From: Bacteroidales bacterium | GTDB taxonomy: Bacteria; Bacteroidota; Bacteroidia; Bacteroidales; WCHB1-69 | NCBI GenBank assembly: GCA_017438945.1 | Contig: JAFRUI010000005.1 | Span: forward strand, 1-48,736 | DNA length: 48,736 nucleotides | Reading direction: 5' to 3' | Shown here: piece by piece, positions 1 through 48,736 of the stretch | How positions within the stretch are numbered: position 1 is the first letter of the stretch | How the letters are laid out: every line of letters starts with the position of its first letter | Made by a program: the position numbers and the translations under genes | Notes under the pieces: model-generated | Database searches by the model: none | What the model was told of the DNA's origin: nothing | The model's input: only the letters and a program-made list of their open reading frames with translations

Positions 1-852
1 GAGACACTATGGAAACTTAAGGCAGCGGGCGTTACGAAAATCAGTGTCGGAATCCAGGCTTTTTCAGAAAAATTCCAAACTGTCTTAGGACGAAAGCAGG
101 TGGATCCTGCCAAATTGAAAGAAGCCTTGGACAAGGTTGCGTTTGAGACTGTTTCGATGGATTTTATATTTGCATTGCCCAACCAAACTTGCGAAGATAT
201 CAAATCGGATGTGGATATCGCTTTCAGAAACGGAGCCAACCACGTCGCTATTTATCCGTTTATTGATTTCTCGTTCACCAAAAGTGAAGTGAAATCAATG
301 CCGAAGAAACAAAAAAAGCAACTTTTGGATCAAATAACGGCCTATTTCAAGCTACAAGGATATTATCGTGACTCCATTTGGACGTTCTCAAACAAGAAAG
401 AAGCCAAATATTCTTCTATGACACGGGACAACTTCCTTGGCTTTGGCTGTTCCGCCACCACCCTGTTAAAAAATCAATTCAAAATAAACACCTTTTCTGT
501 TGATGAATATTGCAAACGGATAAACGGCGGCGAGTTGCCCACCTCCTTGACCATCCGGTTCTCACCGAGACAACGAATGGTGTATTACCTCTTCTGGATG
601 CTGTACAGTATGCAATTGGATGAGAGAAAGTTTGAACAGTTTTTCGGTGTGCCGCTGAAAAAAATGTATGGCTTTGAATTTTGGTTGGCGCAGAGATTGG
701 GCTTCCTTACAAAAGAAAACAACATCTATTCAATGACAACGAAGGGGGCGTTTTACTACCATTACTACGAACAGTTCTACACCCTCTCCTATATCGACAA
801 GATGTGGGGGATTATGCGTAACGAGGCATTCCCGAAGTATATAAAAATTTGA
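1..852 (+). CDS. HemN/HemW-like radical SAM protein, C-terminal part (5' end outside window)
   Basis: The reading frame is open from base 1, so the gene begins upstream. The first visible residues read SVGIQAF...LGR, the motif that follows the radical SAM core in coproporphyrinogen III oxidase-like (HemN/HemW) enzymes, then MDFIFALPNQT (family MDLIYGLP-like). The rest resembles a HemN C-terminal domain with a long aromatic-rich tail. The CxxxCxxC iron-sulphur motif must lie outside the window. HemN oxidises coproporphyrinogen III and HemW is a haem chaperone; many relatives have other roles, so the substrate is not assignable. The next gene starts 21 bp downstream and the third overlaps it, suggesting an operon that ends in a phospholipid-type enzyme. 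Confidence 0.8.
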   Translation, partial: ETLWKLKAAGVTKISVGIQAFSEKFQTVLGRKQVDPAKLKEALDKVAFETVSMDFIFALPNQTCEDIKSDVDIAFRNGANHVAIYPFIDFSFTKSEVKSMPKKQKKQLLDQITAYFKLQGYYRDSIWTFSNKKEAKYSSMTRDNFLGFGCSATTLLKNQFKINTFSVDEYCKRINGGELPTSLTIRFSPRQRMVYYLFWMLYSMQLDERKFEQFFGVPLKKMYGFEFWLAQRLGFLTKENNIYSMTTKGAFYYHYYEQFYTLSYIDKMWGIMRNEAFPKYIKI

Positions 853-873
853 ACCACTTATTTTCGGAACACT

Positions 874-1332
874 ATGAAACCGCTAAAACATTACCGTTTC
901 GGCTTCGACCCGTGGGGCTTGCTCCTCTTCCTGCTGGTGATGCTCCCCAACTTCATCTGGTTCGCCGTTCCCGCACCGAACGACATCCTGCGTGCGGATT
1001 CGGCCACGCCAGTGGTGGATGCCATCGGCTCCGTGTTCCAAGTGCTGACCGTCGCGTGCCTCTGCTTCGTCATCCATAAAGACAGAAGCAAACTTCGTTT
1101 CTCGTCCCTATTCATTGCCACAATTGTTTGCGTCGCAATTTATTACATCGGATGGATATTGTATTACACGACCAATGTAAACCCCTTTGTCATCCTCCTG
1201 CTGACCATCCCGCCCTGCTTGGCGTTCATCCTTTTTGCCATCGACCGGAAGAACCTCCTGGCAATTCTCTTCGCCACAGCATTTGCGGTGTGCCATCTGG
1301 TGTTTGGGGTCGTGAATTTTATTGTCAAATGA
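874..1332 (+). CDS. hypothetical five-helix membrane protein
   Basis: A 152-residue protein made almost wholly of hydrophobic segments, roughly residues 12-32, 47-66, 76-98, 102-122 and 127-150, so an inner-membrane protein with about five helices. I recognise no catalytic motif. It starts 21 bp after the radical SAM gene, and its stop codon overlaps the next start (ATGA at 1329-1332), so translational coupling with the CDP-alcohol phosphatidyltransferase is likely. An accessory role in lipid synthesis is only an inference from position. Confidence 0.7.
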   Translation: MKPLKHYRFGFDPWGLLLFLLVMLPNFIWFAVPAPNDILRADSATPVVDAIGSVFQVLTVACLCFVIHKDRSKLRFSSLFIATIVCVAIYYIGWILYYTTNVNPFVILLLTIPPCLAFILFAIDRKNLLAILFATAFAVCHLVFGVVNFIVK

Positions 1333-1826
1333 AACATCTCCCAAACTTCATAACAGCCTTCCGGTTCCTTGGCGCTTTAGGCCTACTCTTTCCAAATGTA
1401 GGAAGTGTTGCCTTTTGGCTAATATATTTCGCCTGCGGACTGAGCGATATGGTAGATGGTTTTTTGGCAAGGAAGTTCCACTGCGAAAGCAAAACAGGAG
1501 CACTGTTGGACAGTATGGCAGATTTGGCGTTTGTGGTCGGCTGCTGCATAAAGCTGATCCCTGTCTTGATCCTTCCCCATTGGCTTTGGTTTTGGGGCGC
1601 AGCAATCGTCGTCATCAAAGTCATCAACCTGATTTCCGCCATAGTGCTGTACAAGAAATGTCTCTTCCCGCACACCATCGCCAACAAGGCGACCGGTCTT
1701 CTGCTTTTCGTCGGAGTTCCATTGACCGTATTCCTGGAATCTGTCGTGCCAATGGTCATTATAGCCGTTGTTGCAACATTTGCCGCCGTTCAGGAGGAAC
1801 ATTTCATAAGAACAAGGTCGGTTTGA
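1329..1826 (+). CDS. CDP-alcohol phosphatidyltransferase family protein
   Basis: The protein has 165 residues. Residues 40-65 carry the complete family signature D-x2-D-G-x2-A-R-x8-G-x3-D-x3-D (D40, D43, G44, A47, R48, G57, D61, D65), which binds divalent metal and the CDP-alcohol. The rest is transmembrane. Such enzymes move a phosphatidyl or related group from CDP-diacylglycerol to an alcohol in the inner membrane. The specific product (phosphatidylglycerophosphate, phosphatidylinositol-like or other) cannot be told. The start is the ATG that overlaps the upstream stop codon, which makes a compact family-sized protein; a longer upstream reading has no family support. Confidence 0.9.
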   Translation: MKHLPNFITAFRFLGALGLLFPNVGSVAFWLIYFACGLSDMVDGFLARKFHCESKTGALLDSMADLAFVVGCCIKLIPVLILPHWLWFWGAAIVVIKVINLISAIVLYKKCLFPHTIANKATGLLLFVGVPLTVFLESVVPMVIIAVVATFAAVQEEHFIRTRSV

Positions 1827-1845
1827 ATTGTAAATGAATTGTCTG

Positions 1846-1872
1846 TATATTTGCAAAAAAAATGTATTTTTG
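1846..1872 (+). promoter_or_regulatory. two tandem Bacteroidetes -7 boxes before the YhcG-type gene
   Basis: TATATTTG at 1846-1853 and TATTTTTG at 1865-1872 both fit TAnnTTTG. A TTTG at 1822-1825 sits about 20 nt before the first box, the usual -33 spacing. The gene starts at 1896. Confidence 0.6.
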
Positions 1873-1895
1873 TAGCTCATTAAATCTTTAACAAA

Positions 1896-3059
1896 ATGAA
1901 TAAAAAACCGACATTTATATCCCGTGATGTGATGACCGCAGACGAAGGCTATGTACAATGGATGGCAGACATCAAGCAGCGTTTCCGCCAAAGCCAATTG
2001 AAAGCCGCAGTTCGAGTGAACACCGCTATGCTTGAGTTTTACTGGAGCGTAGGCCGTGATTTGGTGGCGCTACGTGCAGAAGAGCGTTGGGGAGCTGGCG
2101 TAGTAAAGCAATTTGCCCTCGATATGCGGCAAGCATTCCCTAATGAAACAGGCTTCTCATATTCCAATGTGAAATATATGAAGCAATGGTATTCGTTTTA
2201 TTATGAAAGAGTTACAAAAGGCCAACGACCCGTTGGCCAAATTCGTCACCAAGCTGGTGACCAATTAGAAGTCGTTGAAAAAAAACAGCAGGTTGCTGGC
2301 CAAATTGAGACTCTGAAAAAAGGCCAGCAAGCTGCTGGCCAATTAGAGATGCCCGAAATTTTTGGCAGAATCCCCTGGTTCCATCATGTCCAAATCATTT
2401 CCAAATGCCAATCTCTCGATGAAGCCTTGTTCTATATCAATAAAGTGGTGGAAGAAGGCTGGAGCCGTAGCAGACTTGAGAATCAAATAGCCGCCAATCT
2501 CTTCGGAAGCCAAGGAGCAGCCATTACCAACTTCTCAAGCACCTTGCCCGACACGCAGAGCCAATTGGCGAAAGAGATACTGAAAGACCCCTACCATTTC
2601 GACTTCCTTTCGATGAAAGAGGAATACGAGGAGGAGGACCTGGAGGATGCGCTTGTGTCCAAGGTGACTCAGTTCCTATTAGAATTGGGGAAAGGATTCT
2701 CCTACGTTGGGCGGCAGATGGAGCTGCAAATGCCGGATGGGCAGACCTTTTTCCCGGATTTGTTGTTCTATCACATACCGCAGCACCGCTATGTCGTCGT
2801 CGAGTTGAAAGTGGTGAAGTTCATCCCCGAGTTTGCCGGCAAGCTGAACTTCTACGTCACTGCCGTTGACGAGTTGCTGCGTGCCGAGGGCGACAACCCC
2901 ACCGTGGGTCTGGTCATCTGTAAATCCACCGACAAGACCGTGGTGGAATGGTCGTTGAAGGACATCAACAAACCTCTTGGCATATCCACCTACCAGCTTG
3001 AGCAGGTTGTGGAGCGCACGGCGAGGGAGTTGGAGCAGAGGAAGAGAGAAGGGCGATAG
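1896..3059 (+). CDS. YhcG/DUF1016-type PDDEXK nuclease family protein
   Basis: The protein has 387 residues. An N-terminal DUF1016_N-like helical domain (about 20-108) is followed by a linker and a C-terminal PDDEXK-nuclease-like domain starting at PWFHHV (about 159). The nuclease core is visible as FPDLLF (about 286) and VVVELKV (about 302), then PEFAGKLNFYV. The family is common in restriction and defence loci, but its cellular role is poorly defined. Oddly, the linker (about 108-150) is a row of repeats, encoded by four perfect DNA hairpins, with VGQ, AGDQLE, QQVAGQIE and QQAAGQLE cores. Its 3' end is almost identical in DNA to the relic at 5898-6032. Confidence 0.88.
   Translation: MNKKPTFISRDVMTADEGYVQWMADIKQRFRQSQLKAAVRVNTAMLEFYWSVGRDLVALRAEERWGAGVVKQFALDMRQAFPNETGFSYSNVKYMKQWYSFYYERVTKGQRPVGQIRHQAGDQLEVVEKKQQVAGQIETLKKGQQAAGQLEMPEIFGRIPWFHHVQIISKCQSLDEALFYINKVVEEGWSRSRLENQIAANLFGSQGAAITNFSSTLPDTQSQLAKEILKDPYHFDFLSMKEEYEEEDLEDALVSKVTQFLLELGKGFSYVGRQMELQMPDGQTFFPDLLFYHIPQHRYVVVELKVVKFIPEFAGKLNFYVTAVDELLRAEGDNPTVGLVICKSTDKTVVEWSLKDINKPLGISTYQLEQVVERTARELEQRKREGR
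2220..2340. repeat. four short hairpins inside the YhcG hinge
   Basis: Perfect inverted repeats, each with a 3-nt loop: 2220-2227/2231-2238 (8 bp), 2245-2251/2255-2261 (7 bp), 2286-2290/2294-2298 (5 bp) and 2322-2329/2333-2340 (8 bp). They stay in frame and encode a repeated Gln/Ala/Gly-rich linker between the two domains. Confidence 0.85.
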
Positions 3060-3109
3060 CACAATAATTCTCAACTCATCTCGTTTACATTTCGTCTGAA
3101 TTTTTTTCG

Positions 3110-3460
3110 ATGAACAACACTTTACGCGTTATTCTGAAAGTCCTGATGGTCATCACCTGGGTTTTGATGATGGTGTGGTATATATCCTTTCTCCTCACCC
3201 TCGTGCAGGCGTATCGCATATACGGGAATATTCCTGTTGGTCAAATTTCATATCCTTCCCAAATGTTTTTTATTTGTTTGGTGATGGGATTTTACAATTT
3301 TATTGTGTTGATTTTCACGGGATTTCCTTTGAATCTTTGGAATATGGTCAATGAATTCAAGTTCAAGAAGTTCAGTACCCTCTTGATTTCGGCCTGTTAC
3401 ATTTTTCTTGCTGCAGTATTCATTATCATTTGGTTTTACCTTTGGTCGTATATCGATTGA
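3110..3460 (+). CDS. hypothetical three-helix membrane protein
   Basis: The protein has 116 residues with hydrophobic stretches at about 7-32, 47-73 and 88-113, so an inner-membrane protein. I recognise no domain. It begins 50 bp after the YhcG-type gene on the same strand and precedes the damaged VanW gene. No clear promoter box was found just upstream, so it may be co-transcribed with the nuclease gene. A functional link is not shown. Confidence 0.6.
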   Translation: MNNTLRVILKVLMVITWVLMMVWYISFLLTLVQAYRIYGNIPVGQISYPSQMFFICLVMGFYNFIVLIFTGFPLNLWNMVNEFKFKKFSTLLISACYIFLAAVFIIIWFYLWSYID

Positions 3461-3485
3461 TCTCATCTTGTTTTTCACCCCAACA

Positions 3486-4300
3486 ATGAAACGGAAACTG
3501 TTTTGTGAAATATCACTTTTACCTATCGTCTTTCGACGGAGAAGGAAATCCTGAAGCGGCATCTGAAGGATTTGTCCCAGAAGACCCTCTTTGCCAAAGA
3601 TCGGTCAACGACGGCATTGCCTGAACTTGTTTACCAGCACAACTCTCTTATCCGTCGCCGATTGGGCAATGTCAATATGCAATTGCAGGAGAACAAGGCC
3701 ACCAATCTGGCTTTGGCCGTAAAACACATTGACGGACTGCTCATTCGGCCCGGCGAGACCTTCTCCATCTGGAAATGCATCGGCCGGACCACTAAGCGGA
3801 AGGGCTACAAAGAGGGGCTTACCATCGCGAAAGGGCAGCCGGCGCAAGGGATTGGCGGCGGAATGTGCCAGCTGTCGAACCTGATCCACTGGATGGTGCT
3901 GCACAGCGAGCTGACCATCACGGAGCACCATCATCACGACGGTCTGGACCTTTTTCCCGACTTCGGTCGGCAAATTCCGTTCGGCACGGGCACTAGCATC
4001 TCGTACAACTACCTTGATTATCGGGTGAGGAATGATTCGGACAACACCTATCAGCTCCGGCTTTGGGTGGATGACGAATATCTGTGCGGCGAACTCCGCG
4101 CGGCAGAACCCCAACCCCACACCTTCCATATCCATATCGAGAATGAACGCTTCACCCGTGAAGACGGGGTCGTCTATCGCAACGGCGAGGTCTATCGGGA
4201 CATTATCGACTCCGCCACAGGCTGCCGTCTCGACAGCCAACTCATCCGCACCAACCACGCCAAGGTTATGTACGACTGTCCGGAGGAACTCATCGAATAA
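3486..4300 (+). pseudogene. VanW-family protein gene with a frameshift near its start
   Basis: The main frame (3509-4300) encodes a VanW-family protein: HNSLIRRRLGNV, LQENKATNL, RPGETFSIW, GIGGGMCQLSNLIHW and the ITEHHHHDGLDLFPDF block. VanW proteins accompany some glycopeptide-resistance loci, but most are of unknown function. No ATG opens this frame. An ATG at 3486 in another frame reads MKRKLFCEIS, the N-terminus I expect for this family, and the VanW frame resumes with TYRLSTEKEIL from 3521. One base seems to be missing around 3513-3520. A TTG at 3572 could start a truncated 242-residue protein. This could be a real mutation or a sequence error. Confidence 0.75.
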
Positions 4301-4328
4301 CTTGTCAATTAATTTCTTCTACAAAAAA

Positions 4329-4350
4329 CCAATAGCTAATAGCCAAAAGC
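4329..4350. repeat. short heptamer repeat in spacer
   Basis: Seven-nucleotide units aatagct and aatagcc, with a partial third. On the reverse strand they read ttggcta/ttagcta, like the array at 27472-27499. Confidence 0.45.
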
Positions 4351-4388
4351 ATAATAAAAACGTACATAAACCAATAATTTAAAAGAAT

Positions 4389-4442
4389 ATGACAGATTAT
4401 AACAACCTGAAAGGTCTCCGCCACAGCGAGAGCAGTTCGTGA
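4389..4442 (+). pseudogene. 5' scrap of a FlK-type thioesterase gene
   Basis: The frame reads MTDYNNLKGLRHSE and then stops. The intact thioesterase gene at 17858 reads MTEFNNLKGLRHSE, and the DNA matches at most positions over about 42 bp. After that, two extra bases break the frame; skipping them gives EQFVME, matching EQLVVE of the intact gene. Similarity ends within about 20 codons. This is therefore a decayed start of a second copy and not a functional small gene. Confidence 0.75.
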
Positions 4443-4531
4443 TGGAATGTAGGGTGAGAAAGTTGGAACAAAGTGGGAAAAACGGATTAAATCCGTTCAC
4501 ATCCAAACAACCCCATTAAGTGCCGCTGTTC

Positions 4532-5587
4532 TCATACTTTGTTGTTGCCATTTTCAAATTTCACTTCTTGGTTAAAAGCTTGTATTTCGGCGACAATGGT
4601 CTTTTTCAGTTCCTCCTTGGGGATGATAAGTTGATAATCGGCCACACCGATAGGCTTAGTGATGCCTTCGAGTGCCAGTTCCACGTCAAGGTGGTCCTTT
4701 TCTGCGCAGAGTATGATGCCGATGGAGGGGTTCTCGCCATCCTGACGTTCTATGCGGTCGAGCAGGGAAAGGTAGTAGTTCATCTTGCCCGCGTATTCGG
4801 GTTTGAACTCGCCTATCTTCAAGTCAACGGCCACCAGACAGTGCAGTTTCCTGTGAAAGAAGAGCATATCTACACGGCTTTCTTTTCCGTTGTACTCCAC
4901 TGTGTGTTGGTTGGCAATGAAGGTGAAACCCTTTCCTAGTTCAAGCAGGAACAGCTTTATCTTTTCGACAAGCCTCTGTTCCAACTCAAGTTCAAATATC
5001 GGCTCCGTCACCCCGAGAAAACCGAGATTATATCCGTTGCGGAACACTTCGTTGGCATACCTCGCCTGTGTGGCAGGCAAAGAGGATGCGAAATTGTTGT
5101 CAGCAGGTGCCGACAGATTCGACTCATGCATCTTCAGTTTGAGGGCGTTCAACAGCAGGTCGCGATTCCAGCCTTTTTCAGTGCTCTCATGCGCATAGTA
5201 CCACGTATCTTCGTCGTTCAAATCTTTACTGAGAAGTAATACGTTATGCGACCACGGCAAAAGTGCAACGGCTCGTTGCACTTTTGCATCTGCCGTTTTA
5301 TATCGTTCGAAGAAAGTCTTCATATACCACAAGTTACGTGGTGACATCCCCATCTTGGGAAACCGTTTTTTCAAGTCTGCCGACAGCCGTTTTACCACCT
5401 GACTACCATGCCTGCTTTCGAGTTTCTTCTCATAAAGCAGCTTGCCAATCTCCCAATAGGTGTTACTGGCCGCAATGGCAATGTGTCGGGCAACATCAGT
5501 GCGTGTTTTCTCAATTACGGCCACAGCCCTTAGCAGTAATTCGTCATAGTCGTTATTCTGCATCTGGATTATTTCTTTTTCTGCCAT
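4532..5587 (-). CDS. second YhcG/DUF1016-type PDDEXK nuclease family protein
   Basis: The protein has 351 residues from the ATG at 5587 (MAEKEI); an earlier in-frame ATG at 5647 is less likely. It has the same layout as the gene at 1896: a helical N-terminal domain (about 12-100), a hinge, then a nuclease domain from PWSHNV. The core motif is VDMLFFH (about 239) and AVDLK (about 253), with Asp where the other copy has Glu, then PEYAGKMNYYL. The sequence differs greatly from the first copy, so this is not a recent duplicate. The hinge (AKVQRAVAL) is encoded by one long perfect hairpin. It is read from a strong TTGACA/TATATTTG promoter at 5678-5708. Confidence 0.88.
   Translation of the reverse strand: MAEKEIIQMQNNDYDELLLRAVAVIEKTRTDVARHIAIAASNTYWEIGKLLYEKKLESRHGSQVVKRLSADLKKRFPKMGMSPRNLWYMKTFFERYKTADAKVQRAVALLPWSHNVLLLSKDLNDEDTWYYAHESTEKGWNRDLLLNALKLKMHESNLSAPADNNFASSLPATQARYANEVFRNGYNLGFLGVTEPIFELELEQRLVEKIKLFLLELGKGFTFIANQHTVEYNGKESRVDMLFFHRKLHCLVAVDLKIGEFKPEYAGKMNYYLSLLDRIERQDGENPSIGIILCAEKDHLDVELALEGITKPIGVADYQLIIPKEELKKTIVAEIQAFNQEVKFENGNNKV
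5257..5287. repeat. perfect 14-bp hairpin in the hinge of the second YhcG gene
   Basis: Arms at 5257-5270 and 5274-5287 are exact reverse complements around a 3-nt loop. It encodes AKVQRAVALL just before the PWSHNV motif, the same protein position as the hairpins in the first copy. Confidence 0.9.
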
Positions 5588-5870
5588 AATGTTTTCATTT
5601 TTTAATTGTGAAGATATATTTTCGTTGAGTGGAAGATGTAAAAACATGCCTCTTTACAGACAACCATCTTCCACAGGCAAATATACAACGAAACCGCCCG
5701 TTTGTCAAGGGTTTTGTATGATTTTCGCAAGCCCTGGAAAACAAGCGTTTGTAAAATATTTTAACAATTCGATTTTTCAATTGTTAAATTTCAAAAGGGA
5801 GTTTTCGCAGAAAATTGGGTGCGCTATCCGCAAGAAAGCTCCTTTGCGCCGGGCGGTTCCTTCATTCCAA
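5588..5870. other. AT-rich spacer upstream of the second YhcG gene
   Basis: It holds the minus-strand promoter cassette at 5678-5708 and an AT-rich stretch with the inverted pair caattg/aattgt-like sequences near 5765-5790. I see no convincing gene here. Confidence 0.5.
5678..5708 (-). promoter_or_regulatory. promoter cassette copy A
   Basis: On the minus strand TTGACA (5703-5708) is followed after exactly 17 nt by TATATTTG (5678-5685). The spacer aacgggcggtttcgttg differs by only two bases from copy B at 27.5 kb. It drives the YhcG-type gene starting at 5587. Confidence 0.7.
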
Positions 5871-5893
5871 TTCGTCAGCAGACTGCTGACGAA
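5871..5893. repeat. 11-bp perfect hairpin in the YhcG relic
   Basis: ttcgtcagcag and its exact reverse complement are separated by one base. Confidence 0.9.
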
Positions 5894-6032
5894 ATAGATC
5901 AACAAGCCCCGCGGCGTCTCCACCTACCAGCTTGAGCAGGTGGTGGAGCGCATGGTGAGGGAGTTGGAGCAGAGGGAGAGTGATGGTTCGCGCAAATATG
6001 GTGCGCGAGACGGAGTTTTTTTGCGAAAATAG
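5871..6032 (+). pseudogene. relic of a third YhcG/DUF1016-type gene
   Basis: From 5898 the frame reads INKPRGVSTYQLEQVVER and ELEQRE, nearly the C-terminus of the intact gene at 1896 (INKPLGISTYQLEQVVER, ELEQRK). DNA identity there is very high, so the copy is recent. The frame then runs past the old end to a stop at 6030-6032. Immediately upstream a perfect 11-bp hairpin (5871-5881/5883-5893) begins with the same attcgtca as the hinge of the intact gene. The relic therefore seems to keep a piece of hinge and the C-terminal end, with the nuclease core deleted. Confidence 0.8.
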
Positions 6033-6633
6033 GTTTCGTGATTTATTCGTATTTTTGCAGTGGTTTAGGAGAGGCGGCATTCCTGACACACGAAAGCCGT
6101 TTGAAAAGCTGAAACTTGATGTCCCGAGATAGACTTGAGCGCCGAGTTCATCACCACGATCTGTCGCGATAATGATGCAACTGAAAGTTCAAATGTTGCA
6201 ACTAATATTGGAACTAATGATGCAACTAATGATGCAACTAATAATGGTTCTAACGATCTGACAATCAATACTAATAGTGCTATTAATATTGGAACTAATA
6301 TTGGAACTTCCGGAAACAGTGTTGCAACTGACCATTTGACGGAGAACAAGCGAATCGTGGATAGAACAGTAAAAAAGAAAGTCAAGCCAAGAATGACAAA
6401 AGAGCAGTTGCGGGAGTGCATTATCGAAGCATGTGTTGTAGATCATTCAATTGATGAATTGGCTACGCTTTTGAAAAAGAGTCCAGACTATCTGCAAAAT
6501 TTCGTGATTCCTGATTTGGTCGCCGACGGAACACTCTTACGCACCAAACCGAGTCATAGTCCAGGGCAGACATACATGACAAATCCGAAACTTGACAAGT
6601 AGGATTGAAGGGTTGTTGGTGCGAAAATAGGTT
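6023..6633 (+). repeat. 13-14 bp direct repeat flanking the HTH-tail relic
   Basis: gcgaaaataggtt (with a shared preceding t) occurs at 6023-6035 and again at 6621-6633, bracketing the relic at 6057-6602. It may mark the ends of an inserted or duplicated segment. Confidence 0.5.
6057..6602 (+). pseudogene. C-terminal remnant with Asn/Thr repeats and a winged-helix-like tail
   Basis: From 6135 the frame encodes an Asn/Ala/Thr-rich run of roughly four-residue units (NVAT, NIGT, NDAT) and then a tail with a winged-helix look (MTKEQLRECIIEA...HSIDELATLLKKSPDYLQNFVIP). Such tails occur at the C-termini of AlbA/AAA_4-type ATP-binding proteins, but I cannot fix the family. Upstream, another frame reads GIPDTRKPFEKLKLDVP, and inserting one base near 6122-6127 would join it to EIDLSAEF. 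It therefore looks like the frameshifted 3' end of a larger gene whose front is gone. Confidence 0.5.
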
Positions 6634-6750
6634 GCGCAGGATAGTTGTATTGCAAGAAAAAAATTTTAGCTTTGTCCGCTATTTCAAATTTTTTTCTATC
6701 TTGCGGCCCTCATGTAGTAAAGATTTTTAGATATTAAAAATGTAGATAGT

Positions 6751-6921
6751 ATGAAAGCATTTGGAACTATGATTTCACATTGTGGAAATTGTTCGCGAAA
6801 AACAAAGAAAGAAGGACTGGCTAAAGATGAGTATTATTGTGATGTTTTCATTGACACTCCGATGAAAGGTGTTGTTAGTTCTGATATAGCTGAAACACTT
6901 TGTGTGAAACATGGTCTCTGA
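6751..6921 (+). CDS. hypothetical 56-residue Cys-containing protein
   Basis: A short frame from ATG 6751 to TGA 6921. It contains HCGNCSRKTK followed by YYCDVF and a last Cys near the end (LCVKHGL), which could be a small zinc- or metal-binding knuckle. The codon pattern looks plausible for a gene. The next gene starts 35 bp downstream on the same strand, so the two may be one unit. I recognise no family. Confidence 0.45.
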   Translation: MKAFGTMISHCGNCSRKTKKEGLAKDEYYCDVFIDTPMKGVVSSDIAETLCVKHGL

Positions 6922-6956
6922 AAATACATACGGCATAGTATAAAAAACATTTAACA

Positions 6957-7310
6957 ATGAATACAAATAAGAAATATTATCTTACTGAAATTTTTCTTGA
7001 TGTCCTTGAAAATAATGGGGACAAATTAGGGCAAGAATTTGTGAGAAAAGTTCGCACATTTATTAAATCGACTGATTTTGCAGAACTGTTCAATTTTCTT
7101 GTGACAAATGCAGTGGGTGGCAGAATTCATATAAAACGTTCTGTCGTTGACAACGCAATTGATTATATTATCAATAATTATGAAAAGGAAATCGAAGACG
7201 ATGTCTGTATCTCTGACAAAGAGAATGCCAAAAGACAAATGAAAACATACATGCACATATACAAAAATACTTTTACAGCATTTATTGAAGCTAATTACTT
7301 ATTCGAATAA
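6957..7310 (+). CDS. hypothetical protein
   Basis: The 117-residue protein is helical and charged: MNTNKKYYLTEIFLDVLENN at the N-terminus, a central FAELFNFLVTNAVGGRIHI and an acidic stretch before an aromatic C-terminus. There is no signal peptide or membrane helix, and I do not recognise a domain. Its A+T-rich composition differs from the housekeeping genes further right and matches the surrounding accessory region. It may pair with the 56-residue gene just before it. Confidence 0.55.
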   Translation: MNTNKKYYLTEIFLDVLENNGDKLGQEFVRKVRTFIKSTDFAELFNFLVTNAVGGRIHIKRSVVDNAIDYIINNYEKEIEDDVCISDKENAKRQMKTYMHIYKNTFTAFIEANYLFE

Positions 7311-7482
7311 ACGACTCAAAATTCTCGCATAATAAACCAACAACTAAATGCATCATCATTTCGAAGTGTTAGAAAAAATGTGATTTCGCATCGCAAACCA
7401 CTCAAGTATGAATTATGACATATAAAGAAAACATGATTTGCAAGCTTTGCAAACACAACCATTGATGTTTGATTTGTCATAA

Positions 7483-7490
7483 TAATTTTG
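7483..7490 (+). promoter_or_regulatory. -7 box for the HNH gene
   Basis: TAATTTTG fits TAnnTTTG and lies 24 nt before the ATG at 7514. This argues against a possible TTG start at 7469, which would lie upstream of the promoter. Confidence 0.6.
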
Positions 7491-7513
7491 CACCGAATAA
7501 AACAATTATTATC

Positions 7514-8197
7514 ATGTCATCGAAAATTAAAGATTCCGTAAGAAAAAAATTATGGGCCTTATCTGCAGGAAAGTGTGCTATTTGTGACAAAAACCTAATA
7601 GGATCCAATGGCTTTATTGTTGGGCAGGAGTGTCATATCATTAGTTCTAAGCCTTCAGGCCCACGTTATGTTCAAGACCTTAACGATTATAACGATTATG
7701 ATAATCTTATTCTGTTATGTGCTAATCACCATAGAGAAATAGATACTAATATCGCGATTTACCCCATCGATAAGCTAAAGCAAATAAAAAAAGAACATGA
7801 ACAAAAAGTTGAAAAAAGACAGAAAGAACAAAAAAGAGAATTTGTTTTTTTAGTCAAAATCAATACAGGAGAAACTTTGGGTAATGTAATATTAGGGAAT
7901 GATAGTTGGACTATAGCTACAGAAATAAATAATCCATATATTGAAAAAATATCAATGGAATTGGATGATTCAATTAGAATCATGCTGGATCTACAGGGCT
8001 TTTTGGAGTTGCAAGATAAACTTGAATTTTACAATAAATTAGATGGTTATATAAAGACTCTTACTGAACAAAATTTGGGAATATATATAAACACAAGCAA
8101 AAAGAGAATCAATGGATTGGTGGTCTCATCGGTTCTTATCGTTATCAAGGATGCAAAATCAGATTTTTGTTTTATTAAGCGAGATTTATTGACATAA
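7514..8197 (+). CDS. HNH endonuclease family protein
   Basis: The 227-residue protein starts at ATG 7514, chosen because the promoter box lies just before it. The N-terminal half is an HNH nuclease domain: CAIC (about residues 21-24), ECHIIS, then NLILLCANHHREID, giving the two metal-binding Cys pairs and the catalytic His. A Lys/Glu-rich coiled segment follows, and then a C-terminal domain that I do not recognise. Stand-alone HNH proteins of this shape are common in defence-rich regions, and the neighbourhood fits, but the target is unknown. Composition is A+T rich. Confidence 0.82.
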   Translation: MSSKIKDSVRKKLWALSAGKCAICDKNLIGSNGFIVGQECHIISSKPSGPRYVQDLNDYNDYDNLILLCANHHREIDTNIAIYPIDKLKQIKKEHEQKVEKRQKEQKREFVFLVKINTGETLGNVILGNDSWTIATEINNPYIEKISMELDDSIRIMLDLQGFLELQDKLEFYNKLDGYIKTLTEQNLGIYINTSKKRINGLVVSSVLIVIKDAKSDFCFIKRDLLT

Positions 8198-8400
8198 TAT
8201 CTTTGGACGGATTTTCCTGCCATAGCTTGAATTTGATTTTGAGCCGAAAAGTCTTAACCTCCAGCGGTGTGCCTTTCATAAAATAGGTGGTGATGCTCCG
8301 AATTATCTATGATTACCTCTTTGATGCGAAAGCGATTACGGTTTTAATCCCGTCAAGGTGCAGTTTAGGCGGATAACGTGCCTGGTCGCCCAATAAAACA

Positions 8401-11025
8401 TTAATCTATATAATTTTCAAGCATTTCCTTGATTACATCGTATTTGTCTTTAGTCATTAAATCCAAGTCCAGCTTCCTTTTTTGGTATTCAATCTCATTT
8501 AACAACAAGTTTCCTTCTTTTTTTGCCATTAACTCAATTTTTTTGCTGGCGTAATCATCTCCTAATAAAGCAGCTTTGATGTAACATCTCAAAGCCTTCT
8601 TATCGGATTGTTCCACACCATGTCCATATTCGTAGCAGCAACCGAGGAAAAATTGTGCTTCCGTATGTCCTTGCGCCGCCGCTTTGAAATACCATTCTAC
8701 GGCCTTCTTATCGGATTGCATCACGCCCTTACCTTTCTTGTAACATAAACCGAGGGAGTATTGAGCCCTTCTATCACCTTGTTCGGCCGCCTTGGTGAAC
8801 CATTCTGCAGCCTTCTTGTCGGATTGCTTCACACCTTCACCTTTCTTGTAGTGGTAAGCGAGAAAGAACTGGGCTTCTGCAAGTCCCTGTTCGGCTGCCT
8901 TGATGAACCACTCCACAGCTTTCTCATCGGACTGTTTCACGCGGTATATACAACCGAGGTAGAGTTGAGCCATTTTATGCCCTTGTTGAGCCGCCTTGGT
9001 GTACCACTCCGTTGCTTTATCATCAGATTTCTCCACATCAAATCCTTGTTCGTAGCATTGACCGAGAGTAAATTGTGCTTCTGCATATCCATTTTCCGCC
9101 GCATTTGTGAGCAACTCTACTGCTTTCTTATCGGATCGCTTCACTTCCTGTCCGATTTTGTGGCAGCGACTGAGGGCGTATTGTGTTCGACCAAGGGCGT
9201 TTTGTGCACCAGAACAACCTTGTTCCGTCGCCTTGGTGTACCACCACACGGCTTTCTCATAGGATTTCTCCACCCCCTGTCCGTCCTCGTAGATTCTACC
9301 GAGGGAGAATTGCGCTTCAGCATATCCCTGTTCCGCCGCCTTGGTGTACCACTCCATGGCCTTCTCATAGGATTTCTCCACACCCCATCCGTCTTCGTAG
9401 AAAATACCAAGAGAAAATTGCGCTTCAGCATATCCCTGTTCCGCAGCCTTGGTATACCACTCTACAGCTTTTCCATAGGATTGCTCAACTCCCCGTCCAG
9501 ATTCGTAGCAAAGACCGAGATTGTATTGTGCTTCTACATGTCCCTGCTCCGCCGCTTCAGTGAACCATTTTGCGGCTTGTTCATAGTCCTCTGACCTATT
9601 TATGTGGAATAAACCGAAGTTGAATTGCGCCTCTGCATCTCCCTGCTCCGCTGCTGCGTTGAACCAATCTATAGCTTCATTACAGTTTATCTCCACTCCC
9701 TGACCATTCATATAACATAAACCGAGTTTGCATTGTGCCCGTGCATGTCCTTGATATGCCGCTCTAGTGTACCAATAAAAAGATTCTTCGTTGGATTGCT
9801 CTATTCCCAGACCATTTTCGTAGCAGAAACCGAGACGGAATTGCGCCCGCGCATCTCCGTGCTCCGCAGGCCATTTGTACAACTCCACGGCTCTCTTATA
9901 GGATTGTTTCACAACTTGACCGTACTCATAGCATTCACCGAGGGGGTAGTGCGCCGGTCCATATCCCTGCTCCGCTGCCTTGGTATACCACTCCACGGCC
10001 TTCTCATAGGATTGCTCCACTCCTTGACCATTTTTGTAACATACACCGAGAGCGTATTGCGCCTGTGCATCTTGATGATCTGCTGCTTTGGTAAACCATT
10101 CTACGGCCTTCTCATAGGATTGCTCAACACCTTGGCCTTTTCTATAGCATACACCGAGTTCGTATTGCGCTTGTGTATCTTGATGATCTGCTGCTTTGGT
10201 AAACCATTCTACGGCCTTTTCATAGGATTGCTCAACACCTTGGCCATTACTGTAGCTGACACCGAGGTTAATTTGCGCACTTGTATATTCTTGTTCCGCT
10301 GACTTGGTGTACCATTCCACAGCTTTCTCATAGGATTGCTCAACACCTTGGCCTTTCCTGTAGCAGTTTCCGAGTGAGAATTGTGCTCTGGCGTCTCCTT
10401 GCTCCGCTGCCTTTGTGAACCACTCCACGGCCTTCTTGTCGGATTGATCCACACCTTTGCCTTTTTTGTAGTAGAAAGCGAGGTCGTACTGCGCCCAAAC
10501 ATATCCCTGTTCAGCCGCCTTGGTGTACCACTCAGCCGCCTTTACATAGGAAAACTCAACACCATTGCCATACTCGTAGCAGACACCGAGGGCGTATTGC
10601 GCCCGTGCATACCCCTGCTCTGCCGACTTTATGAACCACTCCACGGCCTTCTTATAGGATGTTTCCTCGGCTTTCAAATAGGTGTTAAAGGATTTATCCA
10701 CGCCTTTCAAATAGGATTGCATCGCTACTTGGCCATCATGGTATAAGCTGCCGAGGCAGTATTGTGCCCTTGCATTACCCATCTCCGCCGCTTTGGTGTA
10801 CCATTCCAAGGCTTTCTCATAGGACTTTTCCACTTCATAGCCATAATAATATTGGCATCCGATGGCTGTTACATCACCTTGCTCGGCGGCTTTTAAAGTC
10901 CAATATTCTGCTTTTTCGTCGGACCTGTTGCATAGTAGTCCGTCTCTATATAGAAAAGCGAGTTCTAACTGTGCATCAACGTTTCCTTGTTCTGCTTGTT
11001 GCTCCAATATGTGTTTAGGGGTCAT
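8401..11025 (-). CDS. Sel1/TPR-repeat protein, about 22 units
   Basis: The 874-residue protein starts at ATG 11025 (MTPKHILEQQAEQ), which sits 24 nt after a promoter box; a longer start at 11052 would overlap that box. Nearly all of it is Sel1-like repeats of about 36 residues (A-AEQGxAxAQxxLGxCYxxGxGVxQSxxKAxEWYxK). I count 22 units plus a charged C-terminal tail. Unit 3 has a roughly 20-residue insertion, and units 8 and 9 are almost identical (KAADHQD), pointing to recent duplication. No signal peptide is visible, so it is probably cytoplasmic. Sel1 arrays mediate protein-protein contacts; the partner is unknown. Confidence 0.92.
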   Translation of the reverse strand: MTPKHILEQQAEQGNVDAQLELAFLYRDGLLCNRSDEKAEYWTLKAAEQGDVTAIGCQYYYGYEVEKSYEKALEWYTKAAEMGNARAQYCLGSLYHDGQVAMQSYLKGVDKSFNTYLKAEETSYKKAVEWFIKSAEQGYARAQYALGVCYEYGNGVEFSYVKAAEWYTKAAEQGYVWAQYDLAFYYKKGKGVDQSDKKAVEWFTKAAEQGDARAQFSLGNCYRKGQGVEQSYEKAVEWYTKSAEQEYTSAQINLGVSYSNGQGVEQSYEKAVEWFTKAADHQDTQAQYELGVCYRKGQGVEQSYEKAVEWFTKAADHQDAQAQYALGVCYKNGQGVEQSYEKAVEWYTKAAEQGYGPAHYPLGECYEYGQVVKQSYKRAVELYKWPAEHGDARAQFRLGFCYENGLGIEQSNEESFYWYTRAAYQGHARAQCKLGLCYMNGQGVEINCNEAIDWFNAAAEQGDAEAQFNFGLFHINRSEDYEQAAKWFTEAAEQGHVEAQYNLGLCYESGRGVEQSYGKAVEWYTKAAEQGYAEAQFSLGIFYEDGWGVEKSYEKAMEWYTKAAEQGYAEAQFSLGRIYEDGQGVEKSYEKAVWWYTKATEQGCSGAQNALGRTQYALSRCHKIGQEVKRSDKKAVELLTNAAENGYAEAQFTLGQCYEQGFDVEKSDDKATEWYTKAAQQGHKMAQLYLGCIYRVKQSDEKAVEWFIKAAEQGLAEAQFFLAYHYKKGEGVKQSDKKAAEWFTKAAEQGDRRAQYSLGLCYKKGKGVMQSDKKAVEWYFKAAAQGHTEAQFFLGCCYEYGHGVEQSDKKALRCYIKAALLGDDYASKKIELMAKKEGNLLLNEIEYQKRKLDLDLMTKDKYDVIKEMLENYID

Positions 11026-11049
11026 AATATGTCTTTCAATTTGGAAGTG

Positions 11050-11057
11050 CAAAAATA
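11050..11057 (-). promoter_or_regulatory. -7 box for the Sel1-repeat gene
   Basis: On the minus strand TATTTTTG fits TAnnTTTG and lies 24 nt upstream of the ATG at 11025. Confidence 0.6.
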
Positions 11058-11353
11058 CATTTTTTACTTACCAACTCCCACAGATACATAACTTCTGTCC
11101 TTGCCTTTCTGCAACTTGCGTCCGTATCCTTGATAATGGTGCTGCTCATGGAAATGAGTGTAAACCGCACGTGTCGCCGTTGTGACAACAATATAACAAA
11201 AGAATACGCATCTTGCAGGACGAATGCGTTCAACATCGCGACAACGATTGCGTTATGAGGACGGGAGGACGAAATTCGAGCGGAAAGCGTGTATGGTCTC
11301 TCAATAAATTGAAAATCAGTTTTTTTATAACTCTATTCACCAGAATAAACAGA
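11058..11353. other. spacer without a supported gene
   Basis: About 300 bp between two minus-strand genes. I see no coding frame worth calling, no strong terminator and no repeat beyond the Sel1 promoter at its left edge. Confidence 0.5.
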
Positions 11354-12439
11354 TTAGATTTGTTCTACACCAACAAGAATACAGCATTGCATCTCGTATA
11401 TAGCCTCTGCAGATAAGGAATCAAAAGCACTTAATTCATTCCAATGAATAATGCTAATAAAACGTGTATTATTATGTTCATGTTTATTATCAATCAAATA
11501 CTGGACATAGTATTCCAAATCATCATAAACTCCTTCGTATAAAACTCCATCTTTCCATGCCCTAAAGTTAATTTTGTTCATTGCAGACCTTACTTTCTCA
11601 TAATAGTTCTTACATATTTCACGTTTATCTGGACGAACATGGATTTTTGAATCATCGTCAATTGATACTTTCATTTGACATTTCACCTCTCCTAAATAAT
11701 TATATCCATGAACATCTTCCCATTCCTTTCTGAGAACATCTACAAATAGCGGAAGTTTCTTCAATTCGGAATCATCTCCTTTCCATTCTGCATGTAAATC
11801 AAAATCTTCAATACTATCTCCTGGCATAGTATCATAAATAGTTATATTCTGAAATTCATTGCCCTCATTTTTTATCAAATTATTGTACAAATGAATCCAT
11901 TCAAAAAATTGTTCCGCATTACAGATTCTTTTTATTTCTGCGAATGTGACCAAGCAAGGTATCCCCTCAATCTTTTCTACTGTAATTTCGAACATAGACA
12001 CTTTGTTAAGGTATTCAACTACATATTTCGAAAGAAGTTCAAAAATATCCTTCGATAAAAGATAAGATTGTTCTATGCGAACACACCATGGTTTTGACAA
12101 ATCTTCATGCAGGATGTGTGTTTTCCCACCAAGAATTTGTTTTAATTCTGGATAGAAACAAGCATAATCACCAGCTACACCTATAGGTAGAATATTCTTT
12201 GGAGTGAATTCTGTCATAAAATAATTTAGATACTTCTGAAAGAAAGATTCATCTGTGATGGATAATGACGAGATGTCATAATCTGACAGACCATGATCCA
12301 TATCATAATACCATAGAATAGGACGACAATCATGTCCACTCCCTTGCACTGAACAATGCATTTTTTTTAAGAAGCTTCGCAGGTCTTCTGAGGCTTGTTT
12401 CCAAACAGATTTGTCTAACGTCAATTTACCATTATTCAT
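11354..12439 (-). CDS. hypothetical protein, 361 residues
   Basis: A soluble protein with no signal peptide or membrane helix. The middle is rich in acidic and aromatic residues (IYDTMPGDSIEDFDLHAEWKG), and a lysine/arginine-rich helix follows (KREICKNYYEKVRSAMNKI). I recognise no domain. It is A+T rich like its neighbours and starts at ATG 12439. It is a good full-length frame with no competitor on the other strand, so it is likely a real gene. No function is proposed. Confidence 0.65.
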   Translation of the reverse strand: MNNGKLTLDKSVWKQASEDLRSFLKKMHCSVQGSGHDCRPILWYYDMDHGLSDYDISSLSITDESFFQKYLNYFMTEFTPKNILPIGVAGDYACFYPELKQILGGKTHILHEDLSKPWCVRIEQSYLLSKDIFELLSKYVVEYLNKVSMFEITVEKIEGIPCLVTFAEIKRICNAEQFFEWIHLYNNLIKNEGNEFQNITIYDTMPGDSIEDFDLHAEWKGDDSELKKLPLFVDVLRKEWEDVHGYNYLGEVKCQMKVSIDDDSKIHVRPDKREICKNYYEKVRSAMNKINFRAWKDGVLYEGVYDDLEYYVQYLIDNKHEHNNTRFISIIHWNELSAFDSLSAEAIYEMQCCILVGVEQI

Positions 12440-12493
12440 AATTATAAAATCAACTAAAGTATCGTATTAATGTTTTCGAAAAAATTCATGCGG

Positions 12494-12501
12494 CAAAACT
12501 A
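12494..12501 (-). promoter_or_regulatory. -7 box for the 361-residue protein gene
   Basis: TAGTTTTG on the minus strand fits TAnnTTTG, about 55 nt before the ATG at 12439. Confidence 0.45.
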
Positions 12502-12729
12502 CAAAAAAAGCCGTCACAAACTGCATCGGCTTTCAAAACTGATCAAATCAGACTGCTGCGAAAAGATGTTTGCTATGGTGTCACGGTCTCGTCACTGAGG
12601 TTTGTTGATTGCCTATGAGTGAGTCCATTACACTGGTATTGACCTATGCGGTGAGGGTATCATAGACATACAAGACATCCCCCCTCTTTGCAAGCCTTGC
12701 AACTCCCTCCCTCATCACCTGAAATATCG

Positions 12730-12737
12730 TATTTTTG
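12730..12737 (+). promoter_or_regulatory. -7 box for the gene at 12770
   Basis: TATTTTTG followed by CG, 33 nt before the ATG. Confidence 0.6.
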
Positions 12738-12769
12738 CGCCGGTTAATAATAGTAAGAGTGCTCATATT

Positions 12770-13891
12770 ATGAATGATACACTACCAAAAGAAGTCCATC
12801 GTCAGAAGGCGTTGTTCAGCCGGGACCTGCCTTTTAAGCCTCAATATGGCATGATACTGTATGTCGAGGCGGGCGCGAATGAAGAGATTGACGGGTACTT
12901 TCACAAGAATATGGGGAAGGCTGTCAACATTTTGGGCAAATCGTTCACCTATTTGCCCGCGATGCTGGACAAGCTGGCGCAAATTGTGGAGTACAACTGG
13001 CCGGAAACCGATTCCGCTTGGATAGAGAAGGCGAAGTCCGATCCGTCGTGGATTCAGGACACCTATCGGGAGATCCTCTCCTACAGGATAGACAAGGAGG
13101 ACGAAATGCCGGAATTGCCTTTGCAAATCACGGAACCACCCATGCTGATGCGCCATGAAGAGACCTCTTTAGACGGCCATGTTTTCACTCTGTTTCCACT
13201 TCTGTACAGTAACGACACCCAATTCGAGCAATTGTTGACGGCCATCGCGCAGGCGCCTCGTCCTGATTCGAATACATTTCATAGTACGCTTATTGAACAG
13301 CCCCTGCGTTATAGCCGCTTGCGGGAGCGCGTGGATGTTGACCCCAAAGACAACGCGGACTGGGGGAGAATCGATGTGCTGGCGGACGAAATCCGGCAGC
13401 GAATCGAAGAGATGCGCTCAATTGGGGTGTCCGACTTTGTCATAAAGAAACTGATTGCATTGCCTGACCCAAAACTGAGCACGCTTCGCATCACCAAGGA
13501 TTACGGCATTTTCCTGCCCGACTACAACAATATGGAAATCGCCTTGCCGACACTCTCCAAGGTGGTCTATTTCTTCTTCCTGCGCCATCCCAAAGGATTG
13601 CGGTTCAAAGAGTTGATCGACTACCGCGAGGAGCTGCTGCAGATTTACCGTCTTATATCTAACCGTTATGACGCGGCTAAAATGGAGCAAAGTATTGACG
13701 ATCTGGTTGACTCCACCGGCAATTCCATCAATGAAAAGTGCAGCCGCATCCGCGCCGCCTTTGTGAGCCGGTTCAGCGATGATCTGGCCAAGAACTACTA
13801 CATCACGGGATATTCCGGTCAGGCAAAATACATCCCCCTCGACCGCAGTTTGGTGATCGACGAGGCGGGGATACTCACAAACAAACAATAA
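12770..13891 (+). CDS. conserved Bacteroidetes hypothetical protein
   Basis: The protein has 373 residues and no membrane segments. The C-terminal third (LPTLSKVVYFFFLRHPKGLRFKEL, then a Ser/Asn-rich SNRYD and NEKCSRIRAAFVSRF block) resembles a conserved C-terminal module I recall from unannotated Bacteroidetes proteins; it could be a DNA-binding or response domain, but this is not established. The N-terminal part is probably a separate domain. It has its own promoter, and the next gene begins 73 bp downstream. Function unknown. Confidence 0.65.
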   Translation: MNDTLPKEVHRQKALFSRDLPFKPQYGMILYVEAGANEEIDGYFHKNMGKAVNILGKSFTYLPAMLDKLAQIVEYNWPETDSAWIEKAKSDPSWIQDTYREILSYRIDKEDEMPELPLQITEPPMLMRHEETSLDGHVFTLFPLLYSNDTQFEQLLTAIAQAPRPDSNTFHSTLIEQPLRYSRLRERVDVDPKDNADWGRIDVLADEIRQRIEEMRSIGVSDFVIKKLIALPDPKLSTLRITKDYGIFLPDYNNMEIALPTLSKVVYFFFLRHPKGLRFKELIDYREELLQIYRLISNRYDAAKMEQSIDDLVDSTGNSINEKCSRIRAAFVSRFSDDLAKNYYITGYSGQAKYIPLDRSLVIDEAGILTNKQ

Positions 13892-13964
13892 CGCAGGGAA
13901 ACCGAAAACTGTACAATTTACCATAAAACTGAAGAGCCAACAGGATAAAATAGGCATAACGTAT

Positions 13965-14645
13965 ATGAACGATCTACTAACTTTTAATGCTGTTTCTGCA
14001 TGGACAGCTTTTGGAGCTCAAGATTACTCTGGTTTAGAACGACATGGAAACCAAATATACAACTATTTCGTTCACAATCCAGGTGAACTCCTTAAGTTAG
14101 ATAAACCTCTTTTAATCGGAAAGGTTTTCCAAGTATGTCTCGGTTTTCAAGAGCCAGACGAGGATATACAAGAGGTTCGGGCAGAAAATGCATTTCTGTG
14201 CTTTTCCCAAGCTTTAGAATCCAACAAGACAAATGTTCATGACGAAGCTTCTGCAAGACTAATGATGCTTTTAATTCGAGACCAGAAGCATTTGATTAGT
14301 AAGGTGGGGCAGGCGTGTCGAAACGAGCATGCAAATCCGTATGGTTTTTTGGATATGTTTGATGATGGGCTACCGATGGATATGCCCATGGCAACAAACA
14401 CAAAGATGCTTTTTACCGCATACTATATTTATGATGGTATTCTTGACAAAACAAATGTCAGTGGCGAATTTGTAAATGTAGGAGAAAGGAGTGCGTATGA
14501 GAATGTCAAAAGACATATTATTGACAACTGTGATCAGTTAAGCAGCACAGCGTCAGAAAGAAAGATAGAACTTGGTGGTATCGTTTTTAATAAGATATGC
14601 GACAGACTTCGTAAAGATATCTCGCTGTATTCAGACAGTATGTAA
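13965..14645 (+). CDS. hypothetical protein, 226 residues
   Basis: A soluble, mostly helical protein (MNDLLTFNAVSAWTAFG at the start; LMMLLIRDQKHLISKVGQACR in the middle). No signal peptide or recognised motif is visible. It lies 73 bp after the previous gene on the same strand, with no clear promoter box between, so it may be read from the same transcript. It is more A+T rich than that gene, which suggests a different origin. Confidence 0.6.
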   Translation: MNDLLTFNAVSAWTAFGAQDYSGLERHGNQIYNYFVHNPGELLKLDKPLLIGKVFQVCLGFQEPDEDIQEVRAENAFLCFSQALESNKTNVHDEASARLMMLLIRDQKHLISKVGQACRNEHANPYGFLDMFDDGLPMDMPMATNTKMLFTAYYIYDGILDKTNVSGEFVNVGERSAYENVKRHIIDNCDQLSSTASERKIELGGIVFNKICDRLRKDISLYSDSM

Positions 14646-14825
14646 CAATCCGCAATAAGGAAACTTCTTTGTGCTGACGTTCCTTTGGACCGGCTTCGTG
14701 GCAGCAGCATTATATTTAGCCATTGATTGATTGGAATGGAGTATCGTTTCTTCGCAAAACAGGAGGAAAAGACGGGCGGTTGTTGTGCTTTTCCCGGCCA
14801 CAGCGGGCAGCTGCGGTCGAAGCCC

Positions 14826-14854
14826 AATTCCCCTTCTATTTTAGAAGGGGAATT
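14826..14854. repeat. 13-bp perfect hairpin
   Basis: aattccccttcta (14826-14838) and its exact reverse complement (14842-14854) surround a ttt loop. No GTAG head is present, so it is not placed with the REP family. Confidence 0.75.
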
Positions 14855-14867
14855 TCCCCCGCTCCGG

Positions 14868-14883
14868 CACCGCAGTGCCGAAG
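14868..14883. repeat. 6-bp hairpin
   Basis: cggcac, a cgca loop, then gtgccg. It may form part of a transcription end together with the larger hairpin just before it; no T tract is present. Confidence 0.4.
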
Positions 14884-15012
14884 ATGGCAATAAAAGCCTA
14901 TGGGAGTCCTGATATTTCCGTGCTGCAACATTGAGTACGCGCCACTAAGCAAAGCACGCAGACAACTTAAAAACAAACAAACGAAACTTGGATTCAACAA
15001 AACCACCCCATC

Positions 15013-15388
15013 ATGAAACTAAACCACCTCATGGCCCTTTCCCCCGACAAGAAGAGCGAAACCGTGACCACGGGCTTCCAACACCTGGACCACCTTACCG
15101 GCGGACTACGAACAGGGCAAATATGCACCGTTGCCGCACGACCGGGGAGGCTCCAAACGTCCATGTTTAAGCGATTTAAGGGATTGGTATCATCTTGAGT
15201 GTTTTTCTTCGATGGTAATGTTCGTTTATCGCCCGGAGTATTATTATCTTGATACATTTGAAGACAATTCCCCCTCGGAAGAGATGGCCGACATCATGGT
15301 GGAAAAGAACGACTTTGGCGATACCGGTTTTGTGCGTATGCACTTTGAAAATCATGCCGGATTCAGGGAAATATCATCGAAAATATGA
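15013..15388 (+). pseudogene. DnaB-like replicative helicase gene with a large internal deletion
   Basis: The front part reads TTGFQHLDHLTGGLRTGQ and TVAARPG, the start of a DnaB C-terminal RecA domain, and breaks exactly where the Walker A residues (MGKT) should follow. In a second frame the sequence resumes with LSDLRD and then VMFVYRPEYYY, EMADIMVEKN and TGFVRMHFE, the C-terminal end of the same domain. About 150 residues, including the ATP-binding loop and catalytic core, are missing, and the two parts are out of frame. The product cannot be an active helicase. The original gene was probably a prophage or plasmid-type DnaB with only this domain. Confidence 0.82.
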
Positions 15389-15583
15389 AGAAACCACATC
15401 TTTTGTGAACAGAACCCTATAGCCGTCTGAGGAGACAGTTACTTTGCCATTATAAATATCATTATGGCAATGTTTATTCATGTTTCGCACTCCAAATCCA
15501 CGGTTTTATGCAATAACTACAAGAAAAAGTAAGAACGTATCATTAAAAATTCTATTTTGCAGAAAAATCAAACCAAAGCAACA

Positions 15584-16449
15584 ATGAAATACCTAAAGTA
15601 CAAACAATTTGCAATTCTCGCCTTTTGCCTTTTCGCCCTCTCCGCATGCACCACCCCAAAAAGTCCGCAGAAGAAATAAGGACGGTCCGCTGGCCGGATT
15701 TCCTGCGGGATTGGGCGGCGGATTATGAAATCAACGACAGCCAACGGCTCTCGCTTATCAATTTGATAGATTCCGTCTATTATTTTCTGGAAGATAGCAC
15801 TCAATCTGTCGAAGCCCATTCGGATCAGGTGTGCCGGATGCTGGATCAAATGGCTGATGTCATAGCCAATGACTCCGTGTTTGAATTTACCCTGATGATG
15901 CGGGCTACGGCGGACAACTTTTGGGCACAATCGCCAAGGGATGAACGGATTCTACAATGCGATTGTTCAAGCGAGTCGATCAGTCGCCTCATGGATTGGC
16001 AAACAATATACACACCAGATATAGAACTTATGTGCTACACCATAATACCCACATCTTGGCAAACCCCTTGGCACTTTGCCAATATGATTCTTACCATGGA
16101 AAAGGATGATGAAGAGCCTCTTGCCAGTTTCGTCATTACCAACTATGAGAATTTCCAAATGGACAGTGTTCAAATCGCTTTCTATGACAGTACATACACT
16201 GTGGCGGATGTTTTATATGAAGATGAGGTGTTTGTCGATTCTTCAAGTGCGGCAGGGGGCGTTAAGACTTTACTCTTGCCTTACAAGTATCTGATTCGAA
16301 TTTTGTCGCATTCAGCAAGTGTGAGTGTCGCATACAAAACAACTGAAGGATGGTATTCTATGCGAGGTTTTCCACAAAGGAATTTCAAAAAGAATTTGAA
16401 TGATTGTCCCCGATTGAAGAAAACTTCTGACCAAATTACGCGGTGGTGA
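15584..16449 (+). pseudogene. lipoprotein gene with a frameshift after the signal peptide
   Basis: ATG 15584 opens a clear lipoprotein signal (KYLKYKQFAILAFCLFALSAC) whose frame stops after PKSPQKK. The next frame carries the rest, beginning KKSAEEIRTVRWPDFLRDW and running 260 residues to 16449. Adding one base within the cccc/aaaaa run at about 15653-15661 joins them smoothly. The mature part is acidic with several Trp/Tyr and no family I know. This is either a recent loss of function, a slippage-controlled gene or a sequencing error in a homopolymer. The long intact downstream frame suggests the change is recent. Confidence 0.7.
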
Positions 16450-16455
16450 ACTTCT

Positions 16456-17103
16456 TCAAATGAACAGGGTTTCAAGCGTACATCCGAGTGCGCGGGACAA
16501 GGCAAAAACTGTCTGCACCTCAGCTTTCCGAATGTCCTGGTCCCCTTGTTCGTAGGCTTGGATCATACGAAGCGAAACACCGGAAATTTCAGACAGCTGC
16601 TTTTGCGTAATTCGTTGCTGCTTTCTTATGGTTTTCAGCACATTATGGCGCTCTTCCAAATGTCGTCTCATAATGTCGGCTGCTGTAGCCACGAATTTCG
16701 AGAGGTCTGCTTCGTGCAAAGTGGGGTAAAACGAAAGTACTGTATTGATATCCAATCCGTTACGCTGAATGAATGAGAACGAGTAGGATGATTGCCATTG
16801 GTAATAGGCCAACGCCCATCCTGCCCAGTATTCGGGCGTGCGTTCAAATAGGCTGAATTCAGTTTCGGGGATCCGAATGTCGGATGATCGCGTCAGTACT
16901 TTTCTCATCAGTTCCATCCCTGACAACCCGGAGACATAGCGAGGATTGCCGGTCTCCATTTGTGCGGCGATTCCGCTGGAGAGGAACATCTCGTAATAGG
17001 CGTTCAGATCGCAATGCGCGACACGGACAGCACAATCGAGCATCGTGCCCAAGTTGTGCATGGCATCCTCAAGGTAGAGTTGATTATAGGCGGGGGTCAT
17101 CAT
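16456..17103 (-). CDS. HTH (XRE-like) protein, likely antitoxin partner
   Basis: The protein has 215 residues. The C-terminal quarter (about 160-215) is a Cro/CI-type helix-turn-helix (TQKQLSEISGVSLRMIQAYEQG). The N-terminal part, with YWAGWALAYYQWQ, resembles the extra domain often joined to such HTHs in two-gene modules with DUF3990 proteins. It starts inside the 3' end of the DUF3990 gene (overlap of about 20 bp), so translation is coupled. It probably neutralises or represses the partner. Confidence 0.8.
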   Translation of the reverse strand: MMTPAYNQLYLEDAMHNLGTMLDCAVRVAHCDLNAYYEMFLSSGIAAQMETGNPRYVSGLSGMELMRKVLTRSSDIRIPETEFSLFERTPEYWAGWALAYYQWQSSYSFSFIQRNGLDINTVLSFYPTLHEADLSKFVATAADIMRRHLEERHNVLKTIRKQQRITQKQLSEISGVSLRMIQAYEQGDQDIRKAEVQTVFALSRALGCTLETLFI

Positions 17104-17761
17104 TGTTCCAGTTTTGTCTCAGAATATCAATCATGTAAATGGCATCAGAGGCGGTGGCCGTTGATTTTTGGGTTTGGAAGTTCTCGCGTGCTTGTCGGTC
17201 ACGCGCCATCCGTTTGGGATAATATTGGCTGCTATCCACCGGAATGCTTTCAATAAAATGCAATTGCGCGAAGGCCCTTTCGGATTTCAACACCACTTGC
17301 TCACCCAAATTCCCTAACATCATCGCCTTGCGCAACTGCTCCAGCGAAATGGTATTGTTCAGGAAAGCGTTCGCAAATGCAAAATAGGAGTCGTCGGCCC
17401 GGTAGCCGACAATCAAGTCGTATGGCTCATAATCAGGCAGAAAATGATTCAACAAGTAGTCTTTTGCATCCGATGGCAATCCTTGCGACAGCACAAAAGT
17501 CCTGTTTTTCAGCAAAATCGAAAGCCAATTCAGAATATGATAGGGCTTTGTGTTCAATCGAAGAATCTGCAACCCATCAAGGATAAGTTCATAATGGTTG
17601 GCAAAACCATCGCTCTTTTCGGTGCTGGCCCATTCTTTCGCAAGTTCCAGGTTTTCAGTACAATAAAATCCCAACCCATAATCATTCTTCGGGTTTCCAA
17701 TGCCGAGTTCAGGTCGCTCAACCACCTTCGTCGATCCGTGATATAATGTCAGATTATCCAT
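17084..17761 (-). CDS. DUF3990 domain protein (ADP-ribosyltransferase-like putative toxin)
   Basis: The 225-residue protein starts at ATG 17761, just downstream of a promoter box; a longer frame upstream is antisense to the thioesterase gene. The opening LYHGSTKVVERPELG, then NPKNDYGLGFYCT and ELAKEWA, is the DUF3990 pattern. That family shows an ADP-ribosyltransferase-like fold and is commonly encoded with small regulators. The C-terminal MIDILRQNW is also typical. With the overlapping HTH gene it forms a likely toxin-antitoxin pair; the modified target is unknown. Confidence 0.8.
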   Translation of the reverse strand: MDNLTLYHGSTKVVERPELGIGNPKNDYGLGFYCTENLELAKEWASTEKSDGFANHYELILDGLQILRLNTKPYHILNWLSILLKNRTFVLSQGLPSDAKDYLLNHFLPDYEPYDLIVGYRADDSYFAFANAFLNNTISLEQLRKAMMLGNLGEQVVLKSERAFAQLHFIESIPVDSSQYYPKRMARDRQARENFQTQKSTATASDAIYMIDILRQNWNNDDPRL

Positions 17762-17787
17762 AAAACTATCGTTATAACGAGAGTTTG

Positions 17788-17795
17788 CAAAAGTA
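17788..17795 (-). promoter_or_regulatory. -7 box for the DUF3990/HTH pair
   Basis: TACTTTTG on the minus strand, 26 nt before the ATG at 17761. It is divergent from the thioesterase promoter. Confidence 0.6.
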
Positions 17796-17830
17796 CATTT
17801 TTTTTGATATGGGTGTCCAATAAAAAAGAA

Positions 17831-17838
17831 TATTTTTG
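17831..17838 (+). promoter_or_regulatory. -7 box for the thioesterase gene
   Basis: TATTTTTG, 19 nt before ATG 17858. The two divergent boxes are only about 35 bp apart, so an HTH repressor bound between them could affect both. Confidence 0.6.
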
Positions 17839-17857
17839 CACCCCAAAACATCCTACT

Positions 17858-18241
17858 ATGACCGAATTTAACAACCTCAAAGGTCTCCGCCACAGCGAGC
17901 AGCTGGTGGTGGAGCACAAAGACACCGCCGAGGTCTATGGCTCCGGCGCATTGGAGGTGTTCGCCACCCCCGCGATGATCGCCCTGATGGAGAAAACCTG
18001 CCTGATGGCCGTGTGCGACAAAATCGGCGAAGGCAACACCACCGTCGGCATTGCCGTCAACATCAAGCACTTGAAAGCCAGTCCCGTGGGCGCGACCATC
18101 CGCTGCGAGGCCGAACTCACCGAAGTGGACCGTCGCCGTCTGGTTTTTTCCGTGAAGTGCTTTGAAGGCGAAACGCTCGTTGGCGAAGGTGTCCACGAAC
18201 GGTTCGTGGTGGAGAGCGCGAAGTTCATGGCGAAATTCTGA
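17858..18241 (+). CDS. FlK-type hot-dog thioesterase
   Basis: The 127-residue protein matches the fluoroacetyl-CoA thioesterase-like family. ATPAMIALMEKTC holds the Thr and Glu of the active site, and TVGIAVNIKHLKASPVG holds the conserved His. The fold is a hot-dog dimer that hydrolyses acyl-CoA thioesters. The physiological substrate is unknown; most members are not specific for fluoroacetyl-CoA. The next gene follows after 5 bp. A decayed duplicate of the first codons lies at 4389-4442. Confidence 0.88.
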   Translation: MTEFNNLKGLRHSEQLVVEHKDTAEVYGSGALEVFATPAMIALMEKTCLMAVCDKIGEGNTTVGIAVNIKHLKASPVGATIRCEAELTEVDRRRLVFSVKCFEGETLVGEGVHERFVVESAKFMAKF

Positions 18242-18246
18242 AAAGT

Positions 18247-18780
18247 ATGAACCAGCTAAAACGTTTGTTTACAGCGATTTTTGCGGTTGCGGTGTTCCTG
18301 GTTGTCGCGGCCTCCTGCTGTATGGCGCAGAACACCTCTTCCGCCCATGTTCTCGGCCACTACACCTACCAGCACGCCTTTGACTATGACCTCGATGGAG
18401 CCCACCTTGATGTACACGAGACCGGCACGATGGACTTCCACCCCGATGGCACCGCCCTCGACTCCGCCCGGCAAGTCTATACCGCCACCCTTCAGGACAG
18501 TAGTATTGTGACGTGGGTGTTCAACTATGTCAGTCCCAGCAAGTGGCGTTTGGAGGGTGAGGATTTCTACTTCGCCGGCATTAAAGAAACCTTCCGAATG
18601 GAGGTGGTTGAAGGCGACAAAGAGAACGAACTGGCTCAGGAAATCATCAAGGTCGTCAGTGGCAGTATTGACTACGAGTACAAGTTTCATTTAGACACGC
18701 TTACGGATCAGAAACTGCAGTGGAGCTTCACCTACCGCGACGGCCACAGTGACACGTGGGAGTTCTATCGAGTCAAGTAG
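18247..18780 (+). CDS. exported hypothetical protein
   Basis: A 177-residue protein with an N-terminal signal (RLFTAIFAVAVFLVVAASCCMAQ), probably cleaved after MAQ or lipidated at one of the Cys. The mature part has a beta-rich look with HETGTMDFHPDGTA, then WVFNYVSPSKWRLEGEDFYF and a final Trp-rich WSFTYRDGHSDTWEFYRVK, like a lipocalin-style or DUF-type domain that measures residual signal. I recognise no exact family. It starts 5 bp after the thioesterase, so it is likely in the same operon. It ends with TAG in a small hairpin followed by a T run. Confidence 0.7.
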   Translation: MNQLKRLFTAIFAVAVFLVVAASCCMAQNTSSAHVLGHYTYQHAFDYDLDGAHLDVHETGTMDFHPDGTALDSARQVYTATLQDSSIVTWVFNYVSPSKWRLEGEDFYFAGIKETFRMEVVEGDKENELAQEIIKVVSGSIDYEYKFHLDTLTDQKLQWSFTYRDGHSDTWEFYRVK

Positions 18781-18791
18781 TGACTTTTTCC
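18773..18791 (+). terminator. possible weak terminator
   Basis: agtca, a 5-base loop containing the stop TAG, tgact, then ttttt. The stem is only 5 bp, so this is uncertain. Confidence 0.35.
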
Positions 18792-18813
18792 GCTAAATGA
18801 AAATCTTTCCCTG

Positions 18814-18830
18814 TATTTTTGCTACTTTTG
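18814..18830 (+). promoter_or_regulatory. tandem -7 boxes for the GIN-domain gene
   Basis: TATTTTTG at 18814-18821 and TACTTTTG at 18823-18830, 30-46 nt before the ATG at 18860. Confidence 0.6.
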
Positions 18831-18859
18831 CCGCCGGAAAATTCTAAACAAAAACAAAT

Positions 18860-19564
18860 ATGAAAAACATTGTCATTCTGCTGTCTTTGAGCATCTTATT
18901 CTTCGGATGCACAAAAGATTGGGGTACTCCTGCCACCAAAAACTATCCCATCAACGGTGCTTATACAAAACTTGATGTGAGTAACGCTTTTGAGGTAACA
19001 GTCAGCGACCAAGTGACAGAGGTGGTCGTCACCGTGGGCGAGCTGGCGCACGACAGGGTGGTGGTGAGAGTCGTTGACGGCGAATTGCAAATCGGATTCA
19101 AACCGAACACAATGTATAACGGAAAAGCCACTGCCGTCATTCCTGCCACTGCCAACCTGTACGGCCTTGATCTCAGCGGGGCCTCCTCATTCACAGGAGA
19201 TCTTAGAGGGAACAATGTGAACATAGAACTTTCCGGTGCGTCAACCTATCGGGGCTCTATCGAAGCCGCTGAACTGGACATTGACTTGTCAGGGGCTTCG
19301 GATGCCATTATAAACGGTGTTTGCCAGACCAAGATGGAGATAGACCTGAGCGGGGCCAGCTCTTTGAAAGCAGCTGACCTTTCGGCCATGTCGGTGTATG
19401 GGGAGATGAGTGGCGCCAGCGATGCCGATGTCACGGTCTGCTCTGATCTGAATGTGGAACTCAGCGGTGCCAGTACGCTCACGTACGGGACCTCCTCTGA
19501 AGAGTGTCATCCTAATATCAACTGCCCTGCATCTGGCAGCTCGGATGTCAAGCCGCGTCATTAG
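18860..19564 (+). CDS. GIN-domain (DUF2807) lipoprotein
   Basis: The 234-residue protein has a lipobox (SILFFGC, Cys about residue 17), so it is anchored in a membrane. The mature part is a right-handed beta-helix built from repeated LSGAS units, the hallmark of the GIN (head GIN, DUF2807) domain that Bacteroidetes use at the cell surface. Spacing of the repeats is about 20 residues, and the start FEVTVSDQ matches family members. The role is probably surface or periplasmic; the ligand is unknown. Confidence 0.9.
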   Translation: MKNIVILLSLSILFFGCTKDWGTPATKNYPINGAYTKLDVSNAFEVTVSDQVTEVVVTVGELAHDRVVVRVVDGELQIGFKPNTMYNGKATAVIPATANLYGLDLSGASSFTGDLRGNNVNIELSGASTYRGSIEAAELDIDLSGASDAIINGVCQTKMEIDLSGASSLKAADLSAMSVYGEMSGASDADVTVCSDLNVELSGASTLTYGTSSEECHPNINCPASGSSDVKPRH

Positions 19565-19591
19565 CAGCGTTGTCGTATTGTTGATTGACCT

Positions 19592-20353
19592 ATGGATTTC
19601 CATATTTACGGTACACAAAACAGCCCTAAACTCCTCTTGCTTCCGGGCTTGGGAGTCTCGCACGAGATTTTCCTTCCGTTAATAGAATTGCTGAAGGAGG
19701 ATTTCCATATTGTCACGGTGGATGTTGACGGTTTCCTACTCGGGAAGTCCTCCCGTTTCACCTCCGTTGATGACCAGGCCGCACAAGTCAATCGTTATGT
19801 GCTGGAGAACCTCGGTGGACGGTTGGATGTTGCCTACGGTCTCTCGTTGGGCGGGAAAATTCTCTCTCGAATGATGGAGCGCGACGAAATTGTGATCGAC
19901 CACGCTATTATGGACGCCGCGCCGCTGTTGCCGCTACCCAAGTGGACGGTGGGACCGCTTCGCTACTACCAAGCCCTTAATGTCTGGACCTGCTACCATT
20001 GGACCGGCTTCTGGCGGTGGCTGTTCCACTCGCACTACTTCGACGTGCTGTTGGACGAGGTGAAGAAAGTTTTCCCGTCGGACAAAACACGCGCTGTTTT
20101 AGAGGGCTATAAATCGGTATATACCAACAAGTTGGAGTCTATTCACGGAGCCGACATCCACTACTGGCACGGCACCAAGGAAGCCTTCGTCGCCAAACCG
20201 CAGGCCAAGCATTTGCTCACACTCTGCCCGGAAGCGCACGTGGAGGTTTTTCCGAAGATGAACCACGGACAACTATTGGTGGACCACCCGGAGGAGGTGG
20301 CGCGGAGAATCGTTTCTATTGCGAAACCTCTTTCTTCAACTGCCTGTTCGTAA
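19592..20353 (+). CDS. alpha/beta hydrolase
   Basis: The 253-residue protein begins LLLLPGLGVSHEIF (oxyanion region), with the nucleophile elbow GLSLGG at about residue 85 and a late His in MNHGQLLVDHPEEV. The acid is probably in MDAAPLLP or the stretch before the final His. A lid with many Trp and Tyr (YHWTGFWRWLF) suggests a hydrophobic substrate. The exact substrate is not predictable. The gene starts 27 bp after the GIN gene and could be in the same transcript. Confidence 0.85.
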   Translation: MDFHIYGTQNSPKLLLLPGLGVSHEIFLPLIELLKEDFHIVTVDVDGFLLGKSSRFTSVDDQAAQVNRYVLENLGGRLDVAYGLSLGGKILSRMMERDEIVIDHAIMDAAPLLPLPKWTVGPLRYYQALNVWTCYHWTGFWRWLFHSHYFDVLLDEVKKVFPSDKTRAVLEGYKSVYTNKLESIHGADIHYWHGTKEAFVAKPQAKHLLTLCPEAHVEVFPKMNHGQLLVDHPEEVARRIVSIAKPLSSTACS

Positions 20354-20442
20354 TGCGCCATATTCTGTGCTTACAGAGCCTCTTCCCGAAGCTTTACTAT
20401 ACCAAAAGACGTCAAGATTCTAGTAATCAGCTGCTTTTTAGC

Positions 20443-20964
20443 TTAATATATTCTATTCTGTGAACTATTGCCAAGTAGCTGTTGGGGTAAATTTTTCACT
20501 TTATCCAGCGGACACACTATCTGCGCTTTCAAATAATAGGGTTCCCGTTGCTGCAACGTCTTGTGCACATACACCCGTAATTCTTCTTCATTAAGATGAT
20601 TTGTCAGCGGACGTTTTTTCTTCGAATGCAAAAGATGGTCAACTATCTCGTTTTCATCAAGTTGCAAATAGACACTTTTGGATTGGGCGTTGATCAGGGC
20701 CATAGCATCCCCATGACAGGGGGTACCGCCCCCCACCGCAATCACAGCGTTTTCTGTGAAAAGTGCCTCTTGAAGGGCAGCATACTCCAATGTCCTGAAA
20801 GCCGATTCCCCATACCGTTGAAAAAGCAGGGGAATCGCCGTGTGGTACTTTTCTTCAATGTATAAGTCAAGGTCAACGAAGGTCATGTTCAGTTTGTCGG
20901 CGAGCCTTCTGCCGACGGTGCTTTTACCCGCACCCGAGAAACCGACTATGACGATGTTGTTCAT
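20443..20964 (-). CDS. aroK: shikimate kinase
   Basis: The 173-residue protein has Walker A GFSGAGKST (8-16), shikimate-binding DLDLYIEE and YGESAFRTLE, VGGGTPC, and the lid motif KKRPLTNHL. It phosphorylates shikimate at the 3-hydroxyl with ATP in the chorismate pathway. The start is the ATG at 20964; a longer upstream frame would translate the REP palindrome and is rejected. The downstream end of elbB lies 80 bp away with a perfect palindrome between, which may act as a boundary. Confidence 0.92.
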   Translation of the reverse strand: MNNIVIVGFSGAGKSTVGRRLADKLNMTFVDLDLYIEEKYHTAIPLLFQRYGESAFRTLEYAALQEALFTENAVIAVGGGTPCHGDAMALINAQSKSVYLQLDENEIVDHLLHSKKKRPLTNHLNEEELRVYVHKTLQQREPYYLKAQIVCPLDKVKNLPQQLLGNSSQNRIY

Positions 20965-21003
20965 GTGTGTTCGATGTGTTTTTAATCCGATGTGTTTAAA
21001 TGT

Positions 21004-21030
21004 TAGGGGCGAATAATTATTCGCCCCTAC
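21004..21030. repeat. REP palindrome R1 (26-bp perfect, GTAG head)
   Basis: 21004-21016 and 21017-21029 are exact reverse complements with no loop. On the minus strand it begins GTAG (21027-21030). It lies between elbB and aroK. Confidence 0.8.
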
Positions 21031-21044
21031 ATTCGGCATGTATT

Positions 21045-21692
21045 TTACATAACTGACATCATTTCCTTGATAAGGTTGTCGGCGCAGTCGGCGATATCGC
21101 TGATACGGGCGGGCAGCATATAACAAGGCGTGGTGAAGACTTTATTCGCTTTGTCGGCACAAACCCCTTTTTGGACAGTGACTTCGTGCTTCGTTCCGAA
21201 GGATTCCACATTGCGGATAGTACCGGGATCGCTGCCAACAGTGACCGTGACATCACCCAACACTTTGGCGATCATCACCGGTGCGATACAGAGGGCGCCG
21301 ACAGGTTTTCCTGCCTTGTGGAAAGCACGGATCACCTCCGCCACATCTTCGCGCACGGTGCAAGACGCACCTTCGATAGCGTATGTAAAGAGATTCTTGG
21401 CGGAACCGTTTCCTCCCGGGAAGACCACTGCGTCGAAATCCTCCACATGACATTGCTCAATAGGTTTCACGTTGCCACGTGCGATACGCGCAGCTTCCAA
21501 CAACATGTTGCGCTTATCATCCATCGGCTGTCCCGTGACGTGATTCACCACATGATACTGCCAGTCATCCGGTGCAAATATCTGATATTCACCACCATTA
21601 CGGTCAATAGCTAGTAATGTCATCACCGATTCATGGATTTCGCTGCCGTCCAACGTGCCGCAGCCGCACAATATCACCGCAAATTTTTTCAT
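21045..21692 (-). CDS. elbB: ElbB-like glyoxalase / DJ-1-PfpI family protein
   Basis: The 215-residue protein resembles E. coli ElbB: MKKFAVILCGCGTLDGSEIHE at the start, PGGNGSAKNL and the nucleophile elbow GALCIAPVM. It belongs to the class I glutamine amidotransferase-like/DJ-1 superfamily, and E. coli ElbB shows weak glyoxalase activity. Its physiological role is uncertain. The start is ATG 21692, 37 nt after a promoter box. Confidence 0.88.
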   Translation of the reverse strand: MKKFAVILCGCGTLDGSEIHESVMTLLAIDRNGGEYQIFAPDDWQYHVVNHVTGQPMDDKRNMLLEAARIARGNVKPIEQCHVEDFDAVVFPGGNGSAKNLFTYAIEGASCTVREDVAEVIRAFHKAGKPVGALCIAPVMIAKVLGDVTVTVGSDPGTIRNVESFGTKHEVTVQKGVCADKANKVFTTPCYMLPARISDIADCADNLIKEMMSVM

Positions 21693-21728
21693 AATTATGA
21701 TGTTTTTCGTTCTGAATTTATTAACCCG

Positions 21729-21736
21729 CAAAGGTA
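21729..21736 (-). promoter_or_regulatory. -7 box for elbB
   Basis: TACCTTTG on the minus strand, just downstream of REP R2. Confidence 0.6.
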
Positions 21737-21752
21737 ACATTTTTTAAAACAC

Positions 21753-21780
21753 GTAGAGACGTTTCATGAAACGTCTCTAC
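21753..21780. repeat. REP palindrome R2 (28-bp perfect)
   Basis: 14-bp arms without a loop; it begins GTAGAGAC and ends GTCTCTAC. An identical copy is at 28541-28568. Confidence 0.9.
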
Positions 21781-21806
21781 AGAAAGGGATACACTAATGG
21801 ATATTG

Positions 21807-24800
21807 CTATTGTTCAGCCACTTCCTCACCAGCTTCCGCTTCAACGGGCTGTTCTGGCTCGTCCATACCATTGTAGAACTGACGGAAGGCCGCTCCCAAT
21901 TCCCGGGACAAGCTGTTTATCATATCTATTTGAGAAGCAGCCATATCCTGAATCTTTTGGGCCGTTTGTTTATCGCCAATCAGATTGGCGATTTCCTGCA
22001 ACTGGTGCATTTCCTGGAACGCACCGGCAATAGCCTGCTGATCCATATCGGCCTTGCGAAGCTGTGTGGAGATACTACCTTGTAACGATTTGGCATAATT
22101 CATGGCCACGTTGTCGAGTTTCATCTCCTTGTAGCGCTGGGCAAGACTATTATCAGGGTATTTGATGTTCTTCAACATATAATATAAGAACAAGAAGTCG
22201 TAGTGAATGTCACTGCTACGATAGTTCAGTGTTCTCTCATCACAGCTGTTGTACCAGTTGAACAGCTCCACCTCGTCATCCCAGATCTTATTGGCCATTT
22301 CCATGCCTTTTTCGTTGGCGGTCTTTGAGCCGATTCTGAAGAAATCCTCCATATAGGTCATACAAGTATGCGTGTAACCATAAATGTAGGACATGACAGA
22401 GACGTACGGGAAATTGCAGTCTGGCAGGACCTCATTGCCATGCATCAGCACTTTGAGAGCCTTTTCCTTGTCGCCTTCCGCTATCAGCTGTTCGGCAAGG
22501 CGGGCATAGAGTCTGCGCATCAGCGGAACCAGGCGGGTGTTGTCCTCACTGTGATACAGCTTCGGATCGTTAAAGCCACCCCAAGCGTAAGGATAGGCTT
22601 CGTGACCGGCGGCGTTGGGATTCTTGACAGCATCCAAACGGCTGTGATCGTCAAACACCTCCATCAAGTTGTGATAGAGCCGATCCGAATTGACACGCCC
22701 AGTTTCACCATACGAACGTGTGGTGTTGCGGATGGGAACCAGACGATAGGCGAAACCTTCGAGCTGGAAGTATTCCTCCAAGCCGAGATACGCCTCAGAG
22801 CCGGCCGTTGATGCATAATAAATCGGGCGTTCCCAATTGTTGTTGGCCAAGATGTCCATCATCACGATATAGGCTTTCGTGAGCGGGTTCACACCGTTGG
22901 TCTTCATATTCCATCTCATACGATCGACGATAAGAGCAGAGTCTTTCTCAGCCACCGTACCGGTAGCCAGCACTTTTGCCTTATCCACCGGCAAGGAGAA
23001 ACTGGCGGGAACAGGACGACCGTTGCTGCGGTAACCAGAGTTCTGATTCAGCAGGAAGATGCTCCGCTGGTTGTCAAATGCGGATGATTTGACATAATCC
23101 ATGACGGCATTCAAATCAATGAATTGATTGTTGGCCGCTTCCAAATAGAGCACATCCCTGGTTCCATCTTTATATTGATCCCATGTCATGGAAATCGGCA
23201 GCGGGTCAGATTCGTAAGCCTTGCGCTTCATCTGATCCACATACCAGCTGGTACTCAACAACATAAGGTTACAGACACGCACATCGGTACGATAACCTTC
23301 CACCTCTTGGGCATACCAAAGCGGGAAAGTGTCGTTGTCGCCGAGCGTAAACAAGATGGCATTAGGCTCACATGAGTCAAGGTAGTTCTTCGCCACAGCT
23401 AAAGCAGTGTAGCGGTCGGAACGGTCGTGGTCGTGCCAGTTTTCCTTAGCCATGACGCAGGGCACTGCCCCAACGCACACCAGCGTGGTGAGCACTGCAC
23501 CGATGGCCTGCACACTTTTGCTTTGCAATTTCTCGAACAGACGGTAAATGCCTAACACGCCGAATCCAATCCACATGGCGAAGGCATAGAACGATGCTGC
23601 GAAAGCATAGTCACGCTCACGCGGCTGGAAGGCATACATGTTCAGGTAAATTGCAATAGCCAGACCCGTCATGACGAAAAGCATGAACACCACAAAAGAG
23701 TGCTTGCTGTCGTTTTTGGTCTGGAAAATCAAGCCGATAAGACCTAAAATCAACGGAAGCAAATAGTATTTGTTGTGTCCGGGACGTTCTATGGCCGCAG
23801 GCAGATTGTCCAGATTACCGACCATGGGGTTGTCGATAGCCCCAAACCCGGAAATCCAGTTGCCGTTCTGATAGTCACCATGTCCTTGGAGGTCGTTCTG
23901 ACGACCAGAGAAGTTCCACATGAAATAGCGCCAGTACATGTAGCCGAGCTGGTAGGTGTGGAAGAACTTGATGTTCTGCTGCCATGTGGGCAGATTGCCA
24001 CGCGCCAACTGACGACGATTATCTCTGTCAGACGGACTGTCGGTATTGTAGCGGTTGTTCAACCACTCGATATACTGAGACTGCTTTTCAGTCGACCACA
24101 TACGCGGGAAGAACATGCAGCCTTTGGGATCATATTGGTATTCAGTGTTTTTACGAGAATCTGAAATCTCATACCGCTTTGTCTTTTCGTTGCGGTAATA
24201 AATCGGATTTCCGTCTTTTTGACCTATGATTCTCGTATTGTAACTTTGACCATAAACCAATGGATTCGAGCCGTATTGCTCACGGTTGAGGTAAGAGAGC
24301 AAAGAGACGGCATCTTCCGGACTGTTCTCGTCGATGGTCGGGTTGGCGTTGGAACGAATGACCAACGTCATGAAGGTGGAATAACCAATGATGAGCATCA
24401 TCAAAGAAAATGCGCTGATGGAAATCACCGGTTTGTTCCGCTTGTGTCCATACCAAATACCCCATCCAATGATGGCGGCGATGAGCAGGAAGAAGAAAAT
24501 CACGCCGGAGTTAAACGGCATGTGGAGCGTGTTGACAAAGAACAAGTCAAACTTGCCGGAAAGGTTAACCACCTGCGGCACAATGCCCCAAAGGATGAAT
24601 CCAAGCAATGCCACGGAAACGATGAGGGAAAGCAAAACACCCCACTCCGCTTTGGAAGTGAGAGCTCCGCGTTTGCCGCAAAGGATGAGCAGCGGTGTGG
24701 TGATAAACAACCAAATCAGGATCATCCACAACGGGGAACAGAAAATCCCGAATGCAAAAGCCATAATGGCAAAAGCAAGAACGGCGCCCATACTGGTGGC

Positions 24801-25451
24801 CTTCGGAGAGATGCGGTAATAGATGATCAGACCGATGGCAGGCAAGGTCAGCAAGTTCAACAGGTGAACACCGATGGAAAGTCCTACCAGATAGGCAATT
24901 AACACTATCCAACGGTTGGGGTTGACATTGGCCTTCGGGGTTTCGTATTCCTCATCCCACTTCAAGATGCACCAGAACACCAAAGCGGTGAAAAATGAGG
25001 ACATGGCATACACCTCACCTTCAACGGCAGAGAACCAGAAAGTATCTGAGAATGTATACGTTAAAGCTCCCACCAAGGCCGTTCCCAGCACGGCAATAAA
25101 GCGCGGGGTATTCAGCTCACCCCACTTGGCGACAAGCTTACGGGCAAGACGTACAATGCTGAAATAGAGCAACATAATAGTCATGCCGCTACACACCGCC
25201 GACATACAGTTGATGCAGTAAGCCATCTTTGTGACATCACCACCAGCAAACAGTGTGGCAATGCGACCGAGAATCTGGAACGTCGGTGCTCCAGGCGGGT
25301 GACCGATGAGCATTTTGGAAGTGGTGGCGATATATTCACCGCAATCCCACCAGGAGACGGTGGGCTCGGCCGTCATGATATAGACAGCTGACGCCACTAT
25401 ACCGATGATCAAGCCAATCAGGTTGTTAATTCTTTTTTGAGTTTTGGTCAT
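21807..25451 (-). CDS. DUF2723 family membrane protein (GT-C-like)
   Basis: The 1214-residue protein starts at ATG 25451 (MTKTQKRINN). The early motif TVSWWDCGEYIATTSK plus GHPPGAPTF is the DUF2723 signature, which resembles protein O-mannosyltransferase-type GT-C enzymes with an acidic loop in the first extracytoplasmic segment. About twelve transmembrane helices occupy the first half, followed by a large soluble domain with NDTFPLWYAQEVE and TPR-like repeats near the C-terminus. It probably transfers a sugar to protein or lipid in the inner membrane. It begins 31 bp after pheS on the same strand. Confidence 0.9.
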   Translation of the reverse strand: MTKTQKRINNLIGLIIGIVASAVYIMTAEPTVSWWDCGEYIATTSKMLIGHPPGAPTFQILGRIATLFAGGDVTKMAYCINCMSAVCSGMTIMLLYFSIVRLARKLVAKWGELNTPRFIAVLGTALVGALTYTFSDTFWFSAVEGEVYAMSSFFTALVFWCILKWDEEYETPKANVNPNRWIVLIAYLVGLSIGVHLLNLLTLPAIGLIIYYRISPKATSMGAVLAFAIMAFAFGIFCSPLWMILIWLFITTPLLILCGKRGALTSKAEWGVLLSLIVSVALLGFILWGIVPQVVNLSGKFDLFFVNTLHMPFNSGVIFFFLLIAAIIGWGIWYGHKRNKPVISISAFSLMMLIIGYSTFMTLVIRSNANPTIDENSPEDAVSLLSYLNREQYGSNPLVYGQSYNTRIIGQKDGNPIYYRNEKTKRYEISDSRKNTEYQYDPKGCMFFPRMWSTEKQSQYIEWLNNRYNTDSPSDRDNRRQLARGNLPTWQQNIKFFHTYQLGYMYWRYFMWNFSGRQNDLQGHGDYQNGNWISGFGAIDNPMVGNLDNLPAAIERPGHNKYYLLPLILGLIGLIFQTKNDSKHSFVVFMLFVMTGLAIAIYLNMYAFQPRERDYAFAASFYAFAMWIGFGVLGIYRLFEKLQSKSVQAIGAVLTTLVCVGAVPCVMAKENWHDHDRSDRYTALAVAKNYLDSCEPNAILFTLGDNDTFPLWYAQEVEGYRTDVRVCNLMLLSTSWYVDQMKRKAYESDPLPISMTWDQYKDGTRDVLYLEAANNQFIDLNAVMDYVKSSAFDNQRSIFLLNQNSGYRSNGRPVPASFSLPVDKAKVLATGTVAEKDSALIVDRMRWNMKTNGVNPLTKAYIVMMDILANNNWERPIYYASTAGSEAYLGLEEYFQLEGFAYRLVPIRNTTRSYGETGRVNSDRLYHNLMEVFDDHSRLDAVKNPNAAGHEAYPYAWGGFNDPKLYHSEDNTRLVPLMRRLYARLAEQLIAEGDKEKALKVLMHGNEVLPDCNFPYVSVMSYIYGYTHTCMTYMEDFFRIGSKTANEKGMEMANKIWDDEVELFNWYNSCDERTLNYRSSDIHYDFLFLYYMLKNIKYPDNSLAQRYKEMKLDNVAMNYAKSLQGSISTQLRKADMDQQAIAGAFQEMHQLQEIANLIGDKQTAQKIQDMAASQIDMINSLSRELGAAFRQFYNGMDEPEQPVEAEAGEEVAEQ

Positions 25452-25482
25452 ATTTTTTGGTGTTTGTATCTTTAGATATGCA

Positions 25483-26508
25483 TTATTTCGTCGCGGCTTT
25501 GAATTGTTGCAGGAAGCGGACATCGTTCTCAAAGTAGAGGCGGATATCGTTGGTGCGGTATTTGAGCATGGTCATGCGCTCGATGCCAAGGCCGAAAGCG
25601 AACCCACTGTACTTAGTGCTGTCGATGCCGCAGTTCTCCAGGACGTTGGGGTCCACCATGCCGCAACCGAGGATTTCAACCCAACCGGTATGCTTGCAAA
25701 GGTTACAGCCCGCACCACCGCAGATATTGCAGGAGACATCCATTTCGGCAGAGGGCTCCGTGAACGGGAAGTAGGACGGACGCAAACGGATGCGCACCTC
25801 GTCGCCAAACATGCGCTGGGCGAAATAGAGCAGCGTCTGTTTCATATCGGCAAACGAGACGTTCTCAGCCACATACAGACCTTCCACTTGGTGGAAAATG
25901 CAGTGTGCACGGGAAGTGATGGCTTCGTTACGGAAGACGCGACCGGGACAAATCACACGGATGGGCGGCTGCTGTTTCTCCATGGTGCGCACTTGCAAAG
26001 AAGAGGTGTGGGTGCGCAACAGCACATCGGGGTGCAACTCGATGAAGAAGGTGTCCTGCATATCGCGGGCAGGATGCTCCTCAGCGAAATTGAGAGCGGT
26101 GAACACATGCCAGTCATCCTCGATGTCGGGACCCTCAACAGCGGAAAAACCGATGTCTTCGAAAATCCGGCGCACCTCACCCATCATGATGGAGATGGGA
26201 TGCATGGAGCCGACACCCTGCCGGGTTGCCGGACGAGTAATGTCCGGAATCAGCGTTGCCTTGCGGTCGGTGGCCGCTTCCAGCCTGGATTTGAACTCGT
26301 TATAGTGGTTCTGTGCCATGTCCCGAAGGTCATTCACCAACTGCCCGAACTCCTTACGATTCTCTTGCGCCATATTCTTGAGTTCGCCGAACAGTGCTTG
26401 AATCTCGCTTTTTTTACTCAAAAATTGAAGGCGGAACTGCTCCAGATTCTCAGCGTTTTCAATTTGGAAACTTTCAATTTCCGCTCTTATTTCGTCTATG
26501 TTTTTCAT
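25483..26508 (-). CDS. pheS: phenylalanine--tRNA ligase alpha subunit
   Basis: The 341-residue protein shows the class II synthetase motifs: motif 2 FRNEAITSRAHCIFHQVEG and motif 3 GFAFGLGIERMTMLKY, plus the N-terminal coiled-coil (LEQFRLQFLSKKSEI). A CNICGGAGCNLC cluster is typical of many bacterial PheS. It charges tRNA-Phe together with PheT, which is not in this window. The gene is preceded by a run of 7-nt units right up to its start. Confidence 0.95.
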   Translation of the reverse strand: MKNIDEIRAEIESFQIENAENLEQFRLQFLSKKSEIQALFGELKNMAQENRKEFGQLVNDLRDMAQNHYNEFKSRLEAATDRKATLIPDITRPATRQGVGSMHPISIMMGEVRRIFEDIGFSAVEGPDIEDDWHVFTALNFAEEHPARDMQDTFFIELHPDVLLRTHTSSLQVRTMEKQQPPIRVICPGRVFRNEAITSRAHCIFHQVEGLYVAENVSFADMKQTLLYFAQRMFGDEVRIRLRPSYFPFTEPSAEMDVSCNICGGAGCNLCKHTGWVEILGCGMVDPNVLENCGIDSTKYSGFAFGLGIERMTMLKYRTNDIRLYFENDVRFLQQFKAATK

Positions 26509-26515
26509 ATTTTTT

Positions 26516-26550
26516 GTGATCTGTGATCAGTGAATTGTGATTGTGGTGAT
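26516..26550. repeat. heptamer array upstream of pheS
   Basis: Units gtgatct, gtgatca, gtgaatt, gtgattg and tggtgat, in strict 7-nt register, end 7 nt from the pheS start codon (minus strand). Confidence 0.65.
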
Positions 26551-26603
26551 TAGAAAATTTATGTTGTTTCATCGTTTGTTACCGTCTCTTCGTCGCATCG
26601 ATC

Positions 26604-27338
26604 TTATCGCAGCATCGTCGCGCTGATGATCTTAATGTCTTCCAACGGTCTGTCGGCACCGTCTTTCTGTTGGGAAGCGATTTTGTCAACCACCTCCATG
26701 CCGTTGATCACCTCGCCGAACACCGTGTAGTCGCCATCAAGGAAGGGGGCGCCGCCGATGGTGGTGTAGGCCTGTACCTGTTCGGGGGAAAAGGTCTTGC
26801 CTGTTCTCTGTGCAATCATATTGAGCTTGTCATTGTCATAAACCGTTCCATCCACGATATAGAACTGACAGCCGGAGGAGGCTTTCTGCGGGTTCACATT
26901 GTCGCCCATGCGAGCCGCGCACACCGCACCACGCTTGTGGAAATGCGCCGGCACAAATTCGGCGGGGATGGTGTAGCCCACATCGCCGGAACCGAGTCGT
27001 TGACCGGGTTTTGCCGTCTTGGAGTCTGGGTCACCCCCCTGAATCATAAATCCTTTGATAATCCGGTGGAAAAGCACACCATCGTAAAACTTGTCGTTCA
27101 CCAACTTGTGGAAATTGTCCCTGTGTGCAGGCGTGTCGTCATACAAGGCGATAGTGATGTCGCCCAGTGTGGTTTTCAATAATACTTTCGTCATTTCTTG
27201 TGTATTGTTGTTTGGGGTTATCTGTTCTGCAGCTTCCTTTGCGTCAGCTCCGTTGGCTGTTTTTACTTTTTTAGGTGAAGAGCATGATATTAACGCTATG
27301 ATACTCAGCGCAATACAATAAAAAATTGTCTTTTTCAT
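26604..27338 (-). CDS. cyclophilin-type peptidylprolyl isomerase, lipoprotein
   Basis: The 244-residue protein has a lipobox signal (FYCIALSIIALISC) and then a cyclophilin domain: TTLGDITIALYDDTPAHRDNFHKL, FYDGVLFHRIIKGFMIQGGD, and GSDVGYT-like and ASSGCQFYI blocks. It catalyses prolyl cis-trans isomerisation in proteins at the membrane or in the periplasm. FHRIIKGFMIQGG contains the catalytic Arg. Its promoter box lies 30 nt upstream. Confidence 0.92.
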   Translation of the reverse strand: MKKTIFYCIALSIIALISCSSPKKVKTANGADAKEAAEQITPNNNTQEMTKVLLKTTLGDITIALYDDTPAHRDNFHKLVNDKFYDGVLFHRIIKGFMIQGGDPDSKTAKPGQRLGSGDVGYTIPAEFVPAHFHKRGAVCAARMGDNVNPQKASSGCQFYIVDGTVYDNDKLNMIAQRTGKTFSPEQVQAYTTIGGAPFLDGDYTVFGEVINGMEVVDKIASQQKDGADRPLEDIKIISATMLR

Positions 27339-27367
27339 AAAGAGTTTCTCATTTTACAAACAAGCGG

Positions 27368-27375
27368 CAAAGATA
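27368..27375 (-). promoter_or_regulatory. -7 box for the cyclophilin gene
   Basis: TATCTTTG on the minus strand, 29 nt before the ATG. Confidence 0.6.
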
Positions 27376-27471
27376 CGATTTTTTTGGTTATATCCCACCA
27401 GATGCGGCCAACGCACGGCAGACGCACCAAAAACTCGACTATGACTTAGACTTAGACCATTGACAAAGACA

Positions 27472-27499
27472 TTGGCTGTTGGCTGTTAGCTCTTGGCTT
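27472..27499. repeat. heptamer array
   Basis: Units ttggctg, ttggctg, ttagctc and ttggctt in 7-nt register. More degenerate units may continue left to about 27430. Confidence 0.6.
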
Positions 27500-27530
27500 T
27501 GGGATCCTAAATACGGATGTAGTCCGCCGA

Positions 27531-27561
27531 CAAGTATACAACAAAACCGACCGTTTGTCAA
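27531..27561 (-). promoter_or_regulatory. promoter cassette copy B (orphan)
   Basis: Minus strand: TTGACA (27556-27561), exactly 17 nt, then TATACTTG (27531-27538). It differs from copy A by two bases in the spacer and one in the -7 box. No gene follows closely before the cyclophilin's own promoter, so it may start a small RNA or be a relic. Confidence 0.55.
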
Positions 27562-27671
27562 GGGTTTTGTGAATTTTTTTATTCTTGACAATCAATCAAT
27601 TGTGATTAAATTTTAACTATTTTGATTTGAATAGTTAAATTTTTGATTGGGTTTTGGGGAAGAAACGGGGG

Positions 27672-27696
27672 GATTGCGTATGCGATACGCCCCTAC
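27672..27696. repeat. REP palindrome R3 at the end of rsmA
   Basis: Inner stem 27676-27681/27685-27690 with a gcg loop, extended by G and C runs. On the minus strand it begins GTAG at 27696-27693, whose TAG is the rsmA stop codon. Confidence 0.7.
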
Positions 27697-28454
27697 GACA
27701 ATTTCCCCGTCAAGTATTCGAAATCCCCCAACGACAACTGCTCCGCACGTTTCGTGAACAGCGGCTCAGTTTCCACGAATGCCTTGTCGAAGGGCAACGA
27801 CTGCAGGGCGTTGCGGAGGGTCTTGCGGCGGTAGTTGAAGGCGGTCTTCACCACTGTGCGGAAGGTCTTCTCGTCACAGTTCAACTTCTTGTCGAAATTG
27901 CGGGTGAGGCGGATGACGGCCGATTTCACCTGCGGAGGCGGCGTGAACTCATGCTCTCCGACGGTGAAGAGATATTCGGTGTCGTAATATGCTTGTAGCA
28001 AGACACTTAGGATGCCGTACTGTTTGTTGCCCGCGTGCGCACAGACCCGCTCGGCCACTTCCTTCTGGAACATGCCCACGACCTCCACCACGGTCTCTTT
28101 CTCATCCAACACCTTGAACAGAATCTGCGAGGAGATATTGTAGGGGAAATTGCCCACAACAACCTTTGGTCCCTTACAGAATTCAGACAGGGAATATTGC
28201 AGGAAATCGCCGTGAATCAGATTGTCACCCAATTCCGGATAGTGAACTTGCAGATACTCAACGGATTCTTCGTCTAATTCGATGACCGCGAACTGCGGGA
28301 ACTCGCGTTGCAAGAGATATTGTGTCAGCACACCCATGCCGGGACCAATCTCTATCACATGCGCGTCAGGCGTGCGGATGGCGTCGGCGATATCCTGCGC
28401 AATCGCCTGGTTATTCAGAAAATGCTGTCCTAAACGTTTCTTTGCTCGTACCAT
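27693..28454 (-). CDS. rsmA: 16S rRNA (adenine1518/1519-N6) dimethyltransferase
   Basis: The 253-residue protein has the SAM-binding motif VIEIGPGMGVLTQYLL, a VIELDEESVEYL acidic loop and the catalytic NFPYNISSQIL (NLPYNI-like). Near the C-terminus are the FTPPPQVKSAVIRL and FNYRRKTLRNAL motifs typical of KsgA/RsmA. It dimethylates two adjacent adenines in the 16S rRNA 3' hairpin. The stop codon is TAG from the GTAG head of REP R3. Upstream is a promoter box and a heptamer array. Confidence 0.95.
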   Translation of the reverse strand: MVRAKKRLGQHFLNNQAIAQDIADAIRTPDAHVIEIGPGMGVLTQYLLQREFPQFAVIELDEESVEYLQVHYPELGDNLIHGDFLQYSLSEFCKGPKVVVGNFPYNISSQILFKVLDEKETVVEVVGMFQKEVAERVCAHAGNKQYGILSVLLQAYYDTEYLFTVGEHEFTPPPQVKSAVIRLTRNFDKKLNCDEKTFRTVVKTAFNYRRKTLRNALQSLPFDKAFVETEPLFTKRAEQLSLGDFEYLTGKLS

Positions 28455-28457
28455 TCT

Positions 28458-28487
28458 TTAATTCATAATTCATAATTCATAATTAAA
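28458..28487. repeat. heptamer array upstream of rsmA
   Basis: Three near-identical 7-nt units (attcata on the plus strand) plus a degenerate one end three bases from the rsmA start codon. Confidence 0.65.
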
Positions 28488-28494
28488 GGCACGG

Positions 28495-28502
28495 CAAAGA
28501 TA
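28495..28502 (-). promoter_or_regulatory. -7 box for rsmA
   Basis: TATCTTTG on the minus strand; the heptamer array lies between it and the start codon, so the 5' leader is made of the repeat. Confidence 0.6.
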
Positions 28503-28539
28503 CACAATTTTGTAACCTTTTGGTTTTTTTGCATCCTTA

Positions 28540-28569
28540 TGTAGAGACGTTTCATGAAACGTCTCTACA
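28540..28569. repeat. REP palindrome R4 (30-bp perfect)
   Basis: The same 28 bp as R2, plus one extra pair outside. It lies between divergent rsmA and the rSAM/lipoprotein pair. Confidence 0.9.
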
Positions 28570-28608
28570 GTGTCAATTTAATCTGTTTGTGTGTATTTGT
28601 AATTTATG

Positions 28609-28616
28609 TACATTTG
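28609..28616 (+). promoter_or_regulatory. -7 box for the rSAM/lipoprotein pair
   Basis: TACATTTG, 22 nt before the ATG at 28639. Confidence 0.6.
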
Positions 28617-28638
28617 CACCCATAAAAAAGATGCCGTT

Positions 28639-29046
28639 ATGTTCAAATACCTCAAAGAGAAAAAACAGAAACTGCTCCGGTTCTTGTTCGGATCGTTTTC
28701 TTTCACCGCGCTGATGTTCGCGTTTCAAGCTTGTTACGGAATGCCTGGGAATCAGATGGAAGCCATTATCCAAGGTAGAGTGTCCGATGTGGAGACCAAT
28801 GAACCTGTTGAAGGACTGATGGTTGTATCTGAAGAGGTTAGTTTTGTGGATACCACAGACCATAATGGGGTTTTCTCAGATGCGGAAAAACGCTATCTGT
28901 ACGACTTACAAGAATTCCGTTTTACCGTTACGGATATTGACAGTGCGGAACACGGACAGTACGAAACCTTGGATACCATGGTTTATGGTTCTGATTTGAC
29001 TCAGCCACTGCAATTTAAAGTCAAGAAAGTTTCTGACGCTCAATAA
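28639..29046 (+). CDS. putative lipoprotein of the rSAM/lipoprotein system
   Basis: The 135-residue protein has a positively charged start (FKYLKEKKQKLLRFL) and then a hydrophobic signal ending FAFQACYGMPG, a lipobox with the unusual CYGMP sequence after it. A beta-sandwich-like domain follows (IIQGRVSDVETNEPVEGLMV, resembling carboxypeptidase-regulatory folds). In Bacteroidetes such lipoproteins are encoded just before a radical SAM protein (TIGR04134 with TIGR04133). The stop is one base before the radical SAM start. The modification, if any, is unknown. Confidence 0.85.
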   Translation: MFKYLKEKKQKLLRFLFGSFSFTALMFAFQACYGMPGNQMEAIIQGRVSDVETNEPVEGLMVVSEEVSFVDTTDHNGVFSDAEKRYLYDLQEFRFTVTDIDSAEHGQYETLDTMVYGSDLTQPLQFKVKKVSDAQ

Positions 29047-29047
29047 G

Positions 29048-30094
29048 ATGAGTGCTTTCAAGCGTTTCCTGTTCCGTGTGTTTCGGAAGAATGAAACGGA
29101 AATACACGAATTGAACTACTTGTTTTGGGAGTGTACATGGCGGTGCAATCTCTCCTGCCGCCATTGCGGGTCGGATTGCAAATCGGAGACCCGTGTGGCG
29201 GACATGCCATTCGCCGATTTCCTCCGTGCCATCGAGCCCTTGGAGCATCGCTATCCCCGCGACACCGTCATCATCGCCATCACCGGCGGGGAACCGCTGT
29301 TGCGCGATGACTTGGCCGATTGCGGTCGTGCCCTATGCCAGCACGGATTCCGCTGGGGCATTGTCACCAACGGGATGCTCTACGACGAGAATCGTCACCG
29401 GGAGCTGGTCGCTGCCGGACTTAGCTCCGTCACTGTCAGTTTGGATGGATTGGAGGATACGCACAACTGGCTACGGCAGCATCCACAAAGTTTCCAACGG
29501 GCACTGCGGGCGTTGCGCCTCATCGCAAACGAACCGCGGCTGAACTACGATGTGGTCACCTGTGTGCATAAACGGAACCTACCAGAATTACAGCGGCTGA
29601 AAGATCTGCTCATCGCCAACGGGATTCGGTACTGGCGGTTGTTCACCATCGCCCCCATCGGACGTGCTGTGGGCGATTCGGAACTGATGCTGAGCCGTTC
29701 CCAAGTGGAGGAGATGCTGCAATTTATCGCCGACACACGGCGCGAAGGCAAAATCAACCTGACCTTCAGCTGCGAAGCTTATACGGGCAAATATGAAGAA
29801 GAGGTGCGCGACAGCTATTTCTTCTGCCGCGCCGGCATCAACATCGGTTCGGTGCTGCTCAACGGCGATATCTCCGCCTGTCCGAACATCAACCGATCAT
29901 TCCGACAAGGCAACATTTATCACGATAACTTGCTGGATGTTTGGGACAATCGCTTCCAAATCATGCGCGACCGCAATTGGATGCGGTGCGGCATGTGCGC
30001 GTCCTGCAAGGATTACAAGCAATGTCTGGGCGGTGCCATGCACCTGCGACCGGCCGAAGGCGAACCGATTCTGCGGTGCTATAATTTCAGATAA
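29048..30094 (+). CDS. radical SAM/SPASM protein of the rSAM/lipoprotein system
   Basis: The 348-residue protein has the radical SAM Cys motif CNLSCRHC (about residues 33-40), AITGGEPLLRDD and a C-terminal SPASM-like cluster region (CPNINRSFRQGNIYHDNLLDVWDN, CGMCASCKDYKQCLGG). This fits the TIGR04133 family paired with the lipoprotein gene just upstream (1-bp gap). SPASM proteins usually modify peptides or proteins through radical chemistry; here the lipoprotein is the obvious candidate substrate, by inference. A short heptamer array follows its stop. Confidence 0.88.
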   Translation: MSAFKRFLFRVFRKNETEIHELNYLFWECTWRCNLSCRHCGSDCKSETRVADMPFADFLRAIEPLEHRYPRDTVIIAITGGEPLLRDDLADCGRALCQHGFRWGIVTNGMLYDENRHRELVAAGLSSVTVSLDGLEDTHNWLRQHPQSFQRALRALRLIANEPRLNYDVVTCVHKRNLPELQRLKDLLIANGIRYWRLFTIAPIGRAVGDSELMLSRSQVEEMLQFIADTRREGKINLTFSCEAYTGKYEEEVRDSYFFCRAGINIGSVLLNGDISACPNINRSFRQGNIYHDNLLDVWDNRFQIMRDRNWMRCGMCASCKDYKQCLGGAMHLRPAEGEPILRCYNFR

Positions 30095-30095
30095 T

Positions 30096-30158
30096 GGTTA
30101 TGGGTTAGAGGTTATTGGTTATTGAAGCCAGGGTTATAGTCAATAGTTTATAGTTTAT
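30096..30158. repeat. heptamer array after the radical SAM gene
   Basis: Nine 7-nt units (ggttatg, ggttaga, ggttatt, ggttatt, gaagcca, gggttat, agtcaat, agtttat, agtttat) in register. Confidence 0.7.
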
Positions 30159-30225
30159 CGTACGATTTGGGTTCGTTTATTATGCAATAAAACCAGTTTA
30201 AAGAATTCAATATAGAAAGATTTTG

Positions 30226-30233
30226 TATATTTG
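30226..30233 (+). promoter_or_regulatory. -7 box for the aminotransferase gene
   Basis: TATATTTG, 56 nt before ATG 30290. A GTG at 30242 in the same frame lies too close to this box to be the start. Confidence 0.6.
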
Positions 30234-30289
30234 CCCTTTTAGTGATAAAAATTCAAGTATTTGAATATCAATCTAATAATATAAAAACT

Positions 30290-31489
30290 ATGCCGAAAAT
30301 TTCCAAAAAAGGTGCAAGCATGCAGTCTTCCCCTATCCGGAAGCTCGTCCCGTTCTCTGATGCCGCCAAAGCTCGTGGCATCCATGTCTATCATTTGAAC
30401 ATCGGTCAGCCCGACATCGAGACCCCGAAAGGCGCTCGTGATGCGGTGCGTAACGCTGATATTCCGGTGATTGCCTACAGCCACTCCGCCGGTAACATCA
30501 GCTACCGCAAGAAATTGGTGGAGTACTACCACAGCGTGGGCATCGAGATCACTCCCGATGAGATCATCGTCACCACCGGCGGCAGCGAAGGCCTCCTTTT
30601 CGCCTTCAACAGCTGCATGGATCCCGGCGACAAAATCATCATCCCGGAACCTTTCTACGCCAACTACAACGCTTTCGCCACGATGTGCGGCGTGGTGGTG
30701 AAACCCATCGTCTCCACGATTGAGAACGGCTTCGCGCTGCCTTCCATCGAGGATTTCGAGAAGGTCATTACCCCGAAGACGAAAGCCATCATGATCTGTA
30801 ACCCCAACAACCCCACCGGCTACCTCTATTCCAAGGAGGAAGTCCTGAAGTTAGGTGAGATTGCCAAAAAGCACGATCTCTTCCTCTTCGCCGATGAGGT
30901 TTATCGTGAATTTTGTTACGATGGCGCACAGCATTTCTCCGTCATGGAGTTGACCGACATCGCCGACAATGTGGTGCTTTTGGACTCTGTGTCAAAGCGT
31001 TACAGCGCTTGCGGTGTGCGTGTGGGTGCTTTCATCACGCATAACAAGGAGGTTTACAATACCGCGATGAAGATGGCGCAGGCCCGTCTGAGCCCGCCTT
31101 CCTACGGTCAGATTCTCGGCGAGGCCGCCGTTGATACTCCCAAAGAGTATTTCGAGAGCGTCAACAAGGAATACGTAGCTCGCAGAAACACCATCGTGAA
31201 CGGTGTGAACGCCATCCCTGGCTGTTTCGTGCCGATACCGAAGGGTGCCTTCTACTGCGTCGCCCGTCTGCCCATCGACGACTCCGACCGCTTCTGCCGC
31301 TGGCTGCTCGAAGACTTCAGCTACAACGGTGCCACGGTGATGTTCGCTCCTGCCACCGGCTTCTATTCCAAGAAAGGCCAAGGCGTTAACGAGGTGCGTA
31401 TCAGCTACTGCCTCAACGTCTCCGACTTGGAGAAAGCTGTTGAGTGCCTCCGCGAAGCCCTCAAGGTCTATCCAGGACGCACGAACTAA
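30290..31489 (+). CDS. class I/II PLP-dependent aminotransferase (aspartate aminotransferase-like)
   Basis: The 399-residue protein has CNPNNPTGYLYS, FADEVYREF (Asp that binds the pyridinium nitrogen and Tyr) and SVSKRYSACGVRVGAF, where the Lys forms the Schiff base with PLP. The late KGAFYCVARLP and NEVRISYCL blocks fit the fold I aspartate/alanine aminotransferase group. It moves amino groups between an amino acid and an oxo acid in the cytoplasm. The donor cannot be fixed. The start is ATG 30290. Confidence 0.92.
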   Translation: MPKISKKGASMQSSPIRKLVPFSDAAKARGIHVYHLNIGQPDIETPKGARDAVRNADIPVIAYSHSAGNISYRKKLVEYYHSVGIEITPDEIIVTTGGSEGLLFAFNSCMDPGDKIIIPEPFYANYNAFATMCGVVVKPIVSTIENGFALPSIEDFEKVITPKTKAIMICNPNNPTGYLYSKEEVLKLGEIAKKHDLFLFADEVYREFCYDGAQHFSVMELTDIADNVVLLDSVSKRYSACGVRVGAFITHNKEVYNTAMKMAQARLSPPSYGQILGEAAVDTPKEYFESVNKEYVARRNTIVNGVNAIPGCFVPIPKGAFYCVARLPIDDSDRFCRWLLEDFSYNGATVMFAPATGFYSKKGQGVNEVRISYCLNVSDLEKAVECLREALKVYPGRTN

Positions 31490-31568
31490 TGTTGCTTATT
31501 TAAGTTTCTCAAGTTCACTCAGCTACTTCTTGTGGGAAATGATATGCTCTATAGTCCAAGAAAGATTC

Positions 31569-31617
31569 GGTTTCAAGTTTCAGGTCATTCTTAAACCTGA
31601 AACTTGAAGCTTGAAAC
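31569..31617. repeat. heptamer array that folds into a 14-bp hairpin
   Basis: Units ggtttca, agtttca, ggtcatt and then cctgaaa, cttgaag, cttgaaa. 31572-31585 and 31595-31608 are exact reverse complements (14 bp, 9-nt loop). It may end the aminotransferase transcript, although no T tract follows. Confidence 0.65.
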
Positions 31618-31664
31618 TAATCTAAAAAGAACTTGCGAAAATGAATTAACTATTAATCAAGACT

Positions 31665-32522
31665 ATGTATTTTAGCAACATACATACCGAAAAAGATGTG
31701 GCAGGTGGTCGCCTGCTGCATCTTTTTCTCTTTTTTGCGGCGGTATTCGTCTTCTTGTCACCTGAAAACATTGTCGCGCAACGGAGCAAACCGGTCTATC
31801 AGACTGATTTCTCCAGCAAGGACTATGTGGACACTGCCGCACCTATGATTTGGCTGGACGCCCATCTCGCCTACCATTTCCCTGTTGGCGACCTGCATAA
31901 AATGTTCAAAAACAACTTCGCTGTAGGACCGGGATTTACCTTCAAATCACGGTCGAACTGGACAGTAGGGTTTCATTTTGACTACATGTTCAATGCGAAC
32001 ATGCGCGATCCGAATTTCTTCAACGGCACGCTGGCCAATGAACAAGGAACCGTCATCGACGGCAACGGGCTGGTGTCGCACGGCGGCATCACAGCGGAAG
32101 GCCGGTATTGGGCTGCCATGGCTGATTTCGGCAAAATCATCCCAGTGGACCGCTGGAAAAACTCCGGAATCTGGCTGCGGCTTGGTGCGGGGTACTTCAG
32201 CCATCGGCTGCGACTTAACGACTACAGCAACCAATATCCGCAGTTGGACGGCGACTATGCCAGAGGATATGACCGCCGGTCGGGTGGATTTGTCCTCAGT
32301 CAGTTCATCGGTTACCAGTTTGTGCGCAAAAACCGTATGTTGAATTTCTTCATCGGGGTCGAATTCCATGAAATGTGGACCAGACCGAACCGAAACTATG
32401 TCTTCTTTGAAGGCCCGACTGGCGACATGCCATATAAGTTCAGCGGTTTAGTTGGATTCAAGGCAGGATGGAACATTCCGCTCTATGAACGGAAGACAAC
32501 GACCACGTTTTATTATCGATGA
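31665..32522 (+). CDS. outer-membrane beta-barrel-like protein (conserved in Bacteroidetes)
   Basis: The 285-residue protein has a signal region (LLHLFLFFAAVFVFLSPENIVAQ) and a mature part of alternating hydrophobic beta-strands (FAVGPGFTFKSRSNWTVGFHFDYMF, IWLRLGAGYFSHRL, LNFFIGVEFHEMW, FSGLVGFKAGWNIPLY) typical of outer-membrane barrels, ending in an aromatic strand. It immediately precedes waaA, separated only by an 8-nt repeat array, so it may work in lipopolysaccharide or envelope assembly. This is only inferred from position. Confidence 0.78.
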   Translation: MYFSNIHTEKDVAGGRLLHLFLFFAAVFVFLSPENIVAQRSKPVYQTDFSSKDYVDTAAPMIWLDAHLAYHFPVGDLHKMFKNNFAVGPGFTFKSRSNWTVGFHFDYMFNANMRDPNFFNGTLANEQGTVIDGNGLVSHGGITAEGRYWAAMADFGKIIPVDRWKNSGIWLRLGAGYFSHRLRLNDYSNQYPQLDGDYARGYDRRSGGFVLSQFIGYQFVRKNRMLNFFIGVEFHEMWTRPNRNYVFFEGPTGDMPYKFSGLVGFKAGWNIPLYERKTTTTFYYR

Positions 32523-32588
32523 GACGATGAGACGATAAAGCGATGAGACGATAAAGCGATGAGACGATGAAACGATAAAACGATGAAT
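32517..32588 (+). repeat. nine tandem 8-nt units spanning the stop of one gene and the start of waaA
   Basis: Units of the form cgat(g/a)a(g/a)a repeat in exact 8-nt register. The first contains the TGA stop of the upstream gene (32520-32522) and the last contains the ATG of waaA (32583). The whole spacer is therefore repeat. Confidence 0.85.
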
Positions 32589-33818
32589 GTGTTATACACG
32601 ATAGGGATTTGGTTCTACGGGCTGGGCATCCGGGTGGCGGCGCTGTTCAACGAGAAGGCGCGGCTGTGGGTGCGCGGACGGAACGGCTTGTTTGCTGAGC
32701 TGGAACGCACTTTCGCCAGCAACTCAAATCCTGTGTGGGTACATTGCGCTTCACTTGGAGAGTACGAACAAGCCAAACCGCTGATCGAAAAGATTAAGCA
32801 GGAACAACCTGAAACCAAAATCCTTACCACCTTTTTTTCGCCGTCAGGCTATGCGCAGGCCATCAAAAAACCTCTCGCCGATTACAATTTCTACCTGCCA
32901 TTGGATTTGCCCCGCAACGCACGTAAGTTTATCGACATTGTGCAACCCAAAACGGCCGTTTTTGTGAAATATGAGTTTTGGTTCAATTACATGCACCAGT
33001 TGCATCAAAAAGCCATTCCTTTTTATTATATAAGCGCGATTTTCAGAGAGAACCAGCATTTCTTTAAGCCCAGTGGCCACTGGTTTGCGAAACAACTCCG
33101 CCAAGCGACGCATTTCTTCGTGCAAACGGAGCAATCGCGACAGCTATTGGAACAGATTGGCATAAAGCAGGTTACTGTATGCGGCGACACCCGTTTCGAC
33201 CGTGTGAAAGCCATCGCCGCGCAAGTGCAACCATTTGATTTCATGGAGACCTTTCGTCAAGGCAAAAAAGTCATCGTGGCGGGCAGCACCTGGGGACCTG
33301 ACGAGCAGTTGTTGGCACAATTATTGCAACATTTCCCTAATTACAAACTGGTTGTCGCACCCCACGAAATCAGCAGAACCCCGGAAGTGAAGCAGACATT
33401 CGCCGCATATAAAACCGCGTTGTACTCGTCCAAAGAAGAGAGCAATTTGGCTGATGCTCAAGTGTTTATCATCGACACCATCGGCATCTTGAACCGTCTT
33501 TACCAATACAGTGCCGTATCTTACATCGGCGGGGCGTTCAAGACAGGACTGCACAACATTTTGGAAGCGGCTGTCTATGGAAAACCTATTTTCTTTGGTC
33601 CTCACTACGACCATTTCAACGAAGCAATCAACTTAGTCACGCTAAAAGGTGCCTTTTCGGTGACTTCCGCAGACGAAATGCATTCAATTATGACACAATT
33701 CGAACAACATCCTGAATACTATGCCCAAACATGCGATATTTGTCAGGAATATGTGGCGCAGAATTCAGGCGCAGTTAACATCATATACGAAAACATCAAA
33801 ATCAAAAATTCATATTAA
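32583..33818 (+). CDS. waaA: 3-deoxy-D-manno-octulosonic acid (Kdo) transferase
   Basis: The 411-residue protein opens with a membrane anchor (LYTIGIWFYGLGIRVAAL) and has WVHCASLGEYEQAKPLIEKI, TFFSPSGYA, PLDLPRNARKF, AIFRENQHFF and late SYIGGAFKTGLHNILEAAVYGKPIFFGPHY, matching WaaA/KdtA of the GT-B fold. It transfers Kdo from CMP-Kdo to lipid A precursor at the inner membrane. The start codon lies in a tandem repeat, so translation could change with repeat number. Confidence 0.93.
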   Translation: MNVLYTIGIWFYGLGIRVAALFNEKARLWVRGRNGLFAELERTFASNSNPVWVHCASLGEYEQAKPLIEKIKQEQPETKILTTFFSPSGYAQAIKKPLADYNFYLPLDLPRNARKFIDIVQPKTAVFVKYEFWFNYMHQLHQKAIPFYYISAIFRENQHFFKPSGHWFAKQLRQATHFFVQTEQSRQLLEQIGIKQVTVCGDTRFDRVKAIAAQVQPFDFMETFRQGKKVIVAGSTWGPDEQLLAQLLQHFPNYKLVVAPHEISRTPEVKQTFAAYKTALYSSKEESNLADAQVFIIDTIGILNRLYQYSAVSYIGGAFKTGLHNILEAAVYGKPIFFGPHYDHFNEAINLVTLKGAFSVTSADEMHSIMTQFEQHPEYYAQTCDICQEYVAQNSGAVNIIYENIKIKNSY

Positions 33819-33830
33819 AACTTTAATACA

Positions 33831-34430
33831 ATGGGTAAATTATTAAAAACTATCTTGATTATTGTTGGTATCGTCATCGTTTTGGGTGCCATGTTAGTGA
33901 AACCGTACAACAATATGGTGGCGAAAGACGAAGGCTGCTCCAAGGCCTGGGCCAATGTGGAGAATGCCTATCAGCGCCGTATGGATCTCATCCCGAATTT
34001 GGTGAAGACCGTCCAAGGTGCCGCCGATTATGAAAAAGGAACCCTGACGGAGGTGATTGAGGCTCGTGCAAAAGCCACATCCGTGCAAGTGGATCCGAGC
34101 AATCTGACGGAAGAGTCTCTTGCCAAGTTCCAAGCCGCTCAGGATCAACTGAGTTCCGCTTTGAGCCGCTTGATGGTGGTCGTGGAGCGCTATCCTGAAC
34201 TGAAAGCCAACCAGAACTTCCTGGAACTGCAAGCGCAGTTGGAAGGCACGGAGAACCGCATCGCAGTGGAGCGCGGCAAATTCAACGAAACGGTGAACGA
34301 CTACAACAGCTACATCCGCCGTTTCCCGAATAACATCATCGCCGGTATTTTCAACTTCGACAAGAAGGGCTACTTCAAGGCTACTGAAGGTGCTGACAAA
34401 GCTCCTGACGTGGAATTCAACTTCAACTAA
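33831..34430 (+). CDS. LemA family protein
   Basis: The 199-residue protein has one N-terminal membrane helix (TILIIVGIVIVLGAMLV) and the LemA pattern YNNMVAKDEGCSKAWANVENAYQRRMDLIPNLV and AQLEGTENRIAVERGKFNETVNDYN. It is a membrane-anchored coiled-coil protein of unknown mechanism. It is paired with the next TPM-domain gene, a common Bacteroidetes and wider arrangement. The gap to waaA is 12 bp, so all could be one operon. Confidence 0.92.
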   Translation: MGKLLKTILIIVGIVIVLGAMLVKPYNNMVAKDEGCSKAWANVENAYQRRMDLIPNLVKTVQGAADYEKGTLTEVIEARAKATSVQVDPSNLTEESLAKFQAAQDQLSSALSRLMVVVERYPELKANQNFLELQAQLEGTENRIAVERGKFNETVNDYNSYIRRFPNNIIAGIFNFDKKGYFKATEGADKAPDVEFNFN

Positions 34431-34447
34431 TCAAATTTTATTCAGCG

Positions 34448-35257
34448 TTGAAACGTCTGATATTCATATTGTTCGCCATTGCGGCCGTATGGACGGGAGC
34501 GGCTAAGGACTCGGACGGGATTCCGCCCGCGCCGAACCCGCCACGGCTTGTCAACGACTTTGCCGGTCTTCTTACAAGCGAGCAGATTCAAGAGAAGGAA
34601 CGATTGTTGGTGGATTTCAACGATTCGACAACGAATGTTATCTGTGTGGTGACAGTCAATGATTTGGGAGATTACACAGCGGCAGAGTTCGCCTACGAAA
34701 TCGGAGACCGGTGGGGTGTGCGATCCACCGACGACAAGCGCAACGGTGTGGTGTTGCTGCTCAAGCCCCGTAATGAAACTTCCGGTGAAGTCTATATTGC
34801 GGTGGGATACGACCTTGAGGGCGCCATCCCCGATGCTATCGCGAAACGCATCATCGAGACGAAGATGATGCCCGCCCTGCGTGACGGCGATTACAACGCG
34901 GCCATCGATTCGGCATTAGCGTACATTCTGCCTCTGGCGGCCGGCGAAATCAAGGAGATCCGCAATGATGGAGGCGATGACGACATAGGGGCACTGATGG
35001 CTTTGCTATTCTTTATCATTGCAGTCGTGGTCGTTTGCGTTTTCTTGCACAAGTTGGGTAAGGGAAGCGGTGGCGACAGCCATTATACCGGTTCCTTCTT
35101 CCCGCCCACCCACTATGGCGGCAACTGGTCTGACTTCGGCGGTGGCTTTGGAGGCGGCAGCTTCGGTGGAGGCCATAGCAGTGGCGGTTTCGGAGGCTTT
35201 GGTGGATTTGGCGGCGGCGGCGGCTTCGGTGGAGGCGGCGCCGGCGGACGATTCTAA
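34448..35257 (+). CDS. TPM-domain (YgcG-like) protein
   Basis: The 269-residue protein starts at TTG 34448; no ATG lies between the LemA stop and this codon in frame, and it is directly followed by a signal peptide (RLIFILFAIAAVWTGAA). The TPM domain runs from about 30 to 160 (RLVNDFAGLLTSEQIQEKERLL, EIGDRWGVRSTDDKRNGVVLLL). It is followed by a membrane helix (ALMALLFFIIAVVVVCVF) and a Gly-rich tail (FGGGFGGGSFGGG). It is placed with LemA, as in many genomes. Confidence 0.9.
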   Translation: MKRLIFILFAIAAVWTGAAKDSDGIPPAPNPPRLVNDFAGLLTSEQIQEKERLLVDFNDSTTNVICVVTVNDLGDYTAAEFAYEIGDRWGVRSTDDKRNGVVLLLKPRNETSGEVYIAVGYDLEGAIPDAIAKRIIETKMMPALRDGDYNAAIDSALAYILPLAAGEIKEIRNDGGDDDIGALMALLFFIIAVVVVCVFLHKLGKGSGGDSHYTGSFFPPTHYGGNWSDFGGGFGGGSFGGGHSSGGFGGFGGFGGGGGFGGGGAGGRF

Positions 35258-35259
35258 TG

Positions 35260-35287
35260 ATGAATTATGAATGATGAATTATGAATT
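35260..35287 (+). repeat. four heptamer units ending in the pyrC start codon
   Basis: atgaatt, atgaatg, atgaatt and atgaatt in strict 7-nt register; the last unit supplies the ATG at 35281. Each unit begins ATG, giving four possible ATGs in changing frames. Confidence 0.8.
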
Positions 35288-36633
35288 ACTACATCAAAAA
35301 TGCGACAATAATTAATGAAGGTGAGTCCTTTATGGCTCACCTTTATATTAAGGATGGCATAATCGCCAAGATTGTGCGCGATGGCGAGGTCTTTGAACCT
35401 GAAAACGCACGCGTCATTGATGCATGCGGCAAGTATCTGATTCCCGGCATCATCGACGAACATGTGCACTTCCGGGAACCGGGCATGACCGCAAAGGCAG
35501 ACATTTGCAGTGAGAGCCGGGCGGCGGTGGCGGGCGGCGTGACCTCCTTCATGGAGATGCCCAACACCGTGCCGCAAACCACCACGCAAGCACTCTTGCA
35601 GGAGAAATTCGACCTCGCCACCGAAAAATCATTGGCCAACTTCTCGTTTTACATCGGTGCCACCAACGACAATCTTGACGAAATTGTAAAAACCGACCCC
35701 ACGAAAGTCTGTGGCGTTAAGCTTTTTATGGGATCCAGTACGGGTAACATGCTGGTGGACAAGGAATCGGTTTTGGAGACTCTGTTCAAAGAATCTCCGT
35801 GTCTGATTGCGGCACATTGTGAAGACGAAGCCATCATCAAACGCAACACACTGCATTATAAGGAATTGGCCGAGAAACACGAAATAGTACCAGATGCAAG
35901 CATCCATCCGCTCGTCCGTACGGAAGAGGCTTGCTACCGTTCGACTGAAAAAGCTGTGAGTTTAGCCCAGAAAACGGGTGCACGACTCCACGTCATGCAT
36001 ATCTCCACCCGGGCGGAACTGCTGCTGTTTAACCCCTCTACCCCATTGTTATCCAAAAAGATAACAGCAGAAACCTGTCCACATTATTTGCTGTTTGATG
36101 ACCGTGATTACAGCCAATACGGCTTCGCCATCAAGTGCAATCCGGCCATCAAGTCGGCTCACGACAAACGCGCACTCTGGCGAGGTCTGCAAGATGGTTA
36201 CATCGACACCCTCGGTTCCGACCATGCGCCACATCTCCGCGAGGAAAAATTTACCGACAGCTATTTCACCGCAAAATCAGGATTCCCTTCCATCCAACAT
36301 GATTTTGCGCTTATGGCAGACCATTTCAGACGAAATCATCTGGATTTAACTGCGTTAGTGAAGCTAATGTGCCATAATCCCGCCACCTTGTATCGTATTG
36401 ACCGTCGCGGTTTTATCCGGGAAGGCTATTTTGCGGATTTAGCCCTTGTGGATACCAATGCCAACATGCTGATTGCCAACGAAGATGTGAAGTATAAATG
36501 CGGCTGGACACCCTACGATGGAACATTAGCTCACACCTGCGTGACCCACACGTTCGTCAACGGAAATCTGGTTTATGAAAACGGGATTATCCATGATGAA
36601 GACAAGGGTGAACGATTGACATTCTGTAAATAA
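35281..36633 (+). CDS. pyrC: dihydroorotase
   Basis: The 450-residue protein has the amidohydrolase zinc motif DEHVHFREPG (about residues 59-68), CGVKLFMGSSTG with the carbamylated-Lys region, CEDEAIIK, HVMHIST and GSDHAPHLREEK. It cyclises N-carbamoyl-aspartate to dihydroorotate in pyrimidine synthesis. It starts 23 bp after the TPM stop, with the spacer made of heptamers. It converges on the flippase gene with a 43-bp gap and no clear terminator. Confidence 0.93.
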   Translation: MNYYIKNATIINEGESFMAHLYIKDGIIAKIVRDGEVFEPENARVIDACGKYLIPGIIDEHVHFREPGMTAKADICSESRAAVAGGVTSFMEMPNTVPQTTTQALLQEKFDLATEKSLANFSFYIGATNDNLDEIVKTDPTKVCGVKLFMGSSTGNMLVDKESVLETLFKESPCLIAAHCEDEAIIKRNTLHYKELAEKHEIVPDASIHPLVRTEEACYRSTEKAVSLAQKTGARLHVMHISTRAELLLFNPSTPLLSKKITAETCPHYLLFDDRDYSQYGFAIKCNPAIKSAHDKRALWRGLQDGYIDTLGSDHAPHLREEKFTDSYFTAKSGFPSIQHDFALMADHFRRNHLDLTALVKLMCHNPATLYRIDRRGFIREGYFADLALVDTNANMLIANEDVKYKCGWTPYDGTLAHTCVTHTFVNGNLVYENGIIHDEDKGERLTFCK

Positions 36634-36676
36634 CAGCAAACAATAGCGGCCCTGAAAAACAGCAAAAAAGAATAGA

Positions 36677-38200
36677 CTAGCTCTCTTTCCGCAACATTTT
36701 GCGGATCAGCCGGTTGACATCTTCCGAAATGTGCCAGAAATAGCACACTACCACGGTGACTACCATCAAAAAGACACTTTTAACCAAAGCGTCAATTAAC
36801 GCATTGGCCGTCAATGAGAACGGAAGTTTTGTGAAGAGAGGGAAAATGCCCTTCACCCATCCGAAATTCAACAATAGCAATCCCGCTATTAAGGCGAGAA
36901 CTTTAATTTGCGCTTCGGATAATATGTTAATATTCAGCTTGATGCGAACCACTAACAATAGACAGAGGTAAAACGTCAGATAAGAAATCAGATGTGACAG
37001 GGATGCTCCGTCCATGCCGTAATGCGGAATCAGTAACACATTCAAGACCACAGCCATCGTGGTAAGCATGATGGTGAATATCAGTGACCAGTAGTAATAT
37101 TTGGAATAATTGAGCACACTCGAGCTGACGAACAATGTGGAATTGAAGAATTTGGCGAATCCTAGAATCAGAACCACACTTTTCCCCGCCTCATAAAGCT
37201 CACCATTGGGCAAGAGCATGAAAAGCGCATCAATATTGATCCAGATAAACAAGAAGATGAGCGCGCTGGAGAGCATCAAGTGCAAAGAAACAGATTTACA
37301 GATTGTTTCAGCTCTGTCAATATCGTTGTTTTTGATGGCTTCGGAAATTTCCGGCTGCACGATCGCGTTGAGCGACCGGTTCGGCACCTCAATTACCGTG
37401 GCGATGTAATTCGCTATGGCATATATACCTGTAAAAGAGAGTCCCATGCCTGCACTGACGAAAAAAGTGTTCAGCAACGGCATCACATTCACCGTAACCG
37501 CATTCATCAGCAAAAACAAGGTATAGAACCCGATATCTTTCAACAGAGGTTTCGTAAATATCTTGAAATCAGGCTTGAACGAAATCCTTCCCAACGAGAG
37601 CAAGTAAAAGAAATCAATGAGTGCGGCGAGGAAATAGGTGATACACACCCCCATCACAAATCCATCCAAATCGATGACGTGCCAGTAGCCATACAACAGA
37701 TATATCAGCAAAAGGCCGACACGCACACCCACTTCGCGCACAAATTTCGGCACTACGATACGCATCAGCACATTGGCGTTAGCCTCGAACACCGTTTGGT
37801 AGAGCATAAACACAGCGAGCGGAAAGACGAATCGGTAATAGTTGACAAAGAGATCAGAATTTTTCGAGAAAGTGTGTATAATCGTGCCCTCCAGGCATTT
37901 GGCCACAATGAAAAAGAGAAAGAAACCGACGATTGGGACAATCAGAGTCCAGAAGAAAAAGCCATGGTGTTTCTCATTCTCGTCCTTGAAATAGGGGAAG
38001 AAGCGGATGATGGAAGAGCTGGTGCCCAGTTGGGCAAAGCTGGCGAACAGGACACCGGCGTCGATGAGCACACGGCTGAGACCGATTTCCTCTTGCGTCA
38101 GATACTTGGTGACAATAAAAAATGTAGTGACGAAGCCGATGGCTACCCCCAAGTAGTTGACTATCGTGCCTTTAATGCTTTGTTTGATGACTATGCCCAT
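36677..38200 (-). CDS. polysaccharide/lipid flippase (MOP superfamily, Wzx-like)
   Basis: The 507-residue protein (from MGIVIKQS) has about 12-14 hydrophobic helices. The start IKQSIKGTIVNYLGVAIGFVTTFF matches oligosaccharide flippases (RfbX/Wzx type), and the glycine- and proline-rich helix breaks plus the mid-protein GIYAIANYIATVIEVP fit. It moves lipid-linked glycans across the inner membrane. No transferase genes lie beside it, so the glycan is unknown. Confidence 0.9.
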   Translation of the reverse strand: MGIVIKQSIKGTIVNYLGVAIGFVTTFFIVTKYLTQEEIGLSRVLIDAGVLFASFAQLGTSSSIIRFFPYFKDENEKHHGFFFWTLIVPIVGFFLFFIVAKCLEGTIIHTFSKNSDLFVNYYRFVFPLAVFMLYQTVFEANANVLMRIVVPKFVREVGVRVGLLLIYLLYGYWHVIDLDGFVMGVCITYFLAALIDFFYLLSLGRISFKPDFKIFTKPLLKDIGFYTLFLLMNAVTVNVMPLLNTFFVSAGMGLSFTGIYAIANYIATVIEVPNRSLNAIVQPEISEAIKNNDIDRAETICKSVSLHLMLSSALIFLFIWINIDALFMLLPNGELYEAGKSVVLILGFAKFFNSTLFVSSSVLNYSKYYYWSLIFTIMLTTMAVVLNVLLIPHYGMDGASLSHLISYLTFYLCLLLVVRIKLNINILSEAQIKVLALIAGLLLLNFGWVKGIFPLFTKLPFSLTANALIDALVKSVFLMVVTVVVCYFWHISEDVNRLIRKMLRKES

Positions 38201-38220
38201 GTTCGCTCTGAATTTTCCGG

Positions 38221-38247
38221 CAGAGACGATATGCACATCATCTCTAC
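38221..38247. repeat. REP palindrome R5 (imperfect)
   Basis: 38222-38230 and 38238-38246 pair with one mismatch; on the minus strand it begins GTAGAGA (38247). It lies between MltD and the flippase gene. Confidence 0.6.
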
Positions 38248-38272
38248 AAACGGTAAAACCGTCAGACAGGTA

Positions 38273-39898
38273 TTACTTTTTGGGGATTTTCAGCTTTTGG
38301 CCTATCTTAATGGCATCCTTGTTAGCGAGGTGGTTGTACTGGGCGATGTCGTTGGCGGTGGTACCGTAGCGTCTGGCAATGGAAGAGAGCGTGTCGCCTT
38401 GGCGGATGGTATAGGATGTGTAGTTCAGCTGCTGCTGGATAGGTTTGATTTCAGGTTTCGGTTGCGAAGGGACGGGACCACCTATCGTATCGCTATTTGT
38501 CATTGTACTGTCCACTGCAGTGTTGCCGGCAATGGCTTTTGCGGTATCTTGAGCGGCAGGTTTCGCATTAGGATTGGGAACTTTTACGGTTGTCCCTTTC
38601 TTCACCATCAATTTCTGCCCGATGCGCAAATTGGTGCTGCGCAAATGATTCATGGACTTGATAGCGTTAACTGATGTGTGGTATTTCGATGCAATTTTGC
38701 CCAAAGTTTCGCCTTTTTTCACCACATGATACTTGTTAGGCGTCTTTTGGACAATCATCATACCATCATCGGAAACAGTGCTGTTTTCCGCCAGCAGGTT
38801 CAGGTTTTTAGTCGGGTTGAAATAAGTGTCGTAATTGTATTTCGGAATGGAATCGGCCATGGCGATATAATGCAGAATATCGTTAGAGCGGAGCCGCACC
38901 GGCATAGGCTGGTTGAAGGCAGGAACGATATCCTTTTTGTATTGCGGATTCAACGATTTGATCTCGTCATAGCTGACACCCAAGACGTTGGAAATCTGTT
39001 GGAAATGTGTTTCTTTTCCAATCATGATAGTGTCCACATCAGAGGGAATGGAGATTTTGGCAGGCTGGATACCGTAAAGATTGTGGTAGGTCATCATATA
39101 CATGGCACCGATGAAAGCGGGGAAGTAGTTCTGGGTTTCGCGGGGGAGGTAGTTGCAGACGCTCCAGAAGTCGGTTTTGCCACCGGAACGTTGGATGGCC
39201 TTACGCACATTACCGGCGCCGCAGTTGTAGGCGGAAATAGCCAATCCCCAGTCACCGAAGATGTTGTAGAGATCGCGGAAGTGACGGGCGGCAGCATCCG
39301 TGGCTTTGTAAGGGTCGCGACGGTCATCCACATACGAAGACACTTCCAAGCCATACAGTTTACCTGTTCCGTACATGAATTGCCAAATACCGGTCGCACC
39401 CGCCGGAGACACCGCCGTTGGATTCAACGCAGACTCGATAATGGTGATATAGACCAGCTCCTCAGGCAGGTCGTATTTGTCGAAAATGGCTTTCATCCAC
39501 GGATAGTAGTATTGGGCCAGACCCAAAATCACGGAAGAGCTGCGTTGGCGCTGAACGGAATAGAGTTCGATAAAACGTTTCACCCTGTCATTATAGGCCA
39601 CTTGTATCGGCGTTTCTATCGCACTCAAACGTTTGAAAATCAAGGAGTCATTGTTATCATATTTGGTTGTGTCATCGGTCAGCTTGGAAAGAACGGAGTT
39701 TTGAGAGGCAAGATCACGCTTCACATACCATACATTCAACAGAGAATCCATCAGACGAATCTCATTGCGGGTGAAAATCTCCAAGCTCTCCTTTGCGATG
39801 CTGGTGGCGGAAGAATCAGATTTGGTCTGGCTTTCCGGTTGCGCGTTCAAACCACACGCAAATCCACACAACAAGGTAAATATCAATATTCTTTTCAT
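38273..39898 (-). CDS. LysM-containing lytic transglycosylase (MltD-like)
   Basis: The 541-residue protein has a signal peptide (RILIFTLLCGFACGLNAQ). A transglycosylase SLT domain follows (YITIIESALNPTAVSPAGATGIWQFM, with the catalytic Glu in IESAL). At the C-terminus are two LysM units (YHVVKKGETLGKIASKY and YTIRQGDTLSSIARRYG). It cleaves peptidoglycan to 1,6-anhydro products in the periplasm. A start six bases upstream (ATG 39904) is possible. Its promoter is at 40007. Confidence 0.92.
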   Translation of the reverse strand: MKRILIFTLLCGFACGLNAQPESQTKSDSSATSIAKESLEIFTRNEIRLMDSLLNVWYVKRDLASQNSVLSKLTDDTTKYDNNDSLIFKRLSAIETPIQVAYNDRVKRFIELYSVQRQRSSSVILGLAQYYYPWMKAIFDKYDLPEELVYITIIESALNPTAVSPAGATGIWQFMYGTGKLYGLEVSSYVDDRRDPYKATDAAARHFRDLYNIFGDWGLAISAYNCGAGNVRKAIQRSGGKTDFWSVCNYLPRETQNYFPAFIGAMYMMTYHNLYGIQPAKISIPSDVDTIMIGKETHFQQISNVLGVSYDEIKSLNPQYKKDIVPAFNQPMPVRLRSNDILHYIAMADSIPKYNYDTYFNPTKNLNLLAENSTVSDDGMMIVQKTPNKYHVVKKGETLGKIASKYHTSVNAIKSMNHLRSTNLRIGQKLMVKKGTTVKVPNPNAKPAAQDTAKAIAGNTAVDSTMTNSDTIGGPVPSQPKPEIKPIQQQLNYTSYTIRQGDTLSSIARRYGTTANDIAQYNHLANKDAIKIGQKLKIPKK

Positions 39899-40006
39899 AT
39901 TCAAAATTTACAAAACAATAAATATCAAGATGTTAAAGAATCTTGACATCAAAAAAATTTCATCTGTTTTCCTTAAGTTAGTCAAACAGATTGAAATTTG
40001 AGGCCA

Positions 40007-40014
40007 CAAAGATA
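40007..40014 (-). promoter_or_regulatory. -7 box for the LysM transglycosylase
   Basis: TATCTTTG on the minus strand; the leader before the ATG is about 100 nt. Confidence 0.55.
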
Positions 40015-40037
40015 CGATTTTTTTAACGTGAACCCCA

Positions 40038-41537
40038 TTATTTTATTGTATAATTATTCCACTTTAATTCCTTACCTTCTTTGAATAAGGTAGTTATGGA
40101 TAAAACACCTTCTTCATCATAAAGCTGCCAAACACCCTCCTGCAAACCATTTTCATATTTTCCGTTTAAATGGATATTGCCATTTTCCCAGTATAAGGTA
40201 TATTTTCCATCCATAATATTGTCGGTATACTGAATTTCGGAGGCCAGTTTTCCGCTCTCGAACCACGATTTCCATATACCTTCTCGCAAACCTCCACTGT
40301 ATTTGCCTATTTCATACAATGTCCCGTTTCGATACATCCACGGTCCCTCTTCATATCCGGCTTCATAAAGACCACTTGTCATCACCTTTCCTTCTTCATC
40401 ATAATCCACGTAGCGGCCTTCCAACTCGCCGTCTTCATAGTTGGCCACCGTCATCGTGTCGCTGGTCGGGTAGAACCAGAGCCACTCACCTGTTTTCTGT
40501 CCCTTGGCATTGTAACTCCCTATGATTTCGATAGTTTTATCAGGAAAATAGAACTCCCATTCTCCCACAGGCTTTGAATTCTTGTATTTCCCTTTCGAGC
40601 GGAGTTCGCCGGTGGGATAATATTCTTTCCAAAGGCCCTGACGCAGTCCGTTGAGGTCGGTGACACCCTCGTAGCGGAGCCAACCGTCTTCGTAAAGATA
40701 GCCGTTGATGATTTTCCCCGCAGTGTCAAAGTCGCGCCGAACCCCTTCAGGGCGTCCGTTGTAGTATGTCGCAGCGATGGCCACCTGACCGTTTGGGTGA
40801 TATGTGCGGCGACGCTCCAGCTCCTTGGTTTCCTTGGCATCTTTCACCAACTGGTCGTTCTCATATTTTTCAACATAAAGGAAATCACCGTTTTCGTCAT
40901 AATATTTGAAGAAACCGTGCTTCTTGTCGTTGAGATATTGCGCTTCGACCCGCAGGTTTCCGTTGTCCCAGAAATATTTCCAACTGCCCTGCTTGAGCCC
41001 GAATTTGTCTGTTCGGTTGATGACCTCCCGGCGACTGCGCACCCCGCGGTAATATTTGGTCACCGCCACCACCAGACCCGTGTCATTGAACTCTTTAGCC
41101 AATCCGTGCGGAAGGCCATTCATATAAGGAATCGTTTTTTTCCATACATGGTTCAGGCTATAGGTGTTCATGCTTCCTATGATCGTGTCCTCATGCCATT
41201 GCGTTACAGTATACTCATCTTTCTGATAAACAATCTGTTCACCTTCTTTTTTATCCTCCTTGTAATGCACTGTCATACGCACGGAGGCATCATCGTTGTA
41301 AAAAGTCCACAAACTGTCCAAAAGGAAATTCTTACGGTTTCCTTCGGAGATGAGAACGCCTTTTTCGTTGTAGGATTTCCACCAGCCGTCGGGCTTGCCA
41401 TCGACAAGGCGACCCTCGCTCGACTTCACGCCGGAAGGATAGTAAAAGATCTTGTAATCAGACAAAAAAGTGGAATCTTGAGCCTGACAAAGAACCCATC
41501 CCGTAAGGAATAACAGCCCAAGAATCCACTTTTTCAT
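40038..41537 (-). CDS. MORN-repeat (YwqK-like) secreted protein
   Basis: The 499-residue protein has a signal (WILGLLFLTGWVLCQAQ) and then at least fifteen MORN_2-type repeats of about 23 residues (for example GLWKEYYPTGELRSKGKYKN and GVWQLYDEEGVLSI). Such repeats form an elongated beta sheet. Proteins of this type are named YwqK antitoxin-like in some databases, but the exported location argues against an antitoxin here. Partner unknown. Confidence 0.85.
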   Translation of the reverse strand: MKKWILGLLFLTGWVLCQAQDSTFLSDYKIFYYPSGVKSSEGRLVDGKPDGWWKSYNEKGVLISEGNRKNFLLDSLWTFYNDDASVRMTVHYKEDKKEGEQIVYQKDEYTVTQWHEDTIIGSMNTYSLNHVWKKTIPYMNGLPHGLAKEFNDTGLVVAVTKYYRGVRSRREVINRTDKFGLKQGSWKYFWDNGNLRVEAQYLNDKKHGFFKYYDENGDFLYVEKYENDQLVKDAKETKELERRRTYHPNGQVAIAATYYNGRPEGVRRDFDTAGKIINGYLYEDGWLRYEGVTDLNGLRQGLWKEYYPTGELRSKGKYKNSKPVGEWEFYFPDKTIEIIGSYNAKGQKTGEWLWFYPTSDTMTVANYEDGELEGRYVDYDEEGKVMTSGLYEAGYEEGPWMYRNGTLYEIGKYSGGLREGIWKSWFESGKLASEIQYTDNIMDGKYTLYWENGNIHLNGKYENGLQEGVWQLYDEEGVLSITTLFKEGKELKWNNYTIK

Positions 41538-41552
41538 TGAGGTTGAAATAAA

Positions 41553-41996
41553 TTACTTTGCGCCCACAAATTTGACGATACTCACTCGCGTGTTGAGCAA
41601 GTCTCCCAAAAGGGCGATTTCATAAAACATATCCAAACTTACTTCGCTGCCGTTAAACGTGGCTTCGACTTTCACATTTTTGATTTGTTCGGTAGCAGCA
41701 TTGTAGATATTGCTTTGGTTACCAATGTACTGAAGAAGTTGGGTGATAAGCTCGGTGTTGCTTTCATTAGACATATAGATGTTGGAATAGCCGGACACCG
41801 GACTGATCGGGACCACCCCGTATAAAAGCAAGCCATTCGTCATAGGATTGGATAAAAATCGTACGCTTCCATCCTTGGTGACGTTATTGGTAACGAAAGT
41901 GAAAGTGCCAGAATACTTGCCGGCATACGGATTTGTGCTGTTGCAGGAGGTGAGAGCCAAAACTGCAGCAAAAAGAACAACAACAAGCTTTTTCAT
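41553..41996 (-). CDS. hypothetical lipoprotein
   Basis: The 147-residue protein has a clear lipobox (VVVLFAAVLALTSC, Cys about residue 18). The mature part begins NPYAGKYSGTFTF, as in small Bacteroidetes lipoproteins with a beta-barrel-like fold, and contains an Asn/Ser-rich stretch. No known function. It precedes the MORN gene by 15 bp on the same strand, so an operon is likely. Confidence 0.8.
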   Translation of the reverse strand: MKKLVVVLFAAVLALTSCNSTNPYAGKYSGTFTFVTNNVTKDGSVRFLSNPMTNGLLLYGVVPISPVSGYSNIYMSNESNTELITQLLQYIGNQSNIYNAATEQIKNVKVEATFNGSEVSLDMFYEIALLGDLLNTRVSIVKFVGAK

Positions 41997-42025
41997 TTAT
42001 CTATAAATTTAAAATTTTCAACGGG

Positions 42026-42033
42026 CAAAAATA
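42026..42033 (-). promoter_or_regulatory. -7 box for the lipoprotein/MORN genes
   Basis: TATTTTTG on the minus strand, 29 nt upstream of ATG 41996. Confidence 0.6.
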
Positions 42034-42081
42034 CAAAAAACATTGGAATATTCCGCCGCCGCGCATTTTAAATAAAAAGTG

Positions 42082-42089
42082 TATGTTTG
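42082..42089 (+). promoter_or_regulatory. -7 box for the 71-residue lipoprotein
   Basis: TATGTTTG, 21 nt before ATG 42111 (divergent from the promoter at 42026). Confidence 0.6.
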
Positions 42090-42110
42090 CAGCCCTATTT
42101 TTGAATAAAA

Positions 42111-42326
42111 ATGAAGAGTATGAAAATGTTTCTATACGCAGTCGCTCTGTTGCTAGCCTTAACGACTGTTTCCTGCAGAAATACGTGTGAATGCACATTG
42201 TATGAGTATGGCGTTGCAGTCGGCACCTCCACAGAGGTGGCAGAAGGCCAATCTTGCTCGGATTTCAGTTCTGTGACCGAAACACCTTATGGAAAGATGG
42301 GACTGGAGTGTGTGAAGAAAAAATAA
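42111..42326 (+). CDS. small Cys-rich lipoprotein 1
   Basis: A 71-residue protein with a lipobox (LLLALTTVSC). The mature part, only about 48 residues, has CEC, CSD and a late Cys followed by KKK. It is a paralogue of the next gene: both share C-x3-CECT, then CSD and a Cys-K-(R/K)-K end. Four cysteines besides the lipidated one could form two disulphides. It has its own promoter. Function unknown. Confidence 0.75.
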   Translation: MKSMKMFLYAVALLLALTTVSCRNTCECTLYEYGVAVGTSTEVAEGQSCSDFSSVTETPYGKMGLECVKKK

Positions 42327-42355
42327 TGTTTTTTTCTTTGTGTATAAAAAAATTG

Positions 42356-42363
42356 TATTTTTG
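42356..42363 (+). promoter_or_regulatory. -7 box for the second small lipoprotein
   Basis: TATTTTTG, 33 nt before ATG 42397. Confidence 0.6.
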
Positions 42364-42396
42364 CCACGAATTAGTACTAACTTAAAATTTTACAAA

Positions 42397-42615
42397 ATGA
42401 AAAAAGTAATTGCAATTTTTGGAGCTGCTCTGTTGTTCGCTGGTGTTGCAACCTCATGCAGCAAAGTTTGTGAATGCACAACTTCAATTACGGGCATGCC
42501 CGACACCGTCACTGAGGTGAACCTCGAGAACACCAATGTGAAGAAATGTTCTGACATGAATTCCGAAGTTACCTTGGCTGGTATGACCACCAAAACCGTT
42601 TGCAAAAGAAAATAA
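42397..42615 (+). CDS. small Cys-rich lipoprotein 2
   Basis: A 72-residue protein with a lipobox (FAGVATSC). The mature part is CSKVCECT ... VKKCSDMNS ... TVCKRK, matching lipoprotein 1 in Cys spacing. It ends in a strong terminator, so it is a separate transcript. The first ATG of the longer frame at 42340 would cover its promoter and is rejected. Function unknown. Confidence 0.78.
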   Translation: MKKVIAIFGAALLFAGVATSCSKVCECTTSITGMPDTVTEVNLENTNVKKCSDMNSEVTLAGMTTKTVCKRK

Positions 42616-42635
42616 TTTTGCATTTGAAAAAAATC

Positions 42636-42661
42636 AAGCCCCTCGTGTAGGGGCTTTTTTT
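42636..42661 (+). terminator. rho-independent terminator after small lipoprotein 2
   Basis: An 8-bp stem (aagcccct/aggggctt, 42636-42643 and 42649-42656), a 5-nt loop and a T run. It lies directly upstream of the rimO promoter. Confidence 0.88.
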
Positions 42662-42668
42662 ATTTTTG
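42661..42668 (+). promoter_or_regulatory. -7 box for rimO
   Basis: TATTTTTG overlaps the end of the terminator T run and lies 18 nt before ATG 42687. Confidence 0.6.
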
Positions 42669-42686
42669 CAAACTGAAATCGATTAT

Positions 42687-43964
42687 ATGACCATCAATAT
42701 CATCACCTTAGGCTGTTCCAAAAACATTGTGGATTCGGAAGTTATGGCCGCACAACTGCACCGCAACGGCCACGAACTCTATTACGAAAGCGCGCAGAAA
42801 AGCGACATCGTCATTATTAACACTTGCAGTTTCATCCACGATGCGCGGGAAGAATCCGTGAACGAGATTCTGAACCAGATTGAACGCAAGAAACGCCGCC
42901 AAATCAAGAAGTTGTACGTGGTAGGATGCCTCGTGCAACGCAATATGGAGGAACTGCAGGAGGCGCTGCCCGAAGTAGATGGGTTCTTCACCTTCGCGGA
43001 ACTTCCGAAATTGTTGGAGTCACCAGATTTCCAACTGCTTAATACAGCGGACCGGATGCTCTCGACCCCGCGCCACTACGCCTACCTCAAGATTTCCGAG
43101 GGCTGCGACCACCAGTGCTCCTACTGCTCCATTCCGCTCATCCGTGATAAGCAGGTTTCCAAACCGATTCCGCTATTGGTGGAGGAGGCACAACGCCTTG
43201 CCGACCAGGGCGTGAAGGAACTGATGCTGATTGCTCAGGACCTCACCTACTACGGCATCGACCGCAGCGGCAAGCGCGAACTCGCCGACTTGATGGACAA
43301 GCTCGCGCAAGTGAACGGCATTCAGTGGATTCGGCTGCATTACGCCTACCCGCTGAACTTCCCCTACGAGATTCTGGAGGTGATGAAACAGTACCCGCAA
43401 TACTGCCGCTATTTGGACATCCCGTTCCAGCACGTGAGCGACGACATTCTGCAGAGCATGCGCCGCGGCGGCAGCTCAGCCTACATCTACGACCTCATCG
43501 CACGCATCCGCGAGACGATTCCCGGCATCGCGCTGCGCACCACGCTGATCTCCGGCTACCCGACCGAGACCCGCGAACAGCACAAGGAACTCGTGGAGTT
43601 CGTGCGCCGCAACCGCTTCGAGCGGCTCGGGGTCTTCGCCTACTCGCAAGAGGAAGACACGCCCGCCTTCGACCTCGGCGACCCTATCAAGGCCTCCGAA
43701 AAGAACAAACGGGTCAACGAAATTATGAAACTGCAGGAGAAAATCTCCTACGAGATCAACCAGACCCGCGTCGGCACCACGATGAAGGTGCTCATCGACA
43801 GCGAAGAACCCGACTGCTACATCGGCCGCACGGAATTCGACTCCCCCGATGTCGATAACGACGTCTTCATCGACAAATCCCAACCACTCACCGTCGGCGA
43901 ATTCTACAACGTGGAAATCACCGACGCCGCGGAATACGATTTGTTCGGAACGATAGGTGTTTGA
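42687..43964 (+). CDS. rimO: ribosomal protein S12 methylthiotransferase
   Basis: The 425-residue protein starts at ATG 42687 (MTINIITLGCSKN), because an earlier TTG would fall in the promoter. It has the N-terminal LGCSKNIVDSE Cys domain, radical SAM CDHQCSYC (about residues 138-145), SIPLIRDKQ and a C-terminal TRAM domain. RimO adds a methylthio group to the Asp of ribosomal protein S12 using two 4Fe-4S clusters and SAM. Confidence 0.92.
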   Translation: MTINIITLGCSKNIVDSEVMAAQLHRNGHELYYESAQKSDIVIINTCSFIHDAREESVNEILNQIERKKRRQIKKLYVVGCLVQRNMEELQEALPEVDGFFTFAELPKLLESPDFQLLNTADRMLSTPRHYAYLKISEGCDHQCSYCSIPLIRDKQVSKPIPLLVEEAQRLADQGVKELMLIAQDLTYYGIDRSGKRELADLMDKLAQVNGIQWIRLHYAYPLNFPYEILEVMKQYPQYCRYLDIPFQHVSDDILQSMRRGGSSAYIYDLIARIRETIPGIALRTTLISGYPTETREQHKELVEFVRRNRFERLGVFAYSQEEDTPAFDLGDPIKASEKNKRVNEIMKLQEKISYEINQTRVGTTMKVLIDSEEPDCYIGRTEFDSPDVDNDVFIDKSQPLTVGEFYNVEITDAAEYDLFGTIGV

Positions 43965-44023
43965 TAATCGAAATGTCTTTCTCTACCGAGCTCTTGCCCC
44001 TACCGGGGCTGCTCAAGGAAATC

Positions 44024-44058
44024 ATTCTTCATTCTACATTCATAATTTTACATTAAAA
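44024..44058 (+). repeat. heptamer array ending at the ABC-exporter start
   Basis: attcttc, attctac, attcata, attttac and attaaaa in 7-nt register; the last unit includes the A of ATG 44058. Confidence 0.65.
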
Positions 44059-45842
44059 TGAATCTCCTCCAACTCTTCAAAAACCTCCGCCCGTTTGTGA
44101 AACCTTACAAATGGTTGGTACTCATCACCTTAATCCTCACGTTGGTCGGATCTTTGATGGCGCAGGTCAATGCCATTGTGCTCGACCGGACGGTGGATGC
44201 CATCAACGCGCTCATTGGCACCAACTTCCAATGGGGTCAGGCGGCACGGATTATGACCATCATCAGCATCGTGCTGTTGGGCAAGGAGTTGCTTTCCGCA
44301 ATCGTCACCTTTGCACAGAACTATTTCGGCGAGCGGATGCGGATTTACGTGAGCCGCGACTTGGCGCAGAGCGTCATTGAGAAGGTGCTCACTTTCAAGA
44401 TGGCCTTCTTCAACTCGGGCGACAACGCCACCGGCAAGCTGCAGGCCCGTATTGACCAGGGTGTCAGCTCGTTGTCGCGCACGGTGCAGAACTTTTTCAT
44501 CGACCTGCTGCCGTTGTTCACCAGCGCCTTGCTCGCCCTCATCCTGATGTTCGCAGCCAACGTCTATGTCGGTTTGGTCGCCCTCGGCATCGTGCCGGTT
44601 TACTTCTGGATTACCTACCGGCAGGCACGGAGACTCAAGGGTTGGCGACGCGAGATGCGCAGCCATTTGGAGACCAAAAGTCAGGGTATCAAGAACATCA
44701 TCGACTCTATCAACGTCATCAAGAGTTTCAATCGCGAGCAGATTGAGGGACAGAAACAGTTGGATATCCAGAACCAAGTGACGGAGAACCAGATGAAAAC
44801 CCGCAAGGTGGCCTTCTACTACAACGGGCTCAAGAGCTTCGTGCGGCAGGTGGGTACCGTGCTGGTCATCATCCTCACCGCCTACTTGGTGCTTATCGAA
44901 TACCCCGGCATGACCATCGGTAAGATCATGTACCACGTGATGTTGTTCAGCAACGTCATCGCGCCCATCACGCAGCTGCAACGCATCTTCGATGACGTGA
45001 ACGACGCGCTGATTTACGCCGAGGGATTCTTCGGCATCCTCAACTCCGAGAAGGAGGTCGAGCCGTCGGGCGAGTACAAGCCGGAGCCCATTCACGGCAA
45101 CTTCGAGCTGAAGGGCGTCGATTTCACCTACCCGAACGGCACACAGGCGTTGTTCGGTGTCAACATGAAGATTGAACCAGGCAAGATCACGGCGTTGGTC
45201 GGGCTGTCGGGCGCGGGTAAGAGTACGATCGTCAACCTGTTAGACAAGTTCTACGAGCCGCAGGTGGGCACCATCACGTTGGACGGGGTCGATTTGCGCG
45301 ACTACGACACGCATTACCTGCGCGAGAACATTGGGTTGGTGTTGCAGAAGAACCATATCTTCGACGGCACCATCGAGGAGAATATCCTCTACGGCAACCC
45401 GGAGGCCACGCACGAGGAGGTGGTGGAGGCCGCGAAGAAGGCACACCTCTACGACCAGGTCATGGAGCTGCCGAAGCAGTTCGCGCACAACGCTGCCGAC
45501 CTCTCCGGAGGACAGCAGCAGCGCGTGGCCATCGCCCGCATGTTCCTCAAGAACCCGCCCATCATCTTCTTGGACGAGCCTACCGCCAGCTTGGACGCCA
45601 TCGCCACCGAGCAGATCAAGAACAGCATCGATGCCATCAAGCAGGACCGCACCGTCATCATCATCTCCCACAGCATCTCGCAGATCATCGACGCCGACTA
45701 CATCTACGCCCTCAAGGACGGTCGCGTGGAAGAGGACGGCGACCCCGACGAAATCTATAAGAAAGGCGGCATCTACAAGGATATTATTGATGCTTCGGCA
45801 AGAAGTTTGAACATTGAGAAGATTGCGAAAACGATAAGTTAG
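44058..45842 (+). CDS. ABC transporter, fused permease and ATPase
   Basis: The 594-residue half-transporter has six membrane helices in the first 320 residues, then an ATPase domain: Walker A GLSGAGKST, signature LSGGQQQR, Walker B IIFLDEPTAS and H-loop ISHS. It is the type 1 exporter (MsbA/multidrug-like) that works as a dimer in the inner membrane. The substrate is not evident. The next gene, hydF, begins 3 bp after its stop. Confidence 0.92.
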   Translation: MNLLQLFKNLRPFVKPYKWLVLITLILTLVGSLMAQVNAIVLDRTVDAINALIGTNFQWGQAARIMTIISIVLLGKELLSAIVTFAQNYFGERMRIYVSRDLAQSVIEKVLTFKMAFFNSGDNATGKLQARIDQGVSSLSRTVQNFFIDLLPLFTSALLALILMFAANVYVGLVALGIVPVYFWITYRQARRLKGWRREMRSHLETKSQGIKNIIDSINVIKSFNREQIEGQKQLDIQNQVTENQMKTRKVAFYYNGLKSFVRQVGTVLVIILTAYLVLIEYPGMTIGKIMYHVMLFSNVIAPITQLQRIFDDVNDALIYAEGFFGILNSEKEVEPSGEYKPEPIHGNFELKGVDFTYPNGTQALFGVNMKIEPGKITALVGLSGAGKSTIVNLLDKFYEPQVGTITLDGVDLRDYDTHYLRENIGLVLQKNHIFDGTIEENILYGNPEATHEEVVEAAKKAHLYDQVMELPKQFAHNAADLSGGQQQRVAIARMFLKNPPIIFLDEPTASLDAIATEQIKNSIDAIKQDRTVIIISHSISQIIDADYIYALKDGRVEEDGDPDEIYKKGGIYKDIIDASARSLNIEKIAKTIS

Positions 45843-45845
45843 TGT

Positions 45846-47024
45846 ATGAAAGGACGTAACGACAAGCTGCACATCGGCATTTTTGGGCGGAGGAACAACG
45901 GCAAGAGTTCCCTTATTAACGCCATCACGGGACAGGAGGTCGCCATCGTGGACGCCACGGCCGGCACCACCACCGACCCCGTGCGCAAATCCATCGAGAT
46001 TTTCGGCATCGGTCCCTGCATCATCATCGACACCGCCGGCATCGACGACGAAGGCGCCGTCGGGGCGAAACGTATCCAAAAATCACTGGAAGTGTTGAAA
46101 ACCATCGACTTGGCCATCCTCGTCATCACCGATTACGAGGTGGGCATTCCCGAACGGCAGCTGATAGAACAGTTCCACCAATTCGAACTTCCTTACCTCA
46201 TCGTCAACAACAAATGCGATCTGACCACTCCTCGAGAGATGGAAGTTGATGATCGCAAGGTTCTGGATGTCAGCACGAAAACGCATTCCGGCATTGACGA
46301 GATGCTGCAGGAGGTGGTACGCATCATGCCCGAATCGGCGTACCGCACCCGTTCGCTGCTCGGCGACCTCATCGGTGAGGGCGATGAAGTGCTGTTGGTG
46401 ACCCCCATCGACACGGAAGCCCCCGAAGGCCGGCTCATCCTCCCGCAAGTGCAGACCATCCGCGACATCCTTGACAATGAGGCGGTTGCCATCGTGCTGA
46501 AGGAGGACAAGGTGGCGGATTACCTACAGAGCCACCGCGCCCCGAAATTGGTTGTCACCGACAGCCAGGCATTCCACAAGGTGGAGAAGTTCGTGCCGGA
46601 AAGCATCCCGTTGACGGGCTTCAGCGTGGTGTTGGCGCATCAAAAGGGCGAATTCGGAGCTTATCTCAAAGGGACCCCGAAGTTGCGCGACCTTCGCGAC
46701 GGCGACCGCATCCTGATGTTGGAATCCTGCACGCACCTCACCTCCTGCGAGGACATCGGGCGGGTGAAACTCCCGCGTCTTATCCGCAAGTTCACGGGCA
46801 AAGAGCTACAGTTCGATTTCGTGTCGGGTCTCAATCAAATCCCTGACATCCAGCAATATGCGATGGTCATCCAGTGCGGGGGCTGCATGGTCACCCGCAA
46901 GCAGTTGAAGGAACGGTTACGCCCCGCCATCGAAGCGGGCATCCCGGTCAGCAACTACGGCATGGTGCTCGCCTACGTCAACGGCATTTTCGACCGGGCG
47001 GTGGCACCGTTTGCCGCATTGTAG
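45846..47024 (+). CDS. hydF: [FeFe]-hydrogenase H-cluster maturation GTPase
   Basis: The 392-residue protein has a GTPase domain (GRRNNGKSS, DTAG, NKCD), a middle dimerisation domain and the C-terminal Fe-S domain with SCTHL and QCGGCM. It is the scaffold that assembles the [2Fe] unit before delivery to HydA. The usual cluster pattern is CxHx(46-53)HCxxC; here the residue before the CxxC is Gln and the spacing is 45. No hydE, hydG or hydA is in the window. Its TAG stop is the TAG of a GTAG REP head. Confidence 0.93.
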   Translation: MKGRNDKLHIGIFGRRNNGKSSLINAITGQEVAIVDATAGTTTDPVRKSIEIFGIGPCIIIDTAGIDDEGAVGAKRIQKSLEVLKTIDLAILVITDYEVGIPERQLIEQFHQFELPYLIVNNKCDLTTPREMEVDDRKVLDVSTKTHSGIDEMLQEVVRIMPESAYRTRSLLGDLIGEGDEVLLVTPIDTEAPEGRLILPQVQTIRDILDNEAVAIVLKEDKVADYLQSHRAPKLVVTDSQAFHKVEKFVPESIPLTGFSVVLAHQKGEFGAYLKGTPKLRDLRDGDRILMLESCTHLTSCEDIGRVKLPRLIRKFTGKELQFDFVSGLNQIPDIQQYAMVIQCGGCMVTRKQLKERLRPAIEAGIPVSNYGMVLAYVNGIFDRAVAPFAAL

Positions 47025-47052
47025 TCGCGGACGCGATTTATCGCGTCCGCGA
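47021..47052 (+). repeat. REP palindrome R6 at the end of hydF
   Basis: GTAG (47021-47024, contains the hydF stop) is followed by 12-bp perfect arms (47025-47036/47041-47052) with a ttta loop. Confidence 0.88.
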
Positions 47053-47082
47053 CGCGTCCGATTTATTTTGCAGGCGGACGCG
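47053..47082. repeat. inner inverted repeat of the BIME-like unit
   Basis: cgcgtccg (47053-47060) and cggacgcg (47075-47082) lie between R6 and R7, completing a mosaic of palindromes in the gap between convergent genes. Confidence 0.6.
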
Positions 47083-47089
47083 GTGAAAA

Positions 47090-47113
47090 GGACGCGGTGA
47101 ATCGCGTCCCTAC
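47090..47113 (-). repeat. REP palindrome R7 at the end of the RAYT gene
   Basis: On the minus strand GTAG (47113-47110, contains the RAYT stop) is followed by 7-bp arms ggacgcg/cgcgtcc. Confidence 0.85.
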
Positions 47114-47688
47114 AGCGATTTCCATTTGGTGGGATTTTGTTCGATATATTTGGTAATACGGATCTTTTCATTCCTGTTGCGGATAATACGGTCGTGGTAA
47201 CGGGGTTGCCATTTGAATGGGATATTGTTTTGTCGGGCGAATTGTGTCACCCGCGCTTTCAACCCCCGCATGACCGTTGCCAATGATTCATTCAACATTG
47301 GATTCTTGTTCCCTGTAATTCCTCCTGCTTGGACGCGATTGTCGGGTTCGTGGACGCGATGAATCGCGTCCCTACTACGGGGATGGATTGCGACAATCAA
47401 ATGAATATGGTCTGGCATAATCACATAAACGGGTATTTCGACGTATGGATAATGATCTGAAACATTTTCAATTTCCGCCGTCAAATATTCGCCTACTGCT
47501 GTCAATTCCATTTGCCCATTATACACTTCGCCGAAATAATGCACACGGTTTTGTGTGCAGACCGTAACAAAATAGTCCGATTCTCTATAATCATGCCATT
47601 GGGCACGGATGGTTTCGCGAGCGGGAAGAAGCTGTCGATAGCCTGAGGGATTTTCATTGCAGAATGTTCTGTCTTTCCTTGTTTTCAT
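47110..47688 (-). CDS. REP-associated tyrosine transposase (RAYT, IS200/Y1 type)
   Basis: A 192-residue Y1-type transposase. It shows DYFVTVCTQNRVHYFG, the HUH motif VIMPDHIHLIV and the C-terminal YHDRIIRN...YIEQNPTKW that carries the likely catalytic Tyr region. The stretch GGITGNKNPML is typical of Bacteroidetes RAYTs. Such enzymes cut single strands at REP hairpins next to GTAG. A REP is embedded in the gene (encoding SRDAIHRV) and a REP provides its stop codon. It is read from promoter cassette C. Confidence 0.9.
   Translation of the reverse strand: MKTRKDRTFCNENPSGYRQLLPARETIRAQWHDYRESDYFVTVCTQNRVHYFGEVYNGQMELTAVGEYLTAEIENVSDHYPYVEIPVYVIMPDHIHLIVAIHPRSRDAIHRVHEPDNRVQAGGITGNKNPMLNESLATVMRGLKARVTQFARQNNIPFKWQPRYHDRIIRNRNEKIRITKYIEQNPTKWKSL
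47352..47375 (-). repeat. REP palindrome R8 inside the RAYT gene
   Basis: On the minus strand GTAG (47375-47372) is followed by 9-bp arms ggacgcgat/atcgcgtcc with a 2-nt loop. The reading frame splits the TAG (cGT AGt), so no stop results, and it encodes part of RSRDAIHRV. Confidence 0.85.
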
Positions 47689-48013
47689 AATTGCCTTTTG
47701 TTTTTTAGTTTATCCATTACGATGACATTTTGTCATTCAATGTTCTCCTCTGCAAATATACGACATGAAAGCGCGGTTGTCAAGAGGTTTTGCCAATTTT
47801 TTTTGTGGTTGAGTTTCAGTAATGTACAAATTTATTTTAACAATTCAACCTTTAATTGTAAAAATCAGAAGGGTAGATTTCTCATGGTTTTCCAACATAA
47901 AGCCGCAAAAATATTTTTTCCTTCCTATGTCACCTTTCACCCCTCTCATCCGTTTAACTGTTGAATCGATTCGATAATGAACAGAATTGTATAACCTTAA
48001 AAAATAAATAGTC
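47689..48013. other. AT-rich spacer with promoter cassette
   Basis: About 325 bp between divergent genes. It contains promoter cassette C for the RAYT gene and AT-rich sequence with ttttaacaattcaa, like that near copy A. No coding frame is supported. Confidence 0.55.
47753..47783 (-). promoter_or_regulatory. promoter cassette copy C (RAYT gene)
   Basis: Minus strand: TTGACA (47778-47783), exactly 17 nt, then TATATTTG (47753-47760), 65 nt before the RAYT start. Confidence 0.65.
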
Positions 48014-48481
48014 ATGGAAGAATTCATAGATGTCCTTGCGGTGGTACTCGTAATCGGTGGAGTTTGCATCGCATTACCACTGGTGATCTTGTTGCTGACC
48101 AACAAGCGGAAAAATCACGAAATCGACAAGAAGACGGAAATTCTGATGGCACTGTTGGAGAAAAATCCAGATCTTGACCCGGCCGAAGTGTTAGACAAGC
48201 TGGACATGTCGTCGGAAGACGGCAAAAAATCCCTGAAAGAAAAACTGTTAGAAAAACTTTTAGGCGGTTGTATCTGCACATTGATCGGTATAGTCCTCTT
48301 CTTCACCCATTTGTTTGGTTTTGTGTTTTTAAGGGACAAGACCACTGGAGTAGTCGGGGGCGGCGTCTTGACAGCCATAGGTATAGCCCTTATCATCTAT
48401 TACCTGGTCAGCAAGAAGATGCTACAGAATGAGATAGCGACGGAAGAAAAACGGATGACCGAGCAACAAATCTCCGAATGA
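48014..48481 (+). CDS. DUF6249-like membrane protein
   Basis: The 155-residue protein has one N-terminal helix (VLAVVLVIGGVCIALPLVILLL), a central charged stretch with NPDLDPAEVLDKL, and two further helices (CTLIGIVLFFTHLFGFVFL and VVGGGVLTAIGIALIIYYLV). It matches DUF6249-type proteins that are encoded just before ECF sigma factors in Bacteroidetes. Its stop overlaps the sigma start (ATGA 48478-48481). It may act as a membrane-side regulator of that sigma factor; this is inference. Confidence 0.82.
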   Translation: MEEFIDVLAVVLVIGGVCIALPLVILLLTNKRKNHEIDKKTEILMALLEKNPDLDPAEVLDKLDMSSEDGKKSLKEKLLEKLLGGCICTLIGIVLFFTHLFGFVFLRDKTTGVVGGGVLTAIGIALIIYYLVSKKMLQNEIATEEKRMTEQQISE

Positions 48482-48736
48482 CACGAGAACAATTCATAGC
48501 CTTGATTTCGGAGGAGCAGGAGTCTTTGCGGAGATTCCTGCTTGCCCTGTGTGAGGGCGACCGGATGGAGGCGGAGGACATCGCGCAGGAGGCGATGGTG
48601 AAGGCGTACATTGCGATGGAGCGGTTCGTGGAGCGTGCCAAGTTCGCCACGTGGCTGTTCAAGATTGCCTACAACACCTTCCTCGACCACCAGCGGTCCG
48701 GGTGGAACCGCCGGACGGACTTGGACGCGGCGGAGC
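48478..48736 (+). CDS. ECF-type RNA polymerase sigma factor, N-terminal part (3' end outside window)
   Basis: The frame is open to the window edge. It shows the sigma-70 region 2 pattern: EAEDIAQEAMVKAYIAM and FATWLFKIAYNTFLDHQRS, matching ECF factors that bind core polymerase and the -10 region. Region 4 is outside the window. The start is the ATG overlapping the stop of the DUF6249-like gene. Confidence 0.88.
   Translation, partial: MTREQFIALISEEQESLRRFLLALCEGDRMEAEDIAQEAMVKAYIAMERFVERAKFATWLFKIAYNTFLDHQRSGWNRRTDLDAAE

Follow-up and report, generated by a model that had tools for sequence, protein, structure and literature searches.

GTAG-headed REPs whose TAG coincides with the stop codon of hydF and other genes in a Bacteroidales genus

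In the window, by which we mean the whole 48,736-nt stretch of DNA analysed here, two convergent genes each end in a TAG that belongs to the GTAG head of a REP. The locus raises the question of whether REPs are drawn to stop codons, as an earlier note had suggested, or bring the stop codons with them. The window corresponds to contig C22 of assembly G000 (1.86 Mb, 44 contigs, 63% complete), and the nearest named relatives of its hydF come from MAGs of uncultured Bacteroidales/Bacteroidetes, some of them labelled as sheep, goat, yak or reindeer samples.

The hydF-RAYT gap and its REPs

The following features of the window are referred to below.

27693..28454, minus strand: RsmA/KsgA-like gene (Pfam RrnaAD, 6.2e-51), with its TAG stop inside GTAG 27693-27696
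45846..47024, plus strand: ORF of hydF ([FeFe]-hydrogenase maturation GTPase), stop TAG at 47022-47024
47021..47053, plus strand: R6, GTAG head at 47021-47024 and a 14-bp palindrome, a derived copy
47053..47082: inner inverted repeat CGCGTCCG / CGGACGCG, arms 14 nt apart
47090..47113, minus strand: R7, GTAG head at 47113-47110 and palindrome GGACGCGATTCACCGCGTCC, supplying the RAYT stop
47110..47688, minus strand: RAYT-like gene (putative Y1/HUH REP-associated tyrosine transposase, by Pfam and NCBIfam), 192 aa
47352..47375, minus strand: a further REP of this family, within the frame of the RAYT-like gene, found by pattern match

The hydF product matched Pfam PF18133 (3.1e-44), PF18128 (3.5e-38) and PF01926 (7e-20), the HydF dimer and tetramer domains among them. 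Its stop codon and that of the RAYT-like gene are 85 bp apart (gap 47025-47109). The hydF stop is contained in GTAG 47021-47024, and the RAYT stop lies inside GTAG 47113-47110 on the minus strand, the ORF ending at 47110. The earlier note, which had described a REP mosaic between the two convergent genes with GTAG heads giving both TAG stops, was right on both counts and in its coordinates, as ORFs and a repeat search indicated. It had also let the palindromes cover the whole gap; two inverted palindromes and the inner repeat (8-bp arms, 47053-47060/47075-47082) were found, but 47061-47074 and 47083-47089 lie outside the arms.

The R7 palindrome spans 47090-47109 and is inverted relative to 47029-47048, with 90% identity over 20 nt. 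The R6 palindrome (47024-47037/47040-47053) is perfect over 14 bp, and R6 does have the head and palindrome ascribed to it. However, four bases, TCGC, split its GTAG from the canonical stem GGACGCG and are mirrored as GCGA on the other arm, so that a GTAG followed at once by the palindrome is exact in R7 and in the REP within the RAYT gene, and in R6 only with 4 extra bases. At the hydF stop of G028 and G006, GTAG and GGACGCG adjoin with no bases between them. R6 is a derived, non-canonical GTAG-REP. The pattern GTAGGGACGCGN6CGCGTCC, at up to 3 mismatches, matched three times in the window and never in 100 shuffles. The RNA of 47010-47125 is predicted to form one long hairpin (-60.4 kcal/mol, z = -5.85). 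A search for a T-tract terminator-like site at the mosaic found none, and an intrinsic terminator was rejected there for want of the T tract.

The RAYT-like product matched Pfam Y1_Tnp at 1.2e-5 and, as its best NCBIfam match, NF047646 (1.8e-14; 53.8 bits, under the cut-off of 80), and the HUH motif HIH is visible in the translation. The REP at 47352-47375 is translated in frame as SRDAIHRVHE and sits just after the HUH-motif region; longer REP arrays occupy this position in G006 and G028. Upstream of the gene, as far as the contig end at 48736, no REP match or head was found. The gene is thus accompanied by one downstream REP and one in frame, not flanked by two inverted REPs as in a REPtron. 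Its C-terminus is shorter than in G028 and G006, and its downstream REP is offset from the stop by 0 in the window and L286 and by 10 in G006 and L279 (G028).

Two kinds of REP, related to each other, occur in G000: a few-copy kind, GTAGGGACGCG-N6-CGCGTCC, and a symmetrical kind, GTAG-AGACGYGCCATGGCRYGTCT-CTAC, with about 30 sites when 3 mismatches are allowed. At the same tolerance there were 28 forward and 28 reverse matches (both subfamilies pooled, symmetrical copies counted on both strands), and 0 and 1 for a control pattern; the GTAG REPs are dispersed and multi-copy in this genome. Other species of the genus have the same REP frame with different tips. The GTAG of the RsmA/KsgA-like gene precedes an imperfect, possibly decayed hairpin, and in the G003 orthologue a canonical GTAG-REP head is the stop, one codon earlier. 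Further GTAG and hairpin heads in the window, at 21027, 21753-21777, 28541-28565 and 31923, are at no called stop.

One REP locus of G000 (C25:38606-41629, L003) and its counterparts in G012 (C60; L034, L042) have flanks that are 100% identical over the ~1 kb compared, although the hydF proteins of the two species are only 91% identical; this would be either a recent transfer or a binning artefact.

Frequency of GTAG heads at stop codons

To count as a head, a GTAG had to be followed by a hairpin whose stem was 8 bp or longer, with no more than 1 mismatch, and whose loop was 2-8 nt; genes were mechanical ORFs of at least 100 aa, with overlaps of up to 60 nt allowed. The discovery set comprised the window, stretches of G000, G002, G003, G004 and G006 and one stretch of G009; the replication set consisted of 30 further loci, from G022, G007, G012, G028 and other genomes, and 60 stretches of G007, G012, G022 and G028. 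Heads less than 60 nt from the start or less than 100 nt from the end of a locus, as well as sequence-context duplicates, were excluded before counting.

In the discovery set, the TAG of the head was a stop codon in 18 of 257 cases, and in the replication set in 15 of 170. After displacement of every head by 5-300 nt, repeated 500 times, on average 0.20 and 0.09 heads fell on stops, with a maximum of 2 in either set. The coincidence supposed in the earlier note is therefore far above that at shifted positions (33 of 427 heads in all); it is real and recurs across related species. At least one zero-offset ORF (L011) looks spurious and was kept in the counts; two of the 15 replication cases (L324 and L346) were already known before the count, and a third, L360, is orthologous to L194 of the discovery set.

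Among heads 0-60 nt past a stop, the offset was zero in 18 of 84 and 15 of 55, an excess over a uniform 1/61 with p = 2.5e-15 and p = 1.1e-14, respectively. Because a symmetrical REP yields two heads, which are then not independent, we also counted gene families: 14 (discovery) and 15 (replication) at zero offset, and 57 and 32 at offsets 1-60 pooled. Of the 427 heads, 6 were in the final 60 nt of a gene on their own strand (2 in discovery, 4 in replication). When called ORFs of both strands were considered, spurious ones among them, 79 of 253 heads fell within one. A wider set of 322 heads, 24 of them at zero, includes loci chosen for two zero-offset genes and hydF and was kept out of these counts.

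Of the bare GTAGs 0-60 nt from gene ends of the same loci, 37 of 94 in discovery and 11 of 39 in replication coincided with the stop, which reflects how common TAG is as a stop in these loci (149 of 542 genes and 70 of 243). Compared with them, REP heads were at stops less often in discovery (odds ratio 0.42, p = 0.014) and equally often in replication (27% versus 28%; odds ratio 0.95, p = 1.0), and with both sets pooled the figures were 33/139 for REP heads and 48/133 for bare GTAGs (p = 0.034). An earlier count on genes of at least 150 aa, superseded by the one at 100 aa, gave 26/100 and 52/116, in the same direction. The counts thus show which null to use genus-wide: the effect looks huge against random positions and is gone against available GTAGs.

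Of the 30 zero-offset families, 9 could be compared with REP-less orthologues at 65% identity or more and at species-level divergence. Among the 54 orthologue ends, which for hydF include L288-type relatives whose REP precedes the stop by a few codons, GTAG occurred once, compared with 42 of 622 REP-less background ends (Fisher p = 0.24); the stops were TAA in 30, TAG in 14 and TGA in 10, and background ends had TAG in 163 of 622. With no excess over GTAG availability, a preference for stop codons as such is unsupported, and these REP-less ends are not GTAG-enriched either; we rejected the preference proposed in the earlier note. Two readings fit the counts: REPs may sit on GTAGs that were already there, or they may be tolerated up to the inner limit of gene ends. 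The single GTAG among 54 REP-less ends speaks for a TAG brought by the REP, although at species-level divergence the stop codon may have changed after the lineages split. For REPs away from stops, 26 candidate empty-site pairs were compared, many of which were unequal arrays, decayed copies or badly aligned junctions.

Gene ends with and without REPs

At hydF, eight relatives with neither a REP nor another palindrome at the end (87-98% identical) all stop with TAA: four end in PFAAL (L281 from G009, L284, L296 and L282 from G002), three in PFATL (L289, L294 and L065 from G007) and one in PFA (L285). The end PFAAL followed by TAG and the REP was found in the window, L279 (G028), L280 and L283 (G006), and L286 ends in PFTTP followed by TAG and the REP. 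Since the REP-bearing hydF ends in FAAL like its REP-less relatives, the protein is unchanged, and the expectation that a REP whose GTAG ends a gene does little harm held at hydF. L064/L290 (88%), with TAG before a different palindromic array, were set apart. The REP-less end L296 derives from MAG RUG13189 (L295, L296, L297: CADADB010000038, CADADB010000020, CADADB010000002), which has two differing partial hydF N-terminal copies, 97% and 92% identical to that of the window, and may be mixed.

A GGTCGC hairpin lies 980-1000 nt past the hydF stop in G028 and G006, with the RAYT gene and REPs between, and 25-28 nt past it in L281, L284 and L296; this spacing places the left edge of the inserted segment at the hydF stop codon. 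In the window and in L286, another gene lies beyond RAYT than in the relatives. In the hydF tree, at least 4 changes of the RAYT+REP state are required over 22 rows, with a 10-row clade lacking resolution. In two other branches (L063, L287, L288 and L066, L291), a GTAGAGACG REP with another tip precedes the usual hydF stop by 9 nt and is translated as FVET...SL[PS]*. The hydF end is thus hit by REPs at two positions.

For 11 non-RAYT families with a comparator, the C-terminus was shifted by 0 in five, by up to 2 codons in five and by +10 in one. Besides hydF, the zero-shift families were a type IX secretion-signal protein (L008/L179; compared with paralogues of 51-55% identity, the CHU_C profile matched to 84/86), L013 (0 versus G028, which is 83-84% identical to the G021 copy; G009 ends three codons earlier), a peroxiredoxin (L257) and L354. 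The RsmA-like gene, L335 and the second gene of L288 were one codon shorter, the comparator of the RsmA-like gene being the window copy, itself with the imperfect hairpin. L243 was longer by one codon, an aldose-epimerase gene by two (profile matched to 298/299) and L217 by ten, its native TAA being lost. In three pairs (L013/L196, L140/L221 and L194/L360), the gene and the GTAG stop are kept between species and the hairpin stem differs, which suggests a hairpin that is swapped or drifts at a fixed position.

The reading we favour is that a RAYT-like gene and its cognate GTAG REPs have probably lodged at the 3' end of hydF, a harmless lodging of the kind that REPs would have found at other gene ends too. 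At hydF, the REP would have brought its own TAG in place of the native TAA, which we take as the likely ancestral stop, with the same protein; the RAYT stop would likewise be REP-supplied, with a shorter C-terminus than in G028 and G006. REPs cluster just past gene ends and are scarce within the last 60 nt of genes, and the stop coincidence would recur because of this. An in-frame TAG at the native stop or 1-2 codons off would be the innermost position that spares the protein, reached by direct landing or by later small deletions of the spacer between stop and head. Selection against altered C-termini, rather than the transposase, would then make the zero-offset peak. Several observations count against lodging. 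The 79 of 253 heads within ORFs indicate that REPs are not simply barred from genes, the extensions by 2 and 10 codons are not in place, the L257 peroxiredoxin has CGG as its last codon where 14 comparators have AAA or AAG, and L064/L290 have TAG with a different array.

That RAYT instead joins hairpins 3' of a pre-existing GTAG is in our judgement unlikely. The GTAG of a REP at a stop would then have belonged to the gene all along, stops being no more than the most frequent GTAGs around gene ends. This model predicts, without a free parameter, that REP heads share stops as existing GTAGs do, which agrees with 15/55 versus 11/39 in replication, the share being lower (18/84 versus 37/94) in discovery. 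In addition, the base before the comparator stop is already G in 4 of the 5 zero-shift families (post hoc; p = 0.01 against 22%), though other comparators of these families end in CTA (hydF L284), CTT (type IX paralogue L245) and TCT (G009 of the L013 family). The closest REP-less peroxiredoxin relative (L256) and two such relatives at a family-C site (L218) also have TAG there, after A or T. The REP-less ends argue against it, with GTAG and TAG no commoner than in the background, as does the uniform TAA of the eight REP-less hydF relatives; so does a REP that is on the stop in L354 and 17 nt past it in L207. In the biochemistry reported for the E. coli enzyme, as far as the passages of that paper go, GTAG is a possible guide beside the hairpin and cleavage is at CT or CA (PMC8266576).

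The L354/L207 pair also bears on lodging by way of later spacer loss. The two proteins (G007 and G003) are 97% identical, and before the REP the loci differ by one 17-nt segment between 6-bp CGTGTA repeats, both flanks aligning. Altogether, the offset of the REP head from the stop differs between species in two gene families, being 0 or 10 nt in one and 0 or 17 nt in the other, and for L257/L258 (offset 31) and L140/L220 (offset 55) a REP lies farther downstream in another species, the REPs not being clearly related. Judged from the alignments, the deletion route would have one clean family (L354/L207) and one probable one (RAYT); the change was presumably a deletion. A tentative and rather doubtful extension is that the stop position is an end state after insertion, REPs being pulled onto the stop when the spacer between two GTA copies, one at the native stop and one in the REP head, is deleted. 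If so, TAA or TGA would become TAG without protein change, REP expansion would shift the stop-codon usage of the genome, and hairpins would be placed at zero distance from termination sites.

It is improbable that the stop-adjoining hairpin is kept for a selected function, namely slowing termination or controlling the mRNA 3' end of hydF and its neighbour. E. coli REPs up to 15 nt from the stop are reported to stall ribosomes (PMC12306157, its ref. 17, as cited in the part consulted), the transcript across the mosaic has the strong predicted fold given above, and in three families the position is kept though the hairpin differs between species; against this stand the absent T-tract site, closely related species without a REP at hydF and the unrelated genes that bear stop-supplying REPs. 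Simple truncation, in which REPs land inside gene ends and an in-frame TAG (one in three) becomes an earlier stop, has in its favour the one-codon losses in three families and the shorter window RAYT, but it is very unlikely and was rejected as largely refuted by the offset distribution, since out-of-frame heads should be about twice as many as zero-offset heads (6 of 427 were found against 33), five of the 11 families show no shift and three are extended (1, 2 and 10 codons).

Comparison with known systems

Stop-sharing REPs are natural markers of where and how REPs arrive, and the hydF locus offers REP-bearing and REP-less ends, each with its stop known. As the hairpin palindrome begins right at the hydF stop, the zero distance may affect translation termination.

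IS608, of the IS200/IS605 family, inserts 3' of the tetranucleotide TTAC and has a related Y1 transposase fold. In the present loci, GTAG stood at 1 of 54 REP-less ends, no more often than in the background though at species-level divergence, which gives no sign that a pre-existing tetranucleotide directs the arrival of REPs.

The E. coli TnpA-REP recognises GTAG and a hairpin, as the present RAYT may, and the passages of that study which we consulted state that the mechanism of REP dissemination is still to be elucidated (Corneloup et al. 2021, PMC8266576). In many cases, according to the part consulted of Nunvar et al. 2010 (PMC2817692), REPs adjoin the rayt stop on its downstream side or lie very near it. 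Compared with the RAYT/REPtron of that work, here the REP is itself the stop codon, an upstream REP was not found and another REP lies in frame.

The literature passages searched, in which few subscription journals were represented, yielded no REP-less comparison of stop-supplying GTAGs. The closest likeness is to the GTAG-tagged REPs of Di Nocera et al. 2013 (PMC3733652), which in the section consulted have a GTAG head and a short palindrome beside gene 3' ends, and whose GTAG termini often provide a TAG stop to flanking ORFs. That section makes the statement without a count, a control or a REP-less comparison, whereas here the coincidence was counted in one Bacteroidales genus and REP-less ends were compared. 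Stop supply by a GTAG REP at hydF is accordingly a new instance of a feature printed in 2013, to which a null model and in-place evidence are now added.
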